DNA from: Cyanidium caldarium
Taxonomy: Eukaryota > Rhodophyta > Bangiophyceae > Cyanidiales > Cyanidiaceae
Assembly (NCBI GenBank): GCA_026184775.1
Contig: JANCYW010000009.1
Span: forward strand, 124,001-188,000
Direction of reading: 5' to 3'
DNA: 64,000 bases
In this document: positions 1-64,000 of the stretch, in pieces
How positions within the stretch are numbered: the first letter of the stretch is position 1
Layout of the letters: every line of letters begins with the position of its first letter
Position numbers and translations under genes: made by a program
The notes under the pieces: model-generated
The model's input: only the letters and a program-made list of their open reading frames with translations
Databases searched by the model: none
What the model was told of the DNA's origin: nothing

Positions 1-2679
1 ATCGGCGTGCACCAATCCGGTGGACAGCATCGCGCGTACCAGGCGGACGATGCATCGCGCCTCCCACTCGTTTCGCAGGCTGCGCTCGGACTGGGCGCAT
101 TCGCGACCGGCGGCCGGCAGTAGGCAGACCGGCGGCATGGTCGGCAGCAGCGGCGGGCGCTCCGCCTCCCCGATGCCGCTGCGCACGCGCCCGCCGTAAG
201 CCAGCTGGGAGGCGATGTGGGCAATGCACGGATGGCAGCGATACTGCTCCAGCAGATGCACGCTGGGCACCTGGGCACGCTGCGCCAGTCGCTCCAGCAA
301 CGAGCGCTCCAGCCCCGTACGCTCGCCGGCGCTGTTCTGCCGAGCGGGCGCCAACACCGGCGGCAACTGCTGCGTATCGCCGGCCAACAACACACAGGCG
401 TGCGCCTCGCCCAACAACAGCAGCGGGGCTACGGCGGCGGGCTCGGCGATTTGCGACGCCTCATCCACCGCAATCACCCCGAAACGCTGTCCGTTCAACA
501 CCTCGTTGCCCAGCGAGCAACACGTGACGCCGATGACGCGCCGCTGTCGCAACATCTCCAGGGTGAAGCGTTTGCGGTCGTGGCGCAGGGCGTCCAGGGC
601 GGTGCGCCAGCTGGCTCGATCGGCGGCGCTGCCTTCGCGTCCGCGGAGCAGCGACTCCAGCTCGCGCGCATCCAGCACCATATCAGAATTGTCGGAGGCG
701 GCCTGGCGTGCGGCTGCCTGATGCGCCACGCGTCGAATGCCGGTGGCGGTGTAGGGCACCAGTGCCGGATGCACCCGTCGCAAGTTGCCGACGCGGCCGA
801 TATCCCCAAATCCGAGTCGCAACAGCGCCAACAACACATTGTCCACCGCTGCATTGGTGCCAGCCGCCACCAATATTCGCAGCGCTGGCTGCACAAGCTG
901 CATGGCCACAATAGCCTGCGCCAGGGTGAACGTCTTGGCGGTGCCAAATGCGCCATGCAACAACAGCAAACGCGATGTCGGCGGTGACGGCGAATGTGGG
1001 GAAGCTCGAGCCCAACCGACACAGAATTGAATCGCCTGCCGCTGCTCAGCGTTCAGTGTCACGGTCGCTGAGGAGCTGAGCTCCTCCAGATGACTCTCCA
1101 TGCGTGCGGGCAACTCGCAGGCGTCCATATGGCCAGCGTTATCGGCACCGGCGATCACGTGCATTACCGCGGGCTCTGCGGCGTCGGGCCGGGGCAGGAG
1201 CGCAGTCAGACAGAGCAGTTCCAGCGGCAGCGACAGGCACCGGACCGCCACCAGGTCCTGGCATTCCGCACGCCAGAGGGAGCGATCCAGGCGGCCGATC
1301 GGCGCCACCTCCAACACGCCCGAATGCGGCGATACACCGTGATACAGTGCGCGCACCAAGCTCAGGGAAGGGACGGTGCGGAGTCTATCGTCACCTGCTA
1401 CCAGCGATTGGCAGTGAGCGCGGCGACCGACCAACCACAGATCGTCGCGGGCCAGCTCCGCCGCATGCCGGGCCACTTGATCGGCGTGCTCGAAGCGGAG
1501 AAAGTAGCGCGCGGACGGGTGTTGCCGCGTAAAACCGTGCACGCCACCACTCACCAACAGCAAGTGCCCCTCACTGCCGGCGTGCGTCATAACGCTCACC
1601 GCCGAGGAGGCATCGCCGCTGTGCTGCCAACGCAGCAGCAGACGCCATAGCGCCGGCGCCAATGCCTGCAGTTGCAAATTCACCTCTTCCTCCAAGGCCA
1701 GTAACAGGCCCCGTCGATACGCCTCGAGCGAGGGCGATGACACCGGCAGCAGGCACTGTCGCTGCGGTCGCGACCGCTGCAGCTGGCCGCCCCGTCGCAA
1801 CGTTTCCACTTCTGCCATCGATGCCGTCGGCACGCTCAACTGCAAGTCGGTCAGCGCTTGGATGGAGCGCAGGTGACGCGGCAACTGCTGCGCATCCGGA
1901 TGTCGAGCGAGCGGCGCGTCCACTCGTTTCTGAGGCAACGAGGTCGCCCGCTGGGGCGGCACATACGGCATGTGTGCTGGCCGCTTTATCACAGGATGTG
2001 ACGACCGGCGCTGAATGGGAGATGTCGGGGAGGTGGTGTCATCCCCGGCCAGCATCCGTAATAGCTCCTCATCGCGATGGAGTGCGGTGATCGGCTGCGG
2101 AGAGGTCGAGAAGGGTTCTTCCCGTGGAGTGTCCGGAGCGCCGTTGTTGGCGGCGCAAGACGCTTCTCTGGGTCTTGGCGCTGCAGCGGCGCGCAGCCGG
2201 CTCGAGGCCAACACCTTGCGCGCCAGAGACGGTGCTGATCTCCTCTGGTTGCATTCCGCGGGGCCATCATTTCGTAACTTGGGCACCACTCTCCGTCTCT
2301 TCTCCTTGTTCTCTTTTCCCTCCACCAACTCCTGTTCCCCCTTCTCATCGCCGCGCACCATCACTTCTCGATCGCGTCGCACGAGGCAGCGTGGCCCGAA
2401 CGCCCACGCCTCGTCTCCCGCCAGACCCGCTTCGTCCACTTGACTCTGGGCATGCACCACCGGAAGAGCTTTCAGAAACTGCATGAACGCCGCAGCACTC
2501 ACGCGCTCTCGCTGCAAGACCTCGTCACCCGTCTCAGACGCCTCGGTCACGTCGTGCAGTTTCCACACCGGCCGCCCCGGCCCGCTCCCGCCCCCGACCT
2601 GCACCAACACGCCGTCACGCCACCGCTTCGATTTGCGCACGAGATCATACGTGAAGAGCACCAGGAATGCTCTCTGCAT
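1..2679 (-). CDS. ZGRF1: ZGRF1-like SF1 DNA helicase (3' end outside window)
   Basis: This minus-strand frame has no stop from the ATG at 2679 to the left edge, giving 893 codons without the C-terminus. The N-terminus (about residues 1-60, beginning MQRAFLVLFTYDL) resembles the DUF2439 domain found in ZGRF1 and its fungal relatives. Residues 200-500 look mostly disordered. A UPF1/DNA2-type superfamily 1 helicase core follows: Walker A GAFGTAKT (K582), ILVAAGTNAAVDN, DEASQ at 739-743, GDTQQLPPVL and QYRCHPCI. The stretch after the NAAVDN motif, with a GRVG-type segment, matches ZGRF1 better than UPF1. ZGRF1 acts as a DNA helicase in recombination repair. The residue before the Walker A lysine is Ala instead of Gly. 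No zinc-finger GRF can be seen because the C-terminus is cut. Confidence 0.85.
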   Translation of the reverse strand, partial: MQRAFLVLFTYDLVRKSKRWRDGVLVQVGGGSGPGRPVWKLHDVTEASETGDEVLQRERVSAAAFMQFLKALPVVHAQSQVDEAGLAGDEAWAFGPRCLVRRDREVMVRGDEKGEQELVEGKENKEKRRRVVPKLRNDGPAECNQRRSAPSLARKVLASSRLRAAAAPRPREASCAANNGAPDTPREEPFSTSPQPITALHRDEELLRMLAGDDTTSPTSPIQRRSSHPVIKRPAHMPYVPPQRATSLPQKRVDAPLARHPDAQQLPRHLRSIQALTDLQLSVPTASMAEVETLRRGGQLQRSRPQRQCLLPVSSPSLEAYRRGLLLALEEEVNLQLQALAPALWRLLLRWQHSGDASSAVSVMTHAGSEGHLLLVSGGVHGFTRQHPSARYFLRFEHADQVARHAAELARDDLWLVGRRAHCQSLVAGDDRLRTVPSLSLVRALYHGVSPHSGVLEVAPIGRLDRSLWRAECQDLVAVRCLSLPLELLCLTALLPRPDAAEPAVMHVIAGADNAGHMDACELPARMESHLEELSSSATVTLNAEQRQAIQFCVGWARASPHSPSPPTSRLLLLHGAFGTAKTFTLAQAIVAMQLVQPALRILVAAGTNAAVDNVLLALLRLGFGDIGRVGNLRRVHPALVPYTATGIRRVAHQAAARQAASDNSDMVLDARELESLLRGREGSAADRASWRTALDALRHDRKRFTLEMLRQRRVIGVTCCSLGNEVLNGQRFGVIAVDEASQIAEPAAVAPLLLLGEAHACVLLAGDTQQLPPVLAPARQNSAGERTGLERSLLERLAQRAQVPSVHLLEQYRCHPCIAHIASQLAYGGRVRSGIGEAERPPLLPTMPPVCLLPAAGRECAQSERSLRNEWEARCIVRLVRAMLSTGLVHAD

Positions 2680-3003
2680 CCCGAGATGGAGCCGACGGCG
2701 ATGGGCGCTCTTCCTTTTCTATCACACTCGTCGGTCTCTGCACCTGCCGCCAACGCTGCACGCGCTTCTCCGAGACTTTTCGCTTTGCCGCCCAAAAGTT
2801 CGTGGCGGACGAGTTTCGATCCGCAGGGGAGAGACGCGGCGTCGACGGGTGCAGAGACAGAGGAGTGCGAGGGAAAAGGAAGAGTGCCCTCGAGAGTGCG
2901 AGCAGTGTCCAGTGAGAGTGTGTGTCCGCTTTTAGCATTCACTCGCGTTGCGCATTCGCAATACCAACAAACACCTTCATGTTCCAGGACACCCCCGTCC
3001 CCT
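2680..3003. repeat. Intergenic spacer holding a 186-bp imperfect palindrome
   Basis: This spacer separates the NIP7 stop from the ZGRF1-like start, both on the minus strand. It holds a long imperfect inverted repeat. The arm at 2703-2751 is complementary to the arm at 2840-2888, with about 40 of 49 positions paired when aligned by eye. The central 88 bases show further weak symmetry. No domain could be recognised in short frames crossing it. It could form a hairpin in either DNA or transcript. Confidence 0.7.
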
Positions 3004-3558
3004 TCACAGGGCCGCGGCGGGATGATGCGCTTCGTCTCGCAAATAACTCCCGATATCCGCCTGGTTCAGCACGACGATATCGTGCGGCAGCGCCACGGCG
3101 CAGTCCAGTGCGGAGCGCGCGGTCACCCCGAACCCCAGCGGAACGTCACGCTCATTCAGCACCATCACCGCCTGATTCTTGCCGGTGCCCTCGGTGATTC
3201 GTGACAAGCCGGTCTTGAGCACGTGATTCCCGTACAGAAAGCTCATCTCGCTGCTACCCTTCACCCACACCTTGCACTGTGCGTAGTTGGCCAGATAATC
3301 CAGAAAAGTCACCTGCACCCGGAACTTTTTCGAGTGCGTAAACTTGCCAACACACACGCCTGCACTCGCGAGTCGATCCCGGCTGACTGTCAGTGCCGCC
3401 AACATCAACCGCACCGGCATGTAGTACACGCGGTCGTTGTGCAATCGGAAGCAGTGCTCCTCGTCGGTTCTCTCGATCAGCAGTTTGATGTTCTTACCCA
3501 TGAAGTGTGCCAACTTTTCCAGCACCAGCCGCGTCTCATCCTCGGTCAATGGCCGCAT
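3004..3558 (-). CDS. NIP7: 60S ribosome biogenesis protein NIP7
   Basis: The 184-residue product starts MRPLTEDETRLVLEKLAHF and aligns over its whole length with NIP7, a nucleolar factor needed for 27S pre-rRNA processing and 60S assembly. Family blocks include NIKLLIERTDEEHCFRLHN, YGNHVLKTGL and a C-terminal PUA-like region with DVPLGFGVTA. The chosen ATG at 3558 gives the family's usual length of about 180 residues. The frame stays open for 75 more codons to an upstream ATG at 3783, but that stretch is Arg/Pro-rich, unlike the family, and overlaps the start of the divergent peroxiredoxin, so it is probably 5' leader. Confidence 0.93.
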   Translation of the reverse strand: MRPLTEDETRLVLEKLAHFMGKNIKLLIERTDEEHCFRLHNDRVYYMPVRLMLAALTVSRDRLASAGVCVGKFTHSKKFRVQVTFLDYLANYAQCKVWVKGSSEMSFLYGNHVLKTGLSRITEGTGKNQAVMVLNERDVPLGFGVTARSALDCAVALPHDIVVLNQADIGSYLRDEAHHPAAAL

Positions 3559-3773
3559 ATTATTGAAGTCCAGAACGGGCGCTGATGGCGTCGTACGCGA
3601 CGGCCACGGGAGCAGGCGTCGCCGAAAGCGGCCCGCCAATCGGTGCGGCGGCGTGGGATCGATCGCGGCGTCCAGATGCGACCGCTTGGCAACCTCGGTG
3701 AGTGGCTCTGGCGCACGCGCTCGACTTGTCGCCTCCAGACACACGTTGCACTCTGGCGGGTTGTCACTCTTGC
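3559..3773. promoter_or_regulatory. Divergent NIP7 / peroxiredoxin spacer
   Basis: This 215-bp spacer lies between the divergent starts of NIP7 and the peroxiredoxin and must hold both promoters. No TATA-like box stands out by eye. Confidence 0.5.
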
Positions 3774-4484
3774 ATGTGCGCATTCGTCACTTCGGTCGCA
3801 TCTCTGTCCTTGCGTTCCAGCGTCCGTGCAGTGTGTGTGTCTGTAGCAGTCAAGTCCGGCAGGGTCAGCGGTGCAGCGATCCGCCGCGGCCAGTTTGTGA
3901 CGCGAGCCGCTCCGGTGTCGCGGCCATCGACCCTGGCATCGAGTGCGCGTCGTTCATACAGCAACAGTGCCAGCAGCTTGCGCATGATGATCAAGGAGGG
4001 TGATCCCTTTCCGAAGGGCACCTTTATGCAGATGAAGGACGGCAAGCCGACCGAGATATCCACCGACGACGTGTTCAAGGGCAAGACGGTGGTGGTGTGC
4101 AGCGTGCCGGGGGCATTTACCGGCACGTGCAACGCGCGCCACCTGCCCGGGTTTGTGAATCTGGCGGATCAGTTCCGCTCGGCGGGTGCGGAAGTGGCGT
4201 GTCTGGCCACCAACGATCCGTTCGTGATGGAGGCGTGGATGAAGATGCGCAGCGCCGAGGGCAAGGTCATCCCGCTCAGCGACGGCAACGCCTCGTTGCT
4301 GCAGCAGATGGGCCTGACGGTGGACACTGGAAAGTTCGGCGGGGTGCGCTCGCGCCGCTTCTCCATGATCGTGAAGGACGGGGTGGTGAAGAAGCTGAAC
4401 GTGGAGGACGGCACGTCGTTCACCGACGCCAGCTCGGCGGAGACCGCGCTGCAGCAACTGAAGCAAGTGATGGCCACCGCGTAA
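3774..4484 (+). CDS. Type II peroxiredoxin, probably organellar
   Basis: This is a 236-residue thiol peroxidase of the PRX5/type II (redoxin) class. The mature part starts near MMIKEGDPFPKGTF and carries PGAFTGTCNARHLPG, which keeps the P-x3-T-x2-C pattern. The peroxidatic cysteine is C119. The usual residue between the two threonines of this motif is Pro; here it is Gly. The roughly 70 residues before the fold are rich in Ser, Arg and Ala with almost no acids, as in a mitochondrial or plastid presequence (IIE/IIF-type). The start is the in-frame ATG at 3774 that opens this leader. The role is reduction of peroxides, probably with thioredoxin or glutaredoxin. Which organelle is not decided. 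Confidence 0.9.
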   Translation: MCAFVTSVASLSLRSSVRAVCVSVAVKSGRVSGAAIRRGQFVTRAAPVSRPSTLASSARRSYSNSASSLRMMIKEGDPFPKGTFMQMKDGKPTEISTDDVFKGKTVVVCSVPGAFTGTCNARHLPGFVNLADQFRSAGAEVACLATNDPFVMEAWMKMRSAEGKVIPLSDGNASLLQQMGLTVDTGKFGGVRSRRFSMIVKDGVVKKLNVEDGTSFTDASSAETALQQLKQVMATA

Positions 4485-4705
4485 GATAGCGAGTGTGCTG
4501 TGAAAGAGTGGACCGTTGCGTGGGGAATGCCGATATGTAGGGACCCGATGGGACCGTTGTAATGGTGTAAACCGCGGGGAGCATTCCAGAGTGTGCTGGT
4601 TGCGCGGTCGCGAGCGGGCTGGCCCGTTACCCGATCGCCCCTCCGCCACGCCAACGCCAACCTTTTCAACGACTTTCTTCCCGCGGGACACACCATTCCC
4701 CGCCT

Positions 4706-5932
4706 CTACTCGGGTTGCAAGTGCGGTTGACGCTGGTGGCGCTGCACGATCTCGGCTTCCTCGCGCGCCTGCTCCAGCGAGTGCTCCCGCCGCGCATCCT
4801 GGTCATAGTAGAGCAGTGTCGGGCGCTTGCCCAGCGCACCGTCCCACAGCTCGCTCATGCCACGCTCGATCTCCCACGCCTCCTGCATTGCCTTGACCAA
4901 TTCACTGCGCGCGTCGAAAGTCGTCTTCACGGCGCTGCGGAACGCGATGCGGTACTCGCGATACTCGTTGCAATCGGGATCGGCGAGAGCCGCCTCCACG
5001 CTGGATCGAGTGGACGACGACGCCACCGACGGCGCGGACCGTTCCGACCGACTTGACGATCGCGCCCGACCCTTTTCCCGCCCATCGCGCTCCTCGCTCA
5101 CGTCACACGGACACAACCGCACGCGCAGATCGAAACCCAGTCGATCCAAACTGGTGATGGTGCAGTCCTCGGGCTCCACCTCCAAAAACGCCCGACAAAA
5201 CCGCAGCAGATCCTCCTTGTGATCCCGATTCATCGCCTCCACCACCGACTGCGCGTCCAGCGCCAGTGGATCCGGTCGCGCCTGCCGATACGCGTCGTAT
5301 CCCACCCAGGTGGCGGTCACGCCAAAGCCGCCCACGTAATACACGTCCATAATCTCCATGCGGTAGAAAGCGAACGCCGGGTAACTCAGCGCCTGTTCCG
5401 CATGCGGGAAGCGCTCGATGTACCGCCACGCATGTTCCTCCACTTCGGGCTCTTCGAGTCGGTGCAGATTGCCCAATAGGGTTACTCGCTGCCCGGCCTG
5501 TCCGCTGCTCTCGGTCGGTTGGGCGAATAGCGAGCACCGCGGGTTGTGCCGCAGGTTGATGGAGTGGGTGGCGTTCTCGGCCAACAGAAATATGGGCCGG
5601 CCCCATTCGTCCAGTATGAAGTCGACGTGTGAGCCGAACGGGTGTCCGCCGTGCCGAAACGAGGCGGTGCACAGCGTGCCGGTGCTGCACACGTGCAGTA
5701 CCGTGCGGGCCCGCTCGCCCGTGGTCAGCCGGTGTTGGGGTTCGTGGGCGTGCGTTTCGGAAGATTTTTTCACCGACATTTGTGGGAGGCGATATTGGCA
5801 TCGAGAGGGTTGATGTTTGGGTAGCGTGATGGGGCACGGTGACGCTTGTTCTCGCAGCGACCGACCGGCTCCTCGTCCGCAAAAAGTCGAGCGCGCCGCC
5901 CAACCGGTCACCCAAGCCAGCTTGCTCGCCAT
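4706..5932 (-). CDS. Glutamyl-tRNA reductase-binding-type (PGR7-like) plastid protein
   Basis: The 408-residue product has a Ser/Arg-rich N-terminal leader of about 60 residues, then a pyridoxamine-phosphate-oxidase-like FMN-binding split barrel (TASFRHGGHPFGSHVDFILD to about residue 230). A DUF2470-type region with MNRDHKEDLLRFCRAF follows. This barrel plus DUF2470 layout is that of plant GluTR-binding protein/PGR7, which protects glutamyl-tRNA reductase and modulates chlorophyll/heme synthesis in plastids. The C-terminal tail from about 290 is acidic and charged, with a Ser-rich insertion. The start is the ATG at 5932, since the frame upstream lacks another ATG. A heme-binding HugZ-like role cannot be excluded. 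Confidence 0.75.
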   Translation of the reverse strand: MASKLAWVTGWAARSTFCGRGAGRSLREQASPCPITLPKHQPSRCQYRLPQMSVKKSSETHAHEPQHRLTTGERARTVLHVCSTGTLCTASFRHGGHPFGSHVDFILDEWGRPIFLLAENATHSINLRHNPRCSLFAQPTESSGQAGQRVTLLGNLHRLEEPEVEEHAWRYIERFPHAEQALSYPAFAFYRMEIMDVYYVGGFGVTATWVGYDAYRQARPDPLALDAQSVVEAMNRDHKEDLLRFCRAFLEVEPEDCTITSLDRLGFDLRVRLCPCDVSEERDGREKGRARSSSRSERSAPSVASSSTRSSVEAALADPDCNEYREYRIAFRSAVKTTFDARSELVKAMQEAWEIERGMSELWDGALGKRPTLLYYDQDARREHSLEQAREEAEIVQRHQRQPHLQPE

Positions 5933-6293
5933 GGCTCCAAGTCGCGTCGAAGCGAATATTAGCAGTGATGCCCAAATTGGAGAGCAGAAGTTCGTGCGTA
6001 GCACTTCTCTAAATTGATGAACTGCTCCGCCGTGAATCTCAACCCGGTCGACGGTGTCGACGACGAGCGCAACCGGACACTCCCCTCGATGGGATCGTCA
6101 GAAATGTCACGCGCAACCGGTTCCGTGACAGAGAGGCTTTGCGTCCGCAATCCGCGGACCCCTTGCGACGGCATTGCCCGGTCGGATGAAGAGGTGGCAG
6201 CGAATCGAACTGCAATTATACGAGCGCTGCGCGCAGGATAGTATCAGCGACCTCAGGTGGTATCAAAGAGTGCTAACGGAGTTGTTTTGGGCG
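5933..6293. other. Divergent promoter spacer, no gene seen
   Basis: This 361-bp spacer separates the divergent starts of the split-barrel protein and the PDI-like gene. Short frames in it resemble no family. It was examined for a tRNA around a GTTCGATT motif on the minus strand near 6210, but the stem does not pair. Confidence 0.5.
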
Positions 6294-7634
6294 ATGAAAG
6301 GGACGGTCGGCGCCATTCCGCTTGCCGTTCGGCTCGATCCTGGCACCTCCTCCGCGCGGCTGCTCGGGCGGATCGGCACGCACCTGTGTCGCCTCGTGGT
6401 CTACTCTCGTGTGTTCCTTTTCCTCATCTCGCTTCGATTGGTCAGCGCCATGTACGAGGACGCCCCACACGTGGAACGTCTCACCGCGGCGAACTTCGGC
6501 GCCAGCGTGTTGAACAGCGGCGAGACGTGGTTGGTGGAGTTTTACGCGCCCTGGTGTGGCCACTGCCGTAATCTAGAGGCCGCCTGGCGCGCCGCCGCGG
6601 AAAAATTGGACGGCTTGGTGCGAGTGGGGGCGGTGAATTGTGACGAAGAGACCGCGTTGGCGCAGCGGTTTGGAATACGCGGATACCCGACCATCAAGCT
6701 GTTCTCCGGCCGGGCGAGATCGCCCGCCCGCGCCACTCCTTTGGATTACCACGGCGGGCGCACCGTGCGCGACCTGGTGTCGTTTGCGCGCTCCTCTGTA
6801 CAGGGCGTGTTTGCCAAAGTGGATGCCAGCGGTATCAGTGCCTTTTTCAGCGATGAGGCCCACAAGCCGCACGTGCTGCTGATCACCGACAAGGTCGGTG
6901 TGAGCGCCCGATATCGGGCGCTCAGCGAGCGCTACGCAACGCAGGTGAGCTTTGGGGTGTTGTCTAAACGGAGCGGCGACGATGCCGGCGTGCAGGCGTT
7001 GCTGCTGCGGTATGCGGCGCGCTCAGGGCTGCCGGTGCTCATCGCTTTCCCGAAAGGGTCTCGCGGCGATCCGTCCGACGTGCAAGTGCTGCACGACAAG
7101 GCGAAGATGGACGCACCAGGATTGCACGCTTTTGTGAGGCGATTGTTGCACGGGACGGCGGATGCAGCGAGAGCTCCGACACCGGCCGCCGCGGTGGACA
7201 CACCCATCGTGTCCCGATTGGCCAACATGAGCGAGTTCCACGGTCCGCAATGTCTGCAACACCCCACCGCCCGTTTCTGCTTGGTACTGGTGCTTGCTGA
7301 CGACGACGGTAACGTGTCCCAACACCTGGCCCACAAGTATCGCCACGACGGCGTGCAGGTGGTGGTATTGCCGCTTGATGTGATCGGTGCGACCACCGGA
7401 AAGCGCGTCGCTGCCGCGGCGGCCGGCCGCGTGCTCCTGGCGCGCCCCCGCAAGCAAAAAATCGCCCAGCAGGTGGTGTCACTCGCCAACGCCAATGCTG
7501 CTGCCTCTGAATGCCGCCAAGCCCTGCTGGAACAGGCCAGTGCGCTGGTGGACCGCGCCCTCGGCGGCGATATCCACTACGAACCCCTCTCGGCGTTTCT
7601 CAACGGGGATGCCTCCACGCGAGACGAGTTGTAA
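6294..7634 (+). CDS. ER protein disulfide isomerase-like protein, RDEL tail
   Basis: The 446-residue product has a hydrophobic stretch at about residues 33-51 (VVYSRVFLFLISLRLVSA) acting as signal peptide or anchor. One thioredoxin domain follows, with active site WCGHC (C88, C91) and the cis-Pro segment YPTIKLF. The rest shows no second CxxC, and the C-terminus is RDEL, a KDEL-type ER retention signal. It probably oxidises or isomerises disulfides in the ER lumen. It resembles single-active-site PDIs of the P5/ERp38 sort but has only one redox domain. The start is uncertain: ATG codons at 6186 and 6294 are both in frame. The later one gives the more compact signal sequence. Confidence 0.85.
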   Translation: MKGTVGAIPLAVRLDPGTSSARLLGRIGTHLCRLVVYSRVFLFLISLRLVSAMYEDAPHVERLTAANFGASVLNSGETWLVEFYAPWCGHCRNLEAAWRAAAEKLDGLVRVGAVNCDEETALAQRFGIRGYPTIKLFSGRARSPARATPLDYHGGRTVRDLVSFARSSVQGVFAKVDASGISAFFSDEAHKPHVLLITDKVGVSARYRALSERYATQVSFGVLSKRSGDDAGVQALLLRYAARSGLPVLIAFPKGSRGDPSDVQVLHDKAKMDAPGLHAFVRRLLHGTADAARAPTPAAAVDTPIVSRLANMSEFHGPQCLQHPTARFCLVLVLADDDGNVSQHLAHKYRHDGVQVVVLPLDVIGATTGKRVAAAAAGRVLLARPRKQKIAQQVVSLANANAAASECRQALLEQASALVDRALGGDIHYEPLSAFLNGDASTRDEL

Positions 7635-7725
7635 ACGTATCGCCGAGGGAATCGCGTGCATTGCACTCGGCGCCTACGACTATTCCCCATCACCCGTCAC
7701 CCACTGCGCTCCTTCCCCATTCCAC

Positions 7726-8064
7726 CTATTGAGGGAATCGCGGATCGCGCGGCAGCTCCACCTCCTCCGCCAGGCGCACGTACGCCTTCTTGTAGTCCGC
7801 CCGACGTCGCCGCACATTCAAAGCCAAGTACCGCATCTTTCCCATCACATTCAACGTGTTCACCTTCTCCACTTTCAACCCGTACAACCTCTCCAGGGTC
7901 TGCTTGATCTCCAGCTTGTTCATGAACGGCCGTGTCTTGACCACGATGTACCGCGTGCGGAACGTCTCCTCGTTCGAGCGGGTGAACTGGCATATCTGCT
8001 CCCGCAGCACCGGCACAAACCGCAGCGTCATGTGCACGTTGGGAAAGTAGAAGCGCGGCGGCAT
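7726..8064 (-). CDS. Mitochondrial large-subunit ribosomal protein uL23m
   Basis: The 112-residue product keeps the L23 core: VVKTRPFMNKLEIKQTLER, LYGLKVEKVNTLNVMGK and RRADYKKAYVRL. The pattern 'EIKQTLERLYGL.V.KVNTLN' is typical of plant-type mitochondrial L23. It carries no N-terminal extension, as in plant L23m. The protein binds 23S-type rRNA near the exit tunnel. The gene is convergent with the PDI-like gene (91 bp between stops) and is followed closely upstream by CUL4 on the same strand. Confidence 0.9.
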   Translation of the reverse strand: MPPRFYFPNVHMTLRFVPVLREQICQFTRSNEETFRTRYIVVKTRPFMNKLEIKQTLERLYGLKVEKVNTLNVMGKMRYLALNVRRRRADYKKAYVRLAEEVELPRDPRFPQ

Positions 8065-8115
8065 CCCGACGATGACCTGTCTTTATCTTCCTCGGTATAT
8101 CCAGAGGGCCGCAGC

Positions 8116-10368
8116 TCAGGCCACGTACCGATACGCGTTCGGGTTGGCGTCGTCGCGCGCCAAGTACTCGCGCTGGATCAGCGATTCGATGCGCCGCTTC
8201 AGATCGGCCGGTTTGTGCGGGAATGGCAGTTGCGCGTAGAGCTCGCCGATAAGTTGCGCGTGCGACAGACGACGCCGCGCTTTCATAATGCGCACAATGG
8301 CGGCGTCGATCTGGTATTGGCGGTCTTGGAACACCCGCTCGGAGGTGTTGCGCTGTTCCTCTTGGCTCTCCTTGGATTGAATCTGGTTGATGCGGATGCG
8401 GTAGTGCGGGTCGGTGAAGTCGGTGTGGAACGCGAAACGGTCGGTGTCGTGCACATCGCGTCCGCGCGGTTCTTTCTGCAGCACGCGCGCCTTGCCGCAA
8501 GCCAGCGATTGCAGGGTGCGTTTGAGCTCCCGGTCGTCGAAGATGCCGGTGTGCTCGCGGATGGCGGTGTACGGCAGCGCGTCGGCATCGTTGAACTGCA
8601 ACAGCACCAGCGCCTGGTGTAACGACACGCTGAGGGTCTTCTCGCCGCGGGGAAAGCGAGCACGCAGTTCGCAAGTGCTCATGGCCGAGTGCCACGCCAG
8701 GCGGCGGCCGGAGTGCTTGGAGAGGTAGAAACGGGCGAACGCGTCCTGGCACCGCTGCAGCGATTCGGGCAGCTTGATCGCCAGCGGCGGTCCGCACGGC
8801 CAGTACGCTTGCGTCAACACTTGGCAGTGAAACTGGATCGGTGGTAGCGCCGGCGCGTTGCGGCGCTGGCGGCGTTGTTCGAAGGCCTGCATCAGGTCGG
8901 CGCTGACGTCCATGTCCTTGAACATGTTCTCCAGGTGATTGGTGAAACTGGCGCCGCACTCAGTGCGCAGGCGCGCTACCACCGAGCGTTCCCAGTCGAT
9001 CGACGCCGACCGCCCCAGCAGCAGCCGCTTGGCCAGGTGGCTCTTGTAGAAGGCCTCGAACACGTCCTTGCCGTTCAGAAAGCGAAACAGCTCCATCAGG
9101 CGCGACAGTACCTCATTCAGCTGCTCTTCGTTGTACGCCTTGTTCCCGGCGCGCAGCAGCTGGTCAAAGTGGCGCGCCAGCAGCTCCGCCGGCACATTCT
9201 GCCGCAAGTTGATGGCGGCCTCGAAGGCGGTCTGCGCGGCGTTGTGAAATTTCTTGTCGCCTCGGAAAGCGTCACGCTCCATGAGCTCGGCGCGTTCGTG
9301 CAGCGCCAACAGGTTCTTCACCATGTCGGCGTCGTGCTCCTCGTCCAGGGTGATCGCCGCACAACGTCGCTTGATGTACTCGCCGTAGCGCGGCGTCAGC
9401 TTCCAGGTGGCATCGATGCGGCGCAGCAGCTGATACAATCGCCCCAAATCGTCCACGCGCGTCTCGTCAAACAGCGCCTCCAGGCCCTTGTCCATCATCG
9501 CCTCCACGCACTGCCTACCCAGCGCATCGTTCAGGATCGCCAACAGCTGTCGTTGCGAGGACGCATCCAGGTACGCTTGCACCCGCTCCTGTTCCTGCTG
9601 CAGCCGCATCTCGCAGTGCCCCAGATACTCCGGCAGCGAGCGCTCGGCCACGTAGTGTCGACCCTCGGCCGCATAGAAGGCGCGCGTGGTGGCGAATAGC
9701 TGCGGTTCGAATTCTGTCCGATAGAACCCCAACGTGTCCAACATGTCCACCAACAGGTCGCGCAGCTCGGCTCGTTCCATCGGCTCGCCCCGACGGTCCT
9801 TCTCGATGGCTTGCAACGCTGAGGCGATGGTCGGTCGCAGCACCCGCCCGTCGTGTGCCAGCAGGTGCTTGGCGAACAGCGCTCGCGCCATCTCCCCCAG
9901 TGAACGCACGTTGGTGTTCATCACGGCGTACGTGCGGTCCAGGTAGAGGAAGATGTCGCCGACGATTTGCGTCTGTCGGCAGTGCTGCTTCCAGGCGGCT
10001 AGCACCGGCCGGTACGCGGGCACCGTTTCAGGAGCCGGCAATACCGCCAACGCCTCCGCCAAGTGTCGGTCCATCTCGCGCTCTAGGTCGCCGTACAGCC
10101 GCGCCGCCATGTCGTGCAAACACACGTCCTCCACTTTGCGAAAGAGCTCTTCGCGCGAAAAGCACTGCCCGTCGCCCGCCTGTATCGCCCGCAATGCCGC
10201 CAGCAGCTCCGACCAGTTCTCCTCGTAAAAGTCATCGGGCAGCTTGGGCACGTGCCGAAACGCCCGAATCACCAGCTTTTTCGGTGTCGGTGCGCCCCAC
10301 GCCGCCTCCACCGACGCCGGCAGCGGCGCCGCAGCCACCGCCCGCCGCCCGCTCGCCACGTTCTGCAT
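8116..10368 (-). CDS. CUL4: Cullin-4, CRL4 ubiquitin ligase scaffold
   Basis: The 750-residue cullin is CUL4-like from end to end. It opens with KKLVIRAFRHVPKLP, a hallmark of CUL4, then three helical cullin repeats including WKQHCRQTQIVGDIFLYLDR. The cullin homology domain has GKDVFEAFYKSHLAKRLLLG and KHSGRRLAWH, and the winged helix has TERVFQDRQYQIDAAIVRIM-type sequence. The NEDD8 acceptor is K696 in IVRIMKARRR. It ends in YRYVA as CUL4 does. It scaffolds DDB1-DCAF ubiquitin ligases in DNA repair and chromatin control. DCN1, which promotes its neddylation, and CSN2, part of the deneddylase, are also in this window. Confidence 0.96.
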   Translation of the reverse strand: MQNVASGRRAVAAAPLPASVEAAWGAPTPKKLVIRAFRHVPKLPDDFYEENWSELLAALRAIQAGDGQCFSREELFRKVEDVCLHDMAARLYGDLEREMDRHLAEALAVLPAPETVPAYRPVLAAWKQHCRQTQIVGDIFLYLDRTYAVMNTNVRSLGEMARALFAKHLLAHDGRVLRPTIASALQAIEKDRRGEPMERAELRDLLVDMLDTLGFYRTEFEPQLFATTRAFYAAEGRHYVAERSLPEYLGHCEMRLQQEQERVQAYLDASSQRQLLAILNDALGRQCVEAMMDKGLEALFDETRVDDLGRLYQLLRRIDATWKLTPRYGEYIKRRCAAITLDEEHDADMVKNLLALHERAELMERDAFRGDKKFHNAAQTAFEAAINLRQNVPAELLARHFDQLLRAGNKAYNEEQLNEVLSRLMELFRFLNGKDVFEAFYKSHLAKRLLLGRSASIDWERSVVARLRTECGASFTNHLENMFKDMDVSADLMQAFEQRRQRRNAPALPPIQFHCQVLTQAYWPCGPPLAIKLPESLQRCQDAFARFYLSKHSGRRLAWHSAMSTCELRARFPRGEKTLSVSLHQALVLLQFNDADALPYTAIREHTGIFDDRELKRTLQSLACGKARVLQKEPRGRDVHDTDRFAFHTDFTDPHYRIRINQIQSKESQEEQRNTSERVFQDRQYQIDAAIVRIMKARRRLSHAQLIGELYAQLPFPHKPADLKRRIESLIQREYLARDDANPNAYRYVA

Positions 10369-10646
10369 AGAGTGAGAGGAGATTGGAACAGAGACGAGTA
10401 CGCTGAACGCCCTCTGGTGGTGTCAAACTTGCGTCCGGAGCGTTCCGACGCGCTCTCACCGATCTCTGTGCCGTTGAGAGGCGGTCGTGGACGCCCACGC
10501 ACAGCGGGACGGGAAAGAGAGGTTCGAATACGCGCCTCGGCGAGTCACCGACTGGAGGGTGGGGGCGAAGACGAAAAAGGAGCATATGGGTCATTGAGGG
10601 ATATCCAGGGGCCAACAAGGTCTACGCACTGCACCTCATCGTCCAC

Positions 10647-12626
10647 TCACCGCTCTCCTTGTCTCTCGGGCTCAGCAGTATCCGCTTGTGCTTCTTGTTG
10701 CCCCGATGCCCGCAGTTGTCGTCGCAGCGGCGGCACCGGACCGTGTGGGGCGATAAATCGCAGCAACATAGCAGTGACGCGCCCCAGCATCAGCACGTTC
10801 ATGGCGGTCCACACTCGCTGCACCACCAGCGGCGCCGCCAGGGCGCCGACCGATGCCGAATGCGCGAGCAGGTGGCGTCGGGTCACCTCCAGCGCTCCGA
10901 TGGCACACAAACTGGTGGAGGAGACGGCCTTGGCGATATATGCATAATCGGTCGCGCCGATGGCCACACCGTCCAGCACAAACACCACCGCGTTGATGGG
11001 CATCATGCAGCCCATGATGCGCATGCCTGATGCGGCCGCCTGCTGCACCAGCGAGTCCGGGGAGAAGACGTGCGGGATCCCCTGCGAGCCCAGCGGCGAC
11101 AGCGCGATCATCGACAGAGCGCTGCCGGCCACCACACCCAACTGCAACAGTCGATTGGCGACGATACGCGCCCGTACCGTCGCTAACGTGTACGGCGGCG
11201 CGATAACTTGTTCGCGCACAGTGCCGTTGCTGTCCGCAGCAGTGGCAGCCGCCTCATCGCCGTCCCGCACCAACTGGCCGCCACCCAGTGCGGAAGCCAC
11301 CAGCGCCTGTGCGGCCACCGACAACGAGTCGCACAACATCGCCGTGGTGATCCACACTTGTCGCAGAATCTCGAACGCCGCTGACGCCACCGCCCCGCCC
11401 GTCTGCGCGGCAATGCTGGTGGCGTACACCACCGTGGACACATTGGATATGGTGCGCACCGTCACCAGCGCACCAGCCGTCAACAACGGTCGGATGTCGG
11501 CAAACGACGGCGGCTGGCGGAGGTCGACCAGGCGCAGCATACCGCTGGCGCGCGACTGCCGGCCGACGACCCGATGCACCAGCGACTGCCAGACATTGCC
11601 CACTTGACCATCTCCGTCAGAGATCGTTGCAGCTCCACGTCGCGCCAACACCGTTAACATCGCCGCGAACGTCAGCATTTGCGAGGCCGCCGTGGCCAGC
11701 GCCGCCCCAACAACGTGCAAGCCGCACGGGAAGATCAGCACCGCATCGCCCACGAAATTGACCATGTTACTCGCCAGCGCAATGCGGAAGGGCGTGGCGG
11801 TGTCGCGATACCCGCGAAACGCTCCCCACAACACCATCGAGCCGAGCGCAAACGGCACCGCCGCGGCCCGCGAGCGCACATATGCCACCGCATAGTTGAG
11901 CACTACACCGCGGGCACCCATACGCGCCAGCAGCAGCGGCGAGAAGGCGGCGATCAGCAGCGCCAACCCCACTCCGATCGAGCACGCCGTCCACAGACTC
12001 TGCGCCATCAGTCGACTGGCGCGGGCGTGGTCGCCGCGAGCTGCGGCCGCCGCCACCGACGGCGTGGTGGCGATGGCCAGCGAGTTGAATATCGCCACCG
12101 AGAAGTTCAACAGCATGGTGGCCATGCCCACACCGGCCAGCGGTGCCGCACTGGGCATGCCCGGGGCGTTCGGCAGTCGAATACGCGCCACGAATAGCGT
12201 GTCCACCAGGCCCATCAGCGGGTCGATCACCAGGGCGCCCAGTGCTGGCAGCGCCAGTCGGAATATTTCCGCGTCCAGCGGGGAGCGTCGAAAGACGGAT
12301 CGCAGGGCAGAGGCGCCGCGAGAGAAGGCGCTGCCGGAGGGAGCCGGAGGTGGTAGCGGTTCCGAAGGCGCGCGATGATCGCTCAAGCACCACAGAGGAC
12401 GAGAAGTTGTCGTTCGCTTAACGTGCGTCCGTGGCGATGACGCTCTCGGTTTCGCGTGCTCGCTGCCTCTGCTGGTTGAGGTGAATGAGCAGCGGGCACT
12501 CGGTCGCCGTGGGTGCTGGCAGCGCCTGTGGAGTTCCGGAACCAAAGTGAAGGCTGTGTGGGGGATGGATTTTTGAGGCACATCGACCTTGCTCTGATTT
12601 CTCGTACCTATCCCGGTGAAAGACAT
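10647..12626 (-). CDS. MATE-family transporter, plastid-type (DinF-like)
   Basis: The 659-residue polytopic protein has about 105 basic, Ser/Pro-rich residues before the first membrane segment, as in an organelle transit peptide. The MATE fold follows: EIFRLALPALGALVIDPLMG, then DTLFVAR and about twelve hydrophobic segments, with FRGYRDTATPF after the sixth. These features match the EDS5/DTX44-46 subgroup of plant plastid MATEs and bacterial DinF. MATEs export organic anions or cations using H+ or Na+ gradients; the substrate here cannot be told. The start is the ATG at 12626, 181 bp from the divergent nitrite reductase start. Confidence 0.85.
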   Translation of the reverse strand: MSFTGIGTRNQSKVDVPQKSIPHTAFTLVPELHRRCQHPRRPSARCSFTSTSRGSEHAKPRASSPRTHVKRTTTSRPLWCLSDHRAPSEPLPPPAPSGSAFSRGASALRSVFRRSPLDAEIFRLALPALGALVIDPLMGLVDTLFVARIRLPNAPGMPSAAPLAGVGMATMLLNFSVAIFNSLAIATTPSVAAAAARGDHARASRLMAQSLWTACSIGVGLALLIAAFSPLLLARMGARGVVLNYAVAYVRSRAAAVPFALGSMVLWGAFRGYRDTATPFRIALASNMVNFVGDAVLIFPCGLHVVGAALATAASQMLTFAAMLTVLARRGAATISDGDGQVGNVWQSLVHRVVGRQSRASGMLRLVDLRQPPSFADIRPLLTAGALVTVRTISNVSTVVYATSIAAQTGGAVASAAFEILRQVWITTAMLCDSLSVAAQALVASALGGGQLVRDGDEAAATAADSNGTVREQVIAPPYTLATVRARIVANRLLQLGVVAGSALSMIALSPLGSQGIPHVFSPDSLVQQAAASGMRIMGCMMPINAVVFVLDGVAIGATDYAYIAKAVSSTSLCAIGALEVTRRHLLAHSASVGALAAPLVVQRVWTAMNVLMLGRVTAMLLRFIAPHGPVPPLRRQLRASGQQEAQADTAEPERQGER

Positions 12627-12807
12627 TTTTCGCCCTCTCCACTCCGGCGAAACCGGCCTGCCAGTGCGCTATCTCTCCCCATTCCCGAACGCTGCAGGCA
12701 GAATGTGTGCCGCAATTTCCTCGCGATCGCCCGAGGTGATGCGCGACGAGGATCTCTCTCGGGTGGCTCTGCAGTACGGTTCGAGAAACTCACCCATTCC
12801 ATTCAAC
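12627..12807. promoter_or_regulatory. Divergent MATE / nitrite reductase spacer
   Basis: These 181 bp lie between the two divergent ATGs and must serve both genes. Two further ATGs in frame with the nitrite reductase (12703, 12739) lie inside this spacer, so its start could be slightly earlier. Confidence 0.45.
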
Positions 12808-14139
12808 ATGTTCAGAGCTCTAACATTGCAACTGTGTCTGCGGCGAGTGGCACTGAAAAGTGTGCACAGTGCGCCACTCTTGGAGGGACACTGCTTGCCG
12901 CGGATGGGACGAGCACGGCCGTCGTTGCGGACATTTTCCACTTCTCGTTCGCAGACTGGGAACCGTGGCGCGGGTCTGCCCACCGTCTGGAAACTTTCAC
13001 TGGGAGGAGCGGCGCTGGCGGGCGGCCTACTCCTGACACAACTCTCTATTGAATGGCCTGCGGGTAGCTGGATGGGGCGGTGGGGCAAGGTGTTCGCCCT
13101 GCAGAAGGATGCGTCGCTCGCGTCGGTGCAGGACGGCAAGGGCAGCTCGCTGCAACAAAAGATGGAGAGGGAACTGCCGGAGGAGAAGGCGCAGCTGGCC
13201 AAGGCGCCCAACGTACCGCCGCCCATCCAGCGCCGACATCCGGCACGGGTAATGGTGGACCTCAATGTCATCGTGAAGGAGTTGCCGATAGACGACACCT
13301 CCACGTACGAGTTTTGGACGTTCGAGGAGGCGGTGCCGGGCCCGATGATCCGCGCCCGCGTCGGCGACTTGATGCAAGTGCGCCTGACGAACCGCGACCA
13401 GAGCGGCATGTACCACAATATGGATTTTCACGCGGTGCTGGGACCTGGGGGCGGCGCCACTGTGCTGAATTGTTCGACGGATGAGACCAAGACCGCCACC
13501 TTCAAGCTGACCTATCCGGGCTTGTTCATATATCACTGTGCGGTGGACCCGGTGAGTGTTCACATCGCCAACGGTATGTACGGCTTGCTGTTGGTGGAAC
13601 CGGAGGAGGGCCTGCCTCCGGCCGAGAAGGAATACTACGTGGTGCAGTCGGAGTTGTACACAGAGGACGAGCCCGACACGCCCAATTCTTCGCTTCTACC
13701 CTTCTCCATCGACCGCGTGATGGACGAACGTCCGAATTATGTCGTCTTCAACGGGCGCGTGGGCGCGCATCTGGAAGACAATCCCCTGAAAGCCACCGTC
13801 GGCGACCGCGTGCGCATGTACGTGGGCAACCCGGGCCCGAACTTGGTATCCTCATTTCACGTCATCGGCACCATATTCGATAAGGCCTATCGCGACGGCT
13901 CGCTGGTGAATGAACCGGCGCGCGGCCTGCAGACTCTGATGATCCCGGCTGGCTCGGCGGCCATTGTGGAGTTGGACGCCCTGGTGCCCGGCACTTTCAC
14001 CTTGGTGGACCACTCCATATCGCGCATCGAAAAGGGTTGTGTCGGGTTCCTGCAAGTGGACGGCGAGGCGCGGGACCCAGAACTGTTCCACTCCAAGGAC
14101 GGCCCAGCTCCTTGTCCCGGCTGCAAGATACACCCCTGA
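12808..14139 (+). CDS. nirK: Copper-containing nitrite reductase, mitochondrial type
   Basis: The 443-residue two-cupredoxin protein keeps all copper ligands. Type 1 Cu: H203, C244, H252, M257. Type 2 Cu: H208, H243, H402. The catalytic pair is D206 and H351 (in SSFHVIGTIFDKAY, the form seen in AniA-type enzymes). The enzyme reduces nitrite to nitric oxide. The N-terminus is Arg/Ser-rich without acids and is followed by a hydrophobic segment (LSLGGAALAGGLLLTQLSI). This looks like a bipartite mitochondrial presequence for the inner membrane or intermembrane space. The C-terminus adds a PCPGC pair of cysteines of unknown use. Eukaryotic nirK is known from fungi and scattered protists. The frame, ligands and codon use look intact. 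Confidence 0.93.
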   Translation: MFRALTLQLCLRRVALKSVHSAPLLEGHCLPRMGRARPSLRTFSTSRSQTGNRGAGLPTVWKLSLGGAALAGGLLLTQLSIEWPAGSWMGRWGKVFALQKDASLASVQDGKGSSLQQKMERELPEEKAQLAKAPNVPPPIQRRHPARVMVDLNVIVKELPIDDTSTYEFWTFEEAVPGPMIRARVGDLMQVRLTNRDQSGMYHNMDFHAVLGPGGGATVLNCSTDETKTATFKLTYPGLFIYHCAVDPVSVHIANGMYGLLLVEPEEGLPPAEKEYYVVQSELYTEDEPDTPNSSLLPFSIDRVMDERPNYVVFNGRVGAHLEDNPLKATVGDRVRMYVGNPGPNLVSSFHVIGTIFDKAYRDGSLVNEPARGLQTLMIPAGSAAIVELDALVPGTFTLVDHSISRIEKGCVGFLQVDGEARDPELFHSKDGPAPCPGCKIHP

Positions 14140-14325
14140 GTAGGAGGGTAATCGAGGGAATGGGTAGCGCAGATAAAGCACGAGTACGATGGAGGAAAAA
14201 GGGACGTTCTAGAGAGAGCGAGACGTGCCCTGAGGTGGGGGAGTGTTTCATCCGCGACCAAGGAATCGCCGTTCCCAGATTCCCGTCGTCGACTGCAGCG
14301 GTTCACACTGCGCGCGCGCGATCGG

Positions 14326-14354
14326 CGAGGGAGCGCGGCGCGCTCGCGCCCTCG
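14326..14354. repeat. GC-rich hairpin upstream of the desaturase
   Basis: The 12-base arm at 14326-14337 pairs with 14339-14354, the right arm carrying a three-base bulge. It lies 67 bp before the desaturase ATG, in the 281-bp spacer after nirK, so it may sit in the desaturase leader. Confidence 0.5.
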
Positions 14355-14420
14355 TTCCCCCGGCCGATGGGCGTCGCGTGCGCAGCGAGCAGACCTCTTG
14401 TGGGGATCGATTGAATCGCG

Positions 14421-16208
14421 ATGGGACCGCAAAACGGCAGCAATCACGTAGATGAAGCGTACAGCAAGCGCGCTCCAGTGAAAGCGGGTCATTCTGGGGA
14501 GCAGCCACAGTGGTCAGGTCAGGCAGCGCCGTGTTTGAATCGGCGCTTCGTGTGGGTGCTCATCGGCGCGGCCGTCGCCCTCGGCTGGGGACACTGGTTG
14601 CGGGGCCTGGTCTGGAGCCGCGCACTGCTCACTGTCAGTATATCTCTGGAGGGCGCTGCGTGGGCGCTGGATTGGGCATCCTGGATCACTCGACGGTTTC
14701 GTCGGCGGCCCCGCGTCACCCTCTCCTATCGCGGACGGCTGCGGTGGGAGGAGGTGGCGGCGCACAACACTGCCGGCTCGGCATGGGTGGCCGCCCATGG
14801 CAAGGTGTATGATGTGACGGATTTCGTGGACCGGCACCCCGGCGGGCGCGAGCTGATCCTCTTGGCCGCTGGCCGCGATGCCACCTACCTGATCGAGTCG
14901 TATCACCCGTTCACCGAGGCGCCATGGCGGGTGCTCGTCAAGCACGAGATCGGCGAACTGGCGAGCAACGAGCATCCGCCGTATGCCGGTGACCGGTCGG
15001 GTTTCTGGCGCGATGTGCGGCGGGCCGTGCAGGCGCACCTGCGACAGCACGGCATCCGGTGGAGGAGCCCGTGGCCGGCGCTGCAGCGCATGTTGCCGGT
15101 GTATGCGCTGCAAGCGCTGGCGTTCTATGGCGCTTTCGGACTGCCCGCGGCCGCCGCCCTATCCACATCCCCGGTGTTTTCACTGGCGGTGATACGCACG
15201 GCGGCGGCCACGTTGTCGTTCGGGGTGTTGCAAGCGCTGCCGCTGGTGGGCTGGATGCACGACGCCTCCCACGCCTCCATCGGCATCAACGAGTGGTGGT
15301 GGTTTATTGTCGGACGCCTCTCCTTGGATTGGTTTGCGGGCGCCAGTATGCTGTCGTGGCGGTATCAGCACGTGGTTGGACACCACGTGCACACCAATGT
15401 GGCCGGGTCGGATCCGGATTTGCCGGCCACGGTCGCAGGCGACGTGCGGCGGGTCGCGCCGAGCCAGTTGTGGGCACGGCGTTATCGTTATCAACACTAC
15501 TACGTGCCGCTGCTGTACGGCGTGCTGGGCATGAAAAGTCGCCTGCAGGACGTGCTGGAGATTTTCCTGTGGCAGACCAACGGGCCGGTGCGGGTGAACC
15601 CCATCAGCTGGCAGGATTCGCTGCGGCAAGTGGCCAGCAAACTCGGTTGGTGCTGGTGGCGCATCGCCTGGCCGCTGTCCGCAGCGTGGGCGCCGGCGCA
15701 ACGGGGCGGCGCGTTTTGGTGGCTGTTCGTGGCGGCCGAACTCACCACTGGCTACTATCTGGCGCTCAACTTTCAAGTGAGCCACGTGAGCGGGCCCTGC
15801 GAGTTTTACCAACGGCAGCAAATCGATGAGAGACCGGACCCCACGTCATCGACAACGTCATCCTCTGGGGAGAACTGCGCAGCGGCAGCGGCTCATACGC
15901 CACTCGCCGGCGACATTGCCGACGAGTGGGCGGTGGCGCAAGTCAAGTCCAGTCTGGATTATGCGCATCGCTCGCGGCTGCAGACCTTTCTGAGCGGTGC
16001 GCTCAACTATCAGACCGCACACCATCTATTTCCGAGCGTATCGCAGTACGTGTATCCGCACATCACGCCGGTCATTATGCGAGTGTGTGGTCAGCACCGC
16101 CTCAAGTATCACGTGCTGCCAAGTTTCGGCGCCGCCCTGCGTCTGCACCTGAAACATCTGCAAGCATTGGGGGCGCGCGGCGTGCCGGCCGAGTTGCGAC
16201 TCGAGTAG
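14421..16208 (+). CDS. Front-end fatty acyl or sphingolipid desaturase with cytochrome b5 domain
   Basis: The 595-residue membrane enzyme begins with a cytochrome b5 domain (VYDVTDFVDRHPGGRE, about residues 110-190) that supplies electrons to the desaturase. Histidine boxes follow: HDASH, HVVGHH and QTAHH, the last with Gln in the first position as in front-end (delta-5, delta-6, delta-8) desaturases. Hydrophobic segments lie between the boxes. The chain is longer than the usual 440-480 residues because of an N-terminal extension with two hydrophobic stretches (about residues 38-75) before the b5 domain. Substrate and double-bond position cannot be read from sequence. Confidence 0.9.
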   Translation: MGPQNGSNHVDEAYSKRAPVKAGHSGEQPQWSGQAAPCLNRRFVWVLIGAAVALGWGHWLRGLVWSRALLTVSISLEGAAWALDWASWITRRFRRRPRVTLSYRGRLRWEEVAAHNTAGSAWVAAHGKVYDVTDFVDRHPGGRELILLAAGRDATYLIESYHPFTEAPWRVLVKHEIGELASNEHPPYAGDRSGFWRDVRRAVQAHLRQHGIRWRSPWPALQRMLPVYALQALAFYGAFGLPAAAALSTSPVFSLAVIRTAAATLSFGVLQALPLVGWMHDASHASIGINEWWWFIVGRLSLDWFAGASMLSWRYQHVVGHHVHTNVAGSDPDLPATVAGDVRRVAPSQLWARRYRYQHYYVPLLYGVLGMKSRLQDVLEIFLWQTNGPVRVNPISWQDSLRQVASKLGWCWWRIAWPLSAAWAPAQRGGAFWWLFVAAELTTGYYLALNFQVSHVSGPCEFYQRQQIDERPDPTSSTTSSSGENCAAAAAHTPLAGDIADEWAVAQVKSSLDYAHRSRLQTFLSGALNYQTAHHLFPSVSQYVYPHITPVIMRVCGQHRLKYHVLPSFGAALRLHLKHLQALGARGVPAELRLE

Positions 16209-16325
16209 CGTCCTCGGAGAGGGTATTGGAGCGGTCGGTGGGAGGAAGCGGGAGCGCGGGAGTGCATATCCGGATCTACTGTCGCCCTTGGGAAGGGAAA
16301 CGTTTCGCAGGCCACCTGATTCTGT

Positions 16326-16350
16326 ACACACACACACACACACACACACA
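16326..16350. repeat. (CA)n dinucleotide tract
   Basis: 25 bases of alternating A and C lie between the convergent stops of the desaturase and the phosphotransferase. On the minus strand this is a (UG)n run 23 bases after the phosphotransferase stop, so it falls in that gene's 3' region. Confidence 0.95.
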
Positions 16351-16372
16351 TACGCGCAGCATGACCCTCGGC

Positions 16373-17776
16373 TCACACCCCATTCATCAACTCCTCATCC
16401 ACTCGAGCGATCTGCCTCCCGAACGTGTTAAACAAGTGGGCCCACATCAGCACACTCGACGCCACAAACGCGTACGCCGCGAGCGGACGACCCCACAGCG
16501 GCACGCAACCGGCCGCCAGGGCGTACGGCGCGTAGCCGGCGATCATGGCGTGCATGCGAATCGGCCGGCCGTCGCTCATGTGACTCACCTGCAGCAGCAA
16601 CACCGAGTATGCCACCAGGGCGCTGAACGCCATGTACAGCGCGGACAGCGGCATCGAGTCGCCCAACATCGCCACAAAGGCGGTGCTGACCACCAGGTCC
16701 AGCAGCACCGGCCACAGCTCCCACAAACGCGGCAGTCGCGATAGAGTGGTCACCGTGGCGGTCGCTGCCGACGTTTCGTGCCGAAGTCGTCGGGCAGCCG
16801 GCGCCTCGGTGTTTTTCATCGTGGATGCGCTCCGGCATCCGGGTGGAAAGCTCGCCCAACACGCCCACAGCCCACCCGCCACCCACACCGCTGCGAACCC
16901 CAAATGATGCACTTCGCGCACCACCCACCACGGCCGCTCCGACCGTGTCGACGAGGCGGGCCACTGGGTCAGCCAGCGGTGGACGGAGAGCTCGCGCCCT
17001 CCCATGCTCGCCGCCAGGGCATGCACCCAGTAGAACAGCGCCAACGCCACAGCGCCTTCCGTGACTGGCGACAGCGCCGCAAAACATAATCGACCCGAAT
17101 ACACGCTCTGCCACACGCTCACGTACAGCACCAAAGTGAACACCGCAAAGGGCACGTTGCTGATCCAGCGGTCGCCGATGCGCAACGTCGCGGTGACGTT
17201 TATCGCCGACAAGCATGCCACCAGCGAGTCCAGCGAATGATCCAGGTACTCGCCGAATCGACTCGTGCAGCGTTGTCGGCGGGCACGTCGTCCGTCCAGA
17301 GCGTCCAGCACCATATGCATCAGCACCCCGATGCCCAGGCTGAACAACACCGCCGGCGGCAGCGGTTCGGTCAGCGTCGGCGCTAGCAGCCCACACCACA
17401 GCGACGGGCACAACACCGACGCGAAACCCATAACCGTCAAAGCGTCGGGCGACAACCCCCCCGGAACGCAGTGCTGCTCCAGCCAGTCAAACAGCGCACC
17501 CGCCCGCCGCATCAGCCACGAGCGGTCGACGCAGCCGCACTGGTGCGTCGCCACCGCCTGTCGCTCCTCCTCACTCAGCACCGTCCACGGTGTCCGCCAC
17601 CAACGAATGAATGGGATGAAGGTGAAATGGAACTCTCGCAGGCGTCGCAGCCATCGCCAGACCGCCTCGGTGCAGGTGTCTCGGCGGTTGCGCCCGCTGC
17701 CCCATTGCAGACGCGAGAATGACGTCCCTCGAGCAGACCAACGCCTCCTGCCCTCCATCGCCTTGCCAGCCTCCAT
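16373..17776 (-). CDS. CDP-alcohol aminoalcohol phosphotransferase (EPT/CPT)
   Basis: The 467-residue membrane protein carries the complete CDP-alcohol phosphatidyltransferase signature DG-x2-AR-x8-G-x3-D-x3-D (in DALDGRRARRQR then GEYLDHSLDS). The surrounding text (ETNK-like HQCGCVDRSW near the start, long chain with about ten hydrophobic segments) fits the eukaryotic ethanolamine/choline phosphotransferase class, not the short bacterial PgsA type. It makes phosphatidylethanolamine or phosphatidylcholine from CDP-alcohol and diacylglycerol in the ER or Golgi. Residues around 320-345 form a charged loop rich in Ala and Thr that interrupts the C-terminal membrane part. Confidence 0.88.
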   Translation of the reverse strand: MEAGKAMEGRRRWSARGTSFSRLQWGSGRNRRDTCTEAVWRWLRRLREFHFTFIPFIRWWRTPWTVLSEEERQAVATHQCGCVDRSWLMRRAGALFDWLEQHCVPGGLSPDALTVMGFASVLCPSLWCGLLAPTLTEPLPPAVLFSLGIGVLMHMVLDALDGRRARRQRCTSRFGEYLDHSLDSLVACLSAINVTATLRIGDRWISNVPFAVFTLVLYVSVWQSVYSGRLCFAALSPVTEGAVALALFYWVHALAASMGGRELSVHRWLTQWPASSTRSERPWWVVREVHHLGFAAVWVAGGLWACWASFPPGCRSASTMKNTEAPAARRLRHETSAATATVTTLSRLPRLWELWPVLLDLVVSTAFVAMLGDSMPLSALYMAFSALVAYSVLLLQVSHMSDGRPIRMHAMIAGYAPYALAAGCVPLWGRPLAAYAFVASSVLMWAHLFNTFGRQIARVDEELMNGV

Positions 17777-18064
17777 CGACGAGCAAGTATGTATCGGTTG
17801 TCAGGGTGGAAGTAGTCGGTCATTCGTACCGAGAACGCGTCCGCATGGTTTTTCGGCAACACAACGCACCGAACGCTCACCCTCATCGCTGCTGCTGCTG
17901 CTGCTGCTGCGACTGTCCGGGCGATCGGCAGTGCACACGCGGCTGCTGGAGCGCTGGTTTTGTCCTGGCGCGTCTCGAGGTCACCTCTGGGCGCGCACGC
18001 TCGCGGAATACGCCGCCACTTTGTCACTTCATCTCTCCCTCTCCGCGGGACGCATCCACGCTTC
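17777..18064. promoter_or_regulatory. Divergent phosphotransferase / DCN1 spacer with (CTG)7
   Basis: This 288-bp spacer contains a perfect (CTG)7 run at 17889-17910. No recognised gene is here. Confidence 0.5.
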
Positions 18065-19129
18065 ATGAACGCAACACAACGGTCGAAACTGGCGGGGTTT
18101 CTGCAGTGCGTCCACAACCGTATCACCCCGGCCGAGGCCGCCTCATGGCTGGCGCTGCACGGCTGGGAGGTGCCACGCGCCCTGGACGCGTTTTTCGAGG
18201 CGGCCGGCAACGGCGGTGAGACGGCCGCCAATCGCAGCCGGCGCGCTGGCGGGTCGCGGCCGGTCGCCGGGGACGATTCTTGGGGGCGGGCGAGCGAGGC
18301 GCTGTTTCGACGCTACGCCACCAGCATGCCGCCGCGACGCCTGCGGGCGCCACTTCGAGTAGACAAGGGTGCCAGCGGCCGTAACGGCGCTGCCGCCAAG
18401 AGCAATAGCGAACTGTGCATGACCCCTGAAGGGGTGTTGCGCTTTTTCGAGGAGCTGCAGGTGGACCCGATGCATCTGTCCACGCTGGTGTTTGCCTGGG
18501 CTGGCGGCTGTCGGCAGTCGTGCGTGTTCACCCTGGCCGAATTTCAACGAGCGACGGCGGCGGTCACTCGTCCGCCAGTGGCCGATACCGTATCCGCGGC
18601 GGGCACGAATATCACCGAGGAGGCGCTGTGGCTGCAGCTGCAACAGGCGTTTCCGGAGCGGGTGCTGCATCTGATCGGTGCCTCGCCGCAGGCATTCCGC
18701 GACTTTTACCTGTTCGCATTCGAATATTCGCGCGAGGCCGACACCCAAAAGACGCTCAACGTGGAGGACGCCAAGCAACTGTGGGCGCTGTTGCTCGGTG
18801 AGCCCGGCTGCCTGGGGTTGAGCATATCGGCGGCGACGACGACGACGCCATCGACCGCATCGCGGAGCTGGAAGTACCTGGCGCTGTTTATGGAGTTTCT
18901 CGGACGTGCCGAGCTAGGCCACTCGGGCGTGAGTCGGGACACCTGGGCGATGACGCTGGATTTCGCCCGCGCCACCCAGACCGACAGCGATGATCAACTG
19001 GCCAGCTACGATGAGACCGGCGCGTGGCCGGTGCTCTTGGACGAGTTTGTCGAGTATGTGCGACAGCATCACCGAGAGGCACGTCCCGGAGAGGATCGTG
19101 AGCAGAGCGGCGCCCGCGCCACCCGGTGA
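18065..19129 (+). CDS. DCN1: DCN1-like cullin neddylation factor
   Basis: The 354-residue product has an N-terminal UBA-like helix bundle (about 1-45, MNATQRSKLAGFLQ to the AASWLALHGWEVPRALDAFF segment), a low-complexity linker, and a PONY/DCUN1 domain. The PONY domain includes DPMHLSTLVFAWAGG, an F-rich helix near FRDFYLFAFEYSRE and the closing YDETGAWPVLLDEFVEYV, which contains the acidic patch residues that bind the cullin. DCN1 is the co-E3 that helps UBC12 transfer NEDD8 onto cullins. A 13-residue Ala/Thr/Ser stretch interrupts the PONY domain. CUL4, a likely target, is 7.7 kb away. Confidence 0.93.
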   Translation: MNATQRSKLAGFLQCVHNRITPAEAASWLALHGWEVPRALDAFFEAAGNGGETAANRSRRAGGSRPVAGDDSWGRASEALFRRYATSMPPRRLRAPLRVDKGASGRNGAAAKSNSELCMTPEGVLRFFEELQVDPMHLSTLVFAWAGGCRQSCVFTLAEFQRATAAVTRPPVADTVSAAGTNITEEALWLQLQQAFPERVLHLIGASPQAFRDFYLFAFEYSREADTQKTLNVEDAKQLWALLLGEPGCLGLSISAATTTTPSTASRSWKYLALFMEFLGRAELGHSGVSRDTWAMTLDFARATQTDSDDQLASYDETGAWPVLLDEFVEYVRQHHREARPGEDREQSGARATR

Positions 19130-19212
19130 AACGCCGGGAATGGACGACATCGGTCGAGTGCTGGGCGATCGAAAGTGTGCACGCCGCTCATCCCTCCGAC
19201 GTGAGATTGATG

Positions 19213-20928
19213 TCAGCCGGCGAAAGCGGTGACGTACATGGTGTGTCGGAAGGGCGCGGCGAATCGGCCATAGTTGGCCTCGGCGTCGCCCAAGCATGCC
19301 ACCGAGGTGACGTAAAAGCCCAGCGGTTTCAGGAACTTTTCCGGATCGTCGGTGCCGAACACGAACGGCGGCCACTTGCGGCTGCTGGAGGTGCGCAACG
19401 CAGCGCCCGCAGCGTTCTCCGACGCTTGTCGCGACAGGCGCTGCGCATCGGCTATCGGTCGGGCGCTCTCTGACGACTCGCCGCTGCCGCGTGACGTGGC
19501 TGACGACGAGGAGGACGACTGCGCGCGCAGTTTGCGCACTAGAGCCTCCTTCACAAAACTGGCACACATCCACGAGGCGCGCCCGGCGGGCGTCAGACTG
19601 CGCATGTCCTGAAAGAGGCGGCGGCAGGTGGCCTCGTCCAAGTAATATGTCAACCCCTCCAGCAGCCACACCGAGCTCTGTCTGGGGTTGAAGCCGGCCG
19701 CCAGCAGGTCTCGCTTCCAGTCCTTGCACAGATCGCTGGGCACGTACTTAACGACGCAGTACGGCTTGCGGTCGGCGAACTCGCTCCGCAGTATCTTCAA
19801 CTTGTATTCCATCACCACAGGCAAGTCGAGTTCGTAAAAGGCGACCTCTCGGGGCACCCGCAGACGGTAGGCGCGCATGTCCAGTCCGGCGCCGAGCAGC
19901 ACCACTTGCCGCGGCAGTGGCTCGTTGGAGGCCGCACCCTGCTCTTTGCCCTGCAGGCAGCGCAGCAGAAAGTCGTCAAAGTAGCGAGTGCGCACCGGGA
20001 TCCGGGACAACTGGTCCACGGTGCTGGCCTTGGCTTTTTCGCGTTGCGCTGCCATCACCTTGGCGCCGGCGAGCCGCTCGGCGAACGGGTCTTGGAACAG
20101 CGCGTCCGTCCTGAAATGCTCCATCTCGAGCGCCCGTGCCGCAGCCAGCAGCTGCGCCGAGCGCGTCATGCCCTGCAACGGGTGCTCCGGCGATATCGAC
20201 TGCAGCGGGTACGATGCCGAGGACGGCGTCGGCGGTGTGGGCGGTGGAGTGCCGGCCACACCCTCGGCGATACGTTCTCGAGCTGGTTTGGCGGGCACGT
20301 GCGACGGTCGACTGGGTGACATTGCGTCGGAGCGGGGTTTGGACGCCGCCGTGTCCGGTTTCCTGCTCTTCCACGGAAACAGGCCCGAGGGCAACAGCGA
20401 CCTTTTGCCCTCCTCCCCGGTGGCGGCGGTGGCGGTAGCGGCGTGCCCCTGGCGGGACGCCGCTTCCACCAACTGCGCTGGCCGCAGATCCAGTTTGGTG
20501 TGTGACGTGCTCCTCGCGTCCACATTGTCGCTCGCGGTGGAGGTCGCCGAATGGTTCGTGTGCTGCCCGGTGGCGTCGGTCGCTGCGCCGACCTCGGCTG
20601 CCGTTGTGGCTGTGGCCGGCTCCACCACCGATATCTCGCCCTGACTGCTGCGCCGCCTCCGCCGCCGTTCCCTAACCCGTCGCCGCGAGACGAGCCATTG
20701 ACGAGCCACCAACACCGCAGCCGCAATCACTGCCGCCTGCGGAGAGATCAAATTGCGCCAACCCGGATGCTCGAACGCGCCATCCCCAGCCTGCCACCTC
20801 TTGTCGTCGTCCACCGGACGTCGATCGGGAGTGGCGCCGCCTCCAGCAACAGTGCTCCTTCTCGCTTTGGGGGGTGTCACGGTGCGCTCGTCGGCGCGCG
20901 GAGCGTCGCGCTCGTCCCCTGACAGCAT
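19213..20928 (-). CDS. Leucine-carboxyl-methyltransferase-family SAM methyltransferase, membrane anchored
   Basis: The C-terminal 320 residues are a PF04072/TIGR00027-type methyltransferase: RTRYFDDFLLRCL, SAM-binding VVLLGAGLDMRAYRL, FYELDLPVVMEYK, and WLLEGLTYYLDEATCRRLF. The family includes PP2A methyltransferases and bacterial small-molecule O-methyltransferases; the substrate here is unknown. The first 250 residues are mostly disordered but contain a hydrophobic segment (about 78-95, VIAAAVLVARQWLV) followed by an Arg-rich patch, suggesting a membrane-anchored protein facing the cytosol or stroma. The frame extends to another ATG far upstream through an 8-bp tandem repeat; the ATG at 20928 is preferred. 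Confidence 0.82.
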   Translation of the reverse strand: MLSGDERDAPRADERTVTPPKARRSTVAGGGATPDRRPVDDDKRWQAGDGAFEHPGWRNLISPQAAVIAAAVLVARQWLVSRRRVRERRRRRRSSQGEISVVEPATATTAAEVGAATDATGQHTNHSATSTASDNVDARSTSHTKLDLRPAQLVEAASRQGHAATATAATGEEGKRSLLPSGLFPWKSRKPDTAASKPRSDAMSPSRPSHVPAKPARERIAEGVAGTPPPTPPTPSSASYPLQSISPEHPLQGMTRSAQLLAAARALEMEHFRTDALFQDPFAERLAGAKVMAAQREKAKASTVDQLSRIPVRTRYFDDFLLRCLQGKEQGAASNEPLPRQVVLLGAGLDMRAYRLRVPREVAFYELDLPVVMEYKLKILRSEFADRKPYCVVKYVPSDLCKDWKRDLLAAGFNPRQSSVWLLEGLTYYLDEATCRRLFQDMRSLTPAGRASWMCASFVKEALVRKLRAQSSSSSSATSRGSGESSESARPIADAQRLSRQASENAAGAALRTSSSRKWPPFVFGTDDPEKFLKPLGFYVTSVACLGDAEANYGRFAAPFRHTMYVTAFAG

Positions 20929-21605
20929 CGCACAAGTCCGCGGGAGCGGCGCCGAGACAAGCAACTGCTCGCCCCTGATGATGTGTCCGTCACCAGGTTT
21001 CCCAGTGCAACTCGTGTTCACACCGAAGGCACCGCTGGAAAGTGCTCGTCCAGCGACCGAACGGGAACGCGCCGGGGACTGCCGCACCGCGGGACGAACG
21101 AGCGAACGAGCGAACGAGCGAACGAGCGAACGATCAAATGCGCGCGCGCAACGCCACCGGATCGGTGCGCACGGGAGCCGGCGGGGGACGGGCATCGGCG
21201 TCCGCAGAACGGGGCAGGAGGAGGAGCGAGCTGGCGGGAGACTGGATAGAGCATCGCTGTGCCTAGGAGACGGTGGCGGAGGTTGCAACCGCTCCGGAAA
21301 CTCCAAAGCGCGGCACGATCGTGAACATACGAGGAGAGATGTGCACTGCACGTCTATATCCGTATCTGCTGAACACTTGGACCTCTGCTCTCACTCCCGG
21401 TGCTCTTTTCACGCTTTCGAAAGCGTCATTTCCGGTCATCGTTCGTCCATCGCGGTGCGATCGTTCCCGCGGACACGCCTCACGGCTCGACGCGACGACG
21501 ATCGCGCTGCCGAACCGGAAACGCGTCCATCACGGGGCCATTGGAGCCGACGCTTGTAGTGGGCGAAGGTGCGCAAGCACCGCGCACTGCTCCCTCTGTT
21601 TCGTT
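20929..21605. other. 677-bp divergent spacer between methyltransferase and VPS28
   Basis: No gene was recognised. It holds a tandem 8-bp repeat at 21095-21134 and serves as the start region for both flanking genes. In-frame extensions of either gene into it are Arg/Ser-rich and unlike known proteins. Confidence 0.5.
21095..21134. repeat. Tandem 8-bp repeat, five copies
   Basis: The unit cgaacgag occurs four times in perfect tandem and a fifth time with its last base changed. If the methyltransferase were read from its most upstream ATG, the repeat would encode alternating Arg-Ser-Leu-Val-type residues. Confidence 0.95.
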
Positions 21606-22439
21606 ATGGCGGAGCTGACCGCTACGTCGACCGGGTTGGAGACAGCCGCCCCGTCGTCCGATGCGCTGTCGGACAAGTCGCCCGCCGCAGTCTCTTCGTC
21701 AGCGCCGCTGGGCACCCTCTCATCGCTGTCCAGTTGGTTCATGGGCAACAGGGACTGGGTGGGAGAGCACGGCGCTGCGCGCGTGCCCCTGTATCGCACC
21801 GACAAGGAGCGCGAGACGCTCACCCACATGGCCGACCTGTTCGCCATCATCCAGTGCGTGGAACGGTTGGAAAGCGCGTGGCGCGCCAACACCATCTCCG
21901 ACGCCGACTACGAGCGGGCTTGTGGTCCGCTCATCACGCGATTCCGGGCGACGCGGCAGCTGCTGGCGGACGAGGTGCCATCGGTGATATCGTTCGCCGA
22001 GGAGTACCGCATGTCGGCGCGCGCAGCGGTGAATCGGTTGCAGGTAGGCGTGCCGGCCACGGTGGAGCACGCCAACGGCAGCGAACGGGCGCACGCGGAG
22101 GAGGTGCGTCGGGACAACTTCACGGCCGCCGCCATCCGCGCCACCGAGGCGTTCCTGACGGTTCAGGATGCGCTGGAGCTGGGCGAGCGCAGTGTGGACG
22201 CGCTGCTGCCGTACCTGCGCGACCTGCTGCACGTGCTCAGCAGTCGCATATCGACCATGTTCGAAGCCACCGACGGCGATGCGCTGCAAAAACGCGAGCG
22301 CATCGTGCAGTGGGTGCGTCGACTCGATGGCATGCGCGCTTCAGACAAGATCACCGAGGAGGACAAACGGCAACTATCGCACGACTTGCAAGGACTGTAT
22401 GAAGCGTTCAAGCGGCGCGTCGGCGAGCTGGAAATGTAA
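21606..22439 (+). CDS. VPS28: ESCRT-I subunit VPS28
   Basis: The 277-residue product has a Ser/Ala-rich lead of about 60 residues and then the VPS28 fold: VPLYRTDKERETLTHMADLF, ADYERACGPLITRF and a C-terminal four-helix domain ending SHDLQGLYEAFKRRVGELEM, with ERIVQWVRRLDGMRASD before it. VPS28 is one of the ESCRT-I core subunits that, with VPS23 and VPS37, sorts ubiquitinated membrane proteins into multivesicular bodies. A sandwiched 8-residue loop around 145-158 is richer in Glu and His than relatives. The stop lies 13 bp from the convergent NCBP3 stop. Confidence 0.92.
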   Translation: MAELTATSTGLETAAPSSDALSDKSPAAVSSSAPLGTLSSLSSWFMGNRDWVGEHGAARVPLYRTDKERETLTHMADLFAIIQCVERLESAWRANTISDADYERACGPLITRFRATRQLLADEVPSVISFAEEYRMSARAAVNRLQVGVPATVEHANGSERAHAEEVRRDNFTAAAIRATEAFLTVQDALELGERSVDALLPYLRDLLHVLSSRISTMFEATDGDALQKRERIVQWVRRLDGMRASDKITEEDKRQLSHDLQGLYEAFKRRVGELEM

Positions 22440-22452
22440 AGCACGTCCAACT

Positions 22453-23778
22453 TTAGGGGTCGGCCTCGGCTGCGTCGGCGGATTGGCCAATGGGCGCATC
22501 GGAGGGCGGCGCATCCGCTTGATGTTCCGGTGCGTGGAAGTAGCGCACCGGTTGTGAGCGGGCGCCGCGTTTGTCGATCGGTCGGCGCGCCTGATACACC
22601 TGTCCGCGGGCGTTTGACTGGCGAGCAGCTGCCGCCGGGTGGCGTCGGCGTTGCTGTCGCTGTCGGCGCTCCTGCACTTCGCGGCGTTTGCGCACCGAGC
22701 GACTCCAGTGGCTCTGCGGGTTGGGCGCCGCCGGACGCACGTCGCCCACGGTGGCGCGGCGCACCTTGAGCGGCACCCAGGTGGATTGGCGGGTGATATA
22801 CGGTCGTGCCGGATACCACCACAAGGACGGATCATCCGTCAGCTCTTCCTCGGGCGGCGCATCCGCGGCTGTCGGGGCGTCGGCAGCAAATGTGGGGAAC
22901 ACCACCGCGATCGCCGGAGTCTCGGTGGCGTCGGCGGCGGCATTCTCCTCAGCAGGTTCGGCGGCCGTGGCCTCTGCGGGGGATACGTGCTGCTTGTCGG
23001 CCACCTCCTCGCCGTTCGCGGTGCCTGCCGCCGGCCGCGGATCCTCAGCCGGCCCGTTGACAATTCGCATCTGCACCCACTTGGCAGTGTGCTCGTCGGC
23101 AAACACCGCATTGCACGACGAGTCGTTGATCCACTCGATCCAACTCGGCTCCACACACTCATGCACCTTAAAGTAGTTCTTCACGTCGCGGGTGGACAGC
23201 CGGTCGACGCCAAACAGGTGCAGCGCCTCGGGTCGCATGGCGTGCGCTTTCAGGGCCGGCAACGGCTTCTCCAGCGTCTGAAACGTCGACAACGCCGCGC
23301 CCTCCGGCAACGGGGTTGACACGGTTGGAGCGTCGGCCGTGACAGACGCAGCCTTCGCGCCGGTGACGTCGGTGCCGAAACGCTGTGCGCGTTTGACTCG
23401 CCGCGCGCGCTCCTCCTCGGAGGTCATATCGAAGCCGGCCACGAACACGGCGGCGTCCGACAGAACCCCAGCGCGTTTGACGCCCGACACGCGCTTGCCA
23501 TCGGAACGGAAGGCGGCTGCAGCTGCTCTACGGTCACGGGAGTGGCGGTGGTGATCGGAGGCATCACGCCCGGCTGGCGCGGTGGCGGCAGCCGCATCCG
23601 CCGCGGCGGCCAGGTCGGCGGCCGCAGCCTCGTCGCCCTCGGTGACCACCGCCCGGGTCATGCTGCCCAACTCTTCCGCAGCATCGATCGAAGGCGCACC
23701 GGCTGCAACGTGCCGCTTGGCTACGCTCTGCGAGGTGCCGGTGCCATCCTCGGTCCTTGGCGGCTCGGTGCCGGCCAT
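22453..23778 (-). CDS. NCBP3: Nuclear cap-binding protein subunit 3-like
   Basis: The 441-residue product has the NCBP3 RRM-like block: ALHLFGVDRLSTRDVKNYFK, then IEWINDSSCNAVFADEHTA. Before it stands an RRVKRAQRFGTDV motif of the kind seen in NCBP3 and MOS11/SARNP proteins. The C-terminal third is basic (RKRREVQERRQRQQRRR). NCBP3 binds the nuclear cap-binding complex with NCBP1 and links capped mRNAs to export. Long Ala/Glu-rich linkers separate the blocks and look disordered. The ATG at 23778 is chosen because no ATG lies upstream in frame. Confidence 0.85.
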   Translation of the reverse strand: MAGTEPPRTEDGTGTSQSVAKRHVAAGAPSIDAAEELGSMTRAVVTEGDEAAAADLAAAADAAAATAPAGRDASDHHRHSRDRRAAAAAFRSDGKRVSGVKRAGVLSDAAVFVAGFDMTSEEERARRVKRAQRFGTDVTGAKAASVTADAPTVSTPLPEGAALSTFQTLEKPLPALKAHAMRPEALHLFGVDRLSTRDVKNYFKVHECVEPSWIEWINDSSCNAVFADEHTAKWVQMRIVNGPAEDPRPAAGTANGEEVADKQHVSPAEATAAEPAEENAAADATETPAIAVVFPTFAADAPTAADAPPEEELTDDPSLWWYPARPYITRQSTWVPLKVRRATVGDVRPAAPNPQSHWSRSVRKRREVQERRQRQQRRRHPAAAARQSNARGQVYQARRPIDKRGARSQPVRYFHAPEHQADAPPSDAPIGQSADAAEADP

Positions 23779-23940
23779 TTTCGGCGGTTGTCTCAATGCC
23801 GAGCAGCGGGACGCACGCGACGACCTGGGAACGAAAACGCGCGGAGACCGTTTGGCGACGCAGTGCAACTCGGGGCGGCCCGTGTTAGAGATGCGGGGGC
23901 GTCCCACACAAGAGGCGCGCTTTAAGACTTCTCCCCGGGC

Positions 23941-24648
23941 TCATTCCAATTCAGCGTCGGCTCCGGCTTTCTGTTTGCGCCTTTGACGCTCCTTTTCCCG
24001 GCGCTGATATCGATTGAGCGAGCCTGCCGGGGATGACGGCGACGGCTTTTTGGGCTCGGCTGGCGGCGTGCCCCAGGTGCGCCTCTCGTAGTCCTCGAGC
24101 CACTTTTCCAACTCGGCGATCTTCCGCTCTTGCAGTTGGCGCAAAACGAACACGAAGATAGCCAAGACGGTGAGCACCACCAGCAACACGAACGCCATCG
24201 GTGCGAGCACATTCTCCAGCTTCTCGGCAAGCCCGTTGAAGCTCGACTCCTGCGGAGCAGGTGCAGCCGCCGGCGCGTCAGTGGCCTCTGCCTTGGCCAG
24301 GTCGAGCGTCAGCAAGAAGCAAGACACGGTAGTGAGAAGCGGGACGGTGGCCGCTGCAACCGCTGCGGAAAGCGCGTTGCCGTCTCGGTGAAGCGCAGTG
24401 AATCGCGCGGCTTCATTCAGCTTGCGCCGAGCGGCGTCGTCCATTCTGAGCGGTAGCGCCTTCCCATCTCCCCCGCCTCTAAGAGTCAGCGCTGCGCCCG
24501 GCGGCCGCCTCTGCAAAGCCGTCGCCCAACGTGCGGTGCGCTCGCAAACGGCAACACGCCCTGTTGACTGTCTCACGACCCTAGAGACACCCGCCGGTGC
24601 CACGAATGACACCAGACCTGTACTCTTGTGGACGATCCCAGTACTCAT
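23941..24648 (-). CDS. Unknown two-TM protein with organelle-type leader
   Basis: The 235-residue product matches no family I recognise. Residues 1-50 are Arg/Thr/Ser/Ala-rich without much acid, as in a plastid or mitochondrial transit peptide. A hydrophobic stretch lies near 90-115 (LSAAVAAATVPLLTTVSCFLL), followed by an Ala/Pro-rich loop, a second hydrophobic helix near 148-170 (MAFVLLVVLTVLAIFVFVL) and then a long charged tail rich in Lys, Arg and Glu. The tail begins RQLQERKIAELEKWLEDYE, likely a coiled coil. It sits head to head with a cyclophilin with an organelle leader (152 bp between ATGs). Function unknown. Confidence 0.75.
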   Translation of the reverse strand: MSTGIVHKSTGLVSFVAPAGVSRVVRQSTGRVAVCERTARWATALQRRPPGAALTLRGGGDGKALPLRMDDAARRKLNEAARFTALHRDGNALSAAVAAATVPLLTTVSCFLLTLDLAKAEATDAPAAAPAPQESSFNGLAEKLENVLAPMAFVLLVVLTVLAIFVFVLRQLQERKIAELEKWLEDYERRTWGTPPAEPKKPSPSSPAGSLNRYQRREKERQRRKQKAGADAELE

Positions 24649-24800
24649 CCAGTTGATTTCCGCGGAGCCAACGCACTCTCGTCCCGCACGACCTCTCCCG
24701 CACCGAGCCCGTCGATCCGTGTGGCCGCCGCGAGCCTCGCGCCGTGCTCTTCACCCTCGCAACACGTGCAGTTCCGATCGTCTTCTTCCATTCGCTCATC
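24649..24800. promoter_or_regulatory. Divergent spacer, unknown membrane gene / cyclophilin
   Basis: Only 152 bp separate the two ATGs, so the two genes probably share a bidirectional promoter. Confidence 0.5.
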
Positions 24801-25487
24801 ATGTTCGTGCACACGTTGATTCGAATTCAGAGTAGGGCATCGCGGACGGCTCAGTCGGTCACTCGGTCGTGGCATCGGGATGCAACGCCCGCCCGCTGCC
24901 GTCTCCCCGTCGCAGCGGCCCGGCAGCGGGGCGGCCTGCGGTACCTCTCAGCAGCCGCAGCACCCTCTTCCTCGGCGGCCGACGCCACCGTGACCAGCAA
25001 AGTGTACGTAGAATTTACGGTGGGCGGCGAGCCGGCCGGCCGGGTGGTGTTCGGGCTGTTCGGCCAACAGGTGCCGAAGACGGCGGAGAACTTTCGGGCG
25101 CTGTGCACCGGCGAGAAGGGATACGGATATGCGGACAGCGTAGTGCACCGCGTGATACCGGATTTCGTGGTGCAGTTTGGCGACTTTACGGCCGGCAACG
25201 GGACCGGCGGAAAGAGCATCTACGGCGACCGCTTCGAAGACGAGAACTTTGCGGTGCGCCATGCCACCGGCGTGCTGTCCATGGCCAACGCCGGCCCCAA
25301 CACCAACGGCTCCCAGGTGTTTATCGTGCTCAACGGCGATATGTGCCGGCACCTGGACGGTCGTCACGTGGTGTTCGGACAGGTGCTAGAGGGCATGGAT
25401 GTGGTACGCAAGATCGAGCAGGTGCCCACCGGCGCCATGGACCGCCCGCGCCAAGAAGTACGCATTGCCGCATCCGGTGAGCTGTGA
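24801..25487 (+). CDS. Cyclophilin-type peptidyl-prolyl isomerase with organelle leader
   Basis: The 228-residue product has a basic, Ser/Thr/Arg-rich leader of about 70 residues starting [16 protein letters not shown], then a single cyclophilin domain: [46 protein letters not shown] and [10 protein letters not shown]. Catalytic Arg and neighbouring Phe/Gln are kept. The residue equivalent to Trp121 of human CypA, important for cyclosporin binding, is His here. It catalyses proline isomerisation, probably in mitochondrion or plastid. The most upstream ATG in frame is at 24801. Confidence 0.92.
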
Positions 25488-25664
25488 ACGAGTCAAATAG
25501 CATAGGGGAGCATAAAGGGAAAGGATATATATCGCCGGGGCCCTGTCGGCCGCTTTTCTGAACGGGTCGGCTGGGAGCGGCGGCCGCGGAGGTGCGCGCA
25601 CGAATTTCGAATTCGCAGCAGCGCTCGTTTTCCGTTTGGGTGGCTCTTGTGCGGACACAACGAC

Positions 25665-26843
25665 ATGGCGCGCGCTCAGGTGGTGAAGTGGCCGTTGGAA
25701 GAGGATCACACCATCGATACATCACTCAGAACAAAGCAGGCATTGCCATTCTATCCGGTGGCCTCCTCATCCGGTGTTGCTCATTCGGTAGATCCCTTCG
25801 CGGAGCTGCCTGCGGAGATTCTGGCCAACATTGCGTCGTGCCTCTTGCTGGGACCCGACGGTGACGCTTCCGAAGAGCCGAACGCGCCCGCCCCAGCGAG
25901 CAACAGACGTGCTCGTTTTTACCGGGCGCGCTTACGGGCCTTGTGGTTCTGTTCGGGACAGGACAGTTTGTGGCGGCTGGCGGCGGCGAGTCGGCCGTGG
26001 CGCGCGCTGTTGGGCGAGCACGGAACAGCGGGGGATTCCTACCTACGTCGGCACTGGGATGCGCTCGCGGAACGCGTTTTCGGTTGCGCGCTGGATGAAT
26101 CGCTGACGTATATTCAGTGGCATATGCGCAATCGCGCGCAAAGCACGGTGAGCGCGGTATCGCGGTATGCCCTGCTAGCGGTGCGCGAGTCGTGCCACAT
26201 CTGTGCCAAACGGCTCGCCGAGCCCGATCTCTGGGCAGTGTGGCCGCTGTGGGATGACGCCTTCTTGTTGGACGGTGCGGCTGACGGCCAGGCAGCGTGG
26301 ACGGCGCCCTCCGCATCCCGCTATCTGGCGTTTCCCTGTTGTCGCCTCTGTTTCTGGGGCGACACCGCCAGCACGCCACTAGACAGCAGTGCGTCCGAAG
26401 ACGATGCCGAGTCGCGATGGCTGCAGGCACTGGCAGCGGAGATTGCCAGGTTGCGGTGCGGCCGCCTCGATGAGATGGACGCGGCCATCGCCGCAGCGCC
26501 GTCGTTGGCCCTGTCGCGATTGCGAGAGCATCAGACGGGGGTGACGTTGGCCAAGGCGCGTCTGCAACTGCGCCACTGGCGCCGCCGACTTGGTGTGGTT
26601 CGCGCTCCAGATTCCGACCCCACCATTCCGGAAGACGGCGACGACGACGACGATGCTGCCCGATGGCCACCAGTGGATGAGGCGTTGCGGGAGGCGTTCG
26701 AGCGACAGGCATTTGCTTGCCGCCTGGTGAGCGATGCCGCCCCGGCCTCTAGGGCTACCAGCGCCGCGGCCGCCTTTCTCCTCTGCAAGCGAGTGCTGCT
26801 GCCGCTGGCCCGTTCGCTGTTGCTGAAAATGCTCTCGCCGTAA
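25665..26843 (+). CDS. F-box-like protein with Cys pairs
   Basis: The 392-residue product contains an F-box-like block near residues 43-60 (DPFAELPAEILANIASCLL) and a later LWRLAAASRPWRALLG segment that completes the motif after a 50-residue insertion. Downstream are two Cys pairs, CHIC (near 180) and CCRLC (near 225), possibly a zinc-binding knuckle. The remainder is helical and acidic (near 330). F-box proteins bind SKP1 and bring substrates to CUL1 ligases; this role is inferred from the box alone. The stop lies 23 bp from the convergent GCN2 stop. Confidence 0.7.
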   Translation: MARAQVVKWPLEEDHTIDTSLRTKQALPFYPVASSSGVAHSVDPFAELPAEILANIASCLLLGPDGDASEEPNAPAPASNRRARFYRARLRALWFCSGQDSLWRLAAASRPWRALLGEHGTAGDSYLRRHWDALAERVFGCALDESLTYIQWHMRNRAQSTVSAVSRYALLAVRESCHICAKRLAEPDLWAVWPLWDDAFLLDGAADGQAAWTAPSASRYLAFPCCRLCFWGDTASTPLDSSASEDDAESRWLQALAAEIARLRCGRLDEMDAAIAAAPSLALSRLREHQTGVTLAKARLQLRHWRRRLGVVRAPDSDPTIPEDGDDDDDAARWPPVDEALREAFERQAFACRLVSDAAPASRATSAAAAFLLCKRVLLPLARSLLLKMLSP

Positions 26844-26866
26844 ACGGTCTCGCGGTGGGGACGTCC

Positions 26867-29800
26867 TCAGCACGCCTCTTTACTCAACAGATCTGCCGCC
26901 ACTTCACACAAGCGTCGAGCCAGCTGCGGCATTGTCGGTGCATCGGCGTGCAGCACCACCTCGCGCTCCTTGGCAGCACGTGTTGGCGCGCACGATAGTA
27001 TGCGACGCACTCGCAAGGTGTTCGTCGGCGGATCGGCCAGCACCAGCAGCCGGCAGCCTCGCTGTTGCGCCTGCTCCACCCGCACAACAGTGGCACTCCA
27101 CACACAGCGGATGTGATGACGTCGCAGCTCGCCGACCAGTCGTTCGCACATGGCGCTCACGGCGGCATCGTCGGCGTCTTCTGCGCTCGCGCCCAACCAT
27201 ACCGCTGGTGGTGCGTCCGACCGCACCGCATACTCGCTGGGCACCTCGAACGGGTTGCCACCGCCCGCCGCCGTCATCACCACACCCACACCACACTGCG
27301 TGCCATCGGCCGCCGATTTGGTCGTCGATGATGAAGACGGCGACGATGATGCGAGCACTCCGTCCTCCCGCCGAAATTCCGCGCGAGGCAGTGACTGGCG
27401 CCACTGCCCGCCAAAAGCCACCACCGACTCCATCGCGAAGGTACTGCGCTTCCGCCGCGCACCTGGTCGCCCAGCCGTCGACTCGGGTGTCACTCGCGCC
27501 ACCTCGAACTGTATTCCATCGCCCAGAACAAACCGATCCGCACCCGGACCGCGCGGCCAGAGGAACGCATCGAGGGACACTGGCGGCAGCATCGGCGCCT
27601 GCGCCAACCACGGCTCCGATGACCCGTCTTTGTCTGCAGCAGCAGCAGCAGCAGCAGCACGATCCACGCCCATCAGCAGTTGCCAGTGCCGCAGCGTTTG
27701 CCGAATGTGCTCCAGCGCCACATCCACTCCGGCCGCCAATGCTTCAAGCAAGCGCGCCGCGGCGATATGCGGCGGCATCTGCACGGTGTTCAAACAGAGC
27801 GACTCCAGTCGCGCCATGGCCGGCTTGGCGCGCGCCGAATGGGCCATATGGTCGGCCGGCAGACAGCGCAATGCATCCGCCCAACCGAGGTAGGCGTGCT
27901 CGGCCAGCGCGGACCGCAGCTGCATCATAACGTCCGGGCCGGTGGACGCTGCCGCCGATTCCAGTGCCGCATACACCGCCCGGTTCAACTGTACATGTCC
28001 GATGCGCACCCGCAACCGATGGTTCACCTCCGTCGATGTGGTGGCGGGGGGATGACGCAACGGCTGCGGCGACAACACGGCGCGACCGGGCGCAGCAGCG
28101 GTATGCGAAGAGCAATGCGCCCATTCGATGGCCACACTGAGCGCCTCGGCGACGACCTCCGGACGCTGCCACGCCACGCGCGGCAGCAGCCAGTCGGCTT
28201 CGATCAACGTGGTGGGTATCCAGAGCCCCGCGCGGGCGAGGGCGGTCGCATCGCGCGGTGCGGCCGCTCGTTCCGGCGACGGTCCCGTCATCGCCGGCGG
28301 CCACGGATACCGAAACACGCCGCCCTGGTGCAAGCGAGCCAGTCGCAGCGCCAACGATGGATGTCGGGAATGCGGTGCCGCCAGTTCATCCACGACCGCG
28401 GCCACTGCGGGCGGCACTTGGCGCCACACAGGTCCGATGCGATAACACCCGCCATCACCGAGCGCAGGCTGGACGTGCGCCGCCTGTTCCTCCTCGCATG
28501 GCCCCAGGGCGTCGCCGCCGAGATCGGTTCGCAACCACAGACAGCCGCCGTCCGGAGCGAGCAGCGGCACCGCTTCGCGTGCCCCTGCGTCCGCGCTCTC
28601 GATCGGTGCATCGCTCCGCGGCGGTGTCGTCGACACCCCGCCGCTGTCTGCCAGGTGCCATTCGCTCAAGCCATGCAGCGCTAATACCTGCCGAGCGGAT
28701 TGTAGCGCTGTCGAGACCGCAGCTCTCCCGACGGGGGCTGCTCGTCGTCGGTGTCGGCCACGTCCCGACCACGGTGAGCGGAACAGGGCCCGCAGAGCCC
28801 GCTGCCGCAGTTTGCGATCGCCGGCGGTCATCGGCTCCGCAATGCTGTGTAGCAGCTCCGCCACGTATTCGTTCTCTGGCTTGGCCGGCAACATGCGCAG
28901 CAGCTCGGATGCCGTCGGTCTTCGTTGCGGATCGCGTGCCAACAACAGACGGATGAGCGCCGACTGCCGCGGCAGATTCTTCTCGAACGACTCGGGCAAC
29001 TCAAGGCGCTCCCGCAACGCCGTCAACACCAGATGCCGTTCGAAGGCAGTCGGGAAGCCGCCGGGCGCCCCGTTGTCTGGTGTCAACGGGCCGTAGAATA
29101 ACTCGAAAAGAACGATGCCCAGAGAGAATATGTCCACCTTGGTATCGTACGCGTGGGCGCCGGCGGTAGGCGACGCCGGACCGGGCGTCGCCGTTCGACG
29201 CGATAGCTCCGGCGCGCGATAATACGCGGTGCCCACAGATTGGGTCAGCTCTCGTTCCGCCACCGTGGCCGCTGCGGTCGACGGCTTCCGCACCTCGTTC
29301 GCCGTTGGCGCGAAAATCTGCTCGGCCAACGACGCTATCGACACCGTGGTGGCCAGGCCAAAATCACCGATTTTCACCGACACCGCATCCTCCTCATCTT
29401 CCCCCTCCGGCAGTAGGTCCGCGTCGTTCGTCGGGCCGCGCTGCGGCGAGCGGGAGCGCCCGCGCCCGCCCACCACGAAGATATTGGTCGGTTTCAGATC
29501 GCGATGCAGCAGGCCCAACGAGTGTAGGTAGTGCACGCCCTCGACGATCTGACGGAAGATCGCCCACAAGTCGATGCCCACATCTACCTCCTCGTCGATG
29601 AACTGGCGCAGCGTGCGCGGGCAGTACTCCATCTGCACGAAGAGAAACGCCACCAGCGGTCCCGTGGCGTCCGAGCCAGTGGCCGACAGGGATGGTTCGT
29701 GCAGGATCTCGTGCCACCGGGTGCGCTCGCCGTCTGCATCGTCTCCGACGGCAGTGGTGGTGCTGCTCTCCAGTCGCCGTAACGCCTCGCACGACTCCAC

Positions 29801-31258
29801 CCAGCAATTATAGTAGCGCACACATCGCGGATGCGACAGGCGGCTCAATGTGGTGGTCTCGCGGAGGATGCGCGGATCCTCCAAGTCCGGCGCGTACAGC
29901 GGGATGAGCTTCACTGCGTAAACGCGTCCGTCCAGGCGCTGCCGCACTTTGAACACCGCTCCGAAACCGCCGCGGCCCAGCAAAGAGAGGCGCTGGAAAT
30001 CCTCCTCAAAGCGCGAACGCGTCGGCAGCGAAAGCGTCGCGGAAGTGGATGACACGCTCGTAGCAGCTCCGTTTCGAGTTGGGGAACGCAGCGCATCCAC
30101 AGGGTCGCCGTCCACGCTGCCCAGCAACCAGCGACATAGCCGGCGTCCCAGTCGCCGCCGCAACCACTGTCGCTCCTCATCCGGCCTCGAGAGTCGCACT
30201 CCCAAACGTTGTCGCAATGCTCGGCGGCAGGCACGACGCTGCTCGGGGCGCATCTGATTCAACGATCGCGCCAGCAACAACTGCAGGAGGCGTTGCCGCG
30301 CCTCGGTGTCAAATGCGCCCTCTACATCCGATCCCGACAATCTCCCATTCGAATGTGTCGTATTGTCCGAAGCGGCCCCTCCGGTGTCACTCTCTACATC
30401 GGCTCCCAGCAGACTCCCCTCTGAATGTGTCGCGCTGTCCGAAGCGGCCCCTCCGGTGTCGGTCGAATCGCTGGCGCTCTCGCCTTCGCCCAATTCACCC
30501 ACCGCATCCACCGCGTCGGCGAACAAGGCACTACGAATGGTCGCCTCCGGAATCGTTCTGTCTGCGACTCCACCCCGCAAGCTGCAGCTGCGTTCGGCGT
30601 CCACACCGACGGGCAATGCCGTATCATCGCGCAGAGCCATCTTGCGCAACATGCGCTCCTCGGCAGCCAGACGTTCGCGATGCAGCATCTCCTCCATCTG
30701 ACGCTGCGCTTCGAGCAGTTCCTGACGCCGTCGCAACACCTCCGCCTCCCGCTGCTCCTCCTCCGCCCGTCTCTGTGCCTCTGCCCGTGACTCCCGCTCC
30801 AGCATTTGCGCATGCAGTCCACCGCGCGCATCCTGGACCCTGTCCCGCTGTTCCGCCGCCTTCAGGCAATCCTCCAGCGACCGCAGCGCCAAGTCGATCA
30901 CGTCAAAGCACACGACGGCACGCCGCTTGGCGGCGTCCTCGCAAACCGTCTGTATGCTCCTGCGGAGCCGCTCCACTTCCGCCCGGGTCGGACCACAGGT
31001 CGATCCCGCCAGGCGAGCTACTCCGACGCGCGCCCGCGCTCGAGCGCCCTGATGCGGATAACCTGGCGGCAGATGAAACGTCAGCGTGACTCCAAACTGG
31101 CCCGGACTCGCGGTTGTCGCGTCAGGACGTGGGGCCACATCCACCTCTAGGTGGATCTCATCGGTCGACTCGATGACTCGCAGCTCCTGAGGATACATGG
31201 ACTGCAGCGCCAGCAATTCCAGCTGGCGCTCTTCCTCCTCGACACTGTCACTGTTCAT
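26867..31258 (-). CDS. GCN2: eIF2alpha kinase GCN2
   Basis: The 1463-residue product has the GCN2 order: an N-terminal RWD domain (about 7-115, ELLALQSMYPQELRVIE), a Glu/Arg-rich coiled linker, a protein kinase, and a degenerate histidyl-tRNA synthetase domain. In the kinase are GRGGFGAVFKV (about 427), MEYCPRTLRQFID, HRDLKP (about 583), DFG (about 630) and GTAYYRAPEL. The HisRS-like part lies around 880-1290, with an anticodon-binding-like C-terminus. GCN2 phosphorylates eIF2alpha when uncharged tRNA accumulates. A pseudokinase domain was not seen. Two 24-residue acidic repeats lie in the linker (30320-30461), and (AGC)n at 27638-27660 makes an Ala run in the HisRS-like part. Confidence 0.95.
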   Translation of the reverse strand: MNSDSVEEEERQLELLALQSMYPQELRVIESTDEIHLEVDVAPRPDATTASPGQFGVTLTFHLPPGYPHQGARARARVGVARLAGSTCGPTRAEVERLRRSIQTVCEDAAKRRAVVCFDVIDLALRSLEDCLKAAEQRDRVQDARGGLHAQMLERESRAEAQRRAEEEQREAEVLRRRQELLEAQRQMEEMLHRERLAAEERMLRKMALRDDTALPVGVDAERSCSLRGGVADRTIPEATIRSALFADAVDAVGELGEGESASDSTDTGGAASDSATHSEGSLLGADVESDTGGAASDNTTHSNGRLSGSDVEGAFDTEARQRLLQLLLARSLNQMRPEQRRACRRALRQRLGVRLSRPDEERQWLRRRLGRRLCRWLLGSVDGDPVDALRSPTRNGAATSVSSTSATLSLPTRSRFEEDFQRLSLLGRGGFGAVFKVRQRLDGRVYAVKLIPLYAPDLEDPRILRETTTLSRLSHPRCVRYYNCWVESCEALRRLESSTTTAVGDDADGERTRWHEILHEPSLSATGSDATGPLVAFLFVQMEYCPRTLRQFIDEEVDVGIDLWAIFRQIVEGVHYLHSLGLLHRDLKPTNIFVVGGRGRSRSPQRGPTNDADLLPEGEDEEDAVSVKIGDFGLATTVSIASLAEQIFAPTANEVRKPSTAAATVAERELTQSVGTAYYRAPELSRRTATPGPASPTAGAHAYDTKVDIFSLGIVLFELFYGPLTPDNGAPGGFPTAFERHLVLTALRERLELPESFEKNLPRQSALIRLLLARDPQRRPTASELLRMLPAKPENEYVAELLHSIAEPMTAGDRKLRQRALRALFRSPWSGRGRHRRRAAPVGRAAVSTALQSARQVLALHGLSEWHLADSGGVSTTPPRSDAPIESADAGAREAVPLLAPDGGCLWLRTDLGGDALGPCEEEQAAHVQPALGDGGCYRIGPVWRQVPPAVAAVVDELAAPHSRHPSLALRLARLHQGGVFRYPWPPAMTGPSPERAAAPRDATALARAGLWIPTTLIEADWLLPRVAWQRPEVVAEALSVAIEWAHCSSHTAAAPGRAVLSPQPLRHPPATTSTEVNHRLRVRIGHVQLNRAVYAALESAAASTGPDVMMQLRSALAEHAYLGWADALRCLPADHMAHSARAKPAMARLESLCLNTVQMPPHIAAARLLEALAAGVDVALEHIRQTLRHWQLLMGVDRAAAAAAAADKDGSSEPWLAQAPMLPPVSLDAFLWPRGPGADRFVLGDGIQFEVARVTPESTAGRPGARRKRSTFAMESVVAFGGQWRQSLPRAEFRREDGVLASSSPSSSSTTKSAADGTQCGVGVVMTAAGGGNPFEVPSEYAVRSDAPPAVWLGASAEDADDAAVSAMCERLVGELRRHHIRCVWSATVVRVEQAQQRGCRLLVLADPPTNTLRVRRILSCAPTRAAKEREVVLHADAPTMPQLARRLCEVAADLLSKEAC
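30320..30461. repeat. 72-bp tandem repeat inside GCN2
   Basis: Two imperfect in-frame copies of a 72-bp unit (30320-30391 and 30392-30461) encode a Ser/Asp/Thr-rich 24-residue unit containing DTGGAASD and THS. The last 25 bases of each copy are nearly identical. Confidence 0.9.
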
Positions 31259-31447
31259 GGGGGGAAGCGTTGGGGTGTGCACAAGGTGTTCATGGGCAGA
31301 GAGTTTCCCCGAGCCGTTTGGTTACCAACCACCGCACCGCACTGTCGGATGCACGTCGTCCGAGCCAACGTCGATCTGGCAGATGCGTGAGCACCGCGAA
31401 CGCGAACACACCATTCCCTCCCACACACACCCACACCGCACTCTTTT

Positions 31448-32500
31448 TTATGCCAACCTCGGTCGCCGATCACATATCGCCCTCTGATCTGCCCAAACCG
31501 ACCATCGGGCAGCGCGCCCTCGTCCAACCCCGAGTTGAGGGACCGGCTCGGCTTCTCGTCGCGCTCGCCGTCTATCCATTGGCATTCGGGATACGTTCGC
31601 GGATGGCTCCAGCTCGTACTTGAGCTGCAGCAGTTTTCGCTTGAGAATCTCGTGCGTTCCGAAGAATACCGCAGTGAACGGCACCAGCCATAGTACCCGC
31701 GCCAGCCCGCCGGTGAACAGACCGGTGATGCCGTCGCGCTCCAGCACGTCGCGCGCCACGGCGGGAATTCCACGGTACTGCGACCGCGACGCCGTCATCA
31801 ACTTGGTCTTGATCACGTCCAGAGGCGTGGTAAGCCAACCGGTCATGCCGCCGGCCACACCACCCATCGCCCATTCCTCTTGCGCATGCAGTTGCTCTCG
31901 ACTGATGGTCCAGCGACAAGCCCGTTTCAGCTGTTCGTAGAGCCCAAACTCAAGCATCGTGTACGGCACGTCGCGGATGACCGTGGCCAGGTAGCCCGTG
32001 TACAGCCCGCGCACTCCCTCCTCCCGCAGGATGCGCAACAGGCCCTCTTGGAAGGTGCGATACACGCCCGCTTGCAGACGGCTCTTGACCACCTCGCCAG
32101 GCACCAGCAGCACCGAACACGACAGAAACGCCACTGCCGCCGAGGCAACTTCCGCCAGCGATCGATACTGGGCGGGCACGTGCGGTTGCACCAGGAACTG
32201 CTTCAAGGTCTCGTACATTGCAAATTTGACCGCGCCCGACGGCACTTGACCCGCCAAGTTGGCGTTCAAACCAGAGTACAGACCCATCACGCCACGATCT
32301 GTAATAATAGCCTGGGCGGCCGTCGGCATTGTGTGCCGAGCTAGCGCTGACGACGTCGGCGCCGCGGCCAGCTGCGACGCCCGCTGCATGAATATCTTCA
32401 CCGTGTCCAAGGGATGCATCACCGTCACCGCCGTCGCCGTCGCCAAGCCGCCGGCCACGAGATGCTCCGGAAGTGAGAGTCCATCGCTGAAGGTAATCAT
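31448..32500 (-). CDS. Mitochondrial carrier family, S-adenosylmethionine-carrier-like
   Basis: The 350-residue product has the three carrier repeats with P-x-D/E-x-x-K/R motifs: HPLDTVKIFMQ, VPGEVVKSRLQAG and TPLDVIKTKLM. The second motif with Glu (PGEVVK) and the overall wording match the SAMC (SLC25A26) group that swaps S-adenosylmethionine for S-adenosylhomocysteine across mitochondrial or plastid inner membranes. About 60 residues after the last repeat are Arg-rich and unlike the family. The start at 32500 leaves no presequence, which is normal for carriers. Substrate by homology only. Confidence 0.85.
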   Translation of the reverse strand: MITFSDGLSLPEHLVAGGLATATAVTVMHPLDTVKIFMQRASQLAAAPTSSALARHTMPTAAQAIITDRGVMGLYSGLNANLAGQVPSGAVKFAMYETLKQFLVQPHVPAQYRSLAEVASAAVAFLSCSVLLVPGEVVKSRLQAGVYRTFQEGLLRILREEGVRGLYTGYLATVIRDVPYTMLEFGLYEQLKRACRWTISREQLHAQEEWAMGGVAGGMTGWLTTPLDVIKTKLMTASRSQYRGIPAVARDVLERDGITGLFTGGLARVLWLVPFTAVFFGTHEILKRKLLQLKYELEPSANVSRMPMDRRRARREAEPVPQLGVGRGRAARWSVWADQRAICDRRPRLA

Positions 32501-33102
32501 TCGGCAAGGAAGTCACGACTGGTGTGGAGGCGGTGCAACGCGCTGCGGCAGGCGGGCCGGCGACGGTCACCGCGGAGCCGTGGCGAACGTTCGCGCGCGT
32601 ACGCATCCGTGGGTCACCAAAATCTCAAATGCGACAAACCGCCCTATTTCGATTCGGATCGCTCCCAGGTCGATGCGACGAATCCGTTACCGGCACGCGA
32701 TCGCTGTGCTGTCGCGTGTGAGCGGAACGCCCGCTCTGTCTGTCACGGGCATCGTTTCCTCGCGCTGAGGGCTGTACGACTTGTTGTCGGCGGCCGCTTT
32801 GCCGCACACTCACCGCGCTCCGGCTGACGGTGCCTACTCACGGTGACCGGCAAGAGCTGGCGCGATCTGTTTGGGTGCTGGGCGCGGCGCTGGGCTTGTA
32901 CCTCAACCGCCCGCTCGTCGTGGGCGCGGTGTCACGGCGTGTGATTGCGTGTCCGGTGGCCGCGGTTCTTTCGGGCGTGCGCGCGTGACTGGCACACGTC
33001 ACTGCGGGCTCGTCTCGGTCTCGGTCTCGGTCTCGTTGCGGTGTTGAGAGGAGCGGATCGGACTGAAACGTGCAACGAGCCGCTCGAGGCACCGCTGTCG
33101 AC
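32501..33102. other. 602-bp divergent spacer, no gene recognised
   Basis: The spacer separates the SAM-type carrier from the RING gene. It contains a (tctcgg)n run at about 33012-33036. One hydrophobic reading of about 50 codons near 32830-32990 has no ATG and was not accepted. Confidence 0.45.
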
Positions 33103-35247
33103 ATGCCGTACGCCACGGTGCGAGGGCGGCGGGTGCGGGTGCCGCAGGTGACCCGCATCATCCCGTTGCTGCTCTCCATCGTGTGGGTGGGCGTAGCGGT
33201 GTACTGGACGTTCTTTGGGGCACTGATCGGCCCGCAGTACCCCGGTTTCTCCCAACGAGAATGCGTGTTGAATGGCTCGGTGACCGAACAATCGTGCCCG
33301 CGCAGGTCGCAAAGCATGGCGACCAACTGCACGGTCGGCACGTGGCGATTCATGGCGTCCAACGTGACTGTCTACAGCGGGAGCTTGCGCCATCCACGGC
33401 AGTCCAACCTGACAGGCTACGACAACGTGCGCGGCGCCTACACCTATTCGTCCCGCGCGGCCGCCAAGGCCGCCGCCCAAAACGCTGGCATCGTGCCAGG
33501 CCGCCCTGTCGTCTGCTGGCAACAGGGTGACGCCCCGTACGTGGTGTTGATCGACCGCGGATTCTCGTCGTCGCCAACTGTGGGCGGCATCGTCACTTTG
33601 GCGATCGGGGTGCTGCTGCTCATCCTGTCGGTTTTGTATTGCATGGGGCTGGAATGTGTGATGTGGCAAGTGCTGCTACAGGTGCTGACGTGCGGACGGT
33701 ACAACTCGCTGGCGCGACGGCAGCGACAGACGCTGTGGGAGCATGCGCATGAATACGGCACCGGACAGGACGGTTGGTTGGGCGGTATCTTCCGGGCGCG
33801 TGCGGGCGGGCTGCTACCGTCTGAGATTCAGCAAGTATTGCGCTCGTCAGAGATCACTTTAGAAGAACTCGAGGCCTATAAGAAGCGCGTAGAGGAGGCG
33901 AGCATGGCGAGCGCGCCGATGGAGGCTGTCGAGCGGGACGAAACAGACGTGGACGGTATGCCATCGACGAGTGACGCTCGGTCGCCGTCGGTAGATGTCG
34001 TGGGCGCGAATGCGAGCCTCCGAATGTCTGCGTCTCGCGAAACCGAGTGTCAGAAGGGAGTCATGGGAGCGAATGCGAGCCCCCGAGTGTCTGCATCCCG
34101 CGAAACCGAGCCGCAACACGCGGCCGAGGAGGCGACAGTGGCGAACGTCGCGCACGCCAAAGTTCCAGAGCCTGGCGTGTCCACGGAGACGCCGTCGGAT
34201 CCATCGAGCGCCGCTGCTGCGGCCGCTACCGCAGGCAATCCCGATGTCGATGTGGCAGGGTTGCCGATTATGCGAGGCGATCTGGCCGATTGCGGCATCT
34301 GTCTGGATATGCTGGTGGCGCCGATTGCCCCCGAGGATGCGCAGTGGGAGGGCGACGAAGTGCTGGAGTCGCAAATTACGGCGCGCCGGCCGGTGGGGGC
34401 GGCGGGCGCTTCCCAAGTGACCCGCTGGATTCACACTGCCCAGCGGCGGTCACGTGGGCGCAATGCCGCCGGCGCAAGTCGCCGGCGGACGGGCCGCCCA
34501 CCGACCGTCTGGAGTCGTCTACGTCGCGCTTTCCCCCCGTCGCGCCGCGGAAGTCCTGCGGCGGCGCCGTCCATGTTGGGCACAGACGGAAATGATGTGG
34601 AGACCGGCACGCCCAGCCCAGGCAATGAGCAGCTGGAGGCGCCACCACCACCGCCAGGGACTGCCGCGGCCGCCGCCGCACCGCCGGCATCGCCGCCACC
34701 CAGTTCGGGAGACACACCAGTGGACGCCGTCAGCGCGGATCCGCCGGGGCCACGCCGTCTAGTGCGCTTGCAGTGCGGCCACGTGTTCCACTTTTCTTGC
34801 ATGAAACACTTTCTGTGCACGGGCGGCCTCACCTGCCCGCTGTGCAACCGTAATTTGCCGCACGATTACCTCGCCCCGCGCCGGGCGTGCCAGCCCCCGG
34901 CGTCCGGTGCCCACACAGAGGGGCCAAGCGAGGCCGGCGGCGCGCCAGGGCCACCCGCGGCCCCGGATATCGCGGAGCAGACGGGGTCGGAGCGTCCGGG
35001 TACACCGGGTGTCTCGGCGCCAGCGCGCCATGCGCATTCGTCGATGAGGCGACATGCGCGGTCGTTTCTGACGAGACTCTGGAATGACCGAGCGATCCGC
35101 GCACCACGTCGACCGCCACCGGTGGCTACGGTTGCCGATCCAGCGCCTCCGGATATAGAACGGCCGGCGGACATGCCCACGCCAGAGCGCAACTATGGTA
35201 TGATTTCGGTGCCGCAGCCACCGCCGGCGATGCGGCGCGAGGCGTGA
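33103..35247 (+). CDS. Membrane RING-H2 protein with split RING
   Basis: The 714-residue product has two hydrophobic segments (about 13-38 and 155-180) around a roughly 115-residue, Asn/Cys-containing loop likely facing the lumen. The cytosolic part starts with a basic segment, then a 63-bp duplicated unit, and a RING. The first zinc pair CGIC is near residue 397 and the second part CGHVFHFSC begins near 558, followed by CPLC. Cysteine and histidine spacing is RING-H2, but loop 1 is 157 residues rather than the usual 9-39. The C-terminal 110 residues are Pro/Ala-rich. It is a likely membrane ubiquitin ligase; partners unknown. Confidence 0.78.
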   Translation: MPYATVRGRRVRVPQVTRIIPLLLSIVWVGVAVYWTFFGALIGPQYPGFSQRECVLNGSVTEQSCPRRSQSMATNCTVGTWRFMASNVTVYSGSLRHPRQSNLTGYDNVRGAYTYSSRAAAKAAAQNAGIVPGRPVVCWQQGDAPYVVLIDRGFSSSPTVGGIVTLAIGVLLLILSVLYCMGLECVMWQVLLQVLTCGRYNSLARRQRQTLWEHAHEYGTGQDGWLGGIFRARAGGLLPSEIQQVLRSSEITLEELEAYKKRVEEASMASAPMEAVERDETDVDGMPSTSDARSPSVDVVGANASLRMSASRETECQKGVMGANASPRVSASRETEPQHAAEEATVANVAHAKVPEPGVSTETPSDPSSAAAAAATAGNPDVDVAGLPIMRGDLADCGICLDMLVAPIAPEDAQWEGDEVLESQITARRPVGAAGASQVTRWIHTAQRRSRGRNAAGASRRRTGRPPTVWSRLRRAFPPSRRGSPAAAPSMLGTDGNDVETGTPSPGNEQLEAPPPPPGTAAAAAAPPASPPPSSGDTPVDAVSADPPGPRRLVRLQCGHVFHFSCMKHFLCTGGLTCPLCNRNLPHDYLAPRRACQPPASGAHTEGPSEAGGAPGPPAAPDIAEQTGSERPGTPGVSAPARHAHSSMRRHARSFLTRLWNDRAIRAPRRPPPVATVADPAPPDIERPADMPTPERNYGMISVPQPPPAMRREA
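34006..34131. repeat. 63-bp in-frame tandem repeat in the RING gene
   Basis: Copies start at 34006 and 34069, and the second is imperfect. The 21-residue unit includes GANAS and SASRETE. Confidence 0.9.
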
Positions 35248-35312
35248 GCATTGCCCATCCTCTCGACACGGTATGCGTTGGGAAAGCGTCTCGCTTTTAC
35301 CTACACCCCACC

Positions 35313-35969
35313 TCATCGGTCGCATCCGTCCATGCGAGACGGCGGCACGTGCTCCAACTTGCCACTCTGTATCAACAACTCCACGTCACTACGCGCTACA
35401 AAATGCATCGTGCCGGCCGCCAAACGCACCGTCTCGCCGGTGCTGGCCATCACCACCGAGCCGCAGTCTTGCCGCACGCGCACCTCCACCAGCCAGTCTT
35501 TGGGCGGCACGTGCAGCTCCTCCAGCAGTCCCATGCCCACAGCACCGCCATACCATCCGAGCAATGCCTGGTATCGCTCGGCGTATTCCCGCTCTTGCGC
35601 CGACAGCAGTGCTGTCCGCCCCGAATCGCCGGATGCAGTGGCGGCCGTCCCGCCCGGGTGCAACGAGGCGTCGCGCTCCCAACAGGCCCGCTCGATGCGC
35701 CACAAGCGATTCATCAAGTACGCCAACACATACCGCTTCTCCCGTAACATCTGTGCTCGCTGGATCAACAGACGCCCTCCGATATAAGCGGGCGGCCGTC
35801 GCTGCCCCGCCTCCGCACGCTCTCGCAACGCCAGCACCCCCTGTTCCACCGCCCGGAACTGCCCCTCGATAGCCACCAACACCGTCTGAATCGACTCGGC
35901 CCGATACGGCGGCAACTGTTGCGCTTGTCGCAACTCCCGTATCATCTCCAACCCCGCCTCGCACGCCAT
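35313..35969 (-). CDS. PSF1: GINS complex subunit PSF1
   Basis: The 218-residue product follows PSF1: a start like 'LIRELRQAQQLPPY', an RLLIQRAQMLREKRYVLAYL helix, NRLWRIERACWE, and a B-domain-like C-terminus around IEVRVRQDCGSVVM and LLIQSGKLEH. GINS with CDC45 and MCM2-7 forms the replicative helicase. The Ala/Ser-rich insertion near 105-120 is longer than in animals. The divergent spacer on its 5' side holds an E2F-type site (36042-36049). Confidence 0.93.
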   Translation of the reverse strand: MACEAGLEMIRELRQAQQLPPYRAESIQTVLVAIEGQFRAVEQGVLALRERAEAGQRRPPAYIGGRLLIQRAQMLREKRYVLAYLMNRLWRIERACWERDASLHPGGTAATASGDSGRTALLSAQEREYAERYQALLGWYGGAVGMGLLEELHVPPKDWLVEVRVRQDCGSVVMASTGETVRLAAGTMHFVARSDVELLIQSGKLEHVPPSRMDGCDR

Positions 35970-36185
35970 CTTCTATTCCTCTCTGCCAACAACCGGTTGG
36001 CCTGGAGAGCGAGAACGAGGGCCCCCCGTGACATGGGAACGTTTCGCGCGCGTCTGTGTCGGATCGGCGCGGGGCGATCGATTTCGGGGCGCGCCTCCTC
36101 GGCCGCTCGACGGGACTTTCGATCGGCGGTCGTCCATCTCACGCTGACGTTTCCCACACCAGGACCTCACCGCTCCTCGCACCTC
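35970..36185. promoter_or_regulatory. Divergent PSF1 / La promoter with E2F-type site
   Basis: In this 216-bp spacer TTTCGCGC occurs at 36042-36049, a match to the E2F/DP consensus TTTSSCGC, 73 bp upstream of the PSF1 ATG. PSF1 is a known E2F target in other eukaryotes. The site also faces the La gene. Confidence 0.5.
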
Positions 36186-37565
36186 ATGGCGACCCAGGAG
36201 GCAGAACCGTCCTTCTCCCTATTACCGCATGCGGCGGTGGCGGCGGTAGATGCCAGTATCGAGGAGAAGCTGCGCTTGCAGATCGAGTTCTACCTGTCCG
36301 ACTCGAATCTGCCGCGGGACAAGTTCTTGCGGGCGCGGGTGGAGGCCGACCCCGAGGGGTATGTGGACTTGGCGCTGCTGAACACCTTCAAGCGGATGCA
36401 GGTTCTGCATAGCGATGTACAGGCGATAGCGCGGGCGCTGCAGTCGTCCGACCTGGTGGAATTGAGTGCGGACCGGCTGCGGGTGCGACGACGGCGGCCG
36501 CTGCCCGCCGAGGACACCAGCAAGCGGCGGTCGGTATATGTGAAGGGGTTTCCACCGGGCGATCCGCAGAGCTGTGAGCCGCAGCTAGAGCAAGTGGCCC
36601 GATTCTTCAGCCAGTTCGGTCGGGTGGTGTCGGTGCGCATGCGACGCAAGCGAGTGCGCGGAGCTGTCCGGGGGACGACGCCCTCCGAGGCGAGCGATGA
36701 GGAGGGCGAGGAGGACGGAAAGCCTCGAAATGAGGTGAGCGCCGGGGGCAACGGCGCCACTTTGTCCACATCTCCAGAGCGATCGCCATCGCGTCTCATC
36801 TTCAAAGGCAGCGTGTTCGTGGAGTTGGACTCGGAGGACGCGGTGCAGCGGCTGCTGGAGCGTCATGCGCGCGAGCCGCTGCAATGGCCGGAAGCGTCGG
36901 CACCGTTCTTAATCGAGAGCAAGGCAGCGTATTACAAGCGCAAGCACGACGAGAGCAAGCAGGTCAAGAGAACGCGCAAACAGGCCAAACAGAGAGCCAC
37001 TCCGAAATCGGACACCAAGGCGGAGACGCCCAGTCGCAAACGCCTAGCGGCTGACGTGGAGCTGTTGCGCGCGGATGCACCGGCGGTGTCTGCCCCAGAG
37101 ACCGGCAGCAGCAGCAGCAGCAGCGACGACAACGACGACGACGACAACGACGACAACGAGTCGGTCGACGAGAGCGAGGGCGAACGCACCTACGAGCCCG
37201 GACTGGTGCTGCATATGGACGGCATCGGTGCTTCGTGCGACCGCGAGGAAGTGCGCGAGTCGTTGAGCAAGTTTGGTGAGCTCGGCTGGGTGGATTATTT
37301 GCGCGGCGACAGCTCTGGCCATGCGCGGTTCGTGCAGAGCGGCGCGGCGGCCACCGCGGCTTCCGCCTCACTCGAGCTGGGCGGTCAAACGGCAGCGCTG
37401 CGGGTGCTCCAAGGCGACGAAGAGAGAGCGTATTGGCAGAAACTGTGGGAAGCGCAGGACGCCATCCGGACGGCGGAGAGGCGCAAGAAACAGCGCGCCG
37501 ACAAGGCCAAGAAAGTGCGCGAGAAGATGCGCAAGTACGGTCGCCGCAAAGTACGTCGCACCTAG
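36186..37565 (+). CDS. La RNA-binding protein
   Basis: The 459-residue product has a La motif (about 21-105, LRLQIEFYLSDSNLPRDKFL, VDLALLNTFKRMQ), RRM1 (about 118-240, SVYVKGFP with an acidic/Gly insertion around 168-203), a Lys/Arg-rich linker, an acidic Ser/Asp tract and RRM2 (about 340-430, LVLHMDGIGASCDREEVRE), ending in a basic tail (KKVREKMRKYGRRK). La binds 3' UUU ends of pol III transcripts and guards them during maturation. It is a genuine La, not a LARP, because both RRMs and the tail are present. The acidic run includes a (GAC)n-type repeat around 37125-37165. Confidence 0.92.
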   Translation: MATQEAEPSFSLLPHAAVAAVDASIEEKLRLQIEFYLSDSNLPRDKFLRARVEADPEGYVDLALLNTFKRMQVLHSDVQAIARALQSSDLVELSADRLRVRRRRPLPAEDTSKRRSVYVKGFPPGDPQSCEPQLEQVARFFSQFGRVVSVRMRRKRVRGAVRGTTPSEASDEEGEEDGKPRNEVSAGGNGATLSTSPERSPSRLIFKGSVFVELDSEDAVQRLLERHAREPLQWPEASAPFLIESKAAYYKRKHDESKQVKRTRKQAKQRATPKSDTKAETPSRKRLAADVELLRADAPAVSAPETGSSSSSSDDNDDDDNDDNESVDESEGERTYEPGLVLHMDGIGASCDREEVRESLSKFGELGWVDYLRGDSSGHARFVQSGAAATAASASLELGGQTAALRVLQGDEERAYWQKLWEAQDAIRTAERRKKQRADKAKKVREKMRKYGRRKVRRT

Positions 37566-37770
37566 CAGCAACGACCCAGAAGAGGTCGGTGGCGTTGCGG
37601 TGGATGCCAGTGCTCCGCATTCCCATTGTCGCTAAATGTCCTCGTCCGGTCGACCCGGTGGAGCGCCGTCCCGTCTGCGTCATACCGTCGTTCCTCCGAC
37701 CGCGGCGCACGGACTTGTGCCGCAGAATTCGAGCTTGTCGCCAACACACAGGATGCTTGGATAAGCCAGC

Positions 37771-39558
37771 ATGTCTGTCGTCGGGAATTCCGGCGGGAAC
37801 GATCCCGAATGGCCACGCCAACTTCCATCGAAGTGGAGCAACCTCTCCAGCACCGACCCGCTCAACAGCTTGCAACACGCCCTGCAACACCTCATCGGCG
37901 GGCAACTGGGGGCGGCGGCGCCGGGCGAACGACCGGCCGGAGCGGTGCACGCTTTCAGCGCGGAGGTGAATGTGGACGCGGTGTGCCGCGCGGCAGTCGA
38001 GAGCCTGGCCCGTCTCCGACGCGTCGGTGAGCGATGCCGCGCTGCACGCCGCACCGCTGCGCCTGCCGACCGCCCCTCCCCGTTACGCTCGGAATACCTC
38101 TCCAAGTATCGACAGTGGCAAGACACGCAGGCGATATTGCAGGAGTGCGCTCGACGACTGTGGTCGGCCGATCGACTCTCCTCCGAGCAGCAACGGTGTC
38201 GACAGAACTTGCGCGCCCTAGCCGCCCGCCTGCCCGGCCTGGAGTATTTCGAGGACCACAGCGCCGACCACGAGACCATCACCCTCAGCAGTCGGACGGT
38301 GCTGGTAGATGTGGATGTGGAGACGCGGCAGGCCACGGTGCGGTACACCAGCGATGACGGCGCAGAGCATCCGGACCCGTATGCCGAGCGCGACCTGCGG
38401 GCGCTGCTGGCGGCCGGCGATTATCGCACGCTGGGCGCACGGCTACAGACGCTGCTGGAGTTGGAGCGATTGGGCGCGACGCTATCGAATGTGGGTGCGG
38501 AGCATTTGCGCGGCGAGCTGGTGCGCCTGAACGATGCACTGGGTGCGCGAGTGCCGGCGGCGGAGGAGGTGCCGTGGACGGAGGCAGTGGAACCGTGGCC
38601 GATAACGTACTCGCGCGCCACCGACGGCGTCCGACTGCATTACGACGCGACTCCGGAGCTGCGATGGGACCACGAGGTGCAGCGAGAGCTGACGATGGGC
38701 ATGCGGTCGCATCCTGGTTGGCGACACGTCGCGGTGCGCGTGGAGGATGCCTGGCCCGATGCGGAGCATCGCTTTGTGCTGTGCTTGCCGACGCCGCTAC
38801 CCACATATCGAGCGCTGTGGAGGAGTGTGTTGGGAGACGAGAAGGCGACCGATGGCGAGGTGAGCATCGCAGCGCTGTTGCGGCTGTGCGCGTGGTCACA
38901 GCGCCATCCGCCGCATGGGCGTATCGATGCGGCCAATGCATCGCATGCACGGCCGCGGCACTCGATCGCCGATGGCGGCATCGTCTGTCATCACGACCCA
39001 CAGGGGATGGAGGCAGTGGCGACGGGTGCGGCCACGGAGATGCGTGATGCACTGCGCGAACTGAGCTTTCGCACGGACGTGTCGACCACGCCGAGTGTGC
39101 TGCTGGTGCAGCGCATTCCGTTTATCAGCGCCGATGCGGCACTGCGAGCGGTGGAACGCGTCCGACAACAACATCTGTACAATGACCTGCTGGAGAGTAT
39201 GTTCAGCGCGCGGACCATGCCAACGGAGGCCGGGGTGGTGCTGGGCGACCACCGCGGGGCCGTCGCTGCACACGACACCCGTACACTGCTCTGGGAGGTG
39301 CAAGTATCCAGCACGGTGCACGACGACGTCCTCGTGCTCAACCTAGCGTGGGATGCCGGTGCCACCCCACTGCAAGCACCATCACGGCGAACGTCCACGG
39401 TGCCCACCGCCGACACCATACACATTCTGGTGCATCGCGATGGGTGCATTCGGGCGCAGCGCAACGGACGCGACCACCCCGTGTTGACCCAGTTGCTGCA
39501 GCTGTCGCGGGATGTGCCCGAGTCGTTGGTGATGCTCTACGCGCCGCAACCCGCTTAG
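37771..39558 (+). CDS. MED1: Probable Mediator subunit MED1
   Basis: The 595-residue product resembles MED1 in two places. Near 165-240 it has TVLVDVDVETRQATVRYT, then a YAERDLRALLAAGDYRTLG segment like the MED1 'LREKNF..F..HL' helix. Near 450-560 it has VLLVQRIPFISADAAL, a 'RQQHLYNDLLESMF' helix and LLWEVQVSSTVHDDVLVLNL. The order and spacing match the MED1 N-terminal half. MED1 is the Mediator head/middle-edge subunit used by activators; plants generally lack it, so its presence would be informative. Similarity is moderate and was judged by eye, so the identity is not certain. There is no C-terminal disordered tail as in animals. Confidence 0.6.
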   Translation: MSVVGNSGGNDPEWPRQLPSKWSNLSSTDPLNSLQHALQHLIGGQLGAAAPGERPAGAVHAFSAEVNVDAVCRAAVESLARLRRVGERCRAARRTAAPADRPSPLRSEYLSKYRQWQDTQAILQECARRLWSADRLSSEQQRCRQNLRALAARLPGLEYFEDHSADHETITLSSRTVLVDVDVETRQATVRYTSDDGAEHPDPYAERDLRALLAAGDYRTLGARLQTLLELERLGATLSNVGAEHLRGELVRLNDALGARVPAAEEVPWTEAVEPWPITYSRATDGVRLHYDATPELRWDHEVQRELTMGMRSHPGWRHVAVRVEDAWPDAEHRFVLCLPTPLPTYRALWRSVLGDEKATDGEVSIAALLRLCAWSQRHPPHGRIDAANASHARPRHSIADGGIVCHHDPQGMEAVATGAATEMRDALRELSFRTDVSTTPSVLLVQRIPFISADAALRAVERVRQQHLYNDLLESMFSARTMPTEAGVVLGDHRGAVAAHDTRTLLWEVQVSSTVHDDVLVLNLAWDAGATPLQAPSRRTSTVPTADTIHILVHRDGCIRAQRNGRDHPVLTQLLQLSRDVPESLVMLYAPQPA

Positions 39559-39572
39559 TGTCGTTCACCCGC

Positions 39573-41558
39573 TCACGGTTGATAGATGGGCCGCGGGTGA
39601 TGCGACGGACCGGCCGACGCGTGCACGCGCCGTCGATACGACAGCTGCACCTGCCACTTGGGCTGGCCCGCATCGCTCGCATCCGCGCTCGGCAAACGAT
39701 CGGGCGGCTGCAGCTGCACCACCACTTTGCCGGATCGGCCAAAGGGGCGCGCCAGCCGACCGCGCCAACGCGACTGCGCGCCGGATGCCGCCGGCGCGTC
39801 GCCCTCGGGGGCGCGCGAAACGATCCGCACCTCCATGCCCAGGAACACCTCCAGCGCACGCACGTCCCGATCGAATAGCCCGCGCACCACACATTCGCGA
39901 CCGTCATCGATGACCCGCTCCACGATACCACAACGGCATTTGTTGCGGTACAGCGGCGGCAACGGGTCATCGCCAGCAACCTCCGACAGCGCCCGCAGGA
40001 TGGTGCCGATAAAGGCGATGCGACTCGAGGGCGATCCGCCCGCCGGGGATGCTGCTGTCGCCTCGCCACTCAGGTGCAGGGCGATACAGGTGCGCAGCGG
40101 CGACAGCGATGCATCTGCTATCGACACCGCCGGGAGGAACACCGGTGTCGGCGACGTCAGCAGTGCCCACACGCTCCCGCACTCCTCCTCCGCGGCCGCC
40201 ATTTTGTCCTCCCCATACGCCAGGTGCTCGGGCGGGTAGGTGCTGAGCGCCTCGCACTCGCCGTCCTCACCGGGCGCTCGACAGAGGGCCGCAATGCGCA
40301 CGCGTACCGTCTGCATGCCCACCATGACGTGCAACGACTGTCCGGTGTACGCGATCGGCCGCCGCCGTGTCGATGACGGTGGGGAGTGCGATGCCGACGT
40401 TTCGCCATAGACAACGGCTGCTGCTGCTGCTGCTGCTGCCCGCCGGTATCCGAAATACGCCGGCACCGGTGACAATGCCACCAACAAGCCGTGCGCTGCA
40501 CGGTGGAAGGCAGTGCGCGGCGCCCCGATCAGACCGCGCTCGAACTTGTCATGCAAAGCAGCAGCAGAAGCAGCAGCCCCGTTGGGTGTACGCGTCCCCG
40601 CACCGGCTACACACAACGCCACCCGATCGCCCGCTGCGGCTCGGGGCACTGACCGATGAAACACCTGCATTGACTTGATGCGCAGACCGCCGCCGCCGCC
40701 GCCACTGCTGCTGCTGTCGCCTCGCCGTCGCCCCTCCATCGCCGGAATGAACACCTCCTGTCCCACTTGCGCGCTGCCGCTGAGCACTGTGCCGGTGAAC
40801 ACCGTGCCGTGCCCGCGCACGCTGAAGCCGTGATCCACCGCCACGACCAAGGTACCGCATGCCGCCCATTGCTGTCGCCGCCGCAACAAGCCGTTGCCGA
40901 TGGCAGCGTGCGCCTGGTGCACCAACGCCGCCCGCAGCGCTCCCATCCCACCCGCATCACCGGACATACCGGACGCCATGTCATGAGAATCGGTCGACGG
41001 AGAGCCCTTCTCCACACACGATGTCACCGCCACCGTGCGCACGATGGGAAAGGCGTCGCCGAAGCGGCTCGGGCGCAACGCCACCCGCAGCGCCCTCTCC
41101 AAGCGCCCCACCCGCTCCATCCGATGCGCCGCCCGATCCACCTTGTTCAGTGCCACCACCAACCGATCGGTCAGCACCTCGCCTACCACCAAACACTCCA
41201 CCGTCTGCGCCTGAACGCCCACTGCCGCGTCCACCACCAGCAACATCAAATCCATCACGCTGGCGCCGATCAACACCGTCCGCAACAGCGACGCGTGCCC
41301 CGGACAATCGATCAACGTAAACTGCAGCCCCGCATACCCCGCCAACACCTGCCGCACCTCATCGCCCGTGTCATGCAACGGCACTCGAAAACACGAAAAG
41401 CCCAAATCCAGCGTCACACCCCGTTCCCGACTCGCCGGGTGCTTGTCGAGCGCCGCAGTCGACAGCGTCTCGCTCAGCGCGCGCACCACCGCCGTCTTGC
41501 CCGTGTCCACGTGACCCATCACCGCCACGTTGACATTCCACCAAGGCAATTCTTTCAT
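39573..41558 (-). CDS. EEFSEC: Selenocysteine-specific elongation factor (SelB/EEFSEC)
   Basis: The 661-residue GTPase opens with VNVAVMGHVDTGKTAVVRAL and STAALDKHPASRERGVTLDL, a stretch typical of EEFSEC and not of EF1A. G3 is LIDCPGHASL and G4 is LNKVD. Domain 2 has VVAVDHGFSVRGHGTVFTGT and FHRSVPRAAAGDRVALC; domain 3 and a C-terminal barrel follow, with RNKCRCGIVERVI and VRIVSRAPEG. EEFSEC delivers Sec-tRNA to UGA codons carrying a SECIS. Two low-complexity patches interrupt it: Ser/Gly (near 270) and an Ala run coded by (GCT)n at 40417-40439. Its presence implies a working selenoproteome. Confidence 0.94.
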   Translation of the reverse strand: MKELPWWNVNVAVMGHVDTGKTAVVRALSETLSTAALDKHPASRERGVTLDLGFSCFRVPLHDTGDEVRQVLAGYAGLQFTLIDCPGHASLLRTVLIGASVMDLMLLVVDAAVGVQAQTVECLVVGEVLTDRLVVALNKVDRAAHRMERVGRLERALRVALRPSRFGDAFPIVRTVAVTSCVEKGSPSTDSHDMASGMSGDAGGMGALRAALVHQAHAAIGNGLLRRRQQWAACGTLVVAVDHGFSVRGHGTVFTGTVLSGSAQVGQEVFIPAMEGRRRGDSSSSGGGGGGLRIKSMQVFHRSVPRAAAGDRVALCVAGAGTRTPNGAAASAAALHDKFERGLIGAPRTAFHRAAHGLLVALSPVPAYFGYRRAAAAAAAAVVYGETSASHSPPSSTRRRPIAYTGQSLHVMVGMQTVRVRIAALCRAPGEDGECEALSTYPPEHLAYGEDKMAAAEEECGSVWALLTSPTPVFLPAVSIADASLSPLRTCIALHLSGEATAASPAGGSPSSRIAFIGTILRALSEVAGDDPLPPLYRNKCRCGIVERVIDDGRECVVRGLFDRDVRALEVFLGMEVRIVSRAPEGDAPAASGAQSRWRGRLARPFGRSGKVVVQLQPPDRLPSADASDAGQPKWQVQLSYRRRVHASAGPSHHPRPIYQP

Positions 41559-41736
41559 AGGAAGTCGATCTGGAAGGGGTAAGAAAGTGGTTCATGCCCG
41601 GCAATAGTGGCACTTTCCTCTGCACCCATGCACCCACGCCCGCTCTGCCCCCCATGGCCCGTCCGGTGGCGGTCCCTTCGACGCGTCTGCCGATCGCGTC
41701 GCCTGCACGCGTTCCCAATCGCAGCGGTCGTCGTCG

Positions 41737-43428
41737 ATGTCGTCGTCGTCGTCGTCGTCGGGTCTGGGAAAGCGGGCAGGGGTCCGCGGGAGCGCGTCAA
41801 GGCGGTGTCCGTCGTGGAGGCGCGAAGAGGAGGGGTCGGAGCAGAGGAGTGTGGAGGGGCGGAAGGAAAATGGGATGGGTGTTCAGTGTGTCGAACGAGG
41901 TCGGTCACACCGGAGGGGATCGCGTGGCCGCGCGACGACATCGGCCGTGGTGGGTGGGGCCGGCTGGGTGTTGCCCGCGGCGTCGGGGCTACCGTGGAGT
42001 GCGCGAAGTGTGGATCGAGTGGGTGCGGGACGATCCGATCGGCGGCGGTGTCGTCGGTGGAAGCGAGGCCGTGTCTCTTGGGTCTGTCGGGGGCACGGCG
42101 TGAACGGTGCAGGGAGTGACCGGTGGATCGTGCGGGAGGCCACCGTCGGTGTGGCTCGGCCGCCGAGCACCGCACTGCGATTTGCCTGCATCGGTGACGT
42201 GCACAATTTGTGGTCTGCGGACGATGAGCGACTGTTGCGAGAGGTGGTGCGGCCGGACGTGGTGCTGTTCGTGGGCGACTACGGCGACGAGAATGTGGGG
42301 CTGGTGCGGTCGGTGGCGGCCAGTGCCGCTCGACTGACCGCCCTGGGGGACGCTAACATGCCGTCTGCCCACCGCGTGCGCACTGTGGCCGCCATACTGG
42401 GCAATCACGACGCGTGGTATACGGCGACGGCCCGCGGTCGCCGTGCCAGCCCCTACAACCACGACATGGAGGACCGCGTGCGGGAGCAGCTGCAAGCGCT
42501 GCGACATATCGACGTCGGTTACGGTACGCGCCGTGTGCCGCTCACCTCCATGCCGGGAGCGGCCTCGTTGTCTATTGTGGGCGGTCGTCCGTTCTCCTGG
42601 GGTGGCCCGTTCTGGAAGCCGTTCGACTTTTATCAGCAGTATTATCGTGTGCGCGACATGCGGCAGTCAGCCGAACGCATTGTGCAGGCGGCAGAATGTG
42701 CCATGCGACAGGAGGCGATGAGGATGGACGGCGGGACGGGCGGCAGTCGGGCCGCCTCGTCCGCGTCCCCGCCGCCCGACACGCACAACCTGGTGTTTCT
42801 GGCGCACAACGGTCCGTACGGGCTGGGCGACCGGGCGTCCAGCATATGCGGGCGCGACTTTGTCACCCCGTACGATTCCGGCGAACCGAGCGGCGACTTT
42901 GGCTGCCCCGACTTGCAACAGGCTATCGCACAGCTGAAGCAGCGGTCGTCGCGCGCCGGACCGCATGCCGCCGCCACCGCGCGCGTGCACGTGCCGCTGT
43001 GCGTGTTCGGCCACATGCACGAGGCGCTCTTCCATGGCGCGAGCAGCATCCAGCGCAACATGGTGACCGAGCGGGACGGCACGGTGTACGTGAACACCGC
43101 CGTCGTGCCGCGCATCCGCGACGCCAGCAACACCACCGACATGCGACGGGTGCTCGGCCTGCCGCCGCCGGCCATCCCGCACACCGTGCTGACGCGCGCC
43201 GCCTGGCACCAGTTTACGGTCATCGACACCTGTTGGCCGGCTTCGCATGCCGCCGACGAGGATGGCGAGCGACACCCGGCCACCTCCCGTCCCGGTCAAC
43301 TGCACGTGCAACGGGTGATGCAGTGTTGGCTGTCGGACCACCGACCCGACACCGCCAGCCTCACCCGCGTGCTCTACCAGGCGCCAGCGCCGATGCGGCA
43401 ACCTGCCGCCTACGGAGTGGCGGAATAG
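41737..43428 (+). CDS. Cyanobacterial-type metallophosphoesterase
   Basis: The catalytic part starts near residue 148: FACIGDVHNLW, VVLFVGDYGDENVGLVR, AAILGNHDAWYTAT, NLVFLAHNGPYGLG and VFGHMHEALF. These are the five metallophosphoesterase motifs with wording close to TIGR04168, a family shared by cyanobacteria and plastid-bearing eukaryotes. The substrate is unknown. The first 130 residues are Ser/Arg/Gly-rich, beginning with a Ser run coded by a TCG repeat. They could be a plastid transit peptide or partly untranslated. In-frame ATGs at 41737 and 41875 are both possible. It starts 178 bp from the divergent EEFSEC. Confidence 0.82.
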   Translation: MSSSSSSSGLGKRAGVRGSASRRCPSWRREEEGSEQRSVEGRKENGMGVQCVERGRSHRRGSRGRATTSAVVGGAGWVLPAASGLPWSARSVDRVGAGRSDRRRCRRWKRGRVSWVCRGHGVNGAGSDRWIVREATVGVARPPSTALRFACIGDVHNLWSADDERLLREVVRPDVVLFVGDYGDENVGLVRSVAASAARLTALGDANMPSAHRVRTVAAILGNHDAWYTATARGRRASPYNHDMEDRVREQLQALRHIDVGYGTRRVPLTSMPGAASLSIVGGRPFSWGGPFWKPFDFYQQYYRVRDMRQSAERIVQAAECAMRQEAMRMDGGTGGSRAASSASPPPDTHNLVFLAHNGPYGLGDRASSICGRDFVTPYDSGEPSGDFGCPDLQQAIAQLKQRSSRAGPHAAATARVHVPLCVFGHMHEALFHGASSIQRNMVTERDGTVYVNTAVVPRIRDASNTTDMRRVLGLPPPAIPHTVLTRAAWHQFTVIDTCWPASHAADEDGERHPATSRPGQLHVQRVMQCWLSDHRPDTASLTRVLYQAPAPMRQPAAYGVAE

Positions 43429-43611
43429 TCGGTCGTGTGCGGCTGCTGGATATAAACCGACCTCAACGTCTGCACTGCCTGTTCCGCGGTGTCTACCGCC
43501 ATCCACGCTGGTCTCGGTGCTGCGCGCCGGTCGCGTCGCTCCCTCCGTCTCTCGTCCCGTCCTCGTTGACAACACCCCTTCTCGCTCGCTCGCTCGCTCG
43601 CGCGCCTCTTC

Positions 43612-43716
43612 ATGAAATGGACGCTCCTCCACCGGCACCGCTGCCGCGGGTGCTGGAAGTGTCCGAGTACGCCGCGGCGCGCCTGCGGGAGATCATCGAG
43701 CTGCACGGCGCAGTAG
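43612..43716 (+). other. Short uORF overlapping the POP1 start
   Basis: An ATG five bases before the POP1 ATG, in another frame, opens 34 codons (MKWTLLHRHR...) ending TAG at 43714-43716. Both ATGs lie within ATGAAATGG. It would divert scanning ribosomes unless skipped. Confidence 0.5.
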
Positions 43717-45986
43717 CGACGCCGCGGACTCGCCTCGGTGGGGCGCGCAGTGGCACGCGCACCGTGCGCAACCGCCGGGCGTTTCAGTTGCTGCCGTGGC
43801 ATGCGCGTCGCCGCAGTATGTCGTTCAGCTCGCGGCGGGTGCCGCGGCGGTATCGTCAGGCCGCCGCCGCCGAGCTGGAGCGCCAGGCGGCGGCGCTGAC
43901 CGTGCCGAGTCGACAGCACCGCGCGGTGTCCAAGCAGCGCCGGCGCACGCGCCGCTACTACCGCCGCAGCGGTTGGTTGCTAGAGGCGCGCGCCCGCAAG
44001 GCCGCCGAGCGCGGCTGGCTGGAGACGCACGTATGGCACGCCAAGCGCATGCACATGGTGCGGCCGGCGTGGGGCGGCGTGATAGCGCTGGAGCCGTGCG
44101 ACCGCGGCGTGCGCAGTTTCTGGCGATGTGTGGCGCACACGCGCGGCCCGATGACCCGCGAGGACGGCAGTTATGCGTGCGCGCTATATGACGCGTCGTG
44201 GCAGCGGGTGGTGGAGGTGCACACGACCACCGACAGCATGGAGGCGCTGGAGCGAGTGCTGAGCGCGGAGACCGCGCGGCAGCTGCAGACGGCGGCAGTG
44301 GCCAGCGGTCGCAAACGTCTCAGCGGAGTGTGCATTCGAGACGCGGATGCTCGAGTGCTGGCGGCCCAGGTGGAGGTGCTTTGTCCACCGCGGCCGCCGC
44401 GCGATACGCTGTGGCTGGTGGTGCACCCGGCCAGTGTACAGGCGGTGTTGGATGCGTGGAAGGCGGTTCCATCGGGCACCCTGGGCGATGACGCCAGGGA
44501 GAGGCCACGGGCGTATCCGTTGGCGGACGGTTTTGTCCGTCTTGAATTGTACGGCGCGCGTTCAACGCAAGTGCTGTATCGGGTGTTGCGGAATGCGCGA
44601 GCACACGGACCGGGATGGGCGACATTGGAAGCGGCGGCCATGCAAGGCATCTCGGCGGACAGCGTGGCGGCCAACACGATGCTGGAGGTGTGTTGTGAGG
44701 ATCCGCGCGTGCATTACCCGCCGCGTGCCCAGCGGCCGTCTGCGTCCGGGCGCGGCGATGCGGTCGACGCAAACTATGCTCAGTTTATGCGCTCGGAAAG
44801 TGATGATGATGGTGGTGGTGGTGGTGGTGGTGGTGGTGGTGGTGGGAGAGAGGGCGCCGTCGCAGTGGAAGATCCCGGTTGTCATCCGGCATGCCCGTCC
44901 CTGTTCGACGCGGCGGCGCGCGCGGCGGTGCGACAGCCGGTCGCCGAGCGACTGTTGAACGAGCGGCGGCGGGCGCGCTGGCGGCGAGCGGCGGTCGCCC
45001 AACTGCTGCACCCGTTGCCGCAGCAGGCGAATGCCATGGCCGGGGTGCGGCCGCGCCCTTCCGACTCGGATACCGATGCAAAGGCCACCGTTCAGCGGGT
45101 GCCGTTGCTGCTGATGCAACGACCGGCGACATCGGTGCGCCGCATCGATTGCGGCTGGGACGTGCTCCTCCCCTGCGGCTGGGCGATGGCGTTCTGGACG
45201 TCGCTGGTGTATGCGGGCGCGCGGGCGGTGGGGTTGCGCGAGCGCCGCTTCCTGTATCACGAGGCCGGTCGCAGCCACTTTCCCGAGGACTACATCGACT
45301 GCCCGGTGGCGTACGGCCCGCACGCCGAACAGCAGGTGGCCGCGGCACAGGCGAGCTGGTCGCGGCGACCACCGGGCAAACGAGTGAACGCGGTACTGTT
45401 GCGGGTGCCGCAGCCGTTTGGCGTCCTCGATTGGGCGCGCGGGCACTGGGGCACGGCGGAAGGGCAGGAGGAAGAGGGAGTGAGCGGTAGTGACGAGCCG
45501 GCCGCGGCCGCGTCACCGGTTGTGGTGCGGGTGATTCGCAGTGCGGCGGATCAGCAGGCGTACGAACAGGCCGTTCGAATGTCGCACCCGACTCGGCACG
45601 GGCACTGGCGCTGGTTCACCCGCGTGCAGGTGATACCGCTGGGCAAGTCGCGGTTGGCAGCGCCAGCCCTGATCTGCGCACCACTGTCCACCGATATGCG
45701 CGTGTTTGCTGGCAGGCGTCACGAGTTCGAAGGAGAAGACGACGGCCGCTCTCCGCAGCCACTGGTGGAAACGCCGGGTCGACCGGGCGATGCGATGCCC
45801 ACGCGCCCGCTGATCGGACGCGTGACCAACAGCGCCTTCTCCCTCAGCGGCGGTGGCATACGCGCCTTTGGCTACGTGCGGACCGACGCCATGCGGCCCG
45901 GAAACACGCAGCAAGTGCTGGTGCGTAACGTCACCTGCCGCCGCTATCGCCCGGCGCGCATCGTCACCCATTACGAACCGGCGTAA
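43617..45986 (+). CDS. POP1: Ribonuclease P/MRP subunit POP1
   Basis: The 789-residue product has the POP1 N-terminal region (LPWHARRRSMSFSSRRVPRR, VWHAKRMHMVRPAWG), the middle region with SVAANTMLEV, and a POPLD-like block (IDCGWDVLLPCGWAMAFWTS, VYAGARAVGLRERRF), ending in a C-terminal fold with GYVRTDA. POP1 is the largest protein of RNase P and RNase MRP, which process tRNA and rRNA precursors. An 11-to-12-residue Gly run encoded by (GGT)n at 44811-44844 lies in an acidic-glycine linker. The ATG at 43617 is used; an out-of-frame ATG precedes it at 43612. Confidence 0.94.
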   Translation: MDAPPPAPLPRVLEVSEYAAARLREIIELHGAVATPRTRLGGARSGTRTVRNRRAFQLLPWHARRRSMSFSSRRVPRRYRQAAAAELERQAAALTVPSRQHRAVSKQRRRTRRYYRRSGWLLEARARKAAERGWLETHVWHAKRMHMVRPAWGGVIALEPCDRGVRSFWRCVAHTRGPMTREDGSYACALYDASWQRVVEVHTTTDSMEALERVLSAETARQLQTAAVASGRKRLSGVCIRDADARVLAAQVEVLCPPRPPRDTLWLVVHPASVQAVLDAWKAVPSGTLGDDARERPRAYPLADGFVRLELYGARSTQVLYRVLRNARAHGPGWATLEAAAMQGISADSVAANTMLEVCCEDPRVHYPPRAQRPSASGRGDAVDANYAQFMRSESDDDGGGGGGGGGGGGREGAVAVEDPGCHPACPSLFDAAARAAVRQPVAERLLNERRRARWRRAAVAQLLHPLPQQANAMAGVRPRPSDSDTDAKATVQRVPLLLMQRPATSVRRIDCGWDVLLPCGWAMAFWTSLVYAGARAVGLRERRFLYHEAGRSHFPEDYIDCPVAYGPHAEQQVAAAQASWSRRPPGKRVNAVLLRVPQPFGVLDWARGHWGTAEGQEEEGVSGSDEPAAAASPVVVRVIRSAADQQAYEQAVRMSHPTRHGHWRWFTRVQVIPLGKSRLAAPALICAPLSTDMRVFAGRRHEFEGEDDGRSPQPLVETPGRPGDAMPTRPLIGRVTNSAFSLSGGGIRAFGYVRTDAMRPGNTQQVLVRNVTCRRYRPARIVTHYEPA
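44811..44844 (+). repeat. (GGT)n microsatellite in POP1
   Basis: Eleven uninterrupted GGT triplets in frame encode a Gly run. The tract is in the linker, not in a conserved block. Confidence 0.95.
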
Positions 45987-46022
45987 ACGGTGGCCCATTC
46001 GCTGCAGCCACCTCCCCCGAGT

Positions 46023-46580
46023 TCACGCTCGCGGTTTGTCGTCGCGCTCTTGTCCGGCCATGCGGTCGCTGGCCTCCACACTGCGCAGCACCACCTCGCG
46101 ACTGCTCTCGGCAAACTCGCCGGCCGTGAGCATGTCGTCGAGGATGTAGTAGGCGTTGGGAAAGTTGAATATGAGATCCAACTCACATACGTTGCCGAAA
46201 TATCGATCCAGTGTCTCGACGTATTGGTGAATCGTGTCCATAGCCAGCAACTCGTTCATGCCGGCGTCGGCACAGGCGCCGTCGAGGCAGGCGATGATGA
46301 ATAGCGAGGCGTACCGTTTGTACACCAGTCGCGCGCGCGGTGCCGCCCCCAACGACACCACCGAAGGGGTGTTCGCCAGGCGGCCACTACCGCTGCCGTT
46401 CCCGATGCCCTCGGGCAGGCCGGGGTAGTCCACCCGGTTCGACCAAGACGGCTCGCGCGCCAACACCAGCGTGGCCACGTCGCGCAAGATCTTCTGGCGC
46501 TCCCTCTCGGTGTAGGAATCGAACCACTTGGCCAGTCGCAGCTTCCCGTGTCGGCTCATCATCAACAAGAACTTGATCAT
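46023..46580 (-). CDS. AP-1-type clathrin adaptor sigma subunit
   Basis: The 185-residue product is a small longin-fold adaptor chain: MIKFLLMMSRHGKLRLAKWF, ERERQKILRDVATLVL, VYKRYASLFIIACLD, IHQYVETLDRYFGNVCELDL and NFPNAYYILDDMLTAGE. The YYILDD ending is typical of AP-1 sigma. It is longer than usual because of a Gly/Ser-rich loop of about 30 residues after the second strand (near 57-85). It helps AP-1 read dileucine signals at the trans-Golgi or endosomes. AP-2 and AP-4 sigma are less likely but possible. The ATG at 46580 is at the family start. The POP1 stop is 36 bp away. Confidence 0.9.
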   Translation of the reverse strand: MIKFLLMMSRHGKLRLAKWFDSYTERERQKILRDVATLVLAREPSWSNRVDYPGLPEGIGNGSGSGRLANTPSVVSLGAAPRARLVYKRYASLFIIACLDGACADAGMNELLAMDTIHQYVETLDRYFGNVCELDLIFNFPNAYYILDDMLTAGEFAESSREVVLRSVEASDRMAGQERDDKPRA

Positions 46581-46985
46581 GGTGACGCGGTTGCCGGGTG
46601 TGTGCGTGCGTGTGTGCGTGTGTATTCTCACGACACGCAGCGGTTTCGACAGATCCCCCGAATCGCGGATGCGTCCGCGATTCAAGTCTGTCACATCGAC
46701 CAACCATTTTGTCACACCGGCCGTTCCCTCCACGGCGATCGTCGATCGTGTGCGGCGCACGCTCTGCACGGAGATTGTGCCGCTGCGTATCGGCACCTTG
46801 TCGAAGGTGCCCGGCTGGCGAGGGATGTACTTGTGGCAGATGTGACCGCCGAATGGTGGTCAGGTGGACCGTGAGTACCGCACAGAGGAAGAGCGAATGA
46901 ATTGGAGGGAGGGACGCTTCGTGGTCACAACGTAGAATGTTGTTGCTTGTAAGCGAGTAGCCGCGGGGAGCGCGCACGCAACGGA
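46581..46985. other. 405-bp divergent spacer with a perfect hairpin and a (TG)-rich tract
   Basis: A TG-rich run with GTGCG interruptions is at about 46598-46624. A perfect 10-bp inverted repeat with a 4-base loop is at 46660-46683. No gene was found. Confidence 0.6.
46660..46683. repeat. Perfect 10-bp stem, 4-base loop
   Basis: The arm gaatcgcgga at 46660-46669 is exactly complementary to 46674-46683, with loop TGCG. Confidence 0.9.
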
Positions 46986-48557
46986 ATGCACGTGCGCACC
47001 GATATGGCCACGGCGGCGACGACGACGACTGCCGCTGCGGAGTCCGAGGCGCGAGTAGACGGCAACGAAGGTGATGGCGTGGTGGAGTGCGACGTGGGTT
47101 CTGCGGGGAAGCCGACCAGGGACAGAGACGTGGAAGTCGTCGCGGACGATTCGTGCGGTGCCGAGGAGGCGGGCTCGCGTTCCAGTGAGGACGAGACCGA
47201 CTTGGCGGCGCTGCGACGAGGACGCGCGCGCTACATTCCTTATTGCGGTGATGCTGCCGAGAGGGAACATTGGGAAGGAGCTGGAGGCGATGTGACCACA
47301 GGCGCCGCGCCCGCCCATTCTGCAGGCGCCAACACCGCCGCTCCTCTCTGGCAGGCGCTGCAGCCTCCACCTCCGGCGCTGTACACGGAGCAGTCGCCTA
47401 CCGATGTGCAATGGATGCCACCGCGGCGACCTGGCACCGACTTTCGTCCACGCCCGTCACGAGATTCGCGTCGCCCTCACCGGGATACGCGCCTCCTCGA
47501 CGAGCATCCGCGCCCGCGCCGTCGCCCGCCCCTATGTCTCAGCTGTTCGTGCCACGCGCTCTCGCGCCTCGCTCACAAGTGCTGCCCGCGGCTGATCGAA
47601 GCGGGCATGCTGATACCACTGCTGCTTGGCCTGATCGACGCCTCCGTGCTGGTCATGGCGTTGGTGCTGGAGCGCGTCATCTTCCGCGGGGTGTCGTGGG
47701 AGTTTGCGGCCATGATGGCGGTGCGCGCCGCTGACGTGGCGGCTATCGTCGTGTTCGCCACTTACTTGATCCCGCTGAACGTGATCAGTCTGATCCTGGC
47801 CGCGCTGTCGCTGATCATCTTCGTGCGCACGTTGTTGGACGCCTCCGCCGGCGCCCCGGCCAGGAGCACCGCCAGCGCCGACTACGGCGCGTTCGGGCTG
47901 GCGATCTCGGCGTTTCTGGTGGCGTTCGATACGGTTTTGTTGAGTGCGTCGTGCGCCCGCGGTACGCTTGTCCCGCGGTGCCTGGCCGGTCGTCTCGGCT
48001 GGCAAATGCCGTCGCCCGTCGGCGCCGACGATCTGGAGGCGCAGGGACGCATTCCCTACGAACGAATATCGCACCTGCAGCGAATGCGTCTGCAGGAAGT
48101 GGAGCTGGAACGGACGCGCTTGCAACTGCTGGCGCAACACGGTTACGTGAACGCGCATGTGTGGCAGCAAGCACCGCAACTGCAACCGCTCGGGGTGGAC
48201 AGCACGCTGGGCAAGCGGCCGGTGGTGGTGCTGCAAGAGCCCCACGGCATCGTGTATTTGGGGATCAGTGTGGAGCGGGGAGCGGTTACGGAAGCGGGAG
48301 GCGACAGTGTGGCGCCGACCGAACCGATGTCGACGGCCAAGTCGGCGGAGAGGCCGGCGGGTGCTCGACGACGAGACGACCAGCGGCGTTCGGCGGATGG
48401 GGAGATATTGCCCGCGGGCGTGCGGTGGTCGCACAACACACAGCATGCGCTCGTGCCAGAGGCGAACGGCCGTGCGACAGATTCGGCAAGCGACTTGTCG
48501 GACACAACCGCAGGCCACACCGGGTCGACCGCCGCACCGGATATCCCGTCACCGTAA
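46986..48557 (+). CDS. Unknown three-to-four-TM protein
   Basis: The 523-residue product matches no family I know. The first 195 residues are polar and disordered. A Cys cluster (LCLSCSCH..., HKCCPRLIEAG) leads into hydrophobic segments at about 205-225 (LIPLLLGLIDASVLVMALVL), 238-255 and 257-280 (IPLNVISLILAALSLIIFVR) and about 305-325, then a Ser/Pro/Arg tail. The cysteines next to the first segment could be palmitoylated. Organelle leader features are lacking. It ends 43 bp before the convergent sulfoxide synthase stop, with an AATAAA at 48603 and a GT run before it. Confidence 0.75.
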   Translation: MHVRTDMATAATTTTAAAESEARVDGNEGDGVVECDVGSAGKPTRDRDVEVVADDSCGAEEAGSRSSEDETDLAALRRGRARYIPYCGDAAEREHWEGAGGDVTTGAAPAHSAGANTAAPLWQALQPPPPALYTEQSPTDVQWMPPRRPGTDFRPRPSRDSRRPHRDTRLLDEHPRPRRRPPLCLSCSCHALSRLAHKCCPRLIEAGMLIPLLLGLIDASVLVMALVLERVIFRGVSWEFAAMMAVRAADVAAIVVFATYLIPLNVISLILAALSLIIFVRTLLDASAGAPARSTASADYGAFGLAISAFLVAFDTVLLSASCARGTLVPRCLAGRLGWQMPSPVGADDLEAQGRIPYERISHLQRMRLQEVELERTRLQLLAQHGYVNAHVWQQAPQLQPLGVDSTLGKRPVVVLQEPHGIVYLGISVERGAVTEAGGDSVAPTEPMSTAKSAERPAGARRRDDQRRSADGEILPAGVRWSHNTQHALVPEANGRATDSASDLSDTTAGHTGSTAAPDIPSP

Positions 48558-48575
48558 GGGTGTGCACGCGACGTT

Positions 48576-48608
48576 TGTGTGTGTGTGTGTGTGTCTCGCT
48601 TTAATAAA
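48576..48608 (+). terminator. Probable 3' processing region: GT tract and AATAAA
   Basis: A (GT)n run at 48576-48594 and AATAAA at 48603-48608 lie just after the plus-strand stop at 48557. The AATAAA overlaps the last codons of the convergent gene. Confidence 0.4.
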
Positions 48609-50352
48609 CGCGCCCCTTCGCATTGGGAGCATGGGCGACCACCTGGCCACAAGCATCCCCACCTTCACACGCTGTATCGCACACCAGACGAAACTTGGCA
48701 AACGCATACGGGTAGCGCGCGTGGTACCAATTGCGAAAGCTCGGGCGCACCAGCTGCCGGTCGGTGGCCCAGGACGCGCCGCGCATCACATAGTGCTTGC
48801 CGTCGAAAAAGTCCTGCGAGTACTCCGGGTACATGTCGGTGGGCGTGAAACGCCGCGCATCCAGCGGGGCGAACACGGTGTCGGTCCACTCCCAACCGTT
48901 GCCCAGCAGATCGTGAACGCCATACCGCGAGGGGTTGTCCGACGCCCGCACGGACACCGGCGACAGACGCCCCCAGTGGTAATTGCCCTCACTCGGCTCG
49001 GCGCCGTTGCCCTCTGCGTCGGCATCGGGATAGCGGATGCCGTCGGCGGCCAGTTGCCATTCGTCCTCGGTGGGCAAGCGGAACCGATGCCGACAGCGAC
49101 CGCGTCGTGCGCATTCCCGGGTGTGCCACCGGACGTAGGCGCGCGCCTCGGCCAAACTCACGTACACCGGCCAGTCGTTGGCCACACAACGGGCGTCACC
49201 CAGCGGATAGGGCACCAGGGTGCCGTCGATACGTAGCGCGTACAAAGCCGGCACCGCATCCATCGAGCCGGCACCGTTCCGCTGGCCTGCGTGCGGGTGC
49301 GCTCGCCAGCAACGCGGCCAAAGCAGTCGTTCGCGAGCCAGCCACGGGGCATCAGAGGGTGCATCCCAGAACGCGTCCACTTGCCGATACCCGCCGGCCT
49401 GCACGAAACGCAGGTATTCACCGTTGGTGACCGGATACACCGCCATCAAGTAGGGCACTCGCACCGACCGCACGACTTGTGGCATTTCATTGTCCCAGAG
49501 GAACGGAGGCGATATCGGGTCGGGTCGCGTAGGAGCGTGCGTTGGCGGGTTGCAGCCCAGGGTCACCGCAGTGCGACTTGGACCGGTGGCGCACGCACCT
49601 ATCGGTACGAATGAATGCCGTTGCTGTGGCGTCGTCTCTGCTCCATGACCGATTCCGTCTCGCTCCTCCGCTTTCCACTCCAGCTGCTTCTTCCAGCGCG
49701 CATCGGTCTGCTGTAGCATGTAACACAGCGTCTCGATGTGCATGAGTTCGTGCTCGACCACCATCCACGCCAAACGCAACCAAGGCTCCTTCGAGGCGGT
49801 GGTGGGGGTGGGGGTGGTGATATCGCCGGCTGCGGCCACGCGCTCCAGCTGCTGCACCATCTGCTGGCGAACATAATCTCGATAGGCGGCCACCATGGTC
49901 ACCGACGGCCAGTCCTCTGCGGCATCCGGCACCTCCGAGTGTCGATGGCAGCGCGTGGGATCGTCCACGTCGGGGTCCATGCCGCGCTCGAACAACACAT
50001 CCAGCTCCTGCAGTTGTGCAGTGGTCAACGTACGCGGCAACGGTGCAACACGGTACTCCTTGCCACATACGACTTGCAGGCGGTTGTGCGCAAAGGCCGG
50101 CAAGTGTCCGAGGTAGAAGAGGAACGGGTGGCGCAGGCGAATCGGTTTCACCAGCAGCGGCCGGGCTGCCGGCTCGCCGTCGGCGAAGAACGTCTGGAAT
50201 AGCCAGTCCGAGCGGCGCCACGATCGGCGCAGCGCTGCGCACGCTCGAGCCAACGGCCCCGACACAGGGGCAGTGTCGTCGTCGGTCCTCGACAGGTCAG
50301 GCGGGAGCCAGCCGCGAGACCACTCGAGCGGTGGCTCTTCCAGCGCGCCCAT
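48601..50352 (-). CDS. EgtB/Egt1-type non-heme iron sulfoxide synthase, no methyltransferase part
   Basis: The 583-residue product has the EgtB/OvoA layout. A DinB-like helical part comes first (HPFLFYLGHLPAF; DWPSVTMVAAYRDYVRQQM) with the iron motif H-x3-H-x-E at H201, H205 and E207. A formylglycine-generating-enzyme-like domain follows, with YPVTNGEYLRFV, FRLPTEDEWQLAA, LLGNGWEWTDTVFAP and FDGKHYVMRGASWATDR. Those last wordings are nearest to fungal Egt1. Such enzymes join a thiol to the imidazole of hercynine (ergothioneine route) or histidine (ovothiol route). Fungal Egt1 also carries an EgtD methyltransferase, and OvoA a C-terminal one; neither is present here. The ATG at 50352 is the first with a proper fold start. 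Confidence 0.88.
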   Translation of the reverse strand: MGALEEPPLEWSRGWLPPDLSRTDDDTAPVSGPLARACAALRRSWRRSDWLFQTFFADGEPAARPLLVKPIRLRHPFLFYLGHLPAFAHNRLQVVCGKEYRVAPLPRTLTTAQLQELDVLFERGMDPDVDDPTRCHRHSEVPDAAEDWPSVTMVAAYRDYVRQQMVQQLERVAAAGDITTPTPTTASKEPWLRLAWMVVEHELMHIETLCYMLQQTDARWKKQLEWKAEERDGIGHGAETTPQQRHSFVPIGACATGPSRTAVTLGCNPPTHAPTRPDPISPPFLWDNEMPQVVRSVRVPYLMAVYPVTNGEYLRFVQAGGYRQVDAFWDAPSDAPWLARERLLWPRCWRAHPHAGQRNGAGSMDAVPALYALRIDGTLVPYPLGDARCVANDWPVYVSLAEARAYVRWHTRECARRGRCRHRFRLPTEDEWQLAADGIRYPDADAEGNGAEPSEGNYHWGRLSPVSVRASDNPSRYGVHDLLGNGWEWTDTVFAPLDARRFTPTDMYPEYSQDFFDGKHYVMRGASWATDRQLVRPSFRNWYHARYPYAFAKFRLVCDTACEGGDACGQVVAHAPNAKGRVY

Positions 50353-50786
50353 CGTGAACGTGAGGTATCGGGTGGAAGAGATGGGTAGCGTCGGGTGTGT
50401 GAACTGTAGCCAAAGCAAGTCTACCCTATTCGAGCGCAATGCTCGCTGGTGATTCTCTGCAACAGCTGCGGTGCATCGTCGTCGAGGAGACGCGCCCCAG
50501 AGCGACACCCACCACCATCCCGAGCGACAGGATGCATGCGATGCGGGTCGTTGTGGCGAACCGCCGAGACGACGGCATACCCCTCGGCAAGGGACATTGC
50601 CGAGCACGCAAGCGTCACCGGGCGCTGCACTGGCCAGAGGCAGACGGGCGGGAGAGGGCATACGACTTTTCCGACAGGGCGCTTTAGAGACGACACCAAC
50701 TCGCTGCCGAGAATCGGGTGGATGCAGCTCGCGAGGTGACCACTCCACAAGCACATCGGCACCATCTTCACAACTGTGTCCAACCT
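50353..50786. other. 434-bp spacer between the sulfoxide synthase and eS19
   Basis: Both flanking genes are on the minus strand, so this is the sulfoxide-synthase leader plus the eS19 3' side. It includes a plus-strand frame of 82 codons at 50439-50687 with an ATG but no known resemblance. It is probably not a gene. Confidence 0.4.
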
Positions 50787-51326
50787 TCACTCCCCTCCAT
50801 CGGCAGGCACCATGTCACTCGCCTCGCCTTTGCCGGCCGCCACCGCCGACACGCCATCACTCGCCGCCGACGCTCCTATCGCCGCCAGCAGTTCGGCGCG
50901 CACTCGCGTGGCCTGCGTGTCCAACTCCTGCCGACCTTTGCGCGTCAGCACCCGTCCGCCGCCGTCGTCGGATCGCGCCACCACTCCCAACCTCTCCAGT
51001 TCCTGTAGGCAGTGGCGGATGACCTTGCGCGACGCCCGTCGAAAGTGTGCCGGGCTCGTGCCGTTCCGCTGCCGCGAGCCGTACACCTTACTGAACGTAC
51101 CCACACCAGTGTATTGCCGCAAGTACACTCGTCGTGCCAGGGAGGCCATGCGCACGAAGAGCCAGTCGCGATCGCTGGGCGGCAGCTCTTTCATCGGGCC
51201 GGTCTTGACGTACTCCACCCACTCTGGCTCCCGGACGAGCCCGGACGCTTTGATATGCGCCGCGTAAGCGCGGATCAACGCATCTGCCGGCACGTCCTTC
51301 ACCGTCGCTCCCGTCGCTTTGGGCAT
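50787..51326 (-). CDS. RPS19: 40S ribosomal protein eS19
   Basis: The 179-residue product follows eS19: VKDVPADALIRAYAAHIKAS, WVEYVKTGPMKELPPSDRDW, RMASLARRVYLRQYTGVGTF, VYGSRQRNGTSPAHFRRAS and LQELERLGVV. It adds an Ala/Ser-rich C-terminal tail of about 30 residues. eS19 is needed for 18S rRNA maturation and is part of the 40S head. The ATG at 51326 matches the family start; the preceding frame is Arg/Pro-rich leader. It is head to head with eL21. Confidence 0.95.
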   Translation of the reverse strand: MPKATGATVKDVPADALIRAYAAHIKASGLVREPEWVEYVKTGPMKELPPSDRDWLFVRMASLARRVYLRQYTGVGTFSKVYGSRQRNGTSPAHFRRASRKVIRHCLQELERLGVVARSDDGGGRVLTRKGRQELDTQATRVRAELLAAIGASAASDGVSAVAAGKGEASDMVPADGGE

Positions 51327-51602
51327 GACGAGGAAGGAGGAGTGCGGCACGGGAGAGGCGCGAAGGCGGAGGGGGCGCAGAGGGCGGCGCGCATGAGACG
51401 GTCCGGCGGGCAACGGGCGACGGCGCGCCGTGCGCATGAGATACAATTTATGACAATATGATTCACTATGAGACAGGGCGCATCCACGACGGGCGCGGCG
51501 GCGCGGCGGCCCTCCCGCTCATGGTCGCGTCGTTCTCCTTCGCGCTCTCAGGTCGCGCCGCCCACACCACTCCCTTTTCTCCTCTCCCTCTTCACCTCCA
51601 TC
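51327..51602. promoter_or_regulatory. Bidirectional ribosomal-protein promoter eS19 / eL21
   Basis: 276 bp lie between the two ATGs. Pyrimidine tracts run right up to each ATG: CCCTTTTCTCCTCTCCCTC before eL21 and CT-rich sequence on the eS19 side, like 5' TOP tracts. A small AT-rich island is at about 51438-51472. Confidence 0.6.
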
Positions 51603-52091
51603 ATGGTGCGCTCGCACGGTAAGCGCAGCAACACGCGGCACAAGTTCTCCAAGCCGTTCCGGCGGCATGGTGTGCCGATGCCGTCACGCTACCTGACCAC
51701 GTTCCGCGTCGGCGAGTACGTGGACATCGCCGCTGACGCCTCGGTGCATCGCGGCATGCCCTACAAGTACTACCACGGGCGCACCGGTCGGGTGTTTACG
51801 GTGACGCCGCGGGCGGTCGGTGTGGAAGTGAACAAGCTGGTCAACGGGCGCGTACTCGCCAAACGCATCTACGTGCGCATCGAGCACGTGCGGCCGTCCC
51901 GATGTCAAGAGGCGTTCCGGGAAGCGGTGAAGCAGCGGGATCGGGAGCGCCGAGAAGCGCGCGCGGCCGGTCAGGGCAAGGTGGTGCACGCGAAGCGGCA
52001 GCCGGCCGGGCCGATGCCGGCGCACGTCGTGGGCGTGGGCGTGGGCGGCATCGTGCACCTGCAGCAAAAGCCGTACGAATTTGTGTGTTGA
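51603..52091 (+). CDS. RPL21: 60S ribosomal protein eL21
   Basis: The 162-residue product follows eL21: MVRSHGKRSNTRHKFSKPF, FRVGEYVDIAADASVHRG, MPYKYYHGRTGRVFTV, VNGRVLAKRIYVRIEHVR and KPYEF near the end. eL21 is a universal eukaryotic/archaeal 60S protein near the central protuberance. The N-terminal block is a few residues shifted from the animal form. The start is the ATG at 51603, right after the pyrimidine tract. Confidence 0.95.
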   Translation: MVRSHGKRSNTRHKFSKPFRRHGVPMPSRYLTTFRVGEYVDIAADASVHRGMPYKYYHGRTGRVFTVTPRAVGVEVNKLVNGRVLAKRIYVRIEHVRPSRCQEAFREAVKQRDRERREARAAGQGKVVHAKRQPAGPMPAHVVGVGVGGIVHLQQKPYEFVC

Positions 52092-52538
52092 AAGAGGAGT
52101 CGGGAGGGAGGCGGTGTGAGGGTGTTGAAGATGTGGCGCCGATCCTCTCGATGGAGGGTTGGCGGATCGCGGCGTTCATCACGACCAAACTTGCCTCGGC
52201 GCTGCGAGCGCCCTCCGTAAACATGCCACCGGCTGGCCCGAGACCATTCCATGGGATGGAGCTCCGTGGACGATCCCGACTGTGGTCGTTCCCGGGTGTG
52301 ACGTTGTGCTCTGCTGCTGGAGGGGTTTTGCAACAGAACCTTCGATTCACCTCCACGTGTTTCTGTTGGATTCTGCGTTCTGGGGCTCCGCTGTGCGCCC
52401 CGGCGCGTATCTGCCACGTCGCAGACAGTTGGGCGCGCTATGGGGAGCGCTTTCGGGCCACCTCGTCGGTAGCACGGGATGAAGCGAGTGCCCGGAAACG
52501 ATCGCTGCTCAAAATATCTCTTCTGACGTGCCACCGGC
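52092..52538. other. 447-bp spacer before cytochrome b5, nothing recognised
   Basis: Tandem genes eL21 and cytochrome b5 flank it. A long frame crosses it in another register but resembles nothing. No tRNA-like cloverleaf was found by eye. Confidence 0.4.
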
Positions 52539-52988
52539 ATGTATCTCTGGGCGGGTCTGCCGTACGTGGCACTGTTTCTGTTACTGGCGTGGTGGTGGCG
52601 ACGACGCCGGCAGCTGCATCGACAGCGGGCGTTGGCGGCGCGAACACCGGCCCGCTCCCCATCGCGCCATCAACCTCAAACGAGCGCGGGTGGCGGCGCC
52701 TATCGACTTGGCACGGAAACGGTAGCCATTGCCCCCAAACGTTACTACACTCCGCGCGAGGTGATCAAGCACGCCTCGCGCGACTCGCTGTGGCTGATTA
52801 TCGACCGACGGGTATACGACGTCACCAACTACATCGACAACCACCCGGGCGGGGAAGCGATCATGAGAAACGCCGGCCGAGACTCGACGGCGGGCTTTCA
52901 CGGTGATCAGCACCCCGACAAGGTGCACGAGATGCTGCCGGAGTTTTACATCGGCGAGTTGGACGACTCGGAAGAGGGAAACGGGTGA
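52539..52988 (+). CDS. N-terminally anchored cytochrome b5
   Basis: The 149-residue product has one membrane helix at residues 2-18 (YLWAGLPYVALFLLLAW), a basic stop-transfer stretch, a flexible linker and a cytochrome b5 fold (about 65-140): YYTPREVIKHASRDSLWLII, VYDVTNYIDNHPGG (heme His in HPGG), and the second heme-ligand candidate in TAGFHGDQH. The anchor at the N-terminus is unlike classic C-terminally anchored b5. It may pass electrons to lipid desaturases or hydroxylases. Confidence 0.9.
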   Translation: MYLWAGLPYVALFLLLAWWWRRRRQLHRQRALAARTPARSPSRHQPQTSAGGGAYRLGTETVAIAPKRYYTPREVIKHASRDSLWLIIDRRVYDVTNYIDNHPGGEAIMRNAGRDSTAGFHGDQHPDKVHEMLPEFYIGELDDSEEGNG

Positions 52989-53030
52989 GGAGGTGGGGTT
53001 GAATGGCCTCTCGTGAGGCGTTCCCTCGGT

Positions 53031-54035
53031 TCAGCTTACCGATGCGGCACCCTCGGGACGATCACGCGGCGGCTTGCGACGACGCAGGCGTCCGTTCTTC
53101 TCCCGCATGCGCCGGTTGCCGAACCAGTACGTCACCTGCTTGCGGGACAGACCGGTGGCGCGCACCAGCCGCTCCTTCTCGATCGCCGACGGATACGCAC
53201 CGTGTTGTTCGTAGTGCTCGATGAGGATGCGCTCGGCGTGGCGCGACAATTTGTGCCGCTCCTGACCCATCATGCCACCGCCGGCCGCCGTGCAGAGGTG
53301 TTCGCGCAAGTACGCCTCGCCGTAGTGGCGTTGGACGGCCTTGAAGAGCGTCTCCACGGTGGCGAAGATGCCGTCGATCTGCGCGGGCGGCAATGACAGG
53401 CGCTGCCGGGGGTCTCCATCGGCGGCACCGGCGGATGCGCTGCCGGCATCGACTTGAGGATCCTCTCGCCTATCACCCGGCGACTGGGCGTCCGCTGCAG
53501 TGTCATGCTCGCCGAGAACCTCCGATAGCGGCGATATCATCGCAGGTTGAGCGGTGAAACGCGCCACTTGCCGGGCACGCTCCAGCGCATCCTGTGTCTC
53601 CAGGCGCATGCGGAGGAGGCGCAGAAACTCGCGCGTGGCGATCACATCGGCGGAGGATGCCTGCACGCTGCGCACGTCATCACCGACGTTGGCGCTGTCC
53701 AAAGCGATTTCGCGCAGCAACATGTGGGCCACGTCGGTATGTTGCATGCGCAACAGCGGCTGCAGCGTCTGCAATAAACGCCGGTTCTGCGCGGCGCCCT
53801 CGCCAGCGCCTTCCGCCATGCTCCAGACGCCCCGCTCGTGTGCCGCCAACAACGCGCCTTCGTGCTCCACTGCCGCCAGCAGATGGGAGAGCTTTCGCGA
53901 CGCCAGCGATGCCACCGTGCGCGCCGACCCAGCGACGTTTATAGGGCGGCGGCGTAACGTCCCCGCAGGGTCGCCGTGCGACCGCAACCGACTGGCAACG
54001 TCGCGCGCCTGCTTCAGATGCGCTTTGGGAAACAT
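53031..54035 (-). CDS. Homeodomain protein, HD1-like (non-TALE)
   Basis: The 334-residue product carries a homeodomain at the C-terminal end: HKLSRHAERILIEHYEQHGA, then YPSAIEKERLVRATGLSRKQ, VTYWFGNRRMREKNGRLRRR. Recognition-helix residues W, F, N and R (WFGNRR) are kept. It has one extra residue in the helix 1-2 loop and not the three of TALE. The AYPS piece recalls fungal HD1 mating proteins. The upstream part is helical and Ala/Arg-rich with no known domain. The frame upstream of 54035 is unlike protein; the start could also be an ATG at 54077. It lies 326 bp from a TALE homeobox gene on the same strand. Confidence 0.85.
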   Translation of the reverse strand: MFPKAHLKQARDVASRLRSHGDPAGTLRRRPINVAGSARTVASLASRKLSHLLAAVEHEGALLAAHERGVWSMAEGAGEGAAQNRRLLQTLQPLLRMQHTDVAHMLLREIALDSANVGDDVRSVQASSADVIATREFLRLLRMRLETQDALERARQVARFTAQPAMISPLSEVLGEHDTAADAQSPGDRREDPQVDAGSASAGAADGDPRQRLSLPPAQIDGIFATVETLFKAVQRHYGEAYLREHLCTAAGGGMMGQERHKLSRHAERILIEHYEQHGAYPSAIEKERLVRATGLSRKQVTYWFGNRRMREKNGRLRRRKPPRDRPEGAASVS

Positions 54036-54361
54036 GGCGGCCGCTGCACCCCTGCAGCAACCGCTCCACAACACCAACACCATCCCTGGGTGCTGCCATT
54101 CGTATATGCGGCGACATCTTCCCGAGTATGAACCGTCGCCCGCCTCCAAACGTCCATCACCGGTCAAGCGCTGACGGGTGGAACCCGCGCGCGATCCATC
54201 ACAACACGCGCGCGCGTCATCATCGGCGGCGATCGGCGGCGGTGGGTGTGCGCAGCGCGCGTAGAAACGGAGAACAGAGGAACCGGGAACAAAAGTCCCG
54301 CGTAGTGACAGCTTCATGGAGAGCACCTCATCTTCTGGACATCCATTTGGCATCGCCTCCT
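54036..54361. other. 326-bp spacer between the two homeobox genes
   Basis: It holds the 3' side of the TALE gene and the upstream region of the HD1-like gene. No gene and no repeat of note were seen. Confidence 0.4.
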
Positions 54362-55246
54362 TTACATGCCCCGGTACCCGCCACTGAAAGTTGTGGTTGT
54401 GGTCGGGCTCCATTTGCGTTTGCGAAAGTTGATGAACCAGTTGGTGACTTGACGCACGGTGACGCCGGTCTGCTCGCTCATGCGCAGTTTGGTCTCGTCG
54501 CTGGGGTACGGGTGGCGCCAGTTTTGTCGCGCCCACGCTTCGAACGTGTCGATGGCGGCTTTGGGCAACGGAGCACGCCGGCGCATGCGGGCCGAAACGT
54601 GGGATGCGTCGGCATCGCACGAGGAGCGCATACACTCCGGAGCTACGTCCTCGTCGTTATCCGCTGTATCCTCTTCGCGGTGGCCCTCTTCGGCTACCAC
54701 GACATGCAGACCGCCGCACGCCGTCCATTCCGCCTCGTCACTCTCGGAGATGCACCGCGGTATGGCGATTTCATGATCGGCGGGTATGCCTATCGTCACG
54801 CTGCTCCGTCGCTCGGTCGACCCCGTCACCGTACCCGGCTTGAGCGATACACTCGCTGCGGAGATGGCGTCTTCGCAGGTCATCGGCGTTGCGCGTGATG
54901 TCGCCCGACGAGATGCCTCCCACGGGGTGCCCGCGGCGCCCACCATGCCCATCGAGTTGGCCACCACCACCTCCGGTTGCACCCGACCATAACGCACGCC
55001 TGGCACCGTGCGCCGCCGTGCTGCCCCCGCCGGCGCCTGGCTCCTATCTGCCGGGCCGCTGCGTCGCGGCGGCGGCGGTGCCACGCCCCGATAGCGCCCT
55101 CCGCCGCTCCACACGCCGCGACCGCACGGCGTCACCGTCACCGTCAGCCGCGGTGGCTCCGCCCGCGCGTCATCCTCCAGCGCATCCGCACCGCCATCCC
55201 GTTGCCGGCCCTTCGGACTGTTCAACAGCGCCTTGGGAAACGTCAT
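54362..55246 (-). CDS. TALE-class homeodomain protein
   Basis: The 294-residue product ends in a TALE homeodomain: LPKAAIDTFEAWARQNWRHP, YPSDETKLRMSEQTGVTVRQ, VTNWFINFRKRKW, with the three-residue loop extension (PYP) and Ile50 of the recognition helix (WFIN). The rest is Pro/Arg-rich and acidic with no KNOX, BELL, PBC or MEIS block. Only about 15 residues follow the homeodomain. In green algae TALE pairs control zygote development. The N-terminus MTFPKALL resembles MFPKAHL of its neighbour. The start is the ATG at 55246. Confidence 0.88.
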   Translation of the reverse strand: MTFPKALLNSPKGRQRDGGADALEDDARAEPPRLTVTVTPCGRGVWSGGGRYRGVAPPPPRRSGPADRSQAPAGAARRRTVPGVRYGRVQPEVVVANSMGMVGAAGTPWEASRRATSRATPMTCEDAISAASVSLKPGTVTGSTERRSSVTIGIPADHEIAIPRCISESDEAEWTACGGLHVVVAEEGHREEDTADNDEDVAPECMRSSCDADASHVSARMRRRAPLPKAAIDTFEAWARQNWRHPYPSDETKLRMSEQTGVTVRQVTNWFINFRKRKWSPTTTTTFSGGYRGM

Positions 55247-55699
55247 GCGCCTCCGCGGAGCGCACGCTACCGAGACGCCACCGCACCATCCCCACACCGC
55301 ACACCCACTCCCCACCGTAGCATGCCCGCACTACCATCGAGCGCACCTTGCTCCCGCACACACCGGCCAACAGTCGCCCGGACGGGTTACCGTCACCGCG
55401 CTCACTGTCGCGTCGGACCCGCGTGTGTGCTCCCGTCGTGGGAGCGCGTGCGGGTTTGGCGGCCGTTCTGTCCGCGCCGCGTCGGAAATCCGCAGCGACG
55501 CGCCGAACGGTCGCGACTGCTCGCACGCCAGGAGAGGAGACGGAGCGCGGGATGCATCGAGGCGCTTGAAAGAAACCGGTATGGTGCTCTCGGGCGACAA
55601 TTCCCTGATCCTATCAAAATTTACACCGTCGTCTCGATGCGTTCGCGGCCGCTGCGGGCCCCCGGTGCCTGCTCTCTTTCAGGGGCGCGCGCACCGGCC
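55247..55699. other. 453-bp spacer between the TALE gene and TMF
   Basis: No gene was seen. A short 6-bp hairpin at 55429-55445 is probably chance. Confidence 0.4.
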
Positions 55700-57508
55700 T
55701 TATCGCTCCGCGATCACCTGCTCCGCTTTGCCACTGCGCAGTTGCTCCAGTTCTTGTAGTAAATCCTCCAACTGTGATCGGAATATCTCCTTGACATCCT
55801 GCAGGTCGGCGGCGAGTTCGGATATACGCTCCTCGCGCTCACCCAGCATCTCTAGCAGCGCCTGCTCTCGCGTCTGCAGCTCTTGCAGGCGCTGTTCGAG
55901 CGCGGGCGCATCGGCCAGCTGTTGTCGCAGCGCATCGAGCTCCTGTGTTAAGCGCTGCACCTCGGCGGTCAGTGCTTGCATGCTGCGCTCTCGGTCGGCG
56001 AGTTGGGTGCGCAGGGCGGCCGTCTGTGCCGCCCGCTGTTGCTGCTCCAGTCGCAACCGTTCCACATCGTGAGCAAAAGAATGCGAGGCGTCGCTGATAT
56101 CGTCCAACGCGTAACCGTCGTGGCGACTGGCAAATTGCGGTGCTTGTTTCGTCGTCGTCGTCTCCGCCGACTGCAGCGCTGGTCGTGAGGCCGTGGCGGT
56201 GGCCAGGCGGGAACGCGCCTCGGCCAACTCGCGCTCTAGCTCCCCGCACCGCGCGGCCTGCCTGACACTCTCCTGCTGCAACGCCTCGGCAGCCTGTTTC
56301 GCCCGCTGCTGCTCTCTCTCTGCCAGCGATGACAGTCGCTCCCGCTCCTGCCGCCACTCTGCTTGCGCTCGCTCCCACTCCTGCGTCATCCGTTCGGCGG
56401 CTTGTTCCGCCTTGCGCGCTGCCTCCGCCACCCGATCGCGCTCTTGCGCCACGCGTTGCCGCTCGGCGGCGTCGGCGCGGCTTTGCGACTCCAGCTGCAA
56501 CAGCCGCTGCGCCGCCTCCACAGCATGTTGCTCGGCGATGCGCAGGGCCGCCTCGGCATCGGCGCGCTGCCGCTCCGCCTGCCGAATGCGCTCTTCCTGC
56601 GCCCGTTCCAGCGCCTCCGCCGCCTCTTGCCGTTCGCCCTGCTGCCGCTGCAGCGCTTCGATTTGTCGCATCAGCGGACGCGTCACGTCGGGAATGCTCG
56701 CCGCCAGCTCCTCGCTGCGTCGCTCCAACATCTCGGTACGTCCGCGCGCATCCTCCAACTCGCGTCTCCACTGTGCCTCCCGCCAAACATGCTTCTCTTG
56801 CAGCGACGTCAGCGTCAGTTGTAGATCCTCCAGCTGTCGCCGCAACGACGTCTCCTGCGTTTTGGCAGCGCGCTCCATCTCCTCCAGTTGGTGCTGCATT
56901 TGCGAGCGAGTGCGCGCCTCCAGCGCACCGGTCTCGGCTACATGCGCCTTGCGCAACGCTTCCAACTGGGCGCGCACCGCCTCCAGCTCGGTGCGCGGCA
57001 CCAACGCCGCCGTGGATTCGCGCGCCCGTCGCTCGCTCTGCTTGGCGGCTTCGCGGCTCTCCGCCGCGGCCGCCTCCAGCTGCTGCACGCGCACTTGCGC
57101 CGCCTCCAACTTGCTCGACATGGCCTCCAGGCGCGCCTGCCCATCCCGCACTGTGCGCTCCAGCTCCTGCACCTGTCTCCGCAACTGGCGGTTCTGTTGT
57201 TCCCGCTCGTGCACTTGTTTAGACAGCTGCTCACCCTCGGCCAACACTGCCCGCAACTGTTCATCTTTCTCCGCGGCGACGGTGGAGCGGGCTGCGCGCG
57301 CGTCATCGCGCTCCCGCGTCAGCGTAGCGATGCGTCGTTCCAGCTCCTCCACCCGAGAACGGGAAGCATCGTCGGTGGTGCGAGACTCGGGTGTGCGGTG
57401 TGGTGCACGGGTCACGGCGTTCCGCTCTAGCGGCCGTCTCTCCTTCCCATCGCTCACACCGTCCACTCTGGCGTCCGCGGCGATGTCCTCCCATTCCTCC
57501 TCGTCCAT
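55700..57508 (-). CDS. TMF/golgin-type coiled-coil protein
   Basis: The 602-residue product is nearly all coiled coil from about residue 55 on. Diagnostic parts of the TMF/golgin candidate 5 family are SIPDVTRPLMRQIEAL near 290 and the C-terminal LLEMLGEREERISELAAD with LQDVKEIFRSQLEDLLQEL (TMF DNA/Rab6-binding type block). TMF is a Golgi tether that binds Rab6. The front 50 residues are acidic and polar (EEEWEDIAADA). Ala/Arg/Glu/Gln make up most of it. The start is the ATG at 57508, as the frame upstream has no ATG. Confidence 0.83.
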   Translation of the reverse strand: MDEEEWEDIAADARVDGVSDGKERRPLERNAVTRAPHRTPESRTTDDASRSRVEELERRIATLTRERDDARAARSTVAAEKDEQLRAVLAEGEQLSKQVHEREQQNRQLRRQVQELERTVRDGQARLEAMSSKLEAAQVRVQQLEAAAAESREAAKQSERRARESTAALVPRTELEAVRAQLEALRKAHVAETGALEARTRSQMQHQLEEMERAAKTQETSLRRQLEDLQLTLTSLQEKHVWREAQWRRELEDARGRTEMLERRSEELAASIPDVTRPLMRQIEALQRQQGERQEAAEALERAQEERIRQAERQRADAEAALRIAEQHAVEAAQRLLQLESQSRADAAERQRVAQERDRVAEAARKAEQAAERMTQEWERAQAEWRQERERLSSLAEREQQRAKQAAEALQQESVRQAARCGELERELAEARSRLATATASRPALQSAETTTTKQAPQFASRHDGYALDDISDASHSFAHDVERLRLEQQQRAAQTAALRTQLADRERSMQALTAEVQRLTQELDALRQQLADAPALEQRLQELQTREQALLEMLGEREERISELAADLQDVKEIFRSQLEDLLQELEQLRSGKAEQVIAER

Positions 57509-57790
57509 CGGGAGGTGAGCCAAGTCCCGTTCCAGCTAGCCAGCCTGACTCTCGACGGCGTTCAACGTCGCTCCACGCAGCCTGCCCCTCGACGATACGC
57601 ACGTCGCTCTCCTACTGCTCTCGTTGCGCTGCCATCCCGCCGCGAGCTGTCGCCTGCACCCTCGGACTGCTCCACGAGTCCGCGTGCCAGAATGGTCGAT
57701 GCGCCCTGCGGCGGGCGCGTTCGATAGAATTGCGGGACGCTCGGCCGTGCAACGGTCTCTCGCGACCGTCGAGAGACTGCACACTGCACA

Positions 57791-58531
57791 ATGTGGAGTC
57801 GATTGGGGTATTTGCGTAGAGCTTGGTGTGGATCGGTGGTGCGGCAGCACTTGGCGCGTCGGGACGCCTCCAGCAGTGCGGCGGCCGACGCGCTGGTGCG
57901 TTCGCTGTCGAGCGTAGCCGCGAGCGGCAGCGGCAAGCTCCAGCTGCCGGATCTGCCGTACGACTACGACGCTCTGGAGCCGGTGATAAGTGCGGACATT
58001 ATGCGCACCCACCACACCAAGCACCACCAGACGTACATCAACAACTTCAACCAGGCGTTGGAGAGGTTGCACGGCACCGACCACCCACAGACGTTGATCT
58101 CGTTGCAACCAGCGATCGTGTTCAACGGCGGCGGTTACATCAACCACTGCATATTCTGGACGAATCTGGCGCCGACGAAGCAGGGCGGCGGCGAGCCGCC
58201 TCTTCAGGGCAGCGGCCTGATGCAGGCGCTGGAGCGCGATCTGGGCGGGCTGAACGTTTTCATGAGCACGATGAACACGGCCGGGGCGGGCGTGCAAGGC
58301 AGCGGCTGGGCGTGGCTGGTGTTTAACAACAACACCAAACGACTGGAAGTGGTGACGCGTCCCAATCAGGATCCGGTGGTGGGCGCGTACACCCCACTGC
58401 TGGGGATCGACATGTGGGAACACGCCTACTACCTCCAGTACAAGAACGACAAGGCCACCTACCTGAAGAACATCTGGCAGGTGGTGAACTGGAAGAACGT
58501 GCAGGAACGGTATCAAGCAGTAGCCGGATAA
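57791..58531 (+). CDS. Mitochondrial-type manganese superoxide dismutase
   Basis: The 246-residue product has an Arg/Ser-rich leader of about 45 residues, then Mn/Fe-SOD: LPYDYDALEPVISADIMRTH, HHTKHHQTYINNFNQALE, FNGGGYINHCIFWTNLAP, GSGWAWLVFN and LLGIDMWEHAYYLQYKNDK. The metal ligands (His in HHTKHH, His in INHCIFW, Asp and His in DMWEH) are present. Residue Gln-Gly-Ser-Gly marks the Mn type. The usual His before INH (GGGHINH) is Tyr here. It removes superoxide in the matrix. The start ATG follows a short spacer from the TMF gene. Confidence 0.92.
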   Translation: MWSRLGYLRRAWCGSVVRQHLARRDASSSAAADALVRSLSSVAASGSGKLQLPDLPYDYDALEPVISADIMRTHHTKHHQTYINNFNQALERLHGTDHPQTLISLQPAIVFNGGGYINHCIFWTNLAPTKQGGGEPPLQGSGLMQALERDLGGLNVFMSTMNTAGAGVQGSGWAWLVFNNNTKRLEVVTRPNQDPVVGAYTPLLGIDMWEHAYYLQYKNDKATYLKNIWQVVNWKNVQERYQAVAG

Positions 58532-58632
58532 GGTAGGCTGGGAAAGGAGTGCGGAAGCGATGCGGCGGTTGGGTGCGGATGCGTGCCCCGTGGTCCCCGC
58601 TGGGTGCTTTACCCGGCCGCTTCCCGGCATGT

Positions 58633-60366
58633 TCAGGTGTAAAAGGCGGTGCAGGCGGCGCGAAGACCGGCCAACTGGTGCGTCCACCGCACCAGTGCGT
58701 GTTCCAGTCGGTGGGAGGGATCGGTGGCACCGACGCCTGCCGCACCGGCGTTGCCCGCGCGGCCGCCGCGCCCCTGCAGCATGCTGTGCACGACGCCGCT
58801 GTCGCTGGCGACGCGTGCCGGCCGCAACTCGGTGGCCATCATCTCGGCCATCTGCGCGAGGGCGTCGTTCTCTTCCGCAGCGTTGCGACGCATCGGCGTG
58901 CTGGCCGCACTGGACCCCGTTCGATGCAATTCCAGCACCCCGGCACACTGGTCGATAATGCCACGAATGCGCCCATCCAGAATCAGCGACACCAACAGTT
59001 CCTCCACCTCCTCCTCCGCTGCCGTGCCGTGCGCGCCCATGCACTGCGCCAGGTACGCGATGCGCACGCGGCGATACGGCCGCATCAGTTTCAGGAGATA
59101 CCCCTCGCGCACCTGATTCAGCAACGCGCGCACGTACGGCCGCATAAACTCGTCGGCCAGAATGTGGCGATCCTGCTTCAGCACCGCCTCGAAAGCGTGC
59201 AGATCCTGCGACTGGTACGCCGCCACCAGTTGGATGATGGCCACCACCTCGGGCTCGTTGCGGTACGGCAGTGCCTCTTGCGAGTCGAACGGGTTGATCT
59301 CGCTGTTGGCCAGCATGTTCGCCAACACCAAGTACTTGAGGCAATGAAGGCGCCGGGGCGCGCCCGCCTCGTCGTAATTCTTGAACGCCTCGAACAGGTC
59401 GGTGCACGCGTCTCGGAACCGGCCCTCGGCCATGTGCACCTTGCCGCCGCACTCGCGAATGATGCCCATGATGCGCGGATGCGGAATCGCGCAACGCACC
59501 CGCAGCGCCCGCTGGTAGAGCGATTTGAGTTTGGGGTCGGCCGCCGTGGCCGCGCCGACGTCACCGCGATAATCGCCACCGACAGCTGCATCCCCGGCAG
59601 AGTCTGCCCCTGGGCGAGCTCGCTGCGATGAGACCGTCGCCGCCGTCCAGCCCGGCGTCAGTGCCATTTGCAACTGCATCTCCAGTGCGTACAGCTCCAG
59701 CAGCTGCGAGCCGATCTTCACATCGGCATCGGTGTCGAGCGCCACGACCGTCTCCTCGGGCACCGCGGTTGCCGCCTCTTTGGAGGCGGTGGGTCGCATC
59801 GCCTGCCGACAGAATCGGTGCAGCTCCTTGAGGAGTCGCGACAGGCCGGCGTACTCCCCGCGTTCCAGCATCAGATACCCGCGACGTACCTCGGTCTTGA
59901 ACCACAACCGCTCGCTGCGCTGGGTGCCCTCGTCGACCAGCGTCGCCAGCGTGCGCTCGTAAAACTGACTCAGCAGCCCGGGCGGCACGTGCTCGCTGGC
60001 CCCCAGCCAGTCCAGCAGCTCGCCGATCACCCGCTCTGAGTAGTTCCGGGTCACTGCCGAACGGACGTACGTCAGCAACTGCTGGTAGTACTCCAGCGCT
60101 CGCTCCAACTGCCGCTCCTGCACGTGCAAGTAGATCAATTGCTTCAGTGCTTTGAAGCCCCACTCGCCCTTGCCAGCGCCGGTCAAGTCGCGCTCCAGCT
60201 GCAGCACTCGCAGGAAGCCGGCAGCGGCGTCCACGCGTGCCCCGTCCTCCAGCAGACCCTTGGCGTTGTAGTACTCGTTCTCCAGAGACACGTCATTCTC
60301 CTCGTCCGCATCTTCCTCATCCGAATAGTCGAAGCCGTAGTCCTCGTCGTCGCCGTTGTCATCCAT
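58633..60366 (-). CDS. CSN2: COP9 signalosome subunit CSN2
   Basis: The 577-residue product aligns with CSN2 from the acidic front (MDDNGDDEDYGFDYSDEE) through GKGEWGFKALKQLIYL, LLTYVRSAVTRNYSERVIGE, ERLWFKTEVRRGYLM, AIPHPRIMGIIRECGGKVHM, FEAFKNYDEAGAPRRLHCLK and YLVLANMLANSEINPFDSQE, to the C-terminal winged helix. CSN2 binds cullins and Rbx1 in the signalosome, which removes NEDD8 from cullins through CSN5. It is about 130 residues longer than the human protein because of an inserted Ala/Asp stretch near 195-245 and a longer tail. It works against DCN1 on CUL4, both of which are also in this window. Confidence 0.96.
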   Translation of the reverse strand: MDDNGDDEDYGFDYSDEEDADEENDVSLENEYYNAKGLLEDGARVDAAAGFLRVLQLERDLTGAGKGEWGFKALKQLIYLHVQERQLERALEYYQQLLTYVRSAVTRNYSERVIGELLDWLGASEHVPPGLLSQFYERTLATLVDEGTQRSERLWFKTEVRRGYLMLERGEYAGLSRLLKELHRFCRQAMRPTASKEAATAVPEETVVALDTDADVKIGSQLLELYALEMQLQMALTPGWTAATVSSQRARPGADSAGDAAVGGDYRGDVGAATAADPKLKSLYQRALRVRCAIPHPRIMGIIRECGGKVHMAEGRFRDACTDLFEAFKNYDEAGAPRRLHCLKYLVLANMLANSEINPFDSQEALPYRNEPEVVAIIQLVAAYQSQDLHAFEAVLKQDRHILADEFMRPYVRALLNQVREGYLLKLMRPYRRVRIAYLAQCMGAHGTAAEEEVEELLVSLILDGRIRGIIDQCAGVLELHRTGSSAASTPMRRNAAEENDALAQMAEMMATELRPARVASDSGVVHSMLQGRGGRAGNAGAAGVGATDPSHRLEHALVRWTHQLAGLRAACTAFYT

Positions 60367-60506
60367 AACGAATTCGACTCTTGGGCACAGGTGAAGGTCC
60401 GCCAGGGCGAGTGCGCTGAAGAGAGGAACGGGGCACGCGGCGATCGACATGCGAGCGGCAGGGTGGCTCTCGTCGGGAGTGTTGCCGCCTCCGCAGCTCG
60501 CACCTC
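60367..60506. promoter_or_regulatory. Divergent CSN2 / FIP1 spacer, 140 bp
   Basis: This is the shortest divergent spacer in the window; the two genes probably share a promoter. Confidence 0.5.
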
Positions 60507-61556
60507 ATGGCCGCCACCGAGGACACGGCGGCGAAGAAAGCCAGAGAAGCACAAGCGCGGGAGAGTGACGACGAAGGCGATGCCTTGTACGAAGGCCTGG
60601 AAGAGGTGACGCGGCCATCGAGCAGCAAACGGGAGGTGGGCGCGGACGCCCCCGGGGCCAGAGCTGATGATGACGAGTCGGCCGGCGGCACCCAATCGGT
60701 GCGCGTAGCCGCGGCAGCGCCTGAGTCTTCTGAAGATGAGGAAGAAGAGGAGGAGGAGTCATCCGAAGAGGACGTGGACGTGGTGTTGGGCGGCGCGCAG
60801 TCGGAGCCGCTGAGTGTGCAGCAGCAGACGGCGCGATTCGCTCAGTCGTGGAATCAGTTGACGCGGGACGATGCCGCAGCAGCCGCGGGGGCGGTGGAGG
60901 GCGTGGGAGCGGGCGGAGCGGCTGCGCTCACGTCGGCCACCTTGGACAGCATGTTGCCGCAGCCGACGGTGCCAGATCTGGGACCGTCCAAACAGAAGAG
61001 CTTGTACGAGGTGGAGCTAGAACAGCTGGGTGAAAAGCCGTGGCGAGAACCCGGGGCGGACCTGGCCGACTACTTCAACTACGGATTCACCGAGGACACT
61101 TGGAAGATGTACTGTCAGCGACAAGTAGCCATGCGCCAGGAGACGCAAGCTCTGGGTCGACAAGTGCCGGCATCGAGTGGGGCTGTCGGTGGTAGGGAGC
61201 GCGACCGGCCACCGCGCCCGACTCGACCGACAGGGCCGGCGGCGCGTGATCCGCGCGAGCGACGTGGCGAAAATGAAAGCGGAAGCGCGCGCAGAGCCGA
61301 AGCGTCGATGCATGCACCACCACCGCCGCCGCCGCCGCCGCCAATTCCCAGCCGTGACGTGTTTGAGCGGCTGGCTCAGGCACGCACTCGGGTCATGGAA
61401 GGTGGTGGGGGCGCGCGAGGGCCAGCGCCTGCCGGAGATCCGGGCCCGCCACATCGAAAGCGCGAGCCGCTGCCGGAACGCGGGCGCGACCGCAAGCGAG
61501 CGCGCGGTGGCGGAGGCGTGCCACATCGCGGGCGTTCCACGCAGAGAGAGTACTGA
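60507..61556 (+). CDS. FIP1: mRNA polyadenylation factor FIP1
   Basis: The 349-residue product has an acidic front ([19 protein letters not shown]) and the FIP1 signature: [20 protein letters not shown] followed by [11 protein letters not shown]. The tail is basic and Pro/Arg-rich with a Pro run. FIP1 is a CPSF subunit that recruits poly(A) polymerase. It lies next to CSN2 head to head and to a carrier tail to tail. Confidence 0.9.
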
Positions 61557-61643
61557 ATGTGGTCCGCGTTCGATCGAGACGCAAAGCGAGGGAATGCCAC
61601 GCACCGAGAGGTGTCGCTCTCTGTCGCCTCACGTTCCCACCAC

Positions 61644-62603
61644 TCATTCTCGGGACTCGTACGCCGCATATTGCCACGACGCATCCCACTGCAGCAGCCG
61701 ACTCTTCAGCACCTCAAACGCGGTCATGGTAATGGCCGTGTTGGGCGCAATCCATATCACTCGCGCAGACCAGCCGCGAAACAATGCCTGCAAACCGTGC
61801 GCTCGCCACAGCTCCACCGCCAGGCGGGTGGCCGACGGACGCGATGTGCCCGCCGACGCCACTGAAGTCTGCAACCGCGTCTTCACCACATCGAGCGGGG
61901 TAGTCAGTCCGGCTGCCATGGCGCCGCTCGACGCCGCACTCAATAGCACGCTCCACACGGGCAGCTGCTCGACGACGGGCACGCCGAGTGCTCCCATCCA
62001 CGCCGTCTTGCAGCGCTCGTAGCACATAAAGTACAACATGGCGTACGGCCCAAACACCCCCAGCGTGATCCAGTAGCCGCGGTAAAAAGCGGCCAGGCCC
62101 TCTGCTTGCCGCACTTGCACCGCCAGCTCCCGGATCGACACTTGCGTGGCAGCCACTTGCGCCCGCTGCTTCACCACCTCCATCGGCGTCCAAAACACCG
62201 CGCTGGCGGCCTCGGCCAACAGGCCCGACGCGCCGTGATTCACCGCACCATTCCCGATGAGCGCCTGCCGCCCCAGCGCCTCCTTGCTCTTCTCGTACAC
62301 GCTCAAGTAGGTGGCCACGGCGGGCGCCTGCACTAGCGCACTCACCGAAAAGCCCCGATACAGCGACCGCACGCCGAGGTGCACGGTGCGCGCCAGGCTG
62401 CCGCCCTCCCCGAACGCCGCCCGCCAAGTGCCCGTCCAGGAGGTGGGCTCGGCGGAGACCATCATACGCGCCCGAATGGTGTCCAACGGGTGCACTACCA
62501 GCCGCGCCACCATCCCGGCCGCCGCCGAGCAACTGCACAGCTGCGGCAGCGGGAGGGTGGTCGGAGCACGGACCGTCCGCGCCGCTCTTTCCCCCTCAGG
62601 CAT
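61644..62603 (-). CDS. Mitochondrial carrier family protein
   Basis: The 319-residue product shows three carrier repeats with HPLDTIRARM, TPMEVVKQRAQV and TPLDVVKTRLQT and six hydrophobic segments; repeat ends include LYRGFSVSALV and FYRGYWITL. It fits the SLC25 family (mitoferrin/SLC25A44-like wording) but the substrate cannot be deduced. The first 28 residues are mostly polar; the start is the ATG at 62603. It is a second carrier in the window, not a duplicate of the SAM-type carrier at 31448. Confidence 0.82.
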   Translation of the reverse strand: MPEGERAARTVRAPTTLPLPQLCSCSAAAGMVARLVVHPLDTIRARMMVSAEPTSWTGTWRAAFGEGGSLARTVHLGVRSLYRGFSVSALVQAPAVATYLSVYEKSKEALGRQALIGNGAVNHGASGLLAEAASAVFWTPMEVVKQRAQVAATQVSIRELAVQVRQAEGLAAFYRGYWITLGVFGPYAMLYFMCYERCKTAWMGALGVPVVEQLPVWSVLLSAASSGAMAAGLTTPLDVVKTRLQTSVASAGTSRPSATRLAVELWRAHGLQALFRGWSARVIWIAPNTAITMTAFEVLKSRLLQWDASWQYAAYESRE

Positions 62604-62901
62604 CGGCAGTGCTCATCCGAGAGCGTAAAATACTGTGGGATGTGGTCGCGCCCCCTGAATTCCACCCCGCCGATCCTCTTCGACCCCTGCAGGCACGCTG
62701 TCGCCCATCTTCACCGACGAGACGGGCTCTTGCCACACCGAAAACGCCGGAACGGTAGAGACACGCCCGCTAGCGATGCGCCGAGGCGGCCCGCGGACAT
62801 ACGACGCTGCAACACACCCACAGCAGTCGCGCTCACCGTCTCCTTCCATCTTCGACGCCGTTTACACGCCTGCATAACCCTAGCACACACTGGTCGCACT
62901 T

Positions 62902-64000
62902 TCATTCCACTCGCTCGGTCACCTTGAGCGCCGCGCCATTGCCCCCGCGCTCGTCTTCCTCCTCGTCAAAGTCGCGCAACAGCGCCATGCTGAGCGGCAG
63001 GCGCAACTTTTCCAGGGCGGCGCGCTCGATCTGTCGCACGCGGTCCGCGCTCACCTCCACCACTTGACCGATGTGCGCAAACGATTTGATGTCGCCCGAG
63101 TCCAGTCCATATCGCATTCGGATGACGCTGCGCTCGCGCTGCGTCAACACGCGGTCGATGGTATTGTCGATCTCCTCCCGCAATAGCGATCGCTCAATGA
63201 GCTCTTCGGGTGAGGCGTCGGGCGACTCGATGGTGTCCATCAGCGTCAGGTCGCTGTTCTCCGACCCGCCACCCGAGCGCGAGGAACCTACGCGAATGGG
63301 CGCATCCAGCGAGCTCACCTGGCCGGTCGTGCTCAACGCCTGGCGCACGGCTTCGGCCGAGAAACCGAGGCGCGCGCTGAGCTCCTCGTTGGTGGGCGTG
63401 CGACCCAGTTCGACGCTCATCTGGCTGAAGACTCGTCGCAGCGCCGCCGCACGCTCGAACATATACAGTGGCAGGCGGATCAGCCGCGACTGCTCGCTCA
63501 GGGCACGCCAGACACCTTGTCGAATCCACCACACCGCATAAGTGCTGAAGCGATATCCTTTGGAGGCCTGGAACATGTCCACGGCCCGCATCAGGCCGAT
63601 GGAGCCCTCCTGGATCAGATCTTCCAGCGGCACCCCGCGTTGCATGTGCTGGCGCGCCACCGACACCACCAGCCGCAAGTTGGCGGAGATCATGCGGTCG
63701 CGCGCCCGTCGGCCGTCCGTCAGCTGCTGCTCGAACTCGCCCACCTCCAGCCCGAGCCGCGCGGCCACCTCCGCCGATGACGGCGGGCGTTGCAGCTCCT
63801 GGCGCAGCTCGTCGCGTTGCTTCTCCCACGATTTGAGCTGGGCCACTTGGCGCGAAAGCTCCAGCTCCTCGCCGCCGCGCAGCAGTTCAAAGCGTCGCAC
63901 GTGCCGCAAGTACCACCGCAGGGTGTCGTCGACGATCGAGCGACGTCGATCCTGCTTCTCCGTTTTCGCCTCTTTTGCCTCGTCCTCCTCCTCCTCCTCC
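62902..64000 (-). CDS. Plastid sigma-70 RNA polymerase sigma factor (5' end outside window)
   Basis: The frame is open from the stop at 62902 to the right edge, so the N-terminus is missing. It contains region 1.2 (TLRWYLRHVRRFELLRGGEE), region 2 (ISANLRLVVSVARQHMQRG, LIQEGSIGLMRAVDMF, YRFSTYAVWWIRQGVWRAL), region 3 and region 4 (TQRERSVIRMRYGLD, then a helix-turn-helix HIGQVVEVSADRVRQIERAA). Nuclear sigma factors in algae direct the bacterial-type RNA polymerase of the plastid. An acidic Glu/Asp run precedes region 1.2. The Gly/Ser loop between regions 3 and 4 is somewhat long. Confidence 0.93.
   Translation of the reverse strand, partial: EEEEEDEAKEAKTEKQDRRRSIVDDTLRWYLRHVRRFELLRGGEELELSRQVAQLKSWEKQRDELRQELQRPPSSAEVAARLGLEVGEFEQQLTDGRRARDRMISANLRLVVSVARQHMQRGVPLEDLIQEGSIGLMRAVDMFQASKGYRFSTYAVWWIRQGVWRALSEQSRLIRLPLYMFERAAALRRVFSQMSVELGRTPTNEELSARLGFSAEAVRQALSTTGQVSSLDAPIRVGSSRSGGGSENSDLTLMDTIESPDASPEELIERSLLREEIDNTIDRVLTQRERSVIRMRYGLDSGDIKSFAHIGQVVEVSADRVRQIERAALEKLRLPLSMALLRDFDEEEDERGGNGAALKVTERVE

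What the first reader, a model, noticed from the sequence alone, without database searches (positions are those of the whole stretch)
53031..55246. HD1-like and TALE homeobox genes next to each other
Two homeobox genes of different classes lie in tandem with 326 bp between them. One is HD1-like (WFGNRR, AYPS) and the other TALE (WFIN, PYP). Established knowledge: pairs of a TALE and a non-TALE homeodomain protein control mating or diploid identity in fungi, and TALE-TALE pairs do so in green algae. Inference: this could be a mating or life-cycle locus. The N-termini share FPKA, which might be a common motif or an old duplication. Neither carries a KNOX or BELL block.
Basis: partly seen in the sequence, partly recalled or inferred. 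Interest (0 to 1): 0.75.

Follow-up and report, generated by a model that had tools for sequence, protein, structure and literature searches.

The report
Adjacent TALE-like homeobox genes, red alga
Two neighbouring homeobox genes of a hot-spring red alga look like relatives of the genes that switch algae from the one-set to the two-set chromosome phase, but they probably are not its mating-type locus, whose likely counterpart lies on another chromosome.

Summary
The genome (20 contigs, 8,787,356 bp) fits the published red alga Cyanidium caldarium 063 E5 (inferred). Both homeobox genes are real, on the minus strand, 326 bp apart. The upstream one (54362-55246) is a canonical TALE gene with a KNOX-like homeodomain. 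The downstream one (53031-54035) has a WFGN homeodomain closest to PBX/Extradenticle, but its loop is one residue longer than normal instead of three, so its class is open. A BELL-like TALE gene starts 21 kb away. If the short-loop gene is counted, three of four TALE-type genes start within 22.2 kb (simulated chance 7.5e-5); for the three canonical genes alone, two within 21 kb has chance 0.014. Three of the four proteins begin M(x)FP[KR], one of them from another chromosome.

A mating-type locus is not supported: the HAP2 and LRR/TNFR-receptor pair that flanks the candidate mating-type region of Cyanidioschyzon stands together on contig C4. [quoted passage not shown] Dimerisation, expression and linkage in other genera were not tested.

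The parts
54362..55246 (-). TALE homeobox gene, 294 aa, KNOX-like homeodomain at residues about 222-281 (WFIN, HPYPS); the rest predicted disordered
   Evidence: best solved relative MEIS2, 51.2 bits; confident only around the homeodomain; with KN1/KNAT3, 92/84, not starred
53031..54035 (-). Atypical homeobox gene, 334 aa, C-terminal homeodomain at residues about 258-316 (AYPS, WFGNRR), one-residue loop extension, N-terminal part predicted helical at low confidence
   Evidence: (best solved relative Extradenticle, 35.7 bits)
54022..54035 (-). Start of the atypical gene, coding for MFPKA
   Evidence: (C9:178022-178035)
55230..55246 (-). Start of the TALE gene, coding for MTFPKA
   Evidence: (C9:179230-179246)
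54036..54361 (-). 326-bp gap between the two tandem genes; holds most of the upstream extension of the atypical ORF, which does not score as coding

Best explanation
The two genes belong to the small TALE-type transcription-factor set of Cyanidium caldarium, which is partly clustered on contig C9. Shown: a TALE gene with a KNOX-like homeodomain lies directly upstream of a WFGN homeodomain gene with PBX-like affinity, and a BELL-like TALE gene starts 21 kb away. Inferred: their proteins work in the KNOX/non-KNOX dimer network that licenses the haploid-to-diploid programme after gamete fusion. Further inferred: the proximity helps joint regulation or reflects old duplication, and mating type is set elsewhere, at the HAP2 locus on C4.
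For: KNOX-like homeodomain groups with KN1/KNAT3 at 92/84 and matches MEIS best in the PDB. The neighbour matches Extradenticle/PBX best and groups with PBX at 82/71. Three of four TALE-type genes start within 22.2 kb; P 7.5e-5 by simulation with 22.4 kb. Three of four begin M(x)FP[KR]; among 202 first-ATG ORFs of at least 150 aa in nine stretches of DNA held (8 kb of it counted twice) the only two hits are TALE genes. Relatives of both genes, at 89% and 88% identity, are each listed on a contig of 22,004 bp, probably one contig. [quoted passage not shown] caldarium is haploid-dominant (PMC13353863 section 15). KNOX to non-KNOX dimerisation was shown by yeast two-hybrid in three prasinophytes (PMC6219170 Results).
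Against: No KNOX, PBC or POX domain is detected. Tests for KNOX, MEIS or PBC homology before the homeodomain gave no clear support for either gene. The second homeodomain fails the three-residue TALE rule, and an alliance with SIX1 is not rejected (p-AU 0.33); next after PBX its solved matches are non-TALE (DUX4 31.9, Hox-B13 30.0, SIX1 29.3 bits). Without it, the clustering is much weaker (two of three canonical TALE genes within 21.1 kb, P 0.014). The KNOX-like gene has Asn at His23, one of three positions whose divergence made Joo et al. treat two PBX-Red proteins as falsely placed among KNOX-Red1, and grouping with BEL1 is not rejected (p-AU 0.124). The published count for this species is two KNOX plus one BELL-related gene; I count four TALE-type genes and could not read the data set that would match them. 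In Cd. caldarium the KNOX gene was not haploid-dominant. None of the three relatives of the second gene is named as from Cyanidiococcus, Cyanidioschyzon or Galdieria; two carry no name at all, and the search is limited by word matching and length.
Confidence: 0.5

Rival explanations
1. The pair is the mating-type locus, with diverged alleles in the two mating types, like fungal HD1/HD2 loci.
For: Homeobox pairs determine mating type in many fungi (recalled), and a TALE pair lies on the sex-determining regions of the red alga Bostrychia (PMC13353863 section 15).
Against: The HAP2 and LRR/TNFR pair that borders the Cyanidioschyzon candidate region is on C4 here. The atypical gene is found in other sources at 89% identity over its whole length (P0004) and 100% over 69% of it (P0005), though their mating types are unknown. 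The genes are in tandem, not divergent as in fungal HD pairs (recalled). [quoted passage not shown]
Confidence: 0.04
2. The atypical gene is a non-TALE homeobox gene of unrelated function, and its place beside a TALE gene is incidental.
For: One-residue loop only; Pfam Homeodomain scores slightly above Homeobox_KN (43.4 against 41.5 bits); SIX1 alliance not rejected.
Against: Shared N-terminal FPKA; PBX best hit; chance proximity 0.0047 for six genes.
Confidence: 0.25
3. The two genes are an old tandem duplication of one TALE gene; the downstream copy lost two loop residues and diverged fast.
For: Same strand, adjacent, and nearly the same letters at the start, TTTCCCAARGCGC.
Against: The homeodomains do not pair with each other in the tree; FPKA is absent from the starts of P0008 and P0006 as predicted; a similar start in the C19 gene means the motif does not single out the pair.
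Confidence: 0.15

Closest known systems
KNOX-Red1 TALE homeobox genes of red algae (Joo et al. 2018, PMC6219170)
   Same: Canonical TALE loop, KNOX-like WFIN..RKR.W, Trp19 and Lys31 in the upstream gene.
   Different: No detectable KN-B or ELK block; Asn in place of His23 (the Cyanidiococcus relative has His).
PBX-Red / PBC-type TALE genes
   Same: WFGN and best match to Extradenticle/PBX in the downstream gene; in a three-sequence profile a stretch before the homeodomain aligns with the second half of PBC-B at about the same distance.
   Different: Loop two residues shorter than TALE; that PBC-B match is not significant (P 0.087, 21 columns) and single-sequence runs placed it elsewhere.
KNOX-Red2 (WFGN-bearing KNOX of Cyanidiophyceae and Florideophyceae)
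   Same: WFGN; Joo et al. note that KNOX-Red2 associates with PBC sequences in trees because of it, as here.
   Different: About 21 residues follow the homeodomain, so little room for KN-C2; no KN-A or KN-B found; short loop.
Fungal HD1/HD2 mating pairs; Chlamydomonas GSM1/GSP1
   Same: Two homeodomain proteins of different type, possible heterodimer.
   Different: Tandem rather than divergent (recalled for fungi); not at the inferred mating-type region; GSM1 and GSP1 are expressed in opposite mating types, the Galdieria genes in both.

Membership tests
TALE superclass | Three-residue loop extension, PYP (upstream gene) | tested here: met
   Alignment; Homeobox_KN 57.4 bits
TALE superclass | Three-residue loop extension (downstream gene) | tested here: not met
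   One residue longer than the usual form, two shorter than PBX; so called TALE-type here only as a working name, not filed as a TALE member
KNOX (KNOX-Red1) | Homeodomain in the KNOX clade | tested here: inconclusive
   92/84 with KN1 and KNAT3, recalled references, not starred; grouping with BEL1 not rejected, p-AU 0.124; His23 is Asn
KNOX (KNOX-Red1) | KN-B and ELK homology before the homeodomain | tested here: not met
   Not found by Pfam; own-genome KNOX2 search found nothing, but its control rang nowhere either; shuffle test 6 of 40. The red-algal profiles of Joo et al. were not on hand
PBX-Red | PBL domain (second half of PBC-B) | tested here: inconclusive
   hhalign P 0.087, probability 0.7%, 21 columns; last 60 residues: 50 of 2000 shuffles reach the PBX1 score and 106 of 2000 the EXD score; whole segment 447 and 737 of 2000; P0006 last 60: 361 and 465, whole 536 and 414 of 2000. 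Single sequence: 8 of 40 and, for P0006, 4 of 40, neither in register
PBX-Red | Homeodomain with PBC class | tested here: inconclusive
   82/71; SIX1 alternative p-AU 0.33, KNOX alternative 0.168
KNOX-Red2 | WFGN motif | tested here: met
   YWFGNRRM
KNOX-Red2 | KN-A, KN-B and C-terminal KN-C2 | tested here: inconclusive
   No KNOX homology (30 of 40 shuffles reach the score); about 21 residues after the homeodomain; KN-C2 profile not on hand
Mating-type locus | Location between HAP2 and an LRR/TNFR receptor gene as in Cyanidioschyzon | tested here: not met
   That gene pair is on C4; assumes the region has kept its place
Mating-type locus | Divergent alleles in opposite mating types | not testable with these tools
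   No second haploid genome on hand

The most novel reading that the evidence does not exclude
Cyanidium carries a compact TALE cluster, KNOX-like, PBX-like and BELL-like genes starting within 22.2 kb, that works as one regulated life-cycle switch separate from mating type: haploids of both types load the whole dimer set from one locus, and fusion, controlled from the HAP2 locus, releases it. The WFGN protein would be a lineage-specific dimer partner with a shortened loop, and M(x)FP[KR] a shared control tag.
Probability: 0.15. Interest if true: 0.75.

Novelty: new variant of a known kind. Interest (0 to 1): 0.45.

Why it matters
Cyanidiophyceae diverged early from other red algae, and their sexual cycles were reported only in 2022 (Galdieria) and 2026 (PMC13353863). 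If the clustered genes are the life-cycle dimer set, mating type (HAP2 locus) and phase switch (TALE cluster) are physically separate in an early plant lineage, and this can be tested by gene deletion in haploid Cyanidium, for which PMC13353863 reports targeted replacement. The short-loop WFGN homeodomain would also be a useful case of a partner protein drifting out of the TALE definition.

Tried and rejected
Mating-type locus: set aside as unlikely after HAP2 and the LRR/TNFR gene were found together on C4.

Start of the atypical gene at 54083 or 54413: not favoured; the codon score there is slightly negative.

Class of the downstream gene: PBX-Red, KNOX-Red2 and non-TALE were all tried; none is settled. 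One search made 18 comparisons (six proteins, three references, 40 shuffles each); the C9:199 kb protein stood out (MEIS 0 of 40, KNOX 1 of 40), which does not fit its BELL-like homeodomain and is unexplained; with 18 tests it may be chance.

Relatives with DNA: scans of genome contigs (prokaryote genomes, so little was expected) and viral contigs matched 19, 176, 18 and 30 stretches by pattern, none confirmed. Protein searches: four proteins for the atypical gene, one the window's own (7995 candidates scored); four for the TALE gene, one its own (7209 candidates); the same four in the region search at E up to 10 (29 candidates).

Structure models: mean pLDDT 45.8 and 48.7, confident only at the homeodomains; no fold search was run, as the rest would be meaningless. 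Own-genome searches for PBC and KNOX2 found nothing, and their controls rang nowhere, so they show nothing.

Papers: PMC13353863 outline, sections 7 (part 1 of 2), 12 and 15, and passages; PMC6219170 outline, Results parts 1 and 2 of 3, and passages; PMC6685973, PMC12502185, PMC13062707 and PMC9812998 passages only; Hirooka 2022 not held. That I did not see this linkage in print rests on those readings and on the listings; papers outside the held library were not seen.

Full report
What the window is. The window is contig C9, positions 124001-188000, of a genome of 8,787,356 bp in 20 contigs. The three Cyanidiales genomes of PMC9812998, one of them Cyanidium caldarium 063 E5, have 20 chromosomes each, with mean sizes from 439.4 to 827.3 kb (passages); here the mean is 439.37 kb, and PMC13353863 gives 8.73 Mb for another Cd. 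caldarium strain. I infer that the window is Cd. caldarium 063 E5. Both homeobox genes read as single open frames.

Observation. Both genes are confirmed at the stated coordinates. They are on the minus strand, so the TALE gene comes first in transcription. The flanking genes are ordinary: ribosomal S19e and L21e and a cytochrome b5 protein on one side; a TMF-like coiled-coil protein, superoxide dismutase, a PCI-domain protein, Fip1, a mitochondrial carrier and a sigma-70 factor on the other.

The homeobox set of the genome. Two Pfam searches gave five places each, together six loci: C9:177 kb and C9:178 kb (the pair), C9:199 kb, C9:370 kb, C12:279 kb and C19:52 kb. Genes with an intron in the homeobox could be missed. 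Three have the canonical TALE loop (C9:178, C9:199, C19:52); one has a one-residue extension (C9:177); two are non-TALE (C12, C9:370). The C9:199 kb protein is 332 aa; its homeodomain scores best with BEL1 among the recalled references and pairs with it at 62/84. The three C9 TALE-type genes start within 22.2 kb. Simulation, which ignores contig ends, gives 7.5e-5 for three of four random genes within 22.4 kb and 3.95e-4 for any three of six. This counts the short-loop gene; for the three canonical genes, two within 21.1 kb has probability 0.014. Of the genes between, those I scanned look unrelated.

The upstream gene. Its homeodomain matches MEIS and PKNOX best among solved structures and groups with KN1 and KNAT3 (92/84). 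Relatives outside the closest strain are Cyanidiococcus F1559_004415 (62% over 22% of the query) and an unnamed JGI protein (67% over 21%). Trp19 and Lys31, which Joo et al. treat as conserved along with His23, are present; His23 is Asn here and His in the Cyanidiococcus protein (numbering mine). Outside the homeodomain it is predicted disordered, and no KNOX block is found.

The downstream gene. Its homeodomain matches Extradenticle and PBX best (35.7 bits), then DUX4 (31.9), Hox-B13 (30.0) and SIX1 (29.3), and groups with PBX at 82/71. The loop is one residue longer than usual, not three. An alliance with SIX1 is not rejected (p-AU 0.33), nor one with the KNOX group (0.168). Joo et al. state that red-algal KNOX-Red2 also carries WFGN and associates with PBC sequences by convergence, so the PBX affinity must be read with care. 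In a three-sequence profile a stretch before the homeodomain aligns with the second half of PBC-B (PBX1 and EXD recalled), not significantly (P 0.087); single sequences aligned elsewhere. The model suggests a helical N-terminal part at low confidence. Relatives found: P0004 (89%), P0005 (100% over 69%) and P0006 (51% over 40%; 58% over the homeodomain region). The 101 residues around the homeodomain are 98% identical to P0004 against 89% overall, as expected for a working DNA-binding protein.

The N-terminal motif. The two proteins begin MFPKAHL and MTFPKALL. The DNA pattern for ATG(0-3)FPKA occurs four times in the genome; two are these starts, one (C20:15533) is in frame elsewhere and was not checked for a gene, one (C15) is out of frame; the reversed control pattern occurs nowhere. 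The C19 TALE protein begins MVFPRSQL, with different codons. By N-terminal composition a start M(x)FP[KR] has probability 5.0e-4, about 2.5 per 4,900 proteins. Among 202 first-ATG ORFs of at least 150 aa in nine stretches of DNA held, of which 8 kb overlap, the two hits are the upstream gene and the C19 gene; the downstream gene is not counted there because its ORF opens further upstream. The C19 case came after the motif had been noted in the pair and was one of two further TALE genes looked at; the C9:199 kb protein lacks it. The starts of P0006 and P0008 lack it too, so it is not ancient or those predicted starts are wrong. Its function is unknown; a control tag or a relic of duplication are guesses.

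Mating type. PMC13353863 (section 12) places the candidate mating-type region of Cyanidioschyzon merolae between HAP2 (CMK076C) and a receptor-like protein with LRR, growth-factor-receptor and TNFR domains (CMK078C). In this genome HAP2 (C4:419434-421542, plus strand, 428 bits) stands head to head, 531 bp apart, with an 884-aa protein carrying LRR, ephrin-receptor-like and TNFR-like domains (C4:416248-418902, minus strand). The inferred mating-type region is therefore on C4, if the region has kept its place between genera.

Most likely working. [quoted passage not shown] In prasinophyte green algae KNOX proteins bind non-KNOX TALE proteins. The best-supported reading is that the C9 cluster holds part of this dimer set in Cyanidium. 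Dimerisation, expression and phenotype of these genes are inferred. The published count for Cyanidium (two KNOX, one BELL-related) does not map cleanly on four TALE-type genes; I could not read the data set that would resolve it.

Linkage elsewhere. The three Cyanidiales genera share 86.0% collinearity (PMC9812998), so the linkage may be older, but I could not look.

Verdict.

Noticed in passing
L019:2249-7543 (C4:416248-421542): HAP2 head to head with an LRR/ephrin-receptor-like/TNFR-like receptor gene, 531 bp apart: the likely counterpart of the Cyanidioschyzon candidate mating-type region, and so a predicted mating-type region of Cyanidium.
   Followed up: partly
L017:2743-5160 (C9:368742-371159): An 805-aa ORF with both a homeodomain and a methyl-CpG-binding domain, an unusual pairing; PMC13353863 names Dnmt3 as the only predicted DNA-methylation enzyme in these algae.
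   Followed up: no
L006 reverse strand, C9:199308-199427 and upstream: A TALE protein with a BELL-like homeodomain whose N-terminal part scores above all 40 shuffles against MEIS: a mixed signal, or chance among 18 tests.
   Followed up: partly
L015:2314-3321 (C19): A canonical-loop TALE protein whose third helix reads NDYYSNKRMR in place of the usual WFxN, starting MVFPRS.
   Followed up: partly
window 48601-50661: ORF with DinB_2 and sulfatase-modifying-factor domains, the layout of ergothioneine synthesis protein EgtB (recalled).
   Followed up: no
P0005 (eukprot ctg_210.g163): This public gene model of the atypical homeobox gene has an N-terminal half read from another frame (compare the 145-aa ORF at 53680-54117); probably a gene-model error.
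   Followed up: no
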